Of a DNA stretch of 42,347 nt, positions 1 to 42,347 are shown in pieces; the first letter of the stretch is position 1; every line of letters begins with the position of its first letter. Under the pieces are notes generated by a model that did no database searches, was not told the DNA's origin, and saw only the letters and a program-made list of their open reading frames with translations. The DNA comes from Planctomycetota bacterium. Lineage in GTDB: Bacteria; Planctomycetota; Phycisphaerae; Sedimentisphaerales; Anaerobacaceae. The DNA lies in assembly GCA_023135865.1 (NCBI GenBank), contig JAGLSG010000021.1, forward strand, positions 1-42,347, given 5' to 3'. The translations under genes were made by a program, and so were the position numbers.

Positions 1-22
1 TCTACCATTGAGCTACGTTGGC
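1..22 (-). tRNA. tRNA, 5' end only (cut by window edge)
   Basis: Read on the minus strand from 22 leftwards, the sequence gives a 7-nt acceptor strand GCCAACG, then TA at positions 8-9, the D-stem GCTC and the D-loop AATGGTAGA. This is the standard start of a bacterial elongator tRNA. The anticodon and 3' half lie outside the window, so the isotype cannot be read; Gly or Thr would fit the opening, but this is a guess. Confidence 0.6.
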
Positions 23-129
23 ATATTCGTCGCTCGTATTTCGTATCTCGTGAAGCGAGCAACAAACTCATTTACAATTATAATGAAAAGATGCGGCTAA
101 GTCAATCCCGACAAACTATGAATGGTAAA

Positions 130-1767
130 CTATAAACTTTTTGGCTCGACTGAGCTGGCCGACGACTGCCACATCCCATCCGGCTTAACTTGCAGCAGGC
201 CGCTGTCGCAATAAAAATTCAATACGGCAATTGTGTAATTCACAACAGCTTTGGTTTTGGCATTTTGAGCGTCAAATAAATCGCTCTGAGCGTCAAGAAC
301 GCGGCGACTGCTTGCTCGGCCATATTGCAATAATAAAAAAGTGTTATCAAAACGCTTGCGGGCAAGGGCGAGCTGCTGCAGCTGGACTTTTCTCTGCTCA
401 GCGGCACTTTGCAAATCACGATAGCTGCGGCGAATCTCAAGTATAATCAAATCGGCAAGCTCGGCGTAATTACGGCGGCTCTGATTTAATGTTATTAACG
501 CCCTGCGATAGGCATCCTGCTCAGCGGTGCGGTCAAGCCCAAAATCCAAATCAGCGCCGATTTGGACACCGCCCCTTTCAAGCGTTGAAAGGGCATCGAA
601 GCCGGTTTTTCTCTCTGTGGAAAAATCAGTTGAAGCAGTCAAAGTAAGTTCCATTCCAAGCTGCTCAGCGGCAACGGTTACTTTTCGCCGGCCATCAATT
701 ACAGCATCGGCACTATTAGCTAAATCCAGACGGCAACTAAGAGCGGCTTCGAGCGCCTGCGATTCGGAAAAATTCAGCTCATTCGCCTCCGCAGCGGACG
801 CAATTGCATCAAGTTCGTTAACATCCAAAATCAGCATCGCATCGGGCGAAATGGCGAGCTGAAATTTCAACTCGTCAAGCGACTGCTTATAATCCCTCGC
901 ATCCTGAATCCAGGTGTCTTTTGCATTAAGTTTGTCCTGCTCAATCTGGTCAAATTCAAAACGGGCAATTCGGCCTGCATCGGATAATTTTTCAGCTTTT
1001 TCGTAAACGTTACAGAGCACTTCGTAATTATTGCGAGCATTTTTCATAGTGTCAGACAATTGCAAAGTAACATAATATTTGGTTACTACTTCAACGACAA
1101 ACGTCCGGCGGAAACGATTGAAAATTCGCAGCTGATAGAGAACGTTACGTTCGGCCTGAGTTAGATTTTCGAGAGCTATTTTATACTCGCTGCGAGCAAG
1201 CAGCGGCTGAGAAACAGTAGCTATTAAAATTGTGGCAAGACCGCCCTGGGCATTGCCGGTTATAATATCGAGCCAGCCGGCGGCAATGGCTGCACTTATT
1301 CGTGTTCCGCCAGCCAAAAGCTGCTCAAAACCAAAACCGGCTGTGGTAGTCAATTGCTCAAAGCCATTTTCTTCGAGATACTGCTCACTAACAATTCCGG
1401 CAAGGTGCGGGGCAAATGCGTGCCGAGATAGAATCAAATCCATCGCCCTTAGATACATTTCTTCTTTTTGGATTTGGTAAATGCGACTGTTTGCGGTGGC
1501 AATAGCTACGGCTTGCGGCAAAGTCAAAATTCCAGAAGCTGGAATAGTTTTGGCGATTTGAATATCACCAGCTGACGGCTCAATATCGCTGATTTTGTAA
1601 TTGTTCTTACTGCCGAAATCGTCCTGCCATTTGCCGTCGATTATTTTGTAGCTTTTTTCGTCAAGTAGCGTTTTGCATTTGTCGGGATTTTGTTCGGCGC
1701 AGCCAAAAACAAAGACAGCGGCCAGCGCTGTTAGAATGAATCCGCAGATTGTGAAGCGATTATTCAT
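130..1767 (-). CDS. TolC-family outer membrane efflux protein (lipoprotein)
   Basis: Outer-membrane factor that would form the trans-periplasmic exit duct of a tripartite export system. I chose the ATG at 1767 (product starts MNNRFTICGF); a TTG start five codons upstream is also open. A hydrophobic leader of about 20 residues ends in FVFGC, a lipobox, so the protein is probably acylated. The rest is long, helix-rich and Gln/Ala/Leu-rich with two related halves, as in OMF coiled-coil barrels (LIILEIRRSYRDLQSAAEQRK near the C-terminus is typical of the family). At about 545 residues it is slightly longer than E. coli TolC. It is the last gene of the operon with the HlyD adaptor, DUF4956, VTC and CotH genes. 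No dedicated inner-membrane pump is encoded, so the energised partner is unknown. Confidence 0.85.
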   Translation of the reverse strand: MNNRFTICGFILTALAAVFVFGCAEQNPDKCKTLLDEKSYKIIDGKWQDDFGSKNNYKISDIEPSAGDIQIAKTIPASGILTLPQAVAIATANSRIYQIQKEEMYLRAMDLILSRHAFAPHLAGIVSEQYLEENGFEQLTTTAGFGFEQLLAGGTRISAAIAAGWLDIITGNAQGGLATILIATVSQPLLARSEYKIALENLTQAERNVLYQLRIFNRFRRTFVVEVVTKYYVTLQLSDTMKNARNNYEVLCNVYEKAEKLSDAGRIARFEFDQIEQDKLNAKDTWIQDARDYKQSLDELKFQLAISPDAMLILDVNELDAIASAAEANELNFSESQALEAALSCRLDLANSADAVIDGRRKVTVAAEQLGMELTLTASTDFSTERKTGFDALSTLERGGVQIGADLDFGLDRTAEQDAYRRALITLNQSRRNYAELADLIILEIRRSYRDLQSAAEQRKVQLQQLALARKRFDNTFLLLQYGRASSRRVLDAQSDLFDAQNAKTKAVVNYTIAVLNFYCDSGLLQVKPDGMWQSSASSVEPKSL

Positions 1768-1890
1768 TAGAATAAAAATCAACTGTCAAAAATAAAAAAA
1801 CAAGATTGCCGCTGTCCAAAAAACAGGCCCCTTCGACAGACTCAGGACTTCGCTCGCAATGACAATGGCAATGTTCTCAATAAAATAAAT
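1768..1890. repeat. intra-operon gap with dispersed repeat fragment
   Basis: The 123-bp gap between the HlyD and TolC genes carries a fragment of the dispersed GTCATTGCGAG family near 1826-1870. It contains TTCGACAGACTCAGGACTTC followed by GCTCGCAATGACA. No terminator is obvious, so co-transcription remains likely. Confidence 0.6.
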
Positions 1891-3129
1891 TTAATCTTTC
1901 AGTTCCAGCCGGCGGATTCCAACTAATTCGCCTGAAACAAGTTTCATTCCAGATGGAATTTTTATCGAAATTGGAAGTCCCCATTCAGGAATGGCTGGAT
2001 TTTGCCACAACCGCTCCGGCTTTCTTTCAACAGTCGGCCCGACATACGCTATGCGAGATTTCGCAACCGTAATTTTCTGCGTCCTCTTTTTAACAAGCTC
2101 AACTGCCGTTCCTTCCTGAACGAGGTCTGCCTGTTCTCCGCTAATATAAGCGATGATTTCACGAGGCGTGGCCTCGGCTATGGCAAGTATCGGCTCACCG
2201 GCGAGAACAACCTCACCCGGCCGGCGCAAAATGGATTCGCCAGACCTGCGCAAAACGACATCACCTGCCCTGCCATAAAGCGGAACAACTATACCGTCAA
2301 ACGGAGCTTTCAATTCTACCGTTCGACGCAGTTCCAACGCCTCAATCTGAACCCACAACTCATCCATCAGCCGCTCCTGAACCGCTATTTCTTTGCGTAT
2401 AACTTCAAGAGCACTATTCACTAACGGATGCTGCATCTGGCGCAAAGCAAATTCATCGCGACGCTGCTGCGCTTGTTTCAAATCCTGCTTGCTCTGCTCA
2501 AGCAGCTGCTCGTTGGCTTCAATCTTTTTCGCTAATGTGTCGTAGAGAACCTCTGCTTTCTCAAGTTCATAGACAGCGATGGCATCCTGCTCCAAAAGCT
2601 GACGAGCAATTTTCACTTCAACAGCGAGGTCTTCCAGCATTACAAGGTCGCTCGCAATTAACGCTTTTGTCTCGAGAATACGAACTCTAACATCCGCTAC
2701 ATCCACAGAGTATCGCCGCTGCGATTCGATATTGTCGGTTTCAAGGTTAGCCGCTTCGGCACGAATGGCCTCTTCGGTAGGTACTAATTGTGCCATCAGG
2801 CGTTCTATCTCAGCTCTCGCAATAGCGAGTTGTGCCTTTAATTGCTCCTGCAGCATCGGCTCATCGTCGAGTACGGTATCGATTACAGCTACGGTCTGAC
2901 CTATGTTGACTTTTCCAAATAACTGAACGGAAACGCTTTTCAGTTGGCCGGGACAGGTGGCCTTAACGTGGCGAATCTGGCCCTGAGCAAAGCCGAGAAT
3001 TTCAAAATGCTCGCTGCGCCGCTGAAACAATCCAACCAATGCAGCCACCACGCCAAGCCAAACAAGAATCGGCAGGATGTGCAAGTGCATATGGTTGAAT
3101 ATATTTAGTTTTGAAATTATTTTCTTCAT
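1891..3129 (-). CDS. HlyD-type periplasmic adaptor (membrane fusion protein)
   Basis: Membrane fusion protein linking an inner-membrane exporter to the TolC-type channel encoded next. It has an N-terminal membrane anchor (about residues 14-34, ILPILVWLGVVAALVGLFQ), then half a lipoyl/barrel-sandwich domain. A long alpha-hairpin coiled coil follows (about 95-265, rich in Gln/Glu/Leu), then the second lipoyl half (LKAPFDGIVVPLYGRAGDVV) and a beta-barrel domain near the C-terminus. Its 412 residues are normal for the family. It starts at an ATG 11 bp after the DUF4956 stop, with no strong Shine-Dalgarno, so translational coupling is likely. The hairpin is long, as in HlyD-like rather than short RND adaptors; this suggests, but does not prove, a type I-like secretion or export role. 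Confidence 0.85.
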   Translation of the reverse strand: MKKIISKLNIFNHMHLHILPILVWLGVVAALVGLFQRRSEHFEILGFAQGQIRHVKATCPGQLKSVSVQLFGKVNIGQTVAVIDTVLDDEPMLQEQLKAQLAIARAEIERLMAQLVPTEEAIRAEAANLETDNIESQRRYSVDVADVRVRILETKALIASDLVMLEDLAVEVKIARQLLEQDAIAVYELEKAEVLYDTLAKKIEANEQLLEQSKQDLKQAQQRRDEFALRQMQHPLVNSALEVIRKEIAVQERLMDELWVQIEALELRRTVELKAPFDGIVVPLYGRAGDVVLRRSGESILRRPGEVVLAGEPILAIAEATPREIIAYISGEQADLVQEGTAVELVKKRTQKITVAKSRIAYVGPTVERKPERLWQNPAIPEWGLPISIKIPSGMKLVSGELVGIRRLELKD

Positions 3130-3140
3130 TATAAATTTTA

Positions 3141-3839
3141 TTACACTTCGAGAAGCTGTTCCTGCATTGTCAAACTCAGGTTTTCAATGCCTTCGATTTT
3201 GCCAAGCTCCTCCAGCATTTTCTCATTCTTTCTGGAGCTTCTTATCATTAGCTGGTAGGCATATTCCACAACAGGACTTCCGAATCCGCTGTCCTGCGAA
3301 GATATTAAAGTGAAGCTGCCGCAAAAACGTTTGAGAATTATTGTAACCGGATGGTCAGGACCAATGCGGCTATTCAAAGTGAATCGCAAAAAACCGTTGT
3401 GCGGCTGATGAGCGCCAAAGCTGGTCAAATAAAGATAAACTGTTATTGAACCAAGAACCACCGTGCCAAGTACCGCAATGGAATATCTGCCCGCACCGCA
3501 CGCCATCCCGATTACCAGTGAGCAGAAAATGAAAACTATATCCCTCGTGTCCTTGACCACATTTCGAAAACGGATAATCGCCAAAGCTCCCATCAATCCG
3601 AAAGCTGTTATGATATTATTGCCAATCACTACCATAATGATGGCTACCACAACCGTAATTAAAATCAGCGACTGGACAAAAGTTCTTGAATAAGATAATC
3701 CGCTGTGCGTGAAGTAGTAAACCCAGGCCAGAGTCTGGCCGAGTACGAACGCCAAAAGCAGCGACAAAAGCGCAGCTTCAATCCCGCCATTTGAAGCCGC
3801 AACTGTCCTACCATCCAAAATTTCCCAAAATTGATTCAT
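3141..3839 (-). CDS. DUF4956 family polytopic membrane protein
   Basis: Matches the DUF4956 family by its run of transmembrane helices in the N-terminal two thirds (LLSLLLAFVLGQTLAWVYYF; LILITVVVAIIMVVIG; IVFIFCSLVIGMACGAG; TVVLGSITVYLYLTSFG). It also has the conserved cytoplasmic segment GLMGALAIIRFRNVVKDTRD between helices. The C-terminal 75 residues are soluble and mixed alpha/beta. I chose the ATG at 3839 (MNQFWEILDG); a TTG start at 3896 would overlap the VTC stop by four bases and add 19 residues. The biochemical role of DUF4956 is not established. In firmicutes and other bacteria its genes often lie beside VTC-domain and CotH-kinase genes, as here, which implies a shared membrane complex. 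It may be the inner-membrane partner missing from the HlyD/TolC pair. Confidence 0.8.
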   Translation of the reverse strand: MNQFWEILDGRTVAASNGGIEAALLSLLLAFVLGQTLAWVYYFTHSGLSYSRTFVQSLILITVVVAIIMVVIGNNIITAFGLMGALAIIRFRNVVKDTRDIVFIFCSLVIGMACGAGRYSIAVLGTVVLGSITVYLYLTSFGAHQPHNGFLRFTLNSRIGPDHPVTIILKRFCGSFTLISSQDSGFGSPVVEYAYQLMIRSSRKNEKMLEELGKIEGIENLSLTMQEQLLEV

Positions 3840-3892
3840 AGCAGTTTTATAAAATACGACCAACCAAAAATTGTACCCAAAAACTTTAGCAA

Positions 3893-4741
3893 TCAACGGT
3901 TGTTTGCGTAGTTATTAAGTCCAATTGTGAACATCGGCGTTTTTGGAGCGTGAAATCCCAATAAACAGGCATTTTTTACAGTATTGGCATATTTCGACAT
4001 TGATTGCGGCTGCAAATTGAAATATGTTGCCATTCTCGCAAGCCAGGCGGGATAACGTCCGGTAAATTTGACTTCAAGGATTACGCCTCTCAAAAAATGT
4101 TTTTGCCAACCGTGGCCGTTCAGAGATATATCGGGCGAAACGTCCATATTATAAGCGAGCTGACGGTCGAAAGTTACCCGAACCCGATTATCGCAATCGC
4201 TCTCATAGGCGCTGCGCATATAACGAATTCTGGTGAGCGGAACAGCGGCAATACTGCGTTGGTAAAGGTTGAATTGGCGAAGCGTTTTTTCATCTTCACG
4301 ATAATGCTGCTGCGGTATATATAAACCCGAAAGCAGGCCGGCCACATCTTTACTCATTACTCTTGCGCGGCTTTTGATTATGACAGTATTGGCGCGGCGT
4401 TTTATCTCAAAAAAACGAGGATAATCAGGGTCGTCCGTGTAGCTGCGAACGCGAAGTTTGAAACGGTTTTTATGGCCGTCCAAACTCTCACGACACAAAC
4501 GTAAATTCATTGAATCAAGATACAAGCTGACGAGCGGATAACATTTTTCCGGCAGCTTTCTACAATAACTATCGAAGTGCAAATACTGCTCAACAAATTT
4601 CGCAACGGCTCTCGCTTTGGATTCTGTTAAAAGATATTTCATCTCGTAGCGACAGCCAAGCGTACGGTCAACCATCGCAATTGGACTTTTCATACCCAAT
4701 CCGGTTTTGCCGCTCTTTTTTGTATTCGACTGTCTTATCAT
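3893..4741 (-). CDS. VTC domain-containing (polyphosphate polymerase-like) protein
   Basis: Belongs to the VTC/CYTH triphosphate-tunnel fold, whose eukaryotic members polymerise polyphosphate from ATP inside a basic tunnel. Tunnel-type motifs are visible in order: CRYEMKYLL, PLVSLYLDS, FKLRVRSYTD, FFEIKRRANTVIIKSRA (E-x-K pair and basic strand), RVTFDRQL and ILEVKF. There is no SPX domain or membrane segment, so it is the free-standing bacterial type. The ATG at 4741 is preferred because the open frame upstream (to 4786) is only translation of a dispersed hairpin repeat. It lies between the CotH and DUF4956 genes. It could supply polyphosphate or another phosphorylated intermediate for the system, but whether the enzyme is active cannot be told from sequence. 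Confidence 0.8.
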   Translation of the reverse strand: MIRQSNTKKSGKTGLGMKSPIAMVDRTLGCRYEMKYLLTESKARAVAKFVEQYLHFDSYCRKLPEKCYPLVSLYLDSMNLRLCRESLDGHKNRFKLRVRSYTDDPDYPRFFEIKRRANTVIIKSRARVMSKDVAGLLSGLYIPQQHYREDEKTLRQFNLYQRSIAAVPLTRIRYMRSAYESDCDNRVRVTFDRQLAYNMDVSPDISLNGHGWQKHFLRGVILEVKFTGRYPAWLARMATYFNLQPQSMSKYANTVKNACLLGFHAPKTPMFTIGLNNYANNR

Positions 4742-4765
4742 AATCACTTCATCTTTACCATAACA

Positions 4766-4794
4766 ACCCTGCCATAGTGATGGCATGGCTAACC
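4766..4794. repeat. GCCCTGCCAT...ATGGC hairpin repeat (TAACCA family)
   Basis: Copy of the dispersed hairpin element with the form ACCCTGCCATAGTGATGG followed by CATGGCTAACCA. It lies between the CotH stop and the VTC start. Close relatives are at about 10032-10067, 13253-13312, 18671-18700 and 20250-20280. It makes a false upstream extension of the VTC reading frame. Confidence 0.7.
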
Positions 4795-4809
4795 AATTCT
4801 AAATACTAA

Positions 4810-7800
4810 TTACGGATTAACTGCTCCTGGCGAAGGCGTTTCAGCTGACCAATTATTTGGGTCGTTTCCATAACACTGCGGAAAAATTCTGCTAAGCGAA
4901 TCACCATAACCATCCGGCTCGGTTGGCCAGGGAGCAATGTCTTCATAAGTTACCCTGTCAACACGAATATAATATCGCGTACCACTGACCATATCACCGG
5001 GCATACTGATTTCAACTTTTTCGCCGCCATTACTCAAGCTGCCATCAGTCCATTGCACAACTTCAACGCCAGCCGGAGCCGAACCAAATTCACTCTCGAA
5101 CACAGCAATATCTTTTACCAAAAGCATATAGCCATAAGCCGGTATGTTCGCATCAGCTGCAAATATTAAATCTATTCCCTCTGTAAATGCCCAGCTTGCA
5201 ACTTGCTCGCTGTCGTACAAATCCACACTGCTCGCCGAAAGATTGTAAAGCTCAATGTATTCAGCATCAGCGTTGACTGCGGGATGATACATAATTTCAT
5301 TGATTACGATTGGCCCGACTTTCGGATAAGCGTTTTCAGCTCCCGGCGTATTTGAACTCATTGAAACAAAGTTATATGTTCCTGTGCTTTTCAAATATCT
5401 TCCGAAGGCAACGCCTGTTTCGGAAGCACCGAAATCTTCCTGCTCGCGGTAGCCGGTTAATACGCCGCCTTGTCCGCTTGAAAGATAAGCTGTTTCGCCG
5501 TTTTCGCTAAGAGCAAATGCGTCATTGCAGCCGGATTCATTTGGGTTACCGAAATTCGTGTCTTCATAGAAAACAATGTAGTCGTTTGCAGCTATTACTG
5601 TTCCATCTGCAATTTTGTATTTCATTAAATTCGCATCATCGCTGTCATTATCGCTTAAGAACCATCCGCCGATATTTATTGCCGAACTTGTCGTATTGTA
5701 AAGCTCAACCCAGTCGGGAGCTGCTGCGTGCGAATGCGATAAAACTTCGTTAATTACAACATCACCCGGAGCCGGAGAAGTGTCAGCTTCGCCGGGTGAG
5801 CCGCCGATAAATGTGCTTGCTCGCCAGCTGTCTTCATTATTGAAATCGTTAATATCTGTAGCGGCCGGCGAAATCAGAGTCAGCGAGAAACCACCACCAT
5901 CTGTAATTGAATACCAATTATCCTCATAATCGAAATCGAGAATTGTTTCACCGATTGCATCTTCGATTTTTATGCGTTCGCCGCCGTTGTCTAACTGGCC
6001 GATATAAACGCCGGCTATATTTACATCCGTGTATTGGCTTTCAAATTCGGTCTGGTTTTTAACAACCACAATATATTCATTTGGTTCGAGTTCGAGCCAG
6101 CCGAATATAAAATCGATTCCATTTGTGAACTCGACCAGTTTCAGATTTATGGTATTGGCTCCGATGTTTTGCAATTCAACAAATTCTGTGTTTGGGTCAT
6201 TAGCATCTTTTGGATGATACATAATTTCTGAGATGCGAAGATTTTCTTTTACGCCGCTTACAGCATAAGTCGCTTCATTCAATGCGCTCCAGTTGCTGCC
6301 ATCAAGTGAACGTGCTTTAATGCAAGTCGTTTCAGCGAGAGCGATAGAGTCTGGCGGAGTATAAATAGTGCCGTAAAGTTTGAAGTCAAAACTAATATCC
6401 GAGCTTGTCTTGACATTCTGATGGATTTCAACAGCTATAACATTATTACCATCAACGAGCAGATTTGTATCGACTGGAAATCCAAAGAACGTTGTTTCGT
6501 GCGGAGTATATGTAGTGGCTACTGTTTGATAATCAATTGTTCCTGTCGGCATATTATCACGGTCGATTTCTGTGCCGTTCAGATAAAAAACAGCGCCATC
6601 GTCCCGCAGGATTTCGAGCGTTAAATCACTGACCTGCGAGGCATCGTTAACATCAAATGTATTGCGGAAATATGTAGTGATATATTTATCGTCCTCGTCG
6701 CCGCCGTAGCTGACAACCGTTGCTTCATCGCCGTCGCCGTATCCAAGTTCAGCCGGCCCAGATGCCCAGCTGCTATCGTCAAATGCCAACGCCTGCCAAG
6801 CCGTTCCCTGGTCGCTGCCGTTGTCGAGATATTTCCAGTCAGCCCCCTGAGCGATAAACGTTTCTGGCAAATAGCTGCCACCACCGGAAAAAACAACAGC
6901 ATCAGAATTGACAGAGCCGCCAAACAAACGGGGGTCATTGCCATCGGTGGTATAGTAAATCGTGCCGGTAGTACTTGCCGTCATTGCCAATTGAGCGTTT
7001 ACGTCAATATAGCAATTGGTATTTTGCTCGGTGCTGTTTATGTAGAAAGTCGGCGGAGCTTCAAACGAAAGATTATCGTCAATCCATCCGGCTCTGTCGG
7101 TATGCTCAGGGTCAGGGTCTTCCTGCGGAGCATCAGTTCCAGTAAGCCATCTGTTTACCCAGTCAATTTCCATCTGATAGGTGTGCGGGTCGGACGGGCT
7201 GCCGTGATACCAGTTCGGCCAAACGTGAGAATTTAGAATATTCCATTTTATGAAATTTCTCGCACCAGCTTCAGCCAGCAAATCGGTGAGTTCATTGACA
7301 TCATTATTTATACTTTCATCGCTGAAGATGGTTTCTCGCAATTCGAACCAGCGGTCGGCATCTCGCAGCAGATATTCATCGTCTTCCATCAGCCGGTCGT
7401 ACCAGCTATGCTCAGGATAAATTAAACTGTAATACCAGCCGGCGGTTTCATGCCATATGATATTGTCATAGTTGCAGTTTCCCATCGAAAGATTGTAATC
7501 CCAGGCCGGCCCCATTTTCAGTTTTTCGCCGCGGTCTTTATACATAAAGGTGCTGAGCCGATAGCCGTCAATATTCTTTGCGAACTCAGTGAGTATATGC
7601 TGGTCGATAAACGAATCAACATCGATATATTCTGCGTATCCGGTAACCGGGTCTGCGAAATCGGGGTCATCCAGAACAGTTTCAAACTCCCAAATATAAT
7701 TCCTTATCCACGCCGCCTGTAGAGGACTAAGCTCCGATTCTTTCGGCTCAACGTAGGCCATTTGTCCCATTTTAAGCGTGTTAAATCCGCTATCGCCCGG

Positions 7801-9339
7801 GTCGAGCCGGTCTTTTTTGACGATATATCCGCCGGTAATTTCCGGCTCAGCGTTATCGCTTGGCTCAAGTTCGGCAATATCAAGTCGGTTTTTGTCTCTT
7901 TTGATTTTTTCAACGAGTACATAAAGGCCGACATAGTCATCGGCGTAAGAGATTTCACTGTCGCCGTCATTGTTAAGGAACATTTCGAAAAATACCGTTC
8001 GTGGGGCATAGATTCCCATCGCTCTGCTCCACCTGTAAGACAGGACATTCCGCATAAGCGTTTTGTCCATATACGGGCCATACAAAATCCAGTCAGATTC
8101 TTTCGGCAGGCCGAGTATGGATACGTTTTTGTCTTCGTTTTCCTCATCCCACACCTCACAAGCGTACATCTTTTTTGGGAACGAACTGGCGCTGGACCCT
8201 CGTTCACGCAATCCGCATCGGCCGGTGAAATCTACCACATCGGTTATATTTACTCGATTGCCGTCATTGGAATCCACAAACACCAGATAGGAAGGTGCGT
8301 AACTGGTACTGGCTGTTGGCGGAATTGTATTGCCAAATGTTTCTGCGATTGCCATCGGCAAATTGGAATTAAAATTCTGCACGTCGGCATTGAGAGCCAG
8401 ATACGCCTTGCTTTCAACCTCACCTGGCAGCATATTTGCATCATAGACTTTTGCTCTAACTTCTGTTGTTGTGCTGATTGAAATCGGAGTCGAATAAAGC
8501 GTCGATGTTTCGGTCGGCTCGCTGCCGTTTGTTGTATAGCGGATTTGCGCGGTCGGCGAATCGGCTGTCAGCGCCAGTGAAAATGCGGTTATAAAAACTC
8601 CTGCATCTTGTGAAAATTCTGCGGATTCTGCGTAGCCGTCAAAGCCGCTTGCGTTTTGACTTCCCGGCGTTGGCGATTGAAAATACTGCATTGAACCGCC
8701 GCTCGATAAGCCGTATGAAATATCGTTGAACTGCAAAGGAAATTCGTCATATTCACTGCTGATGGTTTCGCCGTCTGGCTTAATCAATGCGAGGTATTCG
8801 CCCTGCCTGTCGAGCCGGAAATTTGTATGCAGCTCATTCGGATTTGTCGAACGGTCTTTTGCTGATGCGAACACAACGAGAAATTCACCGGGTTCGAGCA
8901 CAACCGCTGGAAATTGCCATCTCGTCAAATCGCCGGCATTGTCAGTTAAGTACCAGCCGTCAAGATTCACATCGAAATGGCTGCGGTTATAGATTTCAAC
9001 CCAATCGCAGTAGTTGCCGTCTTCATCTGCCAAGCCGGAAATGTTTGAAGCGACCAATTCTGTAATTTGCAGCGGCTTTTCATCTTCAAGCCAGTCGGCA
9101 GCCATTACTGCAAAATCAACGGCGTTGACATTAGCATCTTCCGTGAGGTCAGCCGATGTGCTGGAGTTGTTCAGCCATTGTTCGCCAAGCAGCATCAGGT
9201 CAACAAAATCGACCGCGCAGTCGCCGTCAATATCACCAGCCGGACAAGCTGCTTTTGCCGGAGCGGACAAGCAGCCGGCTATTAGCAGTGCAAAGAATGT
9301 GATTTTAGTAGCGGCAAAAACCGTTCGTAATCTTTTCAT
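4810..9339 (-). CDS. secreted CotH-kinase protein with dockerin, chitobiase-C and lamin-tail domains
   Basis: A 1509-residue exported multidomain protein. The signal peptide is residues 1-30 (FFALLIAGC could act as a lipobox; AKA-A at 30/31 fits signal peptidase I). A type I dockerin-like pair follows at 35-85 (GDIDGDCAVDFVDLMLLGEQW and a second DANVNAVDFAVMAADWL loop). Next come a lamin-tail domain (92-200), a chitobiase C-terminal-like beta domain (258-312) and a CotH kinase domain (about 345-700). The kinase shows GLYVLVEKI (471-479), NIDGYRLSTFMYKD (589-602) and the metal-binding-type KMGPAWDYNLSMGN (608-621). The C-terminal half has a second chitobiase-like TTDGNDP strand, a jelly-roll-like region (830-990) and three lamin-tail repeats (1032-1155, 1192-1312, 1342-1460). 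CotH proteins are atypical kinases that phosphorylate secreted or coat proteins. It heads the operon; GCGAGGAGAGACAGAGGG precedes the ATG. Confidence 0.9.
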   Translation of the reverse strand: MKRLRTVFAATKITFFALLIAGCLSAPAKAACPAGDIDGDCAVDFVDLMLLGEQWLNNSSTSADLTEDANVNAVDFAVMAADWLEDEKPLQITELVASNISGLADEDGNYCDWVEIYNRSHFDVNLDGWYLTDNAGDLTRWQFPAVVLEPGEFLVVFASAKDRSTNPNELHTNFRLDRQGEYLALIKPDGETISSEYDEFPLQFNDISYGLSSGGSMQYFQSPTPGSQNASGFDGYAESAEFSQDAGVFITAFSLALTADSPTAQIRYTTNGSEPTETSTLYSTPISISTTTEVRAKVYDANMLPGEVESKAYLALNADVQNFNSNLPMAIAETFGNTIPPTASTSYAPSYLVFVDSNDGNRVNITDVVDFTGRCGLRERGSSASSFPKKMYACEVWDEENEDKNVSILGLPKESDWILYGPYMDKTLMRNVLSYRWSRAMGIYAPRTVFFEMFLNNDGDSEISYADDYVGLYVLVEKIKRDKNRLDIAELEPSDNAEPEITGGYIVKKDRLDPGDSGFNTLKMGQMAYVEPKESELSPLQAAWIRNYIWEFETVLDDPDFADPVTGYAEYIDVDSFIDQHILTEFAKNIDGYRLSTFMYKDRGEKLKMGPAWDYNLSMGNCNYDNIIWHETAGWYYSLIYPEHSWYDRLMEDDEYLLRDADRWFELRETIFSDESINNDVNELTDLLAEAGARNFIKWNILNSHVWPNWYHGSPSDPHTYQMEIDWVNRWLTGTDAPQEDPDPEHTDRAGWIDDNLSFEAPPTFYINSTEQNTNCYIDVNAQLAMTASTTGTIYYTTDGNDPRLFGGSVNSDAVVFSGGGSYLPETFIAQGADWKYLDNGSDQGTAWQALAFDDSSWASGPAELGYGDGDEATVVSYGGDEDDKYITTYFRNTFDVNDASQVSDLTLEILRDDGAVFYLNGTEIDRDNMPTGTIDYQTVATTYTPHETTFFGFPVDTNLLVDGNNVIAVEIHQNVKTSSDISFDFKLYGTIYTPPDSIALAETTCIKARSLDGSNWSALNEATYAVSGVKENLRISEIMYHPKDANDPNTEFVELQNIGANTINLKLVEFTNGIDFIFGWLELEPNEYIVVVKNQTEFESQYTDVNIAGVYIGQLDNGGERIKIEDAIGETILDFDYEDNWYSITDGGGFSLTLISPAATDINDFNNEDSWRASTFIGGSPGEADTSPAPGDVVINEVLSHSHAAAPDWVELYNTTSSAINIGGWFLSDNDSDDANLMKYKIADGTVIAANDYIVFYEDTNFGNPNESGCNDAFALSENGETAYLSSGQGGVLTGYREQEDFGASETGVAFGRYLKSTGTYNFVSMSSNTPGAENAYPKVGPIVINEIMYHPAVNADAEYIELYNLSASSVDLYDSEQVASWAFTEGIDLIFAADANIPAYGYMLLVKDIAVFESEFGSAPAGVEVVQWTDGSLSNGGEKVEISMPGDMVSGTRYYIRVDRVTYEDIAPWPTEPDGYGDSLSRIFPQCYGNDPNNWSAETPSPGAVNP

Positions 9340-9360
9340 TCCCTCTGTCTCTCCTCGCTG

Positions 9361-9400
9361 TATTCTTTCGGAGCCCTCCGAGTTGCTCTGAAAGAATAGT
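9361..9400. promoter_or_regulatory. imperfect palindrome in the CotH operon leader
   Basis: TATTCTTTCGGAG is mirrored by CTCTGAAAGAATAG about 12 bases later, giving a hairpin with a 9-10 bp stem just upstream of the CotH ribosome binding site. It would lie in the 5' untranslated region of the operon mRNA or serve as an operator. No promoter with good -35/-10 boxes was found next to it. Confidence 0.35.
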
Positions 9401-9893
9401 GAACCACTGCTGATTCATCCTGCTCGGCAGCGATTGCAGCGGCTTAGACAAATCATCCTTACCCCGAGCAACCAGTAGCGAACCGAGTCGAGGGGTTTAT
9501 CTTAGAGCACTTTAATATTTTCTGTTCAGCTTTAGGCCGTAATAAGGACAAGGATGGCAAAGAAGATTGCACAGCAATATTGAAATATTGCGGGCAAATC
9601 TGATGCCGCCAGCCGAAGCCGCAATAGGTATAAAGCGAACAAGAAAAATTAAATTGCTCCAACACGATTCTAACATAAATTTGCTGTTTTTTGAAGCCAA
9701 ATCTTGGCTTAGAGCTTGTTTTGCGGTGTTTTATAGGCGGTTTTTGAAAAAACCTGCAAAGAACGGTTAGAATACCTATTTTATATTTTTTGGTTTTTAG
9801 CCGATTTTTGACATTTTTCACGGATATTTAGCTTGGCGATGTTATGTTTTTGCTGTTTTTTGATTGATTTATGCTTTCGCACTTTTCTTTTAT
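9401..9893. other. non-coding stretch upstream of the CotH operon
   Basis: No convincing gene is present. Short open frames on both strands have no start context or family likeness. A CGAACCGAGTCGAGGGGTTT string near 9478-9497 resembles the dispersed repeats, and 9600-9800 is A/T-rich. This stretch presumably holds the CotH operon promoter, but I could not pick one out. Confidence 0.5.
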
Positions 9894-9961
9894 GTCATTG
9901 CGAGGCCGCCTTTAGGCCGCGGCAATCTCAACCTTTCACATTTTCGCACCTTCACACCTTT
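9894..9961 (+). repeat. dispersed GTCATTGCGAG...GCAATCTCAACC element
   Basis: The core starts GTCATTGCGAGGCCGCC, has a TTTAGGCCGCGG stem and then GCAATCTCAACC. It ends in a tail of TTTCACA / TTCGCACC strings. GAGGCCGCC...GGCCGCGG is internally palindromic. Sister copies lie at 10306, 13352, 14638, 15530, 18570 (inverted), 20384 (inverted) and elsewhere. Confidence 0.8.
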
Positions 9962-9977
9962 GTTTTATGTCATTGCG

Positions 9978-10067
9978 TGGTTAGCCCTGCCAATTTCGTG
10001 AAGCGTGATGCGTATCTCGTATTGCGTGATTGGTTAGCCCCACCATCACCATGGTGGGGTTTGTTTA
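9978..10067 (+). repeat. 90-bp inverted repeat, left copy
   Basis: This 90-bp string (from TGGTTAGCCCTGCC to GGGGTTTGTTTA) recurs with no mismatch, in inverted orientation, at 18671-18760. It joins a GGTTAGCCCTGCC end, a CGTGAAGCGTGATGCGTATC string and a GCCCCACCATCACCATGG hairpin. The two copies face each other across the accessory island plus fmt. Confidence 0.85.
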
Positions 10068-10305
10068 CTAACTGGGTTATGTTTTCCTGCCATTACTCCT
10101 GTCCTGTCTGCCCTTGTTTAAGATTATTACCGAACAAATTTCGTTGATTTTGCGTATATGTTTATAGATGCGTTTTTTGAAGGGCTGGGATTGTGTCCCC
10201 TTTTTCCTCCGCGTCTCAGCCCTTTCTTTTCCCACTTTTCTTTTGTTTAATCGCTGATTACACAGTTTTTTTTGCCTGCCCGTCGTAGCTTTAGCGAAGA
10301 CTGGT

Positions 10306-10373
10306 CATTGCGAGGCCTGTTTTTAGGCCGAAGCAATCTCAACCATTCTCACTTTTTCTTTTCACACTTTTTT
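10306..10373 (+). repeat. dispersed GTCATTGCGAG element
   Basis: GGTCATTGCGAGGCCTGT followed by TTTTAGGCCGAAGCAATCTC and a TTCTCAC/TTCACAC tail. It runs straight into the duplicated terminase tail that starts at 10374. A TTTAATCGCTGATTACAC element precedes it at about 10248-10266. Confidence 0.75.
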
Positions 10374-10469
10374 TAATAGCACCTTGTTTTTGCTTTTTTG
10401 CAGCTGTTATAATTGACGAAGAAATATCGCAGAGCATCGAGCGGGTGGTCGTAAACTCCATCTTTAAGC
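10374..10469 (-). pseudogene. duplicated 3' tail of the large terminase gene
   Basis: These 96 bases match 11581-11676 with three mismatches, at a constant offset of 1207. On the minus strand they encode the terminase C-terminus from about DGVYDHPLDALRYFF to the stop, which here is TAA. The copy is cut off from any start and abuts the stop codon of the HEPN gene at 10475. Together the two copies bracket the two-gene cassette. Confidence 0.85.
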
Positions 10470-10474
10470 AATTA

Positions 10475-10927
10475 TTAACTGATTTGCTTAAATGTTTTAT
10501 CAAGCAACGCACCGGAACTTAAACTTAAGAATTTTTTTGCCGTCTTGATAAGTTGTGCAAGATGATGCTTTATTAATTTATCTTTGACTATCTGATGTGG
10601 CATATGTTGCTGAAAAGTTACACCTGCTGCAGACAGGTCTTTTAGATATCGCGATTTAGTGGATGCTGATTGTATTGGTCGATAATGCTTCCATATGTTC
10701 TGATAACTTCTTATACCCTTTAGTATGCGTTCGCGAGTTTCATGATTATAACCGTGTTTTTTATTACTGTTTTTTTTATCATAAAAAAACACGGCTTCAA
10801 CAATATGTAAAGCCGTATAGAAAGTAACTGTCGCTGTCCAATCACAAAACTCCGGTTTAGCAAGAAGGTAATCTATCACGCCGATGTTATGAATGGCTAA
10901 TTGTATGTGTTCCGGTTCATTTGGCAT
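10475..10927 (-). CDS. HEPN-like small protein
   Basis: 150 residues, all-helical. The sequence resembles small HEPN-domain proteins: AIHNIGVIDYLLAKPEF, then WTATVTFYTALHIVEAVFF, then an H-x2-R element in YNHETRERIL. A basic C-terminal helix (LIKHHLAQLIKTAKKFL) follows. HEPN proteins are often ribonucleases in toxin-antitoxin and defence systems, but a canonical R-x4-6-H catalytic motif is not certain here. Its ATG follows directly on the stop of the upstream gene (TAA then ATG), so the two are translationally coupled. The gene's stop lies six bases from the duplicated terminase tail. No function is assigned beyond the fold. Confidence 0.7.
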   Translation of the reverse strand: MPNEPEHIQLAIHNIGVIDYLLAKPEFCDWTATVTFYTALHIVEAVFFYDKKNSNKKHGYNHETRERILKGIRSYQNIWKHYRPIQSASTKSRYLKDLSAAGVTFQQHMPHQIVKDKLIKHHLAQLIKTAKKFLSLSSGALLDKTFKQIS

Positions 10928-11386
10928 TTATTTTGTATATTCCAGCGTCCGTTCTGGGTAACAAAAAGAACTATAATTACTATCGTTGCAGCAAGGTAAT
11001 GATTGAACGCTTAGTAGAATTTCAGAAAACTTTTCGTTGTTTGCTATTTCGATGTCCAAGAGCGTTAACTCTTCTTCAAGCTGTTCGTCATAAATTTTAC
11101 TTTTCGTAACCACCAAGAAAAGTAAGCCGGCATCGCGAATAGTTAGGAATATCTTTTGTATTTTACCTTTTCGCTCATAACACCAACTGCCCAAAAACTC
11201 CAAAAGCATATTGAATTGTTTACGGAACGCTAATCGCTTTTCTTTATCATAAACCCTGCAAGCTTCAATGGCATCTTCAATTGTCATACAAAAGCGATCT
11301 TCATCAGCATCCTCAACGATTACTGTACCACCCTTCTGCGACCATTTAAGATGGATACTTCCCAGTTCTTTGTTAGTGGTACTCAT
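10928..11386 (-). CDS. conserved unknown protein, partner of the HEPN-like gene
   Basis: 152 residues from the ATG at 11386 (MSTTNKELGS), chosen because GGAG lies five to six bases upstream; the longer open frame to 11461 lacks such a site. The product is mixed alpha/beta with no membrane segment. A strand-rich start (IHLKWSQKGGTVIVEDAD) leads to helices, and LTLLDIEIANNEKFSEILLSVQSLP follows near the end. I do not recognise the family. The tight coupling with the HEPN gene and the shared promoter suggest an antitoxin-like or complex-forming partner, which is inference only. Confidence 0.65.
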   Translation of the reverse strand: MSTTNKELGSIHLKWSQKGGTVIVEDADEDRFCMTIEDAIEACRVYDKEKRLAFRKQFNMLLEFLGSWCYERKGKIQKIFLTIRDAGLLFLVVTKSKIYDEQLEEELTLLDIEIANNEKFSEILLSVQSLPCCNDSNYSSFCYPERTLEYTK

Positions 11387-11516
11387 CTCTACTCCAAAAA
11401 GCATCAGAAAAATCAGACTATATACCCGATATCGGCTCTTTTGCAAACCTAAATTCACCAAAAATGCAGGAAAAACACGATGAAATCACAAAATCCTCAC
11501 TTAAGCCAACATTCGC

Positions 11517-11545
11517 ATTATACTTTTTATAGGACCTAATGTAAA
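11517..11545 (-). promoter_or_regulatory. sigma70-type promoter of the HEPN cassette
   Basis: On the minus strand TTTACA (11540-11545) is followed after exactly 17 bases by a perfect TATAAT (11517-11522). The expected start site lies about 125 bases upstream of the ATG at 11386. The promoter lies inside the bracketed cassette, so the two genes can be expressed without the terminase operon. Confidence 0.7.
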
Positions 11546-11579
11546 GAGGAAAAATAGTGTTTCATATTACCCTAAACAC

Positions 11580-13109
11580 CTAATAGCACCTTGTCTTTGC
11601 TTTTTTGCAGCTGTTATAATTGACGAAGAAATATCGCAGAGCGTCGAGCGGGTGGTCGTAAACTCCATCTTTCAGCGGCACTTCCGCCGCATCAGCTGCC
11701 GCATCTTCAGCGTAATGATAGCAGCTAAGCGCTTCAATCAATCTCGGACATCTATTTGAAATCACCAATCTGCTCTTGCCGTCCCCGCCGAGGATAGCTC
11801 TTCGCACCAATTCGATTCCAGCTGCGATTGAGCTTTTTCTGTAATGCGTAATTATTCCGAGCGACCTCAATTCCCGCACGCTGCTGGTTCCGGTTACGTC
11901 ATTTTTTCCAGCCCCCGCCGGGTCGCAAAAAGTAGCTGTAATTTTTTCTTCGCTAATCGGCGTTCTTTTTTTCATTTCATCTGCGTGCGAATCTATCGTT
12001 GCTCTGCTGCGTAGGTACTCATCGATTACATAAATTTTGCCATCATTGTCCGGCTGAATCCACAGGCAGACAAACGGATTTACGAATCCGAAATCCAGCG
12101 TTCGATACAGCGGCAGATTCGGATTATAGTCAATTGTTTTGACGTGTTTTTGTGGGTCGAATTGGTCGAACACTATATTTTCCAAATTTGGCCGTTTGCA
12201 GAGCATTTCTGCTTCCCAGCTTTTCCTGCTGGCTCTGCGCATTGCTGTAATGCAGTCATCGATTTTCAAATATCCGTCAGCAATTTTTGCTTTTCCGCCG
12301 CAGTCCGGCCACAGCGGACATTGTGAACAATTTCTGCCGACGCATTTTTCGATTGTCTCCCAGATGCACCATTTGAAAACCGGCGTATTATTTTTTTCAG
12401 CGAGAGCGATTTGCTTTTGCATCAGGCCGTACGGCTTGTGCATTGTGCTGATAATTTCCATAGCTGCTGTGATATTTTCTGTGCTTTGCGTTGTGAAAGC
12501 TGCTGCTGCGAAAACTTCTTTTTCGAACAGCTCGATTTCATCGCAGCGTAATTTTTGGATGTGCTGACCGCGCACGGAGGTTGGCGATTGGGTTAGCACT
12601 TCGACTGCTGATGCGTTTTTGAATTGGCATTTATTTTTTCTGATTGCCCCTGACGTGAATTTTTCAAATCCGTTATCTATAAATCCGAGCAGGTAGTCGT
12701 ACATTCTTTGCGATTGCTCACCACTTCCGCCGAGTATTCTCGTTTGGCAGTTTGGCTTAAAGATACAGTCGAGCAGCGTAGCTATTGCTGCGAGTTGTGT
12801 TTTACCCCCGCCGCGATTAGCCCAGACGATAGCATCGCCGTTTTTTGTTTTTGATTTTTGATTTTGGTTCGGCAAGCTCACCACAGGTTCAAAATCGATT
12901 GCGAAGCTATGCCAGAGGTAGTCCATAGGGCTGGAGTGTTGTGGACAGATTTTTTTATTTGGCACATTTAGATTCAGGAAGATTTTGATATAGTTTTTTA
13001 GTTGTTGTTTTGTTTTTGGCCTGGTTGTTTTTAATTTTTCAAAGACCTGTGCTGCTTTTTTGAAGTCTATATTTTTTTTAATTTGGATACTGGATTTCAC
13101 TTTTCGCAC
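11580..13109 (-). CDS. phage-type large terminase (TerL-like packaging ATPase/nuclease)
   Basis: DNA-packaging motor family. The ATPase half shows Walker A ANRGGGKT (97-104) and a Walker B-like LRCDEIE (187-193). The RNase H-like nuclease half shows acidic residues in TLDFGF (Asp339), TFCDPAG (Asp396) and YDHPLDALRY (Asp485/489). Its 509 residues are normal for TerL. Between the halves lies a four-cysteine cluster (Cys256, 261, 264, 270; spacing C-x4-C-x2-C-x5-C), which is unusual and suggests a bound metal. Starts are GTG codons at 13109 or 13100; the second has a GAAAGG at better spacing, supplied by a dispersed repeat. No portal, capsid or tail genes lie nearby. The last 96 bases are duplicated at 10374-10469. 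Confidence 0.8.
   Translation of the reverse strand: MRKVKSSIQIKKNIDFKKAAQVFEKLKTTRPKTKQQLKNYIKIFLNLNVPNKKICPQHSSPMDYLWHSFAIDFEPVVSLPNQNQKSKTKNGDAIVWANRGGGKTQLAAIATLLDCIFKPNCQTRILGGSGEQSQRMYDYLLGFIDNGFEKFTSGAIRKNKCQFKNASAVEVLTQSPTSVRGQHIQKLRCDEIELFEKEVFAAAAFTTQSTENITAAMEIISTMHKPYGLMQKQIALAEKNNTPVFKWCIWETIEKCVGRNCSQCPLWPDCGGKAKIADGYLKIDDCITAMRRASRKSWEAEMLCKRPNLENIVFDQFDPQKHVKTIDYNPNLPLYRTLDFGFVNPFVCLWIQPDNDGKIYVIDEYLRSRATIDSHADEMKKRTPISEEKITATFCDPAGAGKNDVTGTSSVRELRSLGIITHYRKSSIAAGIELVRRAILGGDGKSRLVISNRCPRLIEALSCYHYAEDAAADAAEVPLKDGVYDHPLDALRYFFVNYNSCKKAKTRCY
11581..11676 (-). repeat. 96-bp direct repeat, intact copy (terminase 3' end)
   Basis: Parent copy of the duplicated segment at 10374-10469, lying within the intact terminase gene. 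The differences are a T/C near the cysteine codon region, an A/G in GAGC(A/G)TCG, and one A/C next to the end. Confidence 0.85.
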
Positions 13110-13438
13110 CTTTCATTTCGTATTGCGTATATCGTGAAGCGTATATCGTATTGTGTTTTTTGTCATACCTGCGAAGGCAGGTATCCATTTTTTAACCACG
13201 GATTTCTCGTATTGCGTCTTCGGCCTGTCGCGTCGTAGCTTTAGCGAAGACGGGTTAGCCCTGCCATCACTCCTGTCCTGAGCAACGTCGAAGGAATGGC
13301 AGGGTTCACTTTTCCCACTTTCCCCGCCTTCCCACATTCCCACTTTTTTTATGTCATTGCGAGGCCGCCTTTTGGCCGTGGCAATCTCAACCTTTCGCAC
13401 CTTTCGCACGTTCACACTTTTCTTTTTACGCTTTCTTT
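13110..13438. repeat. 329-bp intergenic mosaic of dispersed repeats
   Basis: From left to right it holds CGTATTGCGTATATCGTGAAG strings, a GTCATACCTGCGAAGGCAGG hairpin (about 13160-13182), the TTAGCCCTGCCATCACTCCT hairpin family (13253-13312) and CCCACTTTCC strings. A GTCATTGCGAGGCCGCC element at 13352-13430 ends in TTTCGCACC tails. No gene of its own; an open frame here is low-complexity repeat translation. The left end supplies a GAAAGG before the terminase start. Confidence 0.75.
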
Positions 13439-13855
13439 TTATTCTTCGCAAAGAGCGAGCAGGAGTTTTTCAGCTGTTTTTTCCGTCAGCGGAAAATCCA
13501 ATTCCGTCTGCGAATCCTCATTTTCTTCGCCCTGCTTTTGAAGCAGCTTTTCGCCAACCGAATCTGGAAATGCAATAATATCCAAACACGCCCTGCGAGC
13601 CGTTTCCTCTTTTTCAGATTCGGTTAACTGCACCAGCTTTGCCGCTGCGGCAAGTGAAAATCTTGCTATGAGCAGTTTGCTCTGCAATCGGGCAACGCTT
13701 ATTCGCCGAGCAATTTCCGCTGTGAAATTTTCATCGGCCAGCCATTTATTGTAGGTATTTTTTGTGATTTTATTTTTTTCGATGAGCTGCTGTTCATCCA
13801 TTTCACCGGCAAACAAATCCTCGATTAGAGCCAGTTGTTTTTTATTGAGTTTCAT
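13439..13855 (-). CDS. phage terminase small subunit-like HTH protein
   Basis: 138 residues. The N-terminal half is a helix-turn-helix of the terminase small subunit type: LNKKQLALIEDLFAGEM, then EKNKITKNTYNKWLADENF, then TAEIARRISVARLQ. A helical oligomerisation-like segment and an acidic tail (EENEDSQTELDF) follow. Small terminase subunits recognise packaging sites and regulate TerL. It lies directly upstream of TerL in the same direction, separated by repeats. AAGGAAC lies 5-11 bases before the ATG. The subunit assignment rests on HTH type, size and position, so a plain DNA-binding regulator is possible. Confidence 0.65.
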   Translation of the reverse strand: MKLNKKQLALIEDLFAGEMDEQQLIEKNKITKNTYNKWLADENFTAEIARRISVARLQSKLLIARFSLAAAAKLVQLTESEKEETARRACLDIIAFPDSVGEKLLQKQGEENEDSQTELDFPLTEKTAEKLLLALCEE

Positions 13856-13888
13856 AATTTTGTTCCTTAGTTGTTTGTTGATAAGTTT

Positions 13889-14581
13889 TTATCTATGAAC
13901 AATGAACTCGCTTGCGATTTTTGTCAGTGCCGCTGCTTTTTTTTCTGCGGATGTTTTTTTTTGCTCATTTTCTTTTTGTAATGAGCTTGTCGAATCTACC
14001 TGTGGTGAGCATTGTCGAACCATCGCTGCCTTGATTGCCGTTTTGATTATTTCCTGCTGAGAGTCATTTACAAAGAACACGAGCGGATTTGCAAAACAGG
14101 TTTCCTTTCCCGTTGGTTTTGCCGGCGACTGCGGCAATTTTAGCGAATTTAATCTTTCGATTTGGCTCGCTGTCTGCGGAAGAAATTTCGCTAATTCTTT
14201 TGCTGCTGTTTTTTCATTCAGCCGCTTCAGAAGTTCTAATTTTTTGCCGAGCATATCCGTTCCGCTCAATCGGTTCAGCGTAAGCAGCATAACATCCGCC
14301 TGCTCATCATCAATATCCCAGACGATGCAATCAGCTGTTTTGTTTTTGAGTTTTTCCAAAGCTGCCCAGCGATGATGACCGTTAATAATTTGAAAATAGC
14401 CACTGTTTGTATTTTTGTTGTGCCTGGCTGGCCGAACGAGCAGCGGTTCATACCTGCCGGTCTTTTCAATGTTGCGCACCAGCTTTGCGAAATTTGATTT
14501 GCTCATTTTGTTCGGATTGTCTGGATGAGCTACGAGTTTTTCCAATTCGATTTGCTCAATTACATTTTCCACTTTTAACAC
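13889..14581 (-). CDS. ParB/Srx-fold nuclease-like protein
   Basis: 230 residues. The N-terminal ParB-like domain is clear: LEKLVAHPDNPNKMS, then a helix, TGRYEPLLVRPA, and the signature FQIINGHHRWAALEKL (residues 63-78). ADVMLLTLNRLSG follows, as in free-standing ParB-like proteins. The C-terminal half is basic/Gln-rich and unlike chromosomal ParB. Starts are GTG at 14581 or 14572; the second has GAAAGG eight bases upstream, again from the dispersed repeat tail. No ParA lies nearby. The setting with terminase and COG2401-like genes suggests a role in DNA marking or packaging rather than chromosome segregation; this is inference. Confidence 0.8.
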   Translation of the reverse strand: MLKVENVIEQIELEKLVAHPDNPNKMSKSNFAKLVRNIEKTGRYEPLLVRPARHNKNTNSGYFQIINGHHRWAALEKLKNKTADCIVWDIDDEQADVMLLTLNRLSGTDMLGKKLELLKRLNEKTAAKELAKFLPQTASQIERLNSLKLPQSPAKPTGKETCFANPLVFFVNDSQQEIIKTAIKAAMVRQCSPQVDSTSSLQKENEQKKTSAEKKAAALTKIASEFIVHR

Positions 14582-14664
14582 CTTTCACACTTTTGTTTTA
14601 TCTAATCGCAGATTGCGCTGATTACACTGATTTTTTCCGTCATTGCGAGCGAAGCGCGGCAATC
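14582..14664 (+). repeat. dispersed repeat cluster between the GNAT and ParB genes
   Basis: Contains TCTAATCGCAGATTGCGCTG (TTTAATCGCTGATT family), then a GTCATTGCGAGCGAAGCGCG element from about 14638 with a GCAATCTCAACC core. Its TTTCGCACC tail runs over the stop codon of the GNAT gene and encodes its last residues, KSVKGAKG. Confidence 0.7.
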
Positions 14665-15393
14665 TCAACCTTTCGCACCTTTCACACTTTTATTGAGCCA
14701 CACATAATAGATTGGCCGAGTTCCAAGTTTGCTAATCACAAAAGCCATCTGCTCTTTGTCGTTTTGCAGGTTCCGATTTCCGCCGTAGCTCATAAGAAAC
14801 TGCCGGATTTGCCGAGCGGTAAAAACCTTTTTTCGCTGGGTGAGTTTTTCAATTTTTTTGTGCAGCTTTTCAGCGTTGATTAACTCGTCTTTTTCAATGC
14901 CGACAGCGTCAAACGCTTCGAGCATTTGCACACATCTCGCAGGAGTTTTCGCTTCAAAGCGTGTCATTCCTGCCTTTTCAAAAAACGGATTCACCTTGCC
15001 CATCACAGCGAGAGCTTCTATAACCGGCATTTGCAGCATTGGGAGCGTCTCTCTCACCAGCCGGCTCGCCAGACCCAAAGAGCGAAATCTCGGCTCAATA
15101 ACCACCCTGCTGATTCTGCGGATGTTTTTATTGATTAAAGCCAATTGCGTTGACCTGTCGAAGCCGGAAAAGATATTTCCAAGAGCTACATTTCTAAGCT
15201 CCAGTCCGGCAGTCGGCATTGAGTAAACGATTACGCCGACTGGAATTTTTCTATTTCCAATGCGAGCGAGCATTTTGAAAATTGCCGCAAAGCAGCGAAG
15301 CTTACTGCTGCGATAATGATATTTTGCGAGCTGCTTATAATCATCGAGACAGCCATTTGTAATTTCGATATTTTCAGTAACACTGCAAGTCAT
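14665..15393 (-). CDS. GNAT-like acetyltransferase protein of the COG2401 type (separate subunit)
   Basis: 242 residues from the ATG at 15393 (MTCSVTENIE). The open frame further upstream (to 15450) is only translation of a dispersed repeat (NPFDKLRAGEIRG). After an N-terminal CLDDYKQLAKYHYRS motif comes the GNAT core: IPVGVIVYSMP, RVVIEPRFRSLGLASRLVRETL (residues 96-117, acetyl-CoA loop R-x-x-G-x-A) and PFFEKAGMTRF. In COG2401 proteins such a domain is fused to an ABC-type ATPase. Here the two are consecutive genes, ATPase first. The substrate is unknown. The last eight residues are repeat-encoded, showing 3'-end erosion or extension by the repeat. Confidence 0.7.
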   Translation of the reverse strand: MTCSVTENIEITNGCLDDYKQLAKYHYRSSKLRCFAAIFKMLARIGNRKIPVGVIVYSMPTAGLELRNVALGNIFSGFDRSTQLALINKNIRRISRVVIEPRFRSLGLASRLVRETLPMLQMPVIEALAVMGKVNPFFEKAGMTRFEAKTPARCVQMLEAFDAVGIEKDELINAEKLHKKIEKLTQRKKVFTARQIRQFLMSYGGNRNLQNDKEQMAFVISKLGTRPIYYVWLNKSVKGAKG

Positions 15394-15646
15394 ATTCGTA
15401 CCTCGTATTTCGCCTGCCCTGAGCTTGTCGAATGGGTTTAGCTCTGCCACCCCTGTCCTGAGCGTAGCCGAATGGCTGTGGACAGGGATTGTTTAATCGC
15501 TGATTGCGCTGATTAACGCAGATTTTTTTGTCATTGCGAGGCCTGTTTTTCAGGCCGCGGCAATCTCAACCTTTCGCACTTTCACACCTTTCACACCTTT
15601 CACACATTCGCACCTTATCCTGAGCCACGTCGAAAGATTCTCAATT
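15394..15646. repeat. dispersed repeat mosaic between the ABC ATPase and GNAT genes
   Basis: Holds CCCTGAGCTTGTCGAATGG and CCTGTCCTGAGCGTAGCCG strings (about 15416-15475), a TTTAATCGCTGATTGCGCTG element (15495-15525) and a GTCATTGCGAGGCCTG element (15530-15570). A run of TTTCACACC units follows (15577-15617), then a triple ATTCTAAATTCTAA. No gene. Confidence 0.75.
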
Positions 15647-16297
15647 CTAAATTCTAAATTCTAAATTTTTATAAATCACTTCCGCCGGGCCGGCCAAATC
15701 TTTAACGACCAAAACGTCCGGCTCAAGGTCAGCCAAAATATCATCGTGGCTCGAAGCGAGAACAAAAGTTACTCCATTTCGTTTTGCGAATTTGTAAATC
15801 TGATGCGAAATAACAGCTGCTGTGATTCGGTCGAGATTGCTGCAAAATTCGTCAGCGAAAATGAATTTTGTTTTTCTCGCAAAAGCCATTGCCAGCCGAA
15901 ATCTATATTTCTGGCCGTCGCTCAAATTCACCGGCTTAGCAAGAATTGTAAATACATCATTTAATCCGGCGCAGCTGAGCAACTTCAAAGCCGTCATCAC
16001 ATCGCCGTCAATGCAATCGATTAGCGTTTTGTCTTTTGCCAGTTTTATTTCATTCAGATTCGTTCGCTCTTTTTTAGGAATGGCTTTTTCAAGCTCACGA
16101 AGTAAGACACTTTTGCCGGCCCCGGAAGAGCCGGTTATGTAAATCACATCAGCTGGTTTTATTTTTATTTTGCAGCTGTGCTCAACCGCCCTCTCGCTTA
16201 GTGCGTCAGTTGTTACGCCGAATATCTTGCAGATGGCAACGACCTTATCTGTAATCTCGGCCTGCCAGGAAAAACTTTTGCAAACACAAAGTTCCAT
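15647..16297 (-). CDS. ABC-type ATPase of the COG2401 type
   Basis: 216 residues from the ATG at 16297 (MELCVCKSF), with GGGGG about five bases upstream. The frame open further upstream is repeat-derived. ATPase motifs in order: Walker A GSSGAGKS (56-63), a signature LSDGQKYRFRLAMA (125-138, Asp for the usual Gly), Walker B KFIFADE (144-150) and the switch His in ASSHDD (His184). There is no membrane domain, so it is a soluble ABC ATPase rather than a transporter subunit. Next to the GNAT gene it reproduces the COG2401 architecture as two polypeptides. The role in this terminase/ParB cluster is unknown. Confidence 0.75.
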   Translation of the reverse strand: MELCVCKSFSWQAEITDKVVAICKIFGVTTDALSERAVEHSCKIKIKPADVIYITGSSGAGKSVLLRELEKAIPKKERTNLNEIKLAKDKTLIDCIDGDVMTALKLLSCAGLNDVFTILAKPVNLSDGQKYRFRLAMAFARKTKFIFADEFCSNLDRITAAVISHQIYKFAKRNGVTFVLASSHDDILADLEPDVLVVKDLAGPAEVIYKNLEFRI

Positions 16298-16311
16298 AAA
16301 ACCCCCACTAC

Positions 16312-16440
16312 TAAAATTAAAAACTAAAAATGTAAAACTCAAAACCAAAACTCAAAGCTTAAAACTTCCAGCTATCCCTGAAACCAGCCATTGGTAATTT
16401 TGAATTTTAAGCTGTGGTTTTTAGTTTTCAGCTTTTGGCT
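16312..16440. repeat. A/T-rich 130-bp imperfect palindrome, copy 1
   Basis: AAAACTCAAAACCAAAACTC and AAAGCTTAAAAC on the left mirror TTTTGAATTTTAAGCTGTGG and TTTTTAGTTTTCAGC on the right, around a CCAGCCATTGG centre. The same element is at about 37784-37912, and a fragment is at 32755-32845. Confidence 0.75.
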
Positions 16441-16469
16441 TGCTTTGCAGAAAAGACTTCTGTTTAAGT

Positions 16470-16542
16470 GTCATTCCCGCGCAAGCGGGAATCCAGTCAT
16501 TTTATCAGCGTTTCCTGGACTCCTGCTTTCGCAGGAGTGACA
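16470..16542. repeat. nested palindrome resembling dRS3-type repeats
   Basis: GTCATTCCCGCGCAAGCGGG followed by AATCCAG is answered by CTGGACTCC, TGCTTTCGCAGGAGTGAC. Two hairpins are thus nested within a larger inverted repeat. The inner ATTCCC-N8-GGGAAT has the form of the neisserial dRS3 element, which is widespread in other bacteria. No gene lies in 16543-16662, which ends in the 3' flank of the HTH gene. Confidence 0.7.
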
Positions 16543-16662
16543 GTTTGTTTGTTCCATTACTTATTCAAACACCAATAGTTTTGGTTTTACATTTTACCCC
16601 TTAAGTTTTACGCTTTCTTACTTTCCTCAAGCGAAGCAATGTTGAAATTGCCAGCCCCAGTT

Positions 16663-17124
16663 TTATAAAGCAGCCATTTCGCAAGGCGATTCGGCCTGCT
16701 CGGCCTCGTCATTATTTTCGTTTATAAATTTTTGTATCTTCTTCAGCGTCTCACGAATTCCGTAATAAGTAGTGTTGTTTTTGCCAGCTATTTTCTTCAT
16801 CGATTTGCCGAGCATAAAATGGTCTTTGGCAATGCTCAGTTCCTTCTTTGAAAATTCGCTACGGCTCTTCAGTAAGGCGATGTATTCATTGCCGGCAAGA
16901 CGCTCGGCGATCTTGTGCAATTTTCGAGCCATATTTGCCTCGCTTATGTGCGCCAGTTTCGCCATCTGCCGGAAACTGCATCCGTTTTTCAGATACATTG
17001 TCATCAGCACTTTATCTTCACCCGCCAGCAAATCGATTCTGCTTTTAAGAATTTCCACCCGACGCCTGTAATCGTTTTTGGTTTCAGCCAATTCACAAGG
17101 TGTGTTTCTATGAATGTTTTCCAT
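16663..17124 (-). CDS. sigma-70 region 4-like protein with two HTH segments
   Basis: About 153 residues from the ATG at 17124 (MENIHRN), chosen for a GGGGG eight bases upstream; an ATG at 17139 lacks a site. Two helix-turn-helix segments are visible. One is LAGEDKVLMTMYLKNGCSFRQMAKLAHISEANMARKLHKI, like sigma factor region 4. The other is FSKKELSIAKDHFMLGKSMKKIAGKNNTTYYGIRETLKKI. There is no region 2, so it cannot be a complete sigma factor. It is the first gene of the minus-strand island and probably its regulator. The C-terminal acidic tail is short. Confidence 0.65.
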   Translation of the reverse strand: MENIHRNTPCELAETKNDYRRRVEILKSRIDLLAGEDKVLMTMYLKNGCSFRQMAKLAHISEANMARKLHKIAERLAGNEYIALLKSRSEFSKKELSIAKDHFMLGKSMKKIAGKNNTTYYGIRETLKKIQKFINENNDEAEQAESPCEMAAL

Positions 17125-17603
17125 TTCCTTTTCCCCCATTTGATTGATTATTAACCACTGATTAGTTTTTTATCGCTCTGCGATTGGCTTACTGCAAGAG
17201 CCGATTATGTTGTTTTTGCTCTGCATCAGCGATATTTTACAATTCAGGGCGGGCGGCCTTGGGCATTGAGTTGAAAACGCTTTTCACTTATGTTATTTAT
17301 CTGAACATCTAACATTGAGGGCATTTTACCATAACACAAAACAAAGTCAAGTAATTTGTAAAATCTTTTTCAAATTTTTATCATATTTTAGGATATATTG
17401 AACAAAAATCGACTGTTCTCGTCAGTTTTTGTGATATCCAATGATTTCAGTCCTATAATTATTATTTATCGCACTAATATAAATTTGCAATATCGGACGT
17501 TTATAAGCCGCTGGTTTTGGCTATAATTTTCAATTGGCTCTCGTCGTAAATATGTGGTTAAATAGAAAGCGTAAATTAAGGACGAATATTGGCGGTTTGA
17601 ATT
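17125..17603. other. divergent intergenic region between the island and fmt
   Basis: No gene. It holds the island's leftward promoter (17323-17350). Towards fmt there is a TATAAT (17522-17527) without a good -35. The stretch 17350-17480 is A/T-rich. None of the dispersed repeats occurs here, in contrast to every other gap of the island. Confidence 0.6.
17323..17350 (-). promoter_or_regulatory. sigma70-type promoter of the terminase/ParB island
   Basis: On the minus strand TTGACT (17345-17350) is followed after 16 bases by TAAAAT (17323-17328). It is the best promoter pair upstream of the two-HTH gene and gives a leader of about 190 bases. Confidence 0.6.
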
Positions 17604-18563
17604 ATGAAGATAGTTTATTTTGGAAGCGGTGAATTCGGAATCGATTCGCTCGACGCACTCATTGGAGCTGGAAAAACTCCTGAATTTATCGTAACGCAGC
17701 CCTCAAAGCCGGCTGGGCGTGGGCGAAAGACAAAACCGACAGCTGTTGCGAGCTGGGCAATGGAAAATTCCGTCAGCTTCATAGAAACCGCAAATGTCAA
17801 TTCAAACGAAATCTATAAAAAACTGGTTTTACTTGAGCCGGATTTGATTTTAGTAATTGCGTTCGGCCAGAAAATATCAAACGAAATAATATCGCTGCCG
17901 GAAAAAGGGATTATAAATGTTCATTCTTCGCTGCTGCCAAAGTATCGAGGAGCAGCTCCAATTAACTGGGCGATTATAAACGGCGAGGCCAAAACCGGAG
18001 TCAGCGTAATAACCGTAGTAGATAAAATGGATGCAGGCGATATTCTAAGTCAAGCTAAAACCGAAATTCTCGATACTGAAACAGCCGGCCAATTGCACGA
18101 GCGATTGGCAAAACTGGCGGCTCCTCTACTCGTTGAAACAATAGCTGGAATCGAAAACGATTCGGCGAATTATGTCAGGCAGGATTCGTCAAAAGCAACG
18201 GCTGCTCCAAAATTGAAAAAATCGGATGGTTTTCTTGACTTTAATGAATCGGCTGAAATTCTAACGAGAAAGATTCGCGGGCTTTGGCCGTGGCCGGCGG
18301 CAGCTGCGATTTACCAGCCGCAAAAAACAAATAAAGATTTGCAGATTATAATTGCCGAAGCAGAGCCAATTGAAAATTTAGATACAAATCCAAAAAATTT
18401 GTCTGTCGGCTCGCTCGATGAAAACCTGAATGTTATTTGCGGAAGCGGGGCGATCGAAATTATGAAAATTAAGCCGGCTGGAAAAAAAGTTATGACATTT
18501 GCAGAATTCGCCAATGGCCGCCATTGTCAGCCAGGCGATAAATTCGTAAAAATAGATAGATAA
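17604..18563 (+). CDS. fmt: methionyl-tRNA formyltransferase
   Basis: Formylates the initiator Met-tRNA using 10-formyltetrahydrofolate. The full length of 319 residues matches the family. The N-terminal Rossmann domain has VYFGSGEFG and the catalytic set IINVHSSLLPKYRGAAPINW (Asn105, His107) with DKMDAGDIL (Asp143). The C-terminal OB-like domain (from about 205) includes RKIRGLWPWPAA. It starts with ATG and lies upstream of rsmB in the same direction; the usual def neighbour is absent. The gap to rsmB is filled with repeats. Confidence 0.95.
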   Translation: MKIVYFGSGEFGIDSLDALIGAGKTPEFIVTQPSKPAGRGRKTKPTAVASWAMENSVSFIETANVNSNEIYKKLVLLEPDLILVIAFGQKISNEIISLPEKGIINVHSSLLPKYRGAAPINWAIINGEAKTGVSVITVVDKMDAGDILSQAKTEILDTETAGQLHERLAKLAAPLLVETIAGIENDSANYVRQDSSKATAAPKLKKSDGFLDFNESAEILTRKIRGLWPWPAAAAIYQPQKTNKDLQIIIAEAEPIENLDTNPKNLSVGSLDENLNVICGSGAIEIMKIKPAGKKVMTFAEFANGRHCQPGDKFVKIDR

Positions 18564-18569
18564 AGAATT

Positions 18570-18644
18570 AAAGTGCGAAAGTGTGAGTGTGTGAAAGGTT
18601 GAGATTGCCGCGGCAGCGAAGCTGCCTCGCAATGACATAAAACA
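18570..18644 (-). repeat. dispersed GTCATTGCGAG element, inverted copy
   Basis: Reads AAGTGCGAAAGTGTGAGTG, GTGAAAGGTTGAGATTGCCG, CGGCAGCGAAGCTGCC and TCGCAATGACA on the plus strand. This is the reverse of the copies at 9894 and 13352. Confidence 0.8.
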
Positions 18645-18670
18645 AGAGTGGGAAAAGTAAACCCAGTCAT

Positions 18671-18760
18671 TAAACAAACCCCACCATGGTGATGGTGGGG
18701 CTAACCAATCACGCAATACGAGATACGCATCACGCTTCACGAAATTGGCAGGGCTAACCA
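18671..18760 (-). repeat. 90-bp inverted repeat, right copy
   Basis: Exact reverse complement of 9978-10067 over 90 bases. It lies between fmt and rsmB and produces a spurious 19-codon N-terminal extension of the rsmB frame. Confidence 0.85.
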
Positions 18761-18801
18761 TTACGCAATACACAATACGCACGACGCAATACGATAAAAC
18801 T

Positions 18802-20190
18802 GTGTTAAATAAAAAATTGAAAACCGCAAGAAACATAGCAGCCGAAACGCTTGAACGTTTTGATTTGAAAAACGATTATGCAGCGACAATTCTAAATAAA
18901 CTACTCGACGAAACAAATCAGCGGCAAAGAGCGACCGACATTGTTTACGGCACGCTGAGAAATTATCTCGCAATCGATACGGTGCTCGAAAAAATCGGCG
19001 AATGTACAATAAAAAGAATTTCGCCAAAACTGCTGAACATAATTCGCATCGCAATTTACGAACTCGTCTATTGTCCGCAAACCGCCAAGTATTCAATCCT
19101 GAACGAAGCGGTCGAAATCACAAAAACCATAGCAGGCCAAAAGCAGGCCGGATTCGTAAATGCCATTTTGCGTAAAATCGAAAGGGCAGTAAAAAATCGC
19201 CAAACGCCGCTGGAAAAAGCAAACACCGAGGCAACGATTGTGCAGGATTTGTCGAGCGGATGCGAATTTAATAAATCTTTTTTGCCGCCGGCTGACATAA
19301 ATCCAGCTGACTATTTCAGCGTAGTTTTTTCTCTTCCGAAATGGCTCATCGCCGACTGGCGAGATGAATTTGGTCTTGAAAAAACAAAGCAGATTTGTTT
19401 CGGCTCAAATCGCAAACCGAGTATTTACGTTCGGCCAAATACGCTTAAAATAACCGCTGAAGAACTCGCTGAAAAATTTACGCAGGAAAAAATCGAAACG
19501 GTTTCGACCGGCTCACCATCAAACCAAATCCTGCCAAACGAATCAATGCTCGCAGTAAAAAGCCCAAAAGCCATTACCAATTTGCCCGGTTTTACGGAGG
19601 GACTTTTCAGCGTTCAGGATATTACGGCTTCGCAGCCGGTTAAAATTCTAAAGCCAAAACCCGATTGGAAAATTCTCGACCTCTGCGCAGCTCCGGGAAC
19701 AAAAACAACCCAGCTCGCTGAATACACAAATGACGCTGCGGAAATTGTCGCTACAGACATTGACAGTGAGCGATTAAAAAAAGTCAGCGAAAACATAAAA
19801 CGGCTTGGCGTAAAAAGCATTAAAGTTGTGGAGTACGAAAAACTTTTTTGCAATTCTCAATTCAACGCAGTTCTGCTCGATGTGCCCTGCTCAAATACAG
19901 GTGTGCTTGCGAAACGAATTGAGCTGCGCCGCAGAATAAATAAAAAAGCAATAAACGAACTGACAAAAATACAAATGCAGCTGCTTTTAACAGCAGCCGA
20001 AGCGCTAAAGCCAAATGGCAAAATCTGCTACAGTACGTGCAGTATCCAAACTAAAGAAAACAGCGAACTTATAAATAAATTCATCACTGAAAACAAAAAC
20101 TTCAAACTGGAAAAGGAAAAACTCACTCTGCCCTCAGCAGAAAATTTCGGCTGCGACGGTGGATACGCAGCGGTCATTACAAAAAAGTGA
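18802..20190 (+). CDS. rsmB: 16S rRNA (cytosine(967)-C(5))-methyltransferase
   Basis: About 462 residues. The N-terminal NusB-like RNA-binding helical domain (TARNIAAETLERF to about residue 150) has the signature NIRIAIYELVYCPQTAKYSILNEAVEI. The SAM-dependent methyltransferase domain contains LDLCAAPGTKTTQLAEY (SAM motif), LLDVPCSNTGVLAKR (motif IV Cys) and CYSTCSIQTKENSELI (motif VI catalytic Cys). The family norm at motif IV is PCSGTG, so Asn for Gly is a small deviation. I chose GTG at 18802; the open frame back to a TTG at 18745 is translation of the 90-bp repeat. No strong Shine-Dalgarno decides the start. Confidence 0.9.
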   Translation: MLNKKLKTARNIAAETLERFDLKNDYAATILNKLLDETNQRQRATDIVYGTLRNYLAIDTVLEKIGECTIKRISPKLLNIIRIAIYELVYCPQTAKYSILNEAVEITKTIAGQKQAGFVNAILRKIERAVKNRQTPLEKANTEATIVQDLSSGCEFNKSFLPPADINPADYFSVVFSLPKWLIADWRDEFGLEKTKQICFGSNRKPSIYVRPNTLKITAEELAEKFTQEKIETVSTGSPSNQILPNESMLAVKSPKAITNLPGFTEGLFSVQDITASQPVKILKPKPDWKILDLCAAPGTKTTQLAEYTNDAAEIVATDIDSERLKKVSENIKRLGVKSIKVVEYEKLFCNSQFNAVLLDVPCSNTGVLAKRIELRRRINKKAINELTKIQMQLLLTAAEALKPNGKICYSTCSIQTKENSELINKFITENKNFKLEKEKLTLPSAENFGCDGGYAAVITKK

Positions 20191-20640
20191 AAAAACTATT
20201 ACTTAAGCAACTGAGTCCTCAGGATAAGGTGGGAAAGTGTGAAAAGTGAACCCTGCCATAGTGATGGCAGGGCTAACCACACACAACACGTAAAATCCCT
20301 TTTGAAAATCAGCGAAATCAGTGTAATCAGCGATTAAACAAAATAAACGTGTAAAAGATATGAAAAGTAAGAAAGGTGTGAAAGGTTGAGATTGCCGCGC
20401 TTCGCCTTTCGACAAGCTCAAGACTTTGCTCGCAATGACATTAAAATCGCTCATCCTGTCATTACGAGGAACGAAGCGACGAAGTAATCTAAGGTTTTTC
20501 AGAGAACTCAGCCATTATAGAGCAGAGAATTATATTGCTGTTAGCAGCGTGCTAAACTAAAATGCAGTTCACGAGTTTCGGATGCGTAGATTCGACAAGC
20601 TCACTACAAATAGAAAAGGAAAAATGCAAAAATAAAAAGG
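20191..20640. repeat. 450-bp non-coding repeat mosaic upstream of GH127
   Basis: In order it holds ACCCTGCCATAGTGATGGCA followed by GGGCTAACC (about 20257-20280), AATCAGTGTAATCAGCGATT (20318-20337) and GGTGTGAAAGGTTGAGATTG with a TTCGACAAGC insert and GCTCGCAATGACA (20374-20440). A GTCATTACGAGGAACGAAGC unit with GTAATCTAAGG follows (20458-20490). An imperfect GCTGTTAGCAGCGTGCTAA hairpin lies near 20537-20556. No gene is seen. Confidence 0.7.
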
Positions 20641-20652
20641 ATGGATAAAATA

Positions 20653-22665
20653 ATGAATTACAGCAGAAAAATTCTATTATTGTGCGCTGCACTAATTCTT
20701 CAGGCAGCATTTACTGTTAATGTTCAAGCCGCCGGCAGAAGTACGCCAAAACCGGCAGAAGTTAAGTGCTTCAGTAAATTCTGTGAACTGCCGCTCACAG
20801 CTATTACACCAAACGGCTGGCTGGAAAATTTTCTGCAAAACCAAAAAAACGGCCTGACCGGACATCTCGAAGTGGCCGGCTATCCCTATAATACCTGTGG
20901 CTGGGCATGTGAAAAAGTGCCGCATACGATGGGTTGCCCGTGGTGGCCTTACGAACAAACCGGATACTGGATTGATGCGATGATGCGATGCGGATACCTG
21001 CTGAACGATGACTTCCTAATTCAAAAAGCGAAAAAACATACCAGCTATGTTCTCGCACATCCAGATGCGAACGGAGTACTCGGGCCGCGGCATACAGAAA
21101 ACGCCAGATGGCCGCACGCCGTGTTCTTCCGGGCTATGATGGCAGAATATTCAGCTACAAAAGACAAACAAATCCTCGAAGCTATGAAGAAACATTATCT
21201 ATCCGATACATCCGACCACGGTAAAGAAGACCGTGAAGTTTGTAATGTAGAACAGCTTTGCTGGCTGTACGAACTTACCGGAGATAAACGGCTGCTGGAG
21301 CAGGCGATAAAAATACACGAGTTATTTAACAAAAACGGCGACGAAAAGGGCTGGGACACCACCATCAAAAACCTGCTTTCAGACAAAAAACCAACTGTTC
21401 ACGGCGTAACTTTTATGGAGACGGTCAAAATACCAGCTATCCTTTACAGCTACACAGGTGAGAAACGGCTGCTCGATGCCGCTGTTAACGGCTTTGAAAA
21501 GCTGGACAGCTTTCATATGTTGATTGATGGCGTTCCAAGCTCAAGTGAGCATTTGGCTGGAAACGCTCCACGCGCCTGCCACGAAATATGCGATATATCA
21601 GATTTCACGTGGAGTGCCGGCTATATGCTCCTCACTACCGGCCAGGCCGAGTGGGCTGACAAAATCGAACGTGCCTGCTTCAATGCTGGCATCGGCGCAG
21701 TTACAAAAGACTTCAAAGCCCATCAGTACTATTCAAGCCCGAACCAACTCTTAGCCACACGCGACTCAAGTCATGCCACTTACGACAGAGCCCGTATGTC
21801 ATTTCGTCCGGGACACGATGTGGCCTGCTGCACCGGAAACGTAAACCGTTTTATGCCAAATTACGTTGCCAGAATGTGGCTTGGCGACAGAGATGGCGGG
21901 CTGGTGGCAGCGATGTACGGCCCAAGTTCGGTCAGCGCAAAAGTCGGCGCAGATTCCGTAGCTGTTACAATAGTCGAGAAAACTGACTATCCTTTTTCAG
22001 AGCATATCGAGTTCGCCATCCAGGCCGAAAAAAATGTGCGGTTTCCACTATGGCTGCGAATTCCCGGCTGGTGCAAAGAACCGGCAATTTCCATCAACGG
22101 TAAATCTATGCCAATAGAAATGCAGCGCGGCTCGTTTGTAAAACTCGAACGTGAATTTTCCGATGGCGACAAAATATCGCTCTCATTACCGATGCCATTA
22201 AAGCTCAGCCGCTGGCCGCAGCTCGGAGTCGGCATCGAACGCGGACCACTGGTCTATTCACTCGCTATCAAAGAATCTCGGAAAATTGTTGAAATACCAA
22301 AATCCAATGCTCAATTCCCCGCATGGGATATACTGCCAACAGGCCCGTGGAACTACGCCTTAAATATCGACGAGAAACAATTGGAAAAACAGGTTCAGGT
22401 CGTCCGCCAGCCGATAGCGGTAAACCCGTGGATGGCCGAGCAGGCACCGATAGAATTGTATGTCCCCGCCCAGCGAGCCGAGCAATGGACCCTGCGACGG
22501 GTGAAAGATAAGAATAATAAAGATAAGGTGTATGTCCAGACCCCTAATCTGCCTATTCTCAGCAGACGGCCGTTTCGCTGCGATGAAAAACTCGAAAAGA
22601 TAACGCTTGTTCCATATGGCTGCACGCACCTGCGACTTACAATTTTTCCACTCTGTCGGCAGTAA
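20653..22665 (+). CDS. secreted GH127-type glycosidase (beta-L-arabinofuranosidase-like, DUF1680)
   Basis: Hydrolase of terminal L-arabinofuranosyl or related sugars. In the related HypBA1 the catalytic/zinc set is Glu-x-Cys plus Cys-Cys. Here HEIC (Glu315 and Cys317, counted from the ATG at 20641) and ACCTGNVNRFMPNY (Cys396, Cys397) supply all four. The alpha/alpha-barrel and the C-terminal beta domains are both present. I chose the ATG at 20653 (MNYSRKILLL): AAAAAGGATGG precedes it and the signal peptide (to VQAAG, about residue 28) begins there; the ATG at 20641 is an alternative. The product is periplasmic or secreted. It stands alone, without a transporter or regulator. Confidence 0.85.
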   Translation: MNYSRKILLLCAALILQAAFTVNVQAAGRSTPKPAEVKCFSKFCELPLTAITPNGWLENFLQNQKNGLTGHLEVAGYPYNTCGWACEKVPHTMGCPWWPYEQTGYWIDAMMRCGYLLNDDFLIQKAKKHTSYVLAHPDANGVLGPRHTENARWPHAVFFRAMMAEYSATKDKQILEAMKKHYLSDTSDHGKEDREVCNVEQLCWLYELTGDKRLLEQAIKIHELFNKNGDEKGWDTTIKNLLSDKKPTVHGVTFMETVKIPAILYSYTGEKRLLDAAVNGFEKLDSFHMLIDGVPSSSEHLAGNAPRACHEICDISDFTWSAGYMLLTTGQAEWADKIERACFNAGIGAVTKDFKAHQYYSSPNQLLATRDSSHATYDRARMSFRPGHDVACCTGNVNRFMPNYVARMWLGDRDGGLVAAMYGPSSVSAKVGADSVAVTIVEKTDYPFSEHIEFAIQAEKNVRFPLWLRIPGWCKEPAISINGKSMPIEMQRGSFVKLEREFSDGDKISLSLPMPLKLSRWPQLGVGIERGPLVYSLAIKESRKIVEIPKSNAQFPAWDILPTGPWNYALNIDEKQLEKQVQVVRQPIAVNPWMAEQAPIELYVPAQRAEQWTLRRVKDKNNKDKVYVQTPNLPILSRRPFRCDEKLEKITLVPYGCTHLRLTIFPLCRQ

Positions 22666-22960
22666 AACCGCAAAAGCCCGAATATCCGGTCAGCCAAAAT
22701 CCGCACTATCAGTGTCTGATAATTTGCTCATTGTCAATACTGATAATCGCAATTTGAAACCGTAATTCACAACTTATCCACAAAAACGACTTACATTGTG
22801 CAAAACCGGTTAAAAACTTTTTTTTTTCACACATAAACTCAATGCCAACAGCAACATTGCCAACGTGGAAAAGTTTTTCCTTAAAACCGCATTGATTTAT
22901 CTTTCAACATTTCAATAATGAACAACAACTAACACGAACAACTGCGAGAAAAAGGGGCAT
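22666..22960. promoter_or_regulatory. region upstream of dnaA with DnaA box; possible origin
   Basis: A consensus DnaA box TTATCCACA lies at 22774-22782. It is followed by A/T-rich tracts (TTAAAAACTTTTTTTTTTC at about 22812-22830) and TTTATCTTTCAACATTTC near 22893. Only one perfect box is visible, so this could be an autoregulatory site for dnaA or part of oriC. No gene lies here. Confidence 0.4.
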
Positions 22961-23181
22961 ATGCAATGCGAGCAATAGTTATGGACGAGCGGAGCAGACG
23001 GGAAATAATCATGGATGAGCGGAGTAATCAAAGCGTAATTGTTGGGCAGAGCAGATAGGACGTAATCATGGATGAGCGGAGTAATCAAAGCGTAATTGTT
23101 GGGCAGAGCAGATAGGACGCAGTCATGGATGAGCGGAGTAATCAAAGCGTAATTGTTGGGCAGAGCAGATAGGACGTAATC
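22961..23181 (+). promoter_or_regulatory. dnaA leader: chain of short upstream ORFs
   Basis: ATG at 22961 (after AAGGGG) encodes MQCEQ and stops at 22976-22978, two bases before the next ATG at 22981. That ATG opens a 25-codon frame that stops at 23056-23058. ATGs at 23068 and 23125 each open a 15-residue frame (MDERSNQSVIVGQSR) ending in TAG at 23113-23115 and 23170-23172. Each TAG is part of TAGGAC, so the stop overlaps the Shine-Dalgarno AGGA of the next ATG seven bases on. The last ATG of the chain is dnaA itself at 23182. The three longer uORFs are in the dnaA frame. This is the geometry of termination-reinitiation coupling; its use in vivo is inference. Confidence 0.6.
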
Positions 23182-23211
23182 ATGGATGAGCGGAGCAGAC
23201 GGGAAATAATC
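22981..23211 (+). repeat. tandem repeats of 30 and 57 bp, arranged A-B-B-B-A
   Basis: Unit A (30 bp) is at 22981-23010 and 23182-23211. Unit B (57 bp) is at 23011-23067, 23068-23124 and 23125-23181. All units begin ATGGA(T/C)GAGCGGAG. Copies are almost identical (B2 differs in CGCAGTC for CGTAATC). Both lengths are multiples of three, so the repeats keep the dnaA reading frame. The last A unit forms the first ten codons of dnaA. Confidence 0.9.
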
Positions 23212-24714
23212 ATGGATGAGCAAAACAGTTGGGGCGTGGTTACAGCCGAACGAAATACCATCGCAGAGAAGACAAATAAATCTCGGCTAATCGAAAATCA
23301 AATAAAACAAACGCCGTCCAGCTGCGACCAGACAGCTGTTATCACCCAACATCTCGCTGAGAACATCGGCCATCAAAAATTCGGAATATGGTTCAAAAGC
23401 TCAACAAAATTCACGCTGACAAATAACTATCTCAACATTGCAGCTGCCAATCTTTTCATAGCCGGCTGGCTCGAAAAACATTTTCAAACCGAAATAAAAC
23501 AGGCAGCAAAAACAGTAATTGCAGGCGAGCCGAAAATCGTTTTCACTATCGATTCGGCACTTGGCAGCTTACAAAAAAAATCGCAGCAGCCAATCGAAAA
23601 ACACCGTCCGCTAAACCGAAACAGTAACTTCAATTCGAAAACTATTCTGCAATCACCAAAAAGAAAACAGCTGAAACTGCATCTCGATACATTCATAGTC
23701 GGCTCTGGAAACCAACTCGCATATAACGCAGCGAAAGTCATAATAGCCGAGCAAAAAAGCCCTTTCAATCCGCTCTTTTTTCACGGCGGATACGGAGTCG
23801 GCAAAACACACCTGATGCAGGGAATCTGTAATGCCGTCTGCCAAAAACGGCCGCAAACCAAATGGATGTATATGTCCGCTGAGGACTTCGCAAACCAATT
23901 CGTGCTGGCCTTGAAAACAAGAAAACTGGAGAGCTTTCGCAATCGGATCAGGCAAACGGATTTGCTCGCTATAGACGACATCCATTTCCTGGCCAGCAAG
24001 CCATCAACGCAGGAGGAATTTCTGCATACTTTCAATACTATAGATTTGGCCGGCAAGCAGGTTATCCTGGCTTCCGACGCTCATCCCAAAATGATTGGCC
24101 AGCTCTCGGAAAAACTTGTCAACCGATTCGTTTCAGGGATGGTAGCCAGCATTGAAGCGCCGGATTTGGCAACCCGCCAAAAAATATGCAAACAATTTGC
24201 AATACATCTCAAGACGCATATCCCTGAAAGCGTAATTCATTACGCCGCTGAAAACGTTCGCAGCAACATCCGCGAACTGCAGGGAGCAATGCTCAAACTG
24301 ACCGCGTTTGCTTCGCTGCAAAATCAAAAAATATCTCTGTTTATGGCCAAAGAAGTGCTCGCCGAACATCTCGAAAGATGCGACCCGATTGTGCATATTT
24401 CCGACATTGAATCGGAGGTAGCTGAATTTTTCCAGCTGACCCCGGCTGACCTGCACTCTGCGAAAAAAAATAAAACCGTATCACTCGCCCGGCATTTTGC
24501 GATGTATCTCACACGTAAACACACAAATATGTCGTCAGCTGAAGTCGGCCGTTTTATGGGCAATAAAAATCACGCCACCGTACTGATGGCCTGCAAAAAA
24601 ATCGAAGGTTGCATCAAACGAAACACAGAATTAACGTGGAAAATAACCGCTGGCAATAAAATCTCAAAAGCGAGAACGATACTTGCAAAGTTAGAAGAGT
24701 ATATAGCCGGTTAA
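23182..24714 (+). CDS. dnaA: chromosomal replication initiator protein DnaA
   Basis: Binds DnaA boxes and opens the replication origin. Domain I is at about 50-110 (ITQHLAENIGHQKFGIWF, then NIAAANLFIAGWLEKHF). A linker follows, then the AAA+ domain with Walker A GGYGVGKT (202-209), Walker B LLAIDDIHFL (261-270) and sensor II-like NVRSNIRELQGAM. The C-terminal box-binding domain has VSLARHFAMYLTRKH and MGNKNHATVLMACKKI. It has 510 residues from ATG 23182, which has AGGA seven bases upstream. ATG 23212 (MDEQNSWG) is a possible start; the ten residues between are a repeat unit. Neighbours are not dnaN/recF, as is common in planctomycetes. Confidence 0.95.
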   Translation: MDERSRREIIMDEQNSWGVVTAERNTIAEKTNKSRLIENQIKQTPSSCDQTAVITQHLAENIGHQKFGIWFKSSTKFTLTNNYLNIAAANLFIAGWLEKHFQTEIKQAAKTVIAGEPKIVFTIDSALGSLQKKSQQPIEKHRPLNRNSNFNSKTILQSPKRKQLKLHLDTFIVGSGNQLAYNAAKVIIAEQKSPFNPLFFHGGYGVGKTHLMQGICNAVCQKRPQTKWMYMSAEDFANQFVLALKTRKLESFRNRIRQTDLLAIDDIHFLASKPSTQEEFLHTFNTIDLAGKQVILASDAHPKMIGQLSEKLVNRFVSGMVASIEAPDLATRQKICKQFAIHLKTHIPESVIHYAAENVRSNIRELQGAMLKLTAFASLQNQKISLFMAKEVLAEHLERCDPIVHISDIESEVAEFFQLTPADLHSAKKNKTVSLARHFAMYLTRKHTNMSSAEVGRFMGNKNHATVLMACKKIEGCIKRNTELTWKITAGNKISKARTILAKLEEYIAG

Positions 24715-24750
24715 AGCGAACGAAAAAGCAGTAAAAACAGTAAAAGAAAA

Positions 24751-24800
24751 AGGCGGCATCGATTCCTACAATGCCGCCAAAACAAACTAATAAAAGGAGA
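24751..24800. other. GGCGGCAT hairpin followed by purine tract
   Basis: GGCGGCAT (24752-24759) pairs with ATGCCGCC (24771-24778). An A-rich spacer and AAAAGGAGAAGGAAG follow, then a T-run. On the minus strand the stem is followed by TTTTTCTTTT, so it would terminate leftward transcription better than dnaA. A similar structure is at 37562-37661. 24800-24905 has nothing else visible. Confidence 0.5.
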
Positions 24801-24905
24801 AGGAAGATTAGTATTTTTTTCGTTCACTCCTAAATACGCTGCGTTGGCAAAATGGTTCAAAAAAAGTTGGAAAATAAAAAAACATTTACTAAAAATAACG
24901 AATTA

Positions 24906-24932
24906 TACCCTTTAGGGTAGTAATTATCCGCG
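24906..24932 (+). promoter_or_regulatory. palindrome TACCCTTTAGGGTA with CCGCG, upstream of the DUF296 gene
   Basis: TACCCT-TT-AGGGTA (24906-24919) is followed after eight bases by CCGCG (24928-24932). The same 14-bp palindrome with the same spacing to CCGCG lies on the minus strand at 26753-26727. It is 48 bases before the DUF296 start and could be an operator. Confidence 0.45.
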
Positions 24933-24979
24933 GACAAACGGGAAAATTTAATTGTAAACAGTGTGTATAGGTTTTTAAA

Positions 24980-25417
24980 ATGGAATATGCGATAGGCAAA
25001 ACCGGCAGAGTCGTTGCAGCCCGACTGTTTGAGGGCGAAGATATTTATGAGTGCATCGAAAAAATAGCTGCTGACGAAAAAATCAAATCAGCTGCTGTCC
25101 TAATCACCGGCGGCTTTAGGGCAGCTGATGTTGTGGTTGGCCCAAAAGAGGAAAAGCCGAAAATTATCGGTAACTTCAAAAAATTCGTTGGCCCCGGCGA
25201 AGCGCTCGGCGTTGGCACGATTTACTGCGACAATGATGGCCCAAAGCTGCACATTCACACAGCGATTGGCAAAGGCGACGAAACGGTGGTTGGCTGTCCT
25301 CGCGGCGGAGCAAAAACTTTTCTTGTTCTGGAAGTTACGCTCATTGAAATCCAAGGCATTTGTGCCGGCCGCAAACCAGACGCTAAAAATGGCCTTAACC
25401 TACTGCGATTTGAATAA
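24980..25417 (+). CDS. PPC/DUF296 domain protein
   Basis: 145 residues, covering one PPC (plants and prokaryotes conserved, DUF296) domain. It shows AVLITGGFRAADVVVGP, GVGTIYCDNDGPKLHIHTAIGKGDETVVG (the histidine-rich metal-site region typical of the family) and a C-terminal FLVLEVTLIEI strand. Members are trimeric; plant ones bind AT-rich DNA, while bacterial ones are poorly characterised. It starts with ATG after a weak AGG. It stands alone between dnaA and a convergent oxidoreductase gene, with a palindrome 48 bp upstream. Confidence 0.8.
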   Translation: MEYAIGKTGRVVAARLFEGEDIYECIEKIAADEKIKSAAVLITGGFRAADVVVGPKEEKPKIIGNFKKFVGPGEALGVGTIYCDNDGPKLHIHTAIGKGDETVVGCPRGGAKTFLVLEVTLIEIQGICAGRKPDAKNGLNLLRFE

Positions 25418-25449
25418 ATCCAACTATCAAGGTAGCCACTAAAAATACG

Positions 25450-25500
25450 TCCTGTCATTGCGAGCACAGCGAAGCAATCTCTTTTTGTCACCTCGAGCGC
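25450..25500 (+). repeat. dispersed CTGTCATTGCGAGCACAGCG element
   Basis: A short copy of the GTCATTGCGAG family (GCGAAGCAATCTC end), followed by a CTCGAGCGCAGTCGAGAG hairpin. It lies between two convergent genes, where it could act as a terminator-like structure. Confidence 0.65.
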
Positions 25501-25547
25501 AGTCGAGAGGTCTGTTAAAACAGATTTCCCTTTCGGAATCCACAATT

Positions 25548-26573
25548 TTAAATCCTCAGCTCCGGCTCGGTCTTGCCGGGCTCTTCGCAAAAGCCCGTGC
25601 GAGCTGAAAGATAAGCGGCCTGCAGAACACGCATAGTATTAAGATTTTCGGCGGCACTGCTTATTAATTTATTTTCAGACGGCCTGGAAATACTCAATGC
25701 AAAATTTTCCAGCTGAGCCGAAAGCCGGCCAACTAAATTATCTGTGCAAACCAAATCTTCCTCTATTTGTCCGGCCGAATCGGTAACCGTAAAACGATTT
25801 TGTTTAACGGTTAAAATTTTGTTTTCGCCGAAAATTTTCAGCCATTCGCTCGAATCACCAAACGTTCTATTTGCGACCAGATTGCCAAAAAGCGTATCCG
25901 AAAATTTCATCGTGATTACAGCGGTATCTTCTGTCAGATACATCCGCTGCTTTTTATCACCGGCTTTGCTCGTAATAAGAGCGTAAATCTGTTGCGGTAT
26001 TTTGAAATTGCTGACTATTGTATCGATTAATCCGTAACAATTTTGCAAAAGGACTCCGCCGCCGGCGAGTTTCAAATCACTCTGCCAGCCGGGAACCGTT
26101 TTACTGTTTACATTGCAAACCGCACTGAGCGAAAAAATCCGGCCTGCTTTTCCCTGCTCTAAAAATTGGCGAAGATGAGAATAGCTTTGCGAAAATCTAT
26201 TTGTAATTCCGACAGCAAATTTCACATTTTCCATTTCAGCCAGCCCGGCAAATTCAGATGCCTGGTCAAAATCCCTGCCCAAAGGAGCCAATTTAAAAAT
26301 GTTGACCTGTTTTTTAATTGCCGTTTTAATTTGCTCTGCGCAGTTGTGCAAGCCGTCTGCAACCAGGAGGCAATCAAGCTGATTTTGTATTATCAACTGG
26401 CGGTAATCATCAAAGCCAACGCAGCCGAATTTTGCAGCTGTGCTTTCAGCAAGTTTCAAATCCTTATCTGCCACAGCTATAATTCCAAAGCATCCGCCAG
26501 CTGCCGCCTCAAGCAGCATTTGTCCCTTTTCGCCAAGTCCGATTACAGCTGTTTTTAATTTGTTTTCATTCAT
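25548..26573 (-). CDS. Gfo/Idh/MocA-family oxidoreductase, atypical catalytic loop
   Basis: 341 residues with an N-terminal Rossmann fold. AVIGLGEKGQ (residues 9-18) matches the GxGxxG nucleotide motif and VADKDLKLAE fits the following strand. The second domain begins with FAVGITNRFSQSYSHLRQFLEQGKAGRI, typical of the family. The usual EKP motif after strand four is replaced by FKLAP (Lys94), so the lysine that normally contacts substrate and NAD(P) is shifted or absent. The substrate is unknown. It starts with ATG and lies 148 bp downstream of apbE in the same direction, so co-transcription is possible. Confidence 0.8.
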   Translation of the reverse strand: MNENKLKTAVIGLGEKGQMLLEAAAGGCFGIIAVADKDLKLAESTAAKFGCVGFDDYRQLIIQNQLDCLLVADGLHNCAEQIKTAIKKQVNIFKLAPLGRDFDQASEFAGLAEMENVKFAVGITNRFSQSYSHLRQFLEQGKAGRIFSLSAVCNVNSKTVPGWQSDLKLAGGGVLLQNCYGLIDTIVSNFKIPQQIYALITSKAGDKKQRMYLTEDTAVITMKFSDTLFGNLVANRTFGDSSEWLKIFGENKILTVKQNRFTVTDSAGQIEEDLVCTDNLVGRLSAQLENFALSISRPSENKLISSAAENLNTMRVLQAAYLSARTGFCEEPGKTEPELRI

Positions 26574-26721
26574 TATAAATCACGCATTGTTAATTGATTT
26601 CATTGTGTTGTAATTTTACATTGCTTTTGCGAAAAATAAACCGTTTATTTTTCACAAACTACAGTGCTAAGTTTTCCTGCTTACTCGCGAGTAAATAACT
26701 TTAGAATAATTGATTATAACT

Positions 26722-27774
26722 TTATTCGCGGAAATTTATTACCCTAAAGGGTATAAATTTTTCAGCGCCGCTGGTTTTGATTATTTCATCTGAACCAGCT
26801 GGAATTAAAATCGCTTCGGTTTGCGGCAGTTGCTCGATTAAACAAAGGCCTTTTTCGATTCCCATCACACTGACCGCTGTTGCGAGAGCATCTGCCTCAG
26901 TGCAGCTTTTACAAATTACGCTTACACTCGCCAGGCCGCTGCTGCTTTTTGCGGTTTTGGTATTCATTATATGGCTGTATTTTTTGCCGTCTATTAAAAC
27001 GAATCTTTGGTAATCGCCGCTTGTTGCAACGGCAAAATCATTCAACTTCAAAGTTAAAATCGATTTGTCTTCTGATTTTGGATTTGGCTCCTGCAAGCCG
27101 ATTTGCCAGAATTTTTTGCCAGCTGGCGGCCGGCCAAAGCAGCGAATATCTCCGCCAATATCTACCATTGCGCCAAGTGCCCCAATTTTTTTGGCAGCTT
27201 CAATTGCTTTGTCGATTGCAAAGCCCTTTGCAATTGCGCCCAAATCAATTTTCATTCCATCTGCGGCAAAACTAACGCTTCTGTCATTTGGAACGATAAT
27301 AATTTTTTCATAGCCGATTTTTGAACGCACCTTTTCGAGAGCGGCTTGTGATGGAACTAAATTTTCTTTTGCCGCCTTTCGCCACAAATCTTCCAATGCC
27401 CCAACTGTAATGTCAAAAGCTCCATCGCTGAGCCGGCTAAACTCTATTGATTTTCGGATTATTTCAAAAGTTATCTCGCTCACAACAACCGGATTGTCAT
27501 AAGCGTTGCGATTTATTTCGCTAACCTCTGAATCGCTTTTATAAAAGCTGCATAGGTTCTCAATATTTTCGATTTGCTCAAAGGCCGCTTCAATTGCTTT
27601 TCTTGCTGTATTTGCGTCAGGAGCTATGGCGACTATGCGAGCGAATGTTCCCATGGCCAAACGGTAGCCGCTGTCGCTCTTGACAGGTTTCCTCGGCAGG
27701 CAAAAATTAAGCAGGGCAATCAAGCCGGCAAAAAAAACAATTCCAATTATAATTTTGTAATTTCGTTTATTCAT
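26722..27774 (-). CDS. apbE: FAD:protein FMN transferase (ApbE family)
   Basis: Transfers FMN from FAD onto threonine residues of exported or membrane redox proteins such as Nqr/Rnf subunits. 350 residues from the ATG at 27774; an N-terminal hydrophobic anchor (about 7-27) places it outside the cytoplasm. Family signatures are RLAMGTFARIVA, LCSFYKSDSEVSEINR, GAFDITVGAL, KIDLGAIAKGFAIDKA, AMVDIGGDIR, FAVATSGDYQRF, YSHIMNTKT and ADALATAVSVMG. The open frame upstream (to 27807) lacks a ribosome site. No flavoprotein target gene is seen in the window. The last codons carry the TACCCTTTAGGGTA palindrome. Confidence 0.9.
   Translation of the reverse strand: MNKRNYKIIIGIVFFAGLIALLNFCLPRKPVKSDSGYRLAMGTFARIVAIAPDANTARKAIEAAFEQIENIENLCSFYKSDSEVSEINRNAYDNPVVVSEITFEIIRKSIEFSRLSDGAFDITVGALEDLWRKAAKENLVPSQAALEKVRSKIGYEKIIIVPNDRSVSFAADGMKIDLGAIAKGFAIDKAIEAAKKIGALGAMVDIGGDIRCFGRPPAGKKFWQIGLQEPNPKSEDKSILTLKLNDFAVATSGDYQRFVLIDGKKYSHIMNTKTAKSSSGLASVSVICKSCTEADALATAVSVMGIEKGLCLIEQLPQTEAILIPAGSDEIIKTSGAEKFIPFRVINFRE
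26727..26753 (-). promoter_or_regulatory. palindrome TACCCTTTAGGGTA with CCGCG, at the apbE 3' end
   Basis: Minus-strand copy of the element at 24906-24932, with the same eight-base spacing to CCGCG. It lies in the last codons of apbE and about 155-180 bp upstream of the oxidoreductase start. In both places it precedes a gene in the same orientation. Confidence 0.4.
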
Positions 27775-27813
27775 AATTCGTGTAACGGAAAAATCAAAAT
27801 ATACCAAACGCTG

Positions 27814-27841
27814 ATTATACTATATAATGTGATTATGAAAA
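27814..27841 (-). promoter_or_regulatory. candidate promoter of apbE, overlapping the divergent gene start
   Basis: On the minus strand TTTTCA (27836-27841) lies 16 bases before TATAAT (27814-27819). A plus-strand TATAAT (27823-27828) lies seven bases before the ATG of the radical SAM gene, which would give a nearly leaderless transcript. The two divergent promoters overlap. Confidence 0.4.
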
Positions 27842-29646
27842 GTGAGATAAGTAATACAAATCTAAAAGAGCTCATTGAGCAGGATTTCCTGCCTTTTGTG
27901 CGAAAGCCGGCCAGATATATCGGCGGTGAAATAAACCAAATCAAAAAAGACCTTAGCAAATGCGAATTGACCGTTGCTCTGTGCTTTCCCGACATTTACG
28001 AAATCGCAATGAGCTATACCGGCCTTGCGATTATTTACGATTGCCTGAACAAAATGGAAACCGTGGCAGCTGAAAGAGTTTTTGCGCCGTGGCTCGAAGC
28101 GGAAGAAATTCTTCGCAATAAAAAAATTCCGCTCTTTAGTTTGGAATCGAAAGTCGCTCTTAAAAATTTCGATATTGTCAGCTTTAGTTTAACCAACGAA
28201 CTTTGCTATACAAACGTTCTGAATATGCTGGACTTGGGCGGCATAAATCTTCGCAGCAGCCAGCGAAGCGAATCCGAGCCATTAATAATTGCCGGCGGCG
28301 GTCAAACCAATTGCTGTGAGCCGGTTGCGGAATTTTTCGATTTATTCCTGCTCGGTCAGGGCGAAGAAGCGATAATTGAATTAGCCGAGCTAATAAAAGA
28401 GCAAAAAAAACTCGGCAAAACAAAAAAAGAAATTCTTTCACTGGCCGCTGAAAAATTCGAGTGGACTTACGTGCCCAGCGTTTATAAGCATAACGGGTCA
28501 CGGGACACGGGTTACGAGAGACGAAGTGCTGTTGTTGATGGTTTTTCAAATGCCAATGTTCCGCTTGCTCCAATTGTTCCGTTTGTCGAAGCGGTTCACG
28601 AAAGGATAAGTATTGAGATTATGCGTGGTTGCCCCGGCAGATGCCGGTTTTGTCAGGCCAGTTTTTGCAGAAGGCCGATTAGCTATCGCAGTGTGGAAAG
28701 AATTGTCGAAATTGCAAAAGCGTGCTACAAATCAACCGGCTTCGATACGGTTAGTTTGCTGAGTTTATCAACAGCTGATTATCCGCAGCTGGAAGAATTA
28801 ACGGTTAAACTGCACGAATATTTTGCGGATAAATATGTCGGGATTTCACTGCCGAGTTTGCGGGTCGATACGCAATTGAAACTATTGCCGAAACTCGTAA
28901 CCTCCGTCAGGAAAGGTTCAATTACAATAGCAGTTGAAGCGGCGAGCGAAAATTTGCGCAAGCTCATTAATAAGCCATTAAAAGATGAGGATTTGTTTGC
29001 CGCAGTTGAGGCAGTTTATCAAGCCGGCTGGCAAAAATTGAAATTATATTTTATGGTGGGCTTTCCCGGCGAAACCGAGGAAGACATAAGGCAAATTGTT
29101 GAGCTGGCTAATCAACTGGCAAAGTTGCGGAAGGATGTATGCGGCCAAATCGGCCAAATCAATGCCGCTGTCAGTTGGCTCGTGCCAAAACCGCATACGC
29201 CATTCGGCTGGCTCGGCCAAAAACCAAAAGCATATTTCCAGCGAGCAAAACAGATTATACTCGAAGAAAAAATAAAGCTGCGTGCAAATTCAATCAGATT
29301 CAAATTTCACAATATAGAATCGAGCGTTCTCGAATCGGCAATGGCAAGAGGCGATAAAAAGTTGTGCGATGTTGTGGAATACGCCTTCAAAAGCGGAGCA
29401 AAGTTCGATTTGTGGAGTGAATGTTTTGATTATGATTTGTGGAAAAAAGCGTTTGAAAAATTCGGCTTAAATCTCGAATCAGCCGCTGAAAAACAATTTG
29501 CGGAGGATGAAATTTTACCCTGGGAACATTTGGGCGGCCCTGATAAAAAATATCTGCTTGAACACTTAAAGAAAGCCGCTTTAAGTTTTAAACTTTCCGC
29601 ATTCCTTTGGGAATGTGAAGACCGCCGAGACCTTTTGCGTTTTTGA
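27835..29646 (+). CDS. TIGR03960-like B12-binding-type radical SAM protein
   Basis: 603 residues from the ATG at 27835 (MKSEISNTNL); a longer frame upstream runs over apbE and is not real. The N-terminal part resembles a cobalamin-binding-type domain (LCFPDIYEIAMSYTGLAIIYD, LIIAGGGQTNCCEPVAEF). The radical SAM core has EIMRGCPGRCRFCQA (three Cys for the 4Fe-4S cluster), SLLSLSTADYPQL and VAVEAASENLRKLINK-like segments. This matches the TIGR03960 family, whose substrate is unknown. Around 28495-28525 the coding sequence contains a GGGTCACGGGACACGGGTTA string that resembles dispersed repeats and adds NGSRDTGYERRSA in frame. The 3' end overlaps the convergent LOG gene by 59 bp. Confidence 0.85.
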   Translation: MKSEISNTNLKELIEQDFLPFVRKPARYIGGEINQIKKDLSKCELTVALCFPDIYEIAMSYTGLAIIYDCLNKMETVAAERVFAPWLEAEEILRNKKIPLFSLESKVALKNFDIVSFSLTNELCYTNVLNMLDLGGINLRSSQRSESEPLIIAGGGQTNCCEPVAEFFDLFLLGQGEEAIIELAELIKEQKKLGKTKKEILSLAAEKFEWTYVPSVYKHNGSRDTGYERRSAVVDGFSNANVPLAPIVPFVEAVHERISIEIMRGCPGRCRFCQASFCRRPISYRSVERIVEIAKACYKSTGFDTVSLLSLSTADYPQLEELTVKLHEYFADKYVGISLPSLRVDTQLKLLPKLVTSVRKGSITIAVEAASENLRKLINKPLKDEDLFAAVEAVYQAGWQKLKLYFMVGFPGETEEDIRQIVELANQLAKLRKDVCGQIGQINAAVSWLVPKPHTPFGWLGQKPKAYFQRAKQIILEEKIKLRANSIRFKFHNIESSVLESAMARGDKKLCDVVEYAFKSGAKFDLWSECFDYDLWKKAFEKFGLNLESAAEKQFAEDEILPWEHLGGPDKKYLLEHLKKAALSFKLSAFLWECEDRRDLLRF

Positions 29647-30277
29647 AATCGGTGATAATTTTAACCGCTTCGTCCGGCTCATCAACTATCGTAAAAACAT
29701 CAACATCTTCCGGCGAAATGTAGCTGTATTCATTAAGCATTGTTTGTTTTATCCAGTCGAGCAGGCCGGACCAGAAATCACGGCCCATCAAAACCACTGG
29801 GAAAAATGCCTGCCTCAAAGTTTGTATCAGTACGAGCGATTCAAAAAACTCATCCATCGTTCCAAGTCCGCCTGGCAAAACTACAAAGCCATTAGCGTAT
29901 TTTAAGAACATTACTTTTCGGCAGAAAAAATATCTGAAATGCAGCGACATATTCTGAAATTCGTTCGGCTTCTGCTCAACCGGCAATTCGATATTTAAAC
30001 CGATACTTTTGCCGCCGGCCTCGGCTGCTCCTTTATTTGCCGCCTCCATAATTCCATTGCCGCCGCCGGTAATTACAGCAAAGCCGGCTTTTGCAAAGGC
30101 AGCTGCTGTTTCTTCAGCAAGTTTGTAATGCGGATGGTCTGGCTTGGTTCTCGCTGAACCAAAAAGCGAAATCGCCGGCCCAATGGAATCCAAATCGTCA
30201 AAGCCCTCAACGAATTCCGCCATTATTCTGAATATCCGCCAAACATCTTCAACTGGATTGCTATTATTGTTCATCAT
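29588..30277 (-). CDS. LOG family protein (TIGR00730-like nucleotide phosphoribohydrolase)
   Basis: 229 residues. The lysine decarboxylase-like/LOG signature is complete: FGSARTKPDHP, VITGGGNGIMEAANKGA and FVVLPGGLGTMDEFFE (PGGxGTxxE). LOG enzymes hydrolyse nucleotide 5'-monophosphates to base and ribose phosphate, and some release cytokinins. This form belongs to the longer bacterial type with an N-terminal helical extension. Two ATGs at the start (MMNNNS) leave a one-codon ambiguity. The 3' end overlaps the convergent radical SAM gene. Confidence 0.85.
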   Translation of the reverse strand: MMNNNSNPVEDVWRIFRIMAEFVEGFDDLDSIGPAISLFGSARTKPDHPHYKLAEETAAAFAKAGFAVITGGGNGIMEAANKGAAEAGGKSIGLNIELPVEQKPNEFQNMSLHFRYFFCRKVMFLKYANGFVVLPGGLGTMDEFFESLVLIQTLRQAFFPVVLMGRDFWSGLLDWIKQTMLNEYSYISPEDVDVFTIVDEPDEAVKIITDFKNAKGLGGLHIPKGMRKV

Positions 30278-30308
30278 AATTTCGCCGCTCGCTATTCAAA
30301 TAATAATT

Positions 30309-30968
30309 TTACCATAATTCCGGCTTTTCCGCAGCCGGACAATATCTCGCAATCGGACAACTTTTGCAATTCGGCTTTCTCGCTTTGCAGATATTGCGTC
30401 CGTGAAAAATCAGAAGATGACTGAACATAATCCAGTTCCTCTCAGGTATTATTTCGGCTAAATCGAACTCCAACTTTACAGCATCGCTGTTTGCCGAAAG
30501 CCCCAGCCGCCGACTGAGCCGAATAACATGCGTATCGCAGGCGATAGCCGGCTTGCCGAATCCGTTTCCAAGTACAACGTTTGCCGTTTTTCGCCCAACA
30601 CCCGGCAGCGTTACAAGTTCCTCAATTGTGTCAGGAACTTTACCTGAAAAATTTTCAATTATCGCTTCGCAGCTGCCCTTGATACTGATTGCCTTATTAT
30701 GATAAAATCCGGCACTTTTTATATCTTCTTCGATTTTCTCTATCGGAGCTTTTGCCCAATCAGCGATTGATTTATATTTCTTAAATAAATCTTTTGTAAT
30801 AATGTTAACACGAACATCAGTGCATTGGGCTGAAAGAATTGTCGCAATTAGAAGTTCTAAATTATTTGAAAAATTCAGGGCAATTTTTGCGTCAGGATAT
30901 GTTTTTTTCAGAATTGGAAAAATTTTACTGACGCGCTGAGCTTGAATGATTTTTTTCTTTTGCGTCAT
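30309..30968 (-). CDS. nth: endonuclease III (DNA glycosylase/AP lyase)
   Basis: Removes oxidised pyrimidines in base excision repair. The helix-hairpin-helix with catalytic Lys is LPGVGRKTANVVLGNGFG, followed by ACDTHVIRLSRRLGL (catalytic Asp). The 4Fe-4S cluster motif is C-x6-C-x2-C-x5-C (ICKARKPNCKSCPIARYC). Its 219 residues are standard. The ATG overlaps the dsbD stop in an ATGA arrangement, so the two are translationally coupled. Confidence 0.95.
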   Translation of the reverse strand: MTQKKKIIQAQRVSKIFPILKKTYPDAKIALNFSNNLELLIATILSAQCTDVRVNIITKDLFKKYKSIADWAKAPIEKIEEDIKSAGFYHNKAISIKGSCEAIIENFSGKVPDTIEELVTLPGVGRKTANVVLGNGFGKPAIACDTHVIRLSRRLGLSANSDAVKLEFDLAEIIPERNWIMFSHLLIFHGRNICKARKPNCKSCPIARYCPAAEKPELW

Positions 30969-32740
30969 AATTTTTCCAGCTGCGACTTTAATTTATCACC
31001 GAAAAACATTCCCCGCCATCTAACCGGCTCGGCTCGGCCAGGAACAAACAGGAGCGAAACCGGCACGCCTGGCTCATTGTAAATATTTTTCAAAGCAAGC
31101 GTAGCCGGTGAATCACTTGTGGTAGTATCCGCTTTTATTGTTAAAACATTTTTATCCTTGAGCAGTTTCACAATTTCCTTTTGGGAATAAACGCTTTTTT
31201 CAACTAGGCCGCAACTCAAACACCAGCTCGCAGTAAATTTAATTAAGACCGGCTGCTGATTTTTAATAGCTGTTTGGATTTTTTGCGAATCGTAATTTTG
31301 CCAGTCGATAAGTTTTGGTGATGGTCTTAATAAAATAAAACCAAAGAAAACAGCCATCGCAACTGCGAAAATTCTAATAAGCCATTTGCGAATTCTTTTT
31401 GTATTGTGAGCGACCCAACTGCTCCAGACCCATACGCAAAAGCCAAGCACTACAGCGAAATACAATATATTAGCTTGCTTAAGAACCGGCAAAGCTGAGA
31501 TAAGTTTTACAGCAATACCAAGCAGGACAAAGCCGATTGCCTGCTTAAATAATTCCATCCATTTGCCGGGTTTGGGAAGCCGGTTAAGAAATTTCGGTAC
31601 AGCCGAAAGTGCCGCATACGGCAGAGCCATTCCAAGACCCATTGTCATTATTGCGAGAGTGGCCAGCGGCAGTTTTTGCGTTTGCGCCCAGGCAAAGGCA
31701 GCTGCCAAAAGTGCAAAACTACATGGCGTACTTAAAACCGCCGCCAAAAATCCGGCTCCAATTGCAGCAAAGAGTCCGGCCTTTTTCAATTCGGTTTTAC
31801 CCGAAACCGCCGGCACATTGAACGTAAATAATCCAAAACAAAATAGAGCCAGCACCACCAGCAAAATTGAAATGCCAATAATAAAAGCCGTATTGCGAAG
31901 AACATCTCCCCACTGCAAAACCGTTCCATAAAAAATTTGCAGAACGATATTTGCTCCAGCGAGAGCTGCGAAAAATAAAAGTATTCCAATGCAAAACGAA
32001 ACGCCGGTTGCGATTGATTTGGTTTTACTCTGGCGGGCAAGCTGCATAACGATAATCGGCAGAATCGGCCAGACGCAAGGCATAATGTTCAAAGACAATC
32101 CGGCAAGAAAAGCCAGTAAAAGTGCAAACAAGACAGAACCGTCGCCCGTAGTCCGTGACTCGTGGCTCGCTATAAATTTATTCTTTGGCAGGGTGAATTT
32201 TGGCTTGCCCATTTCCCTGTTCAAAGAAATTTTTATCTGCGTTGAAAGCCGGCCAAAATCAGGCATACGGCATTGCCGAGCAGAGCAAACAGCGCCGGAA
32301 ATATCAATTTTAACCTCTTCAATAATATCTTCCTTAGAAACAGTTTTAATGTCAGCTGTTTTGAAAGGAAGATACACTGTAAAATCACCGCTGAAAACTT
32401 CGATTTTTTTTCCTGATAATTCATCGAAATATAAATGCGAAGCTGGAAAAATCGGCTCGGAAAAATTTATGAATTTTCCAGTAATTGTTTTGATTTTAAG
32501 ATTCGTCTGGCCGGGCGCAGTTTTGGCTGCTCCGTAAAAATGCCAGCCATCTTCAAGATGAAAATGAATCGCAAGAGCTGAATTACTATAGGGATTGACG
32601 AACTCGTGCTGGCTTTCTACTGAAATTGCAACAACGTCAGCTTTAACCGAATCGGCTGATTGCGCCGAGCCGGCACAGACGGCAAAAATGAAAATAAAAG
32701 CAAATACAAAAAATAAAATTGCCAAAGTTCTTTTTCGCAT
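30965..32740 (-). CDS. DsbD-like thiol:disulfide interchange protein
   Basis: Moves reducing power from the cytoplasm to the periplasm. From the ATG at 32740 (MRKRTLAILF): signal peptide to about SAQSAD, then a DsbD alpha-type domain (CSARQC is its cysteine pair). An eight-helix CcdA/DsbD-type membrane domain follows (LNIMPCVWPILPI, LSTPCSFALLAAAFA carry the two membrane cysteines). The C-terminal thioredoxin domain has FTASWCLSCGLVEKSV (CxxC). About 591 residues fits DsbD. A GCGAGCCACGAGTCACGG string at about 32140-32170, between the first and membrane domains, is repeat-like and adds ASHESRTTGDG in frame. A TTG three codons upstream is an alternative start. Confidence 0.88.
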   Translation of the reverse strand: MRKRTLAILFFVFAFIFIFAVCAGSAQSADSVKADVVAISVESQHEFVNPYSNSALAIHFHLEDGWHFYGAAKTAPGQTNLKIKTITGKFINFSEPIFPASHLYFDELSGKKIEVFSGDFTVYLPFKTADIKTVSKEDIIEEVKIDISGAVCSARQCRMPDFGRLSTQIKISLNREMGKPKFTLPKNKFIASHESRTTGDGSVLFALLLAFLAGLSLNIMPCVWPILPIIVMQLARQSKTKSIATGVSFCIGILLFFAALAGANIVLQIFYGTVLQWGDVLRNTAFIIGISILLVVLALFCFGLFTFNVPAVSGKTELKKAGLFAAIGAGFLAAVLSTPCSFALLAAAFAWAQTQKLPLATLAIMTMGLGMALPYAALSAVPKFLNRLPKPGKWMELFKQAIGFVLLGIAVKLISALPVLKQANILYFAVVLGFCVWVWSSWVAHNTKRIRKWLIRIFAVAMAVFFGFILLRPSPKLIDWQNYDSQKIQTAIKNQQPVLIKFTASWCLSCGLVEKSVYSQKEIVKLLKDKNVLTIKADTTTSDSPATLALKNIYNEPGVPVSLLFVPGRAEPVRWRGMFFGDKLKSQLEKL

Positions 32741-32754
32741 AATCACCAAAAAAA

Positions 32755-32819
32755 AACTAAAAACTTAAAGCGTAAAGTGAAAAACTACAGATAGAAACTC
32801 AAAACTTTTGAATTTTATA
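32755..32819. repeat. fragment of the A/T-rich palindrome element
   Basis: AAAACTAAAAACTTAAAGCG and AACTCAAAACTTTTGAATTT resemble the elements at 16312 and 37784. It continues into the 3' end of ftsH, whose last residues (PKTEDTKP) may be repeat-encoded. Confidence 0.55.
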
Positions 32820-34820
32820 CTATGGTTTTGTGTCTTCAGTTTTAGGTTTTTCGTTTTCTTCCTTTTCCTGTTCCGCAGCGAGCAAATCGCCAACCGTCGG
32901 CTTATCCAATTCGCCGCCGCTTATAATCAATTCAACATCAGCTGCATCCAACGTTTCATATTTCAAAAGTGCCTCAGCTATTCTCTTAAGTTGCTCCTTA
33001 TTAGCGAGCATAAGTTTTTTCGCATCTTCATAAGCTGCATTGGTAATTTGCTTTATTTCTTCGTCTATAATTTCAGCTGTTTTCTGGGAATAATCTTTTT
33101 CTGACGGCATAACGAAACTTAGTCTATCCAAACCATTGTCAGATTCGTATTGAATCGGGCCAAGCCGGTCGCTCATTCCCCAGGTCAAAATCATTTGCCT
33201 CGCAATTTTCGTAGCTTGTTCGATATCCGACTGTGCGCCGCTGGAAATATCGTCAACGAATAATTCTTCCGCAATTCGGCCGGCAAAACAGACCTGTAAA
33301 AGAGCCATACAATATTTTTTCGTAAATAATGTTCTGTCTTTTTCCGGCAGAGCGAAAGTGGCTCCGCCCATCGGGCCGCGTGGAATAATGCTGACCTTGT
33401 GTAGCGGGTCGGCCTCTTTCAAAAGCGATTGAACGATAGTATGGCCGGCCTCGTGATAGGCAATTGTTTCCTTTTCAGTTTTGTCCATTACGCGGCTCTT
33501 TTTGGCCCTGCCCCAGCGGACTTTGTCGCGTGCCTCTTCAAGGTCTGCCATTTCAACGCTGTCTTTGTTGGCCATAGTTGCGGCTAAGGCAGCTTCGTTA
33601 ATAATAGCTGCTAAATCGGCTCCGCTGAACATCGGCGTTCCGCGAGCGAGCCGTTCAAGATTGATGTTGTTGGCCAGTTTTACATTCTTTGCGTGTACTT
33701 TCAAAATATCGGCTCGACCTTTCAAGTCGGGAAGCGGCACAAAAATCTGCCTGTCAAATCTGCCCGGACGAGTCAAAGCCGGATCCAGAATATCGCCGCG
33801 ATTTGTAGCTGCTATTACAATTACCTGGTCGTTCGTATTAAAGCCGTCCATCTCAACGAGGATTGCATTTAACGTTTGTTCACGTTCATCGTGTCCGCCG
33901 CTTGCTGCACCGGCTCCGCGTCTTCTACCGATTGCGTCAACTTCATCGAGGAAAATAATGCACGGCGAATTTTCCTTTGCCTGCCGAAACAAGTCGCGAA
34001 CTCTCGATGCGCCAACGCCGACAAACATCTCCACAAAATCACTTCCTGAAATACTGAAAAATGGAACTTCCGCCTGGCCTGCGATGGCTTTTGCGAGCAG
34101 GGTTTTGCCACAGCCGGGAGGCCCTATCAATAAAACGCCGCGTGGAATTCGGCCGCCCAAACGCTTAAACTTTTTCGGATGCTTCAAAAATTCGATTATC
34201 TCAGCTACTTCATCTTTGGCTTCTTCAACGCCGGCAACATCTTTGAATGTTACGCTTTCAGCGTCTTTGTTGTGCAATTTATGCTTGCTCCTGCCAAACG
34301 ACATCAGCATTCCGCCGGTGCCGCTTTTCATATTTCTCGCAAAAATAAAATAGAAAAAACCAATTAGAAGAACCAGAGGAAATATCATTCCAATTAAATT
34401 CCACAGCCAGGCACGCTGCTTGCCAAACTTCCAATTTACGCCGCTTGCATCGAGCATCTCAACTAAGCTCTCGCCTACCACCCGCTGTTTGTAATCAACG
34501 GAAAAAGTCGTTGGCGATTCCACAGGACGAGATTTTATTCCTTCCTGATTAAATGTGCCGGTTATCGCAGTTTCGCCAACTTCCACCTTTTCAATCTGAG
34601 CCAGGTTAAGATAGCTGACAAATTTATCCCAGTCGATACTGTCATTGCCGCGCCACTGCTGGAACATCATCAGCAAAGTCATCAGGGCAATCGCAATAAA
34701 AAGATAATGGAATGAACCACGTTTTTTATAGCCGGCCAATTTCTGTTTGGCGTTTTTGCCGACCTGCGCTGCTTTGTCGTATTTAGATTTCGATGCTCTA
34801 CTCTTTTTGCTGTTAACCAT
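32820..34820 (-). CDS. ftsH: ATP-dependent zinc metalloprotease FtsH
   Basis: Membrane-bound AAA+ protease that degrades misfolded membrane and short-lived regulatory proteins. Two transmembrane helices (37-55 and 139-161) flank a periplasmic domain. The AAA+ domain has Walker A GPPGCGKT (233-240), Walker B CIIFLDE (287-293) and the second region of homology (AATNRGDILDPALTRPGRFDRQ). The protease zinc site is HEAGH (456-460), with Asp532 as third ligand. It has 666 residues including a basic N-terminal extension of about 35 residues before the first helix and an acidic tail. The start ATG follows CGAGAC at moderate spacing. Confidence 0.96.
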   Translation of the reverse strand: MVNSKKSRASKSKYDKAAQVGKNAKQKLAGYKKRGSFHYLFIAIALMTLLMMFQQWRGNDSIDWDKFVSYLNLAQIEKVEVGETAITGTFNQEGIKSRPVESPTTFSVDYKQRVVGESLVEMLDASGVNWKFGKQRAWLWNLIGMIFPLVLLIGFFYFIFARNMKSGTGGMLMSFGRSKHKLHNKDAESVTFKDVAGVEEAKDEVAEIIEFLKHPKKFKRLGGRIPRGVLLIGPPGCGKTLLAKAIAGQAEVPFFSISGSDFVEMFVGVGASRVRDLFRQAKENSPCIIFLDEVDAIGRRRGAGAASGGHDEREQTLNAILVEMDGFNTNDQVIVIAATNRGDILDPALTRPGRFDRQIFVPLPDLKGRADILKVHAKNVKLANNINLERLARGTPMFSGADLAAIINEAALAATMANKDSVEMADLEEARDKVRWGRAKKSRVMDKTEKETIAYHEAGHTIVQSLLKEADPLHKVSIIPRGPMGGATFALPEKDRTLFTKKYCMALLQVCFAGRIAEELFVDDISSGAQSDIEQATKIARQMILTWGMSDRLGPIQYESDNGLDRLSFVMPSEKDYSQKTAEIIDEEIKQITNAAYEDAKKLMLANKEQLKRIAEALLKYETLDAADVELIISGGELDKPTVGDLLAAEQEKEENEKPKTEDTKP

Positions 34821-34916
34821 AATTTTGTCTCGTATTTCGTATTGCGTTCCTTAGACCCTGCTCAGGACAGGAATGCGTATTGCGTTAATTGCAGCTGCCT
34901 TTGGCAGCACTGTATT
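34821..34916. repeat. short repeat strings between lptE and ftsH
   Basis: TCGTATTTCGTATTGCGTTC, CCTGCTCAGGACAGGAATGC and GTATTGCGTTAATTGCAGC belong to the CGTATTGCGT family. No terminator is evident. Confidence 0.55.
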
Positions 34917-35459
34917 CTACCAGTCCTTTTCCATCAGCTCTACGATACTTCTTGCCATATTGTTTGCCGCAAGAGCCGATGCGTATTGGAAACTCTGCCT
35001 CTGCCACTCGGAAAAAGTCGCTGAGGCAGTTACTGTTTTATTGTCTATTAAGAGTTCGCCGGTTTTGAGATTTTTCCAGCTGACCGTTGCCTGCAGCTGA
35101 ACTTCCTTTTCCATAGCTCGGCCGGTTTCCCTTTCGGTACTGATGGTTGATTCGGTTACGTCTACAATATGGCCGCTGATTACAGAATCAGCTCTTTCCA
35201 AGCTGGAGACGATTTTATAGCCGGCCTGGGCTTCAATGCGTTTAGCAAGAGCGTCTGTTAATTCATATTCTATGCCGCGTCTGAAGCTGCGATTGTCGAA
35301 CATCTTTACGTAAACACTTTCAATCTCCTGCGGAAACAGCGATTCGTTTGAATAGTCACTAAGCGAGCAGCCGCAAAAACCAATGCAGCTTGCGATAGCC
35401 AGACCAGCAAATGCTATAAAAATAATTTTCCGAATTTTTTCAGGGCATTGTTTTTCCAT
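34917..35459 (-). CDS. lptE: LPS-assembly lipoprotein LptE-like
   Basis: 180 residues. A hydrophobic leader ends in GFCGC, a lipobox. The mature part follows the LptE/RlpB pattern: IESVYVKMFDNRSFRRGIEYELTDALAKRIEAQAGYKIV, then ADSVISGHIVDVTESTIS and AANNMARSIVELME. LptE plugs and assembles the LptD outer-membrane translocon; LptD itself is not in the window. GAGGAAATGAC gives a good ribosome site for the ATG at 35459. The gene overlaps the upstream TPR gene by 46 bp in another frame, showing operon structure. Confidence 0.7.
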   Translation of the reverse strand: MEKQCPEKIRKIIFIAFAGLAIASCIGFCGCSLSDYSNESLFPQEIESVYVKMFDNRSFRRGIEYELTDALAKRIEAQAGYKIVSSLERADSVISGHIVDVTESTISTERETGRAMEKEVQLQATVSWKNLKTGELLIDNKTVTASATFSEWQRQSFQYASALAANNMARSIVELMEKDW

Positions 35460-36445
35460 GTCATTTCCTCTTTGCCGACTGATTGATTATTTGCCATTTT
35501 TGTCATTACGGATTTCGCCATCTTTGCAGCTGTCGTATTCGGCCAATCACTAACTATCATTTCATAATAAAAATTAGCTGAAAGCGTGCTGCCTGTTTCC
35601 TGATAATATTTGCCGATGCAGAATTGCTTGTAAGCCGCCTGCTCATTTATTTGTTCGAGCTTGGAATCAATGTCAAATTCTTCAGCTGCTACAGGATAGC
35701 GTGATTTGAAATTTCTGTAGTAACTGTCCGCACTGACAAGGCCGGAATCATCCCAGCTTGGCCCTTTGTAGGCAGCGTGTTTGCAGCGACCCATTGCAAG
35801 CAGAGAATCTTTTCCCGTCTGACCGGCCGGCCAATCGGAGGAAATTTTTGACCACTGCTCGTAGGCCTTATTAAATTTACCTCTTTTTTCATAGCCGCTC
35901 GCTAAAGTCGCAGCTGCCTTTGAAGCGATTGGTGATTTGCCGGCTCGCTCAACAATTCTGTCAATGATTTTAGCGGCCTGGGCATAAGTATTAATTTTGA
36001 AAATGCCAAGAATACGTTTTTTTTCACCGCCGAGAAAAGCTGTAGCGATTGAAAGCTGGCGGTCAAGAGCCGCCTGGTAAAGTTCGCTTTCGGGAAATTT
36101 TGCCAAAAACCTGTCGTAAGCCCTGACTGCTTTTGTGAATTTGCCTTCGCAAAACAAAAGCTCCGCCTGCATAAAGGAATCCAAATCTTCGCCGACAATT
36201 TGCGGAAAATCCTTTTTGAGTTTTTCCAGCTGTTTGTAAAAGAGTTCAGTTTCGCCGCTATTGGCAAGTTTTTTAAGTTCAGCTACAGCGAGTATGTATT
36301 TGTCGCTGCTTTGGCTTGAAGACATTTGCCTGAAATCCTGGCCGTCTTCCAACCGCCAGGTTGCGGAAATCACGAGAGAAGAAATAGACAGCAGTAAAAC
36401 CACAGTCATCATTACTACAGCAAATATTTTTCTATATTTCGACAT
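35414..36445 (-). CDS. periplasmic tetratricopeptide repeat protein
   Basis: 343 residues from the ATG at 36445 (MSKYRKIFAV), which has AGGATT upstream; a TTG five codons earlier is weaker. An N-terminal signal anchor (FAVVMMTVVLLLSISSLVIS) is followed by TPR-like helices: FCEGKFTKAVRAYDRFLAKFPESELYQAALDRQ, KAAATLASGYEKRGKFNKAYEQWSKI, and near the C-terminus CIGKYYQETGSTLSANFYYEMIVSDWP. The last resembles BamD-like repeats, but there is no lipobox, so it is not called BamD. Overlap with lptE suggests an outer-membrane biogenesis role. Confidence 0.7.
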   Translation of the reverse strand: MSKYRKIFAVVMMTVVLLLSISSLVISATWRLEDGQDFRQMSSSQSSDKYILAVAELKKLANSGETELFYKQLEKLKKDFPQIVGEDLDSFMQAELLFCEGKFTKAVRAYDRFLAKFPESELYQAALDRQLSIATAFLGGEKKRILGIFKINTYAQAAKIIDRIVERAGKSPIASKAAATLASGYEKRGKFNKAYEQWSKISSDWPAGQTGKDSLLAMGRCKHAAYKGPSWDDSGLVSADSYYRNFKSRYPVAAEEFDIDSKLEQINEQAAYKQFCIGKYYQETGSTLSANFYYEMIVSDWPNTTAAKMAKSVMTKMANNQSVGKEEMTWKNNALKKFGKLFL

Positions 36446-36761
36446 AATCCTAATCCTCAATTATTAAGATAACCTCTAAAAATACGTTCTGTCATTGCGA
36501 GCGAAGCGAAGCAATCTCGCCTTTGAAGCAATAACAGAGATTGCTTTGTCGTTTTACTCCTCGCAATGACATTGTAAGAGCCATCCTTGAGATTTACAAT
36601 CAGCTATAATCGCTGGGCATTATACCCCTGCGCAGCTGTCATTGCAAACCAACATTTCCACTCGCCGCTTAAAATGCCGAATTTTGTCGTTTATACTGCA
36701 TTTGCAGCTGGCAAGCGAAATTGGATTGACCGACAGCGGCTTTTAAGATAGCGTATCTGCT
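36446..36761. repeat. non-coding gap with an 80-bp palindromic GTCATTGCGAG pair
   Basis: CTGTCATTGCGAGCGAAGCG followed by AAGCAATCTC (36490-36520) is answered by GAGATTGCTTTG and CTCCTCGCAATGACA (about 36538-36572). Two element ends thus face each other and could fold into a long hairpin. The rest of the gap holds no gene. No clear promoter for the 36762 gene was found. Confidence 0.7.
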
Positions 36762-37520
36762 ATGAATAATACACTTTCAACAACAGTCGCCTTTATTATT
36801 CTCTCGACCATAGTAGCAGCTTTTGTGAAGAGAAGAACGAAGGACAAATGCCTTAAAGATTTTTCGCAGGATGTAATAACTCTGGAAAAAGCAGCCGGCA
36901 ATGCCCTCTGGGGCAAATTGAATGTAGAAAATAACGGATTGGAATTTATCTATCCCGAAAAACAGCGGGACGAAAACGGCTGCGAGAAGACAAGCTATAT
37001 TCTTTACAAAAATGAATACCCAAACATTGCTTTGCTCGCCCGCTACCACGACCAGCTAAGCGAAGAAAGCAGGCAGCAGCGGCTTGAAGAATTAAAAAAA
37101 ACCTATCATCCTGAATTTTCAAGGCGGCTGAAAAGAAAAACATTAAATATTTTCAAGACGCTGCGAGATGCAATGATGGATTTGGTAAATCTAATAATCA
37201 ATCAGGCCAAAAAAGCAACTCCAGCCGGAGCAATTCTAACTTCGCAGGACAAATACGTTTCGCAAATGAAGCAGGAGTTAGTTAGTTCAGCAGGCACGGC
37301 CTATGAGCCGCTGCTGGAAAAATATATCGGCCATAAAGTCGTTCTGGAAATGTTGAGAGCAGATAAAAGGTGTGAGTATTGCGGCGTGCTTAAAGATTAT
37401 ACAGCTGATTTTATCGCTATAATGGACGTGAACTACAAATCACAGCCGGATGAAACTGTTAGAATCGCTGATTTGGTGATTTCGCGTAAGTACGGCATTG
37501 TTCGCCACTTGGCAGAATAG
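36762..37520 (+). CDS. conserved-looking unknown protein with N-terminal membrane anchor
   Basis: 252 residues. An N-terminal transmembrane segment (about 5-22, LSTTVAFIILSTIVAAFV) is followed by a soluble domain. It is not a family I recognise. Distinct stretches are LEFIYPEKQRDENGCEKTSY and NEYPNIALLARYHDQLSEESR in the first half, a basic helix (RRLKRKTLNIFKTLRDAMMDL), and YIGHKVVLEMLRADKRCEYCGVLKDYTADFIAIMDVNY near the end. The latter includes a CxxC and looks like a beta-barrel-type module. It is monocistronic, followed by a strong hairpin at 37562. Confidence 0.6.
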   Translation: MNNTLSTTVAFIILSTIVAAFVKRRTKDKCLKDFSQDVITLEKAAGNALWGKLNVENNGLEFIYPEKQRDENGCEKTSYILYKNEYPNIALLARYHDQLSEESRQQRLEELKKTYHPEFSRRLKRKTLNIFKTLRDAMMDLVNLIINQAKKATPAGAILTSQDKYVSQMKQELVSSAGTAYEPLLEKYIGHKVVLEMLRADKRCEYCGVLKDYTADFIAIMDVNYKSQPDETVRIADLVISRKYGIVRHLAE

Positions 37521-37783
37521 AGCTGAAATCAGGGTAAAACTAAAATATAGATAAAAAGCAAGCGGCGGCATCATTTTTCCAGTGATGCCGCCGCCGATGC
37601 TCCCCATTAAAGGGCATTTCAAAAACAACCAACCAAATCGAGGAGGAGGAGAGAGAGCAAATTTATCTTTTATTAAGTTTTTAATTTAGCTTTTAATATA
37701 GTTCTTACTCTTACTATGACTATATTACGTTTTTTGGCGTTTTGGTTCAATTGCGGTAACTACGGGATTTTGGATAGAAGTTT
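37521..37783. other. hairpin and purine tract downstream of the 36762 gene
   Basis: A 12-bp perfect stem GCGGCGGCATCA (37562-37573) / TGATGCCGCCGC (37583-37594) with a nine-base loop is followed by CGAGGAGGAGGAGAGAGAGC (about 37640-37659) and a T-rich tract. It is similar in layout to 24751-24800 after dnaA. Probably a transcription-end structure; no start codon follows the purine tract. Confidence 0.55.
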
Positions 37784-37912
37784 AAAACTTAAAGTGTAAA
37801 ACTCAAACCCAAAACTCAAAGCTCAAAACGTTCAGCTGACGCTGAAACCGGCCATTGGCAGTTTTGAATTTTAAGCTGTGGTTTTTAGCTTTTAGCTTTA
37901 AGTTTTCAGCTT
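37784..37912. repeat. A/T-rich 130-bp imperfect palindrome, copy 2
   Basis: AAACTTAAAGTGTAAAACTC and AAAACTCAAAGCTCAAAAC mirror GTTTTGAATTTTAAGCTGTG and TTTTAGCTTTAAGTTTTCAG around a GAAACCGGCCATTGG centre. It closely matches 16312-16440. Confidence 0.8.
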
Positions 37913-37919
37913 CGTTGTG

Positions 37920-38543
37920 TTATCTTTTCCTGGCAGCTATTGCTTGAACATTTCTTTTGTCTTTGATATACTTTCGCTCGAAATTTGTTCCGACTTTTTC
38001 GCTGTTTTCAGCTGCAGCTGCGCAAACGAATTCTATTTCTTCAAACCGCTCGCCAAAGCCGGCTATCACTTCCTGCATTTGTTTGAAATAGTGAGCATGG
38101 TCGGTGGCCAGTTGAATAACACCTTTTGGTTTCAAGCATCGCAAAAGCTGCTCCGTATTAGCCGGATTAAAAAACCGCCGCTTGTGATGGTGGCGTTTCG
38201 GCCAGGGGTCGGGAAAATAAATGTGAAAACAATCGATGGAATTATCAGCGACAAATTCAGTTATAAAACCGGCAGCGTCAGTGCGGATTAACTTTACATT
38301 ACTCAAGCCCCAGCGACCAATTCTGTCTAAACTATAGCGGTAATATCTGCTCGCCCATTCGATTCCGAGAAAATCGACATCGGGCTGGGCTGGCGACTGG
38401 CCAACCAAAAAACTGCCTCTGCCGCAGCCGATTTCAATATGAACGCTTTTGCTGCGTCCGAAAAGATTGGCAAAATCAAGCCGGCCATCCAAATCAGCGG
38501 GATTCAAAGCAACTTCAGGATAGTTTTTTAAGATGCGAGTCAT
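37920..38543 (-). CDS. trmB: tRNA (guanine-N(7)-)-methyltransferase
   Basis: Makes m7G46 in tRNA with S-adenosylmethionine. 207 residues from the ATG at 38543 (MTRILKNYPEV); a TTG five codons upstream is an alternative. Signatures are VHIEIGCGRGSFLV (SAM motif), FLGIEWASRYYRYSLDRI, DCFHIYFPDPWPKRHHHKRR (the TrmB hallmark FPDPWxKxxHxKRR) and IQLATDHAHYFKQM. It is monocistronic, with its 3' end abutting the palindrome element. Confidence 0.95.
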   Translation of the reverse strand: MTRILKNYPEVALNPADLDGRLDFANLFGRSKSVHIEIGCGRGSFLVGQSPAQPDVDFLGIEWASRYYRYSLDRIGRWGLSNVKLIRTDAAGFITEFVADNSIDCFHIYFPDPWPKRHHHKRRFFNPANTEQLLRCLKPKGVIQLATDHAHYFKQMQEVIAGFGERFEEIEFVCAAAAENSEKVGTNFERKYIKDKRNVQAIAARKR

Positions 38544-38761
38544 TATCAAAACAGGCAATTAAATTCGTAAAAAATGCAATAACAGCGGCATTATAGCAGA
38601 TAAACCGCCGCAAAAAACAGATAAATTGCATTTATGCACAACTGCTGTTAAAGTAGTGGCTAAAGTAGTAGTTGAAACTATTCGATAAAACCGTTAGAAA
38701 AGTCTCTGACCGAAACGCAAATTTATAACATCAGGATATAATTTGGTCAAAAGGACATGTA

Positions 38762-39442
38762 ATGATTCGACAGCTAATGAAAAGACGGCGGAGATGGGTG
38801 TTGATAGATATTAACACGCAGAGAGATTTCTTTGCTGCTGACGGCAGAGCGTGCGTGGAAAATTCCGTATTAACGCTTAACAATCTGCGACGGGTTATGG
38901 CTTGGGTTAGACGCAAAGACGTTTCAGTAATTTCAATCAGCGATGTTCAGCCGGACGATGCAAATGAACAGAGCGGCTGCTGCATTGAAGGCACTTCGGG
39001 ACAGAGAAAGATTCATTATACGCTTCGCAGTAATCGAGCCGGTTTTCCAGCTGATAGAAACACTGATTTGCCTGCGGAGATACTTCGCCAATACAAACAA
39101 ATCATTTTGCAATCTCGCTGCACTGACCCATTTGATGAGCCGCGAATTGACCGGCTGTTAAGCGAGGTTAGAGCAAATGAATTTATTATCATTGGCGCAA
39201 CCGCTGAGGGTTCTGTTGAAGCAGTTGTTCTTGGTCTTTTACAGAGGGGCAAAAATGTAACGGTAATAACAGATGCCGTTGGTTCTCACAGTAAGCGTCA
39301 GCAAAAACTTGCTTTTGGCAAGATGAAAGCCAAGGGGGCAAAACTTGTTGAAACGAAAAAGCTGGCTGGCCAGTCAAAATTGAAATCAGCGAGGAGCTGC
39401 AAAAAACAAAAAGAGCTTGTTAAGGTCAAAGCCGGCTGTTAA
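38762..39442 (+). CDS. isochorismatase-fold protein lacking catalytic residues
   Basis: 226 residues with the cysteine hydrolase/isochorismatase fold. WVLIDINTQRDFF gives the conserved Asp (Asp16 or Asp22), and EFIIIGATAEGSVEAVVLGLLQRGKNVTVITDAVGSHS matches the motif that normally carries the nucleophile. There the usual Cys is Ser151, and the usual Lys is replaced in the strand ILQSRCTDPFDEP. It is probably a non-catalytic or altered member. The C-terminal 40 residues are Lys-rich and unrelated to the fold. AAGGAC lies six bases before the ATG and a TATAAT at 38737-38742. Confidence 0.7.
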   Translation: MIRQLMKRRRRWVLIDINTQRDFFAADGRACVENSVLTLNNLRRVMAWVRRKDVSVISISDVQPDDANEQSGCCIEGTSGQRKIHYTLRSNRAGFPADRNTDLPAEILRQYKQIILQSRCTDPFDEPRIDRLLSEVRANEFIIIGATAEGSVEAVVLGLLQRGKNVTVITDAVGSHSKRQQKLAFGKMKAKGAKLVETKKLAGQSKLKSARSCKKQKELVKVKAGC

Positions 39443-39446
39443 AGCA

Positions 39447-40178
39447 TTACTTCCCAGAGTTAAATTCTACAAGTTTATTCCAATTGATATTTCCGCTATC
39501 AAGGCAAAAATCATTGGCAAACTCTTTTGTAAACTTATTAATCATTTGAGAGTAAGACCTCAAGAATTCATCATTTTGTTCCTTAGCTTTGTGTCCAAGT
39601 GGTTCAATAATTTCGCTATAGAGATTTTCCTCACCTGAGATAAATTCCCAAAACACTTGTCCGCAATATTTGAAATAATCTCCCTTGTCAGGTTTATTGT
39701 CTTTTCCATAACAACAGCCATTCACAGAAAGAACCACAATGCCCGAATTACTTGTTCTTAAGGTCTTTTTTGCAGTATTAAAATCCGCTTTCATTTTTGT
39801 AATTTGGCTGCTGTTCCCCCAATTGGGGCCAGATTTAATTGCTATAATATGACGTATATTGTCTTTGTCAAATTCAAGGTCAATCCCGGTTATGCCTGAT
39901 TTCCATCCACCATAAACATTCTGATTTATAAATATTGCTAATTCTTCAAGCCAATCGCCGAAAATTGTTTCTTCATGTGATGATATAAAAGCATCGGTCA
40001 AGCCTCTAATAATTTGCTCAGCTGTGAGTAAATATTTTGCTTTAAATAAATATGGATTCTTTTTCTGGAGGACGGTTTTAAGTTTTAATCTGTTTAAACT
40101 GCCTATTCGTTTTTCGTGAAAAACGCCAATGTTTTCTTCAACGTATTGCGTAACATTCGCTATTTTTAATTTCTTCAT
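39447..40178 (-). CDS. type II restriction endonuclease (PmeII-like family)
   Basis: 243 residues from the ATG at 40178 (MKKLKIANVT). The sequence resembles the PmeII-type restriction endonuclease family as I recall it: LLTAEQIIRGLTDAFISSHEETIFGDWLEELAIFI, GGWKSGITGIDLEFDKDNIRHIIAIKSGPNWGNSSQI (PD-(D/E)xK-like with IDLEF and AIKSG), VLSVNGCCYG and CGQVFWEFISG. It overlaps the methyltransferase 3' end by 41 bp in another frame, so the pair forms one operon. Its 3' end is four bases from the stop of the isochorismatase-like gene. The recognition sequence cannot be read. Base composition is more A/T-rich than its neighbours, in keeping with acquisition by transfer. Confidence 0.75.
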   Translation of the reverse strand: MKKLKIANVTQYVEENIGVFHEKRIGSLNRLKLKTVLQKKNPYLFKAKYLLTAEQIIRGLTDAFISSHEETIFGDWLEELAIFINQNVYGGWKSGITGIDLEFDKDNIRHIIAIKSGPNWGNSSQITKMKADFNTAKKTLRTSNSGIVVLSVNGCCYGKDNKPDKGDYFKYCGQVFWEFISGEENLYSEIIEPLGHKAKEQNDEFLRSYSQMINKFTKEFANDFCLDSGNINWNKLVEFNSGK

Positions 40179-41016
40179 GTTTTGCCTTTGGTTCAAATAA
40201 CGTAAATTGCAACAATTCAAGATTCTTTTTCACCATTTCGTGATACTCAGGAATTATTTCTATTCCGATAGAATTTCGGCTCATTCTTTGAGCAACCATA
40301 TTAGTTGTTCCTGACCCCATGAATGGATCAAGTACCATATCTCCTGGTTTTGTAAAAAGTTTAATAAACCATTCTGGCAGACTTTCGGGAAATGCAGCAC
40401 TGTGGTTTTTATTGTTACATTCAGTAGCAAGATGCAAGACATTAGCCGGATACGCCTTATCTCTATTTAGCCAATTGGATATGTTCTTACCAAATCCACT
40501 TCCAACTTTTGAATTATCTCTTATTTTATCTGTTTCACTTAGATTTTTTAATCTTGTTTTTGCCCAATCTCCCATTGGAACCATTACTTCTTCCTGATAC
40601 ATATTAAACTTTTTCTGTTTGTTAAATTGGAGCAATCTTTCCCAGGCATCTCTAAATCGATTTGGCCATTTGCCGGGATAGCAATTTTTTTTGTGCCAAA
40701 CAAATTCTTCCGTCCAAAACCACCCCTGTTTTCTCATGGCAAGAATTAATTCCATGACATAAATACTTCGTTCTCCATTTACAACCTTTTCCTTAATATT
40801 TAAGATAAAAGTGCCGGTTGGTTTTAAAACTCTGAAAAGTTGTTCAGAGACAGGCAAGAACCATTCAACATATTTATCAGGATGAATCCCGCCGTAATTG
40901 TTTTTGCGTTGGTCGGAATATGGCGGCGAAGTAACAATCAAATCAACACAATTATCAGGAATATCTCTAAGAATATTCTTACAATCACCAAGATATATAT
41001 CTGTTTTAATTTTCAT
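40138..41016 (-). CDS. type II DNA methyltransferase (beta class, SPPY)
   Basis: 292 residues from the ATG at 41016 (MKIKTDIYLGDC), with TTAGGTG upstream; the open frame to 41082 includes the promoter. Motif IV TSPPYSDQRKN comes first and the SAM-binding FMGSGTT region (DPFMGSGTTNMVAQRMSRNSIGIEI) near the C-terminus, so the motif order is that of the beta class. SPPY is usual for N4-cytosine enzymes, though N6-adenine is possible. It protects host DNA from the adjacent endonuclease. Confidence 0.88.
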   Translation of the reverse strand: MKIKTDIYLGDCKNILRDIPDNCVDLIVTSPPYSDQRKNNYGGIHPDKYVEWFLPVSEQLFRVLKPTGTFILNIKEKVVNGERSIYVMELILAMRKQGWFWTEEFVWHKKNCYPGKWPNRFRDAWERLLQFNKQKKFNMYQEEVMVPMGDWAKTRLKNLSETDKIRDNSKVGSGFGKNISNWLNRDKAYPANVLHLATECNNKNHSAAFPESLPEWFIKLFTKPGDMVLDPFMGSGTTNMVAQRMSRNSIGIEIIPEYHEMVKKNLELLQFTLFEPKAKHEEIKNSECYAIR

Positions 41017-41050
41017 GTTTACACCTAACATAACACAGAAACTTTTATTG

Positions 41051-41081
41051 ATTTTACGCTGCCACAGTGTTGATGTCAACA
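41051..41081 (-). promoter_or_regulatory. promoter of the R-M operon with overlapping palindrome
   Basis: On the minus strand TTGACA (41074-41079) and TAAAAT (41051-41056) are 17 bases apart. The -35 lies within TGTTGATGTCAACA (41068-41081), two perfect six-base arms around a two-base centre. Such a site could bind a repressor or the methyltransferase itself for autoregulation. No separate controller gene is seen. Confidence 0.65.
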
Positions 41082-41082
41082 A

Positions 41083-41160
41083 GGCGTTTCAGGTGAGATT
41101 GCCGCAGCCGCTTCACTCTTTCGCCCTTTGACGAACTCAGGACTTCGCAAGCTTAAATAT
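41083..41160. repeat. dispersed repeat fragment between the R-M operon and ppdK
   Basis: CAGGTGAGATTGCCGCAGCC, then TTTGACGAACTCAGGACTTC and GCAAGC, are a diverged inverted GTCATTGCGAG-family copy. Confidence 0.6.
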
Positions 41161-41199
41161 GCTATTCAACACCAAAAAGCTATCTGTCGCTTTTAATCG

Positions 41200-41228
41200 T
41201 TGACACAAACTGCTAAACGCAATAATAT
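41200..41228 (+). promoter_or_regulatory. sigma70-type promoter of ppdK
   Basis: A consensus TTGACA (41200-41205) is followed after 17 bases by TAATAT (41223-41228). It gives a leader of about 60 bases before the ATG at 41298. Confidence 0.65.
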
Positions 41229-41297
41229 CTCAACTTTTACAATACACAATAAATTACCATCTGCAATCTACGGATTACGAAAGGAGATTTTCAAAAA

Positions 41298-42347
41298 ATG
41301 GCGGAAAAGAGAGTTTACTTCTTCGGCGGCGGAAAGGCCGAGGGCAATGCAAAAATGAAAGAACTGCTCGGCGGAAAAGGGGCTAACCTCGCTGAAATGA
41401 CAAAAATCGGCGTACCGGTTCCAGCTGGATTTACCATCGCTACAAAAGTCTGCAGCGAGTATTACAAAAACAGCGGAAAATGGCCAAAAGGCCTGGCAGA
41501 GGAAATCGATAAAAATATCGCCAAACTCGAAAAGGCAATGGATGCCAATCTCGGCTGCTCAAAAAAACCGCTGCTCGTTAGTGTGCGAAGCGGAGCTGCT
41601 GTCTCTATGCCGGGTATGATGGACACCGTTCTTAATCTCGGACTAAACGACGATGTAATCGAAGGCATTATAAAGAAGACAAAAAATCCAAGATTCGCCT
41701 ACGACATTTATCGCAGATTTATCGATATGTTCGGCGATGTTGTAATGGGATGCAGCCACGAATATTTTGAAGATGTACTGCACAAGGCAAAAATAAAAGC
41801 CGGCGTTGAACTCGACAATGAGTTGACCGCAGAACAATTAAAAGATGTCGTGGATAAATATAAAGCTGTCTACAAAAAGCACGTTGGCAAAATGTTCCCA
41901 CAGGCCGGCAAAGAGCAACTCACGCTGGCAATCAACGCTGTCATTAAATCATGGATGATTGACAGAGCCATCAAGTATAGAAAACTCAACAATATAACCG
42001 GCCTTCTCGGAACAGCTGTTAATGTCCAAGCGATGGTCTTCGGAAATATGGGAAAAGATTGTGGAACTGGTGTCTGCTTCACACGCAACCCAAGTACTGG
42101 CAAAAAAGAATTTTACGGCGAATTTTTAATGAACGCACAAGGCGAAGATGTTGTCGCTGGAATCAGAACACCCGTACCACTAAAGAAATTGGCCAAAGTA
42201 ATGCCGAAGTGCTACAAGCAGTTGACAACATTAATGACAAGTTTGGAAAAACATTATAAAGATATGCAGGATATGGAATTTACGATCCAGGAGAAGAAAC
42301 TTTACATCCTCCAGACTCGTGGCGGCAAGCGTACGGCGGCGGCAGCG
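41298..42347 (+). CDS. ppdK: pyruvate, phosphate dikinase (5' part, runs off the window)
   Basis: Interconverts pyruvate, ATP and phosphate with PEP, AMP and pyrophosphate. The first 350 codons are present. They cover the nucleotide-binding N-terminal domain: VYFFGGGKAEGN, ELLGGKGANLAEMTKIGVPVPAGFTI, LLVSVRSGAAVSMPGMMDTVLNLGLND (the PPDK hallmark), MVFGNMGKDCGTGVCFTRNPSTGKKEFYGEF and, at the edge, LYILQTRGGKRTA. The usual sequence at the last point is QTRNGKRTA, so Gly for Asn is a small change. AAGGAG (41281-41286) lies 11 bases before the ATG. PPDK is common in fermentative anaerobes, where it works with glycolysis in either direction. Confidence 0.95.
   Translation, partial: MAEKRVYFFGGGKAEGNAKMKELLGGKGANLAEMTKIGVPVPAGFTIATKVCSEYYKNSGKWPKGLAEEIDKNIAKLEKAMDANLGCSKKPLLVSVRSGAAVSMPGMMDTVLNLGLNDDVIEGIIKKTKNPRFAYDIYRRFIDMFGDVVMGCSHEYFEDVLHKAKIKAGVELDNELTAEQLKDVVDKYKAVYKKHVGKMFPQAGKEQLTLAINAVIKSWMIDRAIKYRKLNNITGLLGTAVNVQAMVFGNMGKDCGTGVCFTRNPSTGKKEFYGEFLMNAQGEDVVAGIRTPVPLKKLAKVMPKCYKQLTTLMTSLEKHYKDMQDMEFTIQEKKLYILQTRGGKRTAAAA

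Follow-up and report, generated by a model that had tools for sequence, protein, structure and literature searches.

The level of DnaA helps to determine the timing of replication in bacteria. Short upstream ORFs (uORFs) can deliver ribosomes to the gene that follows them by translational coupling, and a review of this subject also covers the mycobacterial interspersed repetitive units (MIRUs), short repeats inserted at start codons whose small ORF is coupled to the gene at −4 nt (PMC12548453). In E. coli, reinitiation is strongly dependent on distance, a spacing of +14 nt lowering it by 40–80 %, and one class of gene pairs has spacings of +9 to +12 nt, enough to accommodate a Shine–Dalgarno (SD) sequence (PMC10666635). 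In Caulobacter, control is exerted at the early codons of dnaA, which has one start and no uORF array, through an effect of nascent-chain amino acids on elongation (PMC8443254). Finally, the copy number of phase-variable upstream repeats in M. tuberculosis alters expression by way of promoter strength (PMC12817950).

The locus described here, a tandem array of start-like cassettes in the leader of a planctomycete dnaA, is closest in form to the MIRUs. These are, however, dispersed, seemingly mobile and coupled at −4 nt, whereas our array occupies a single locus, seems to descend from dnaA itself and is spaced at +9 nt in the window; an overlap resembling the −4 nt arrangement (ATGA) was found only at dnaA of the congener, and none in the window. 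With coupled uORFs and termination-reinitiation (TeRe; PMC10666635, PMC12548453) the array shares a stop near the next start, an SD nearby and a short upstream ORF that could deliver ribosomes. Those systems usually comprise one uORF or gene pair, whereas here there is a chain of near-identical self-copies and the coupling is putative. The array does contain uORFs whose start and SD are both carried by the one predicted transcript, and stops that overlap or lie within ∼14 nt of the next start (+9 in the window; +2 and ATGA in the congener); it is plausibly best classed among translationally coupled uORFs, as a variant. Unlike Caulobacter dnaA it displays no peptide constraint, and unlike the M. 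tuberculosis repeats it is part of the leader, 3′ of the predicted promoter. No dnaA leader of this type was encountered in the literature on dnaA uORFs and leader peptides, nor any match for repeat-driven reinitiation, in a survey confined to open-licence papers, where absence is weak evidence.

Layout of the dnaA leader

The window, i.e. the whole stretch of DNA analysed, comprises 42,347 nt of contig JAGLSG010000021.1 from a Planctomycetota bacterium (GCA_023135865.1; forward strand, 1–42,347), whose own genome is available as a 1.69-Mb draft assembly. DnaA was searched for in 61 and later 89 genomes, and extra leaders were obtained by scanning a public genome collection. Once duplicates had been removed, the comparison comprised 88 leaders, namely the window, its single congener (genome G001, leader L035) and 86 others; a recognisable dnaA start motif was present in 69 relatives, which served as the basis of the start-site and promoter comparisons. 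The main limits of this sample are that the genus is represented by two genomes only and that both are drafts of many contigs, such that the copy number of the array may be wrong.

A preliminary description, made from the sequence alone, had proposed a series of 30 and 57 bp units in the order A-B-B-B-A that keep the dnaA frame, and we recovered precisely this arrangement at 22981–23211, followed directly by a further ATG at 23212 (Table 1). Each unit length is divisible by three, every cassette retains its ATG, and all six of these ATGs are in the frame of dnaA. The 14-mer ATGGAYGAGCGGAG occurs five times in the window, compared with a mean of 0.36 in shuffled sequences (n=100) that never contained five. 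Also borne out in the window was the proposal that each B unit encodes the peptide MDERSNQSVIVGQSR followed by a TAG embedded in an SD-like sequence: the TAGGA of these units overlaps an SD-like AGGA positioned 7 nt upstream of the following ATG, leaving 9 nt between stop and start. Between B2 and the other two B units there are only two base differences, both within this 9-nt linker, whilst A1 and B1 are joined in a single ORF. A genome search placed the array at one locus in its own assembly. As the congener likewise carries its array at one locus, and no match was found in phage or plasmid records, a mobile or dispersed repeat was rejected. Other short tandem repeats in the window are located at 15569–15667 and 37660–37829.

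Table 1. Features of the dnaA leader and adjacent DNA in the window
Feature	Position	Strand	Details
Perfect DnaA box TTATCCACA	22774..22782	+	upstream of promoter
Family-conserved dnaA promoter	22892..22920	+	TTGATT - 17 nt - ATAATG; predicted transcription start ∼22926
GGGG SD-like site within AAAAAGGGG	22954..22957	+	8 nt upstream of ATG 22966; duplex −7.2 kcal/mol
First uORF	22966..23058	+	30 codons, MRAIVMDERSRREIIMDERSNQSVIVGQSR-TAG; ATG is top match of family start-site profile
Repeat unit A1	22981..23010	+	30 bp
Repeat unit B1	23011..23067	+	57 bp; TAG 23056–23058
Repeat unit B2	23068..23124	+	57 bp; uORF MDERSNQSVIVGQSR; TAG 23113–23115
Repeat unit B3	23125..23181	+	57 bp; uORF MDERSNQSVIVGQSR; TAG 23170–23172
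Repeat unit A2	23182..23211	+	30 bp; ATG opens 510-aa dnaA ORF, 9 nt past last TAG
dnaA	23182..24714	+	DnaA_N, AAA+ and C-terminal DNA-binding domains

Missing from the original list of units was the ATG with the best SD, at 22966, which is situated just upstream of the array, in frame, and opens a uORF that extends to the first TAG. Its SD forms the strongest duplex ahead of any leader ATG, close to the median of the relatives (−7.9 kcal/mol), whilst values for the cassettes range from −3.9 to −5.0 kcal/mol, with the exception of 22981 (−2.2); the organism's own 16S rRNA has the usual anti-SD tail, GGATCACCTCCTTT. From ATG 22966 the frame runs unbroken into dnaA apart from three TAGs, and these stops fall 9 nt ahead of ATGs 23068, 23125 and 23182. 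Identification of the last ATG as the dnaA start held in part: ATG 23212 does open the ORF (500 aa), but so does ATG 23182. Within the DnaA tail from 23227, pN/pS was 0.38 in frame versus 0.52–1.01 in the other frames (33 codons, hence a weak signal), as anticipated for a DnaA start no further downstream than the last cassette. The predicted accessibility of the cassette starts was 0.48–0.59 (0.30 for 22981), the family median being 0.47, and the leader showed no unusual structure relative to shuffles (z = 0.60). A structured RNA was rejected on this basis and because no Rfam match attained the gathering score of its family; a leader-peptide transcription attenuator was likewise discarded, given the same folding result, the lack of a Rfam match at that score and the lack of any terminator-like site.

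A sigma-70-like promoter (TTGATT-17-ATAATA) is present in 66 of the 69 relatives, and as its counterpart in the window lies upstream of the array, the array should be transcribed. The −10 element and the conserved DnaA core are separated by 399 bp in the window and by 390 bp in the congener, versus mostly 70–255 bp elsewhere. A weak promoter-like match (TGGACG-16-AATAAT) lies inside A1 at 22982–23009, although such matches were no more numerous than in shuffles. Just 5′ of the promoter, the GTGGAAAA box (22864–22872) is a DnaA box with two mismatches on the minus strand that is common to most relatives; its conservation suggests autoregulation by DnaA.

Origin of the repeat units

In the 69 relatives, dnaA begins SD-ATG-CAG-(A/G)GC-ACA-ATC-ACG-GAT-GAG, specifying MQ[GS]TITDE and variants thereof, usually with a GGGGAGA-like SD upstream. 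We built a start-site profile from these sequences, excluding the window's own genus (consensus AAAGGGGAGAATATCAATGCAGGGCACAATCACGGATGAG), and found its top match in the window to be ATG 22966 (ATG CGA GCA ATA GTT ATG GAC GAG, MRAIVMDE), at 14.8 bits. The next five matches were the downstream cassettes (11.4–11.7 bits); in 500 simulations, the 95 % level was 3.2 bits and the maximum 10.3. The score of ATG 22966 is low compared with the relatives' median of 35.5 bits, yet still above their minimum of 13.1, whilst in the congener one of 500 simulated sequences scored 18.2, exceeding the best real match of 14.7. As the cassettes rank immediately after ATG 22966 in the profile, each ATGGATGAG copy would correspond to the old T-D-E with ACG now ATG, and the register of the alignment agrees, ATG CAG GGC ACA ATC ACG GAT GAG being matched to AGA TAG GAC GTA ATC ATG GAT GAG. 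The same Thr-to-Met change, ATC-ATG-GAT-GAG, was observed at this place in other genera that retain a normal start (MQGTIMDE, MQRTIMDE).

Thus the array very probably arose by tandem duplication of the region in which dnaA's own translation starts. The 57-bp unit would probably represent about 19 codons of the dnaA start, with a stop at old codon 2 and a new ATG at the old Thr, and ATG 22966 is probably the ancestral dnaA start. Each copy would have AGA in place of the ancestral start codon, CGG or TAG at codon 2 and ATG instead of the ACG of I-T-D-E, which provides every copy with a weak SD and an ATG and the B copies with a stop as well. This start-region origin of the units is what is new here; it is fairly well supported, and we consider it likely if not certain.

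The congener and wider relatives

In the congener, cassettes are found at 2793, 2847, 2882, 2936, 2972 and 3025 of L035, spaced by 54, 35, 54, 36 and 53 bp. The frame is lost, one cassette has CTG, and both the TAG/SD overlap and the TAG spacing are absent; instead, TAA stops are found 2 nt ahead of cassette ATGs. Congener dnaA opens at the second ATG of ATGGATGAGC (3029), where the TGA of an 18-codon uORF overlaps it (ATGA). The 1-nt insertion behind this overlap occurs in two copies, and as such a lone sequencing error is not an easy explanation. The preliminary description had called for relatives to be compared in copy number and frame, and held that one keeping the repeat while losing its ATG/TAG spacing would mark the chain as accidental. 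The congener is such a case in part: a stop near a start recurs in it, but the frame and the TAG/SD overlap are not kept.

Long and short unit types are common to both species, each having its own variants, which suggests that the array was already present in the common ancestor and was later reshaped in each species. The 14-nt core is unchanged between them, whereas 11 of the unit's 40 other aligned sites have changed (P = 0.024, a post hoc comparison). The core TAATCATGGATGAG yields a TAA or TGA a few nt from the ATG in the two frames not left open, so that the sequence itself goes some way towards placing stops close to starts. Within the long unit, the differences between the species show no preference among the three codon positions (3/4/4), revealing no coding signature and no sign that the sequence of the uORF peptide matters; selection on these peptides was rejected on this ground.

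Tandem Repeats Finder detected no comparable array in the 86 other relatives, and the array looks like a genus-specific oddity rather than an established control system. Short uORFs as such are widespread, being present in 44 of 66 relatives' leaders, but only five of the 66 have one whose stop lies between −15 and +8 nt relative to the dnaA start. In six leaders (L008, L030, L031, L072, L093 and L102), heptamer (7/14-bp) tandem repeats such as AACTCAA and AAAACTC lie near dnaA, and are unrelated in sequence to the window array.

Translation of the leader and competing explanations

In the account that we favour, ribosomes would enter at the ancestral SD and ATG 22966 and terminate at the first TAG (23056), whereupon some would restart 9 nt downstream at ATG 23068 and step on to the dnaA ORF at 23182, whilst others would load directly at the SDs of the cassettes. 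The net effect would likely be a lower or buffered yield of DnaA. The array would be tolerated because every copy supplies its own start, and frame-breaking changes because the core has a stop within a few nt of the ATG in both non-open frames. Taken together, duplication of the start region and this scheme of uORFs and reinitiation form the best overall explanation, one that we regard as reasonably probable. That ribosomes step through the leader by termination and reinitiation, as originally proposed, is in keeping with the stop 9 nt before an SD-equipped ATG and with the conserved upstream promoter. Nevertheless, with cassette SDs accessible and the leader not specially structured, ribosomes may initiate directly without any coupling, in which case the chain would not be obligatory. 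Given the distance dependence in E. coli, three steps of +9 nt could also be costly. Our best guess is therefore a mix of coupled reinitiation and direct loading, and we give roughly even chances to the narrower claim that at least part of DnaA is made by coupled reinitiation. That the array has a selected regulatory function seems unlikely.

The array could alternatively be a neutral minisatellite, i.e. a start duplicated by slippage, with the SD of the last cassette or cassettes serving to initiate dnaA, while the uORFs further upstream remain as inert or mildly costly debris. The differences in frame and stop identity between the two species, the even spread of changes in the long unit, the accessible starts in a leader without special structure and the confinement to one genus would all be expected of such debris, and we judge this a real possibility, if somewhat short of an even chance. 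It is harder to reconcile with upstream ATGs that have SDs and share the predicted transcript, and hence would be translated if nothing blocked them, and with the unchanged core (post hoc, as above) and the ATG kept by all window cassettes. A different emphasis was given by the preliminary description, which suggested a rheostat tuned by copy number; we regard this as speculation. In such a scheme, the number of cassettes would set the DnaA level through an obligatory chain of termination and reinitiation. Tandem, near-identical 57-bp copies are able to expand and contract, their stop/start geometry is suited to reinitiation, and the relatives' leaders are shorter and without such arrays; against this, two genomes provide no copy-number series for the genus, direct initiation is possible and the TAG spacing differs in the congener, leaving an obligatory chain distinctly improbable. 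We place at the same low level the broader idea that cassette number and reinitiation efficiency together determine how much DnaA is synthesised and that slippage lets this drift, via self-copied restart cassettes that offer a stop and a start in almost any frame. A duplicated start can convert a coding N terminus into uORFs, and a leader of this kind would offer an essential gene a simple way of evolving new translational control. An effect of copy number, should there be one, would provide a natural, testable dial for the timing of replication; otherwise, the locus would be a clean case of bacteria tolerating damage at an essential start site.

Two further readings dispense with uORFs. A single DnaA with a repetitive N-terminal tail could be made from ATG 22966 were the TAGs read through or recoded, as the preliminary description had also envisaged, and the frame that is open into dnaA save for three TAGs, together with unit lengths that are multiples of three, would accommodate it. 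TAG, however, appears to be an ordinary stop here: it terminates eight of the 29 long ATG ORFs in the window, no CTA-anticodon tRNA is among those found (an incomplete set, with several types missing from the draft), and the congener has frame shifts and TAA in place of TAG, so that we consider read-through scarcely credible. Slightly less remote, albeit still very improbable, is that the repeats act as DNA, in the form of iterons or sites for DnaA binding within an origin overlapping the dnaA start. A perfect DnaA box does lie upstream, and in several relatives whose record is a single contig, the dnaA orthologue stands at its beginning; yet no DnaA box with ≤2 mismatches was present inside the array, and its unit sequence is accounted for by descent from a coding start. 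Separately, a second, more distant DnaA-like gene is encoded in the window's own genome (G000, contig C58, 13573–14583; 36 % identity), and second DnaA-like copies with 31–40 % identity were found in most of the relatives searched.
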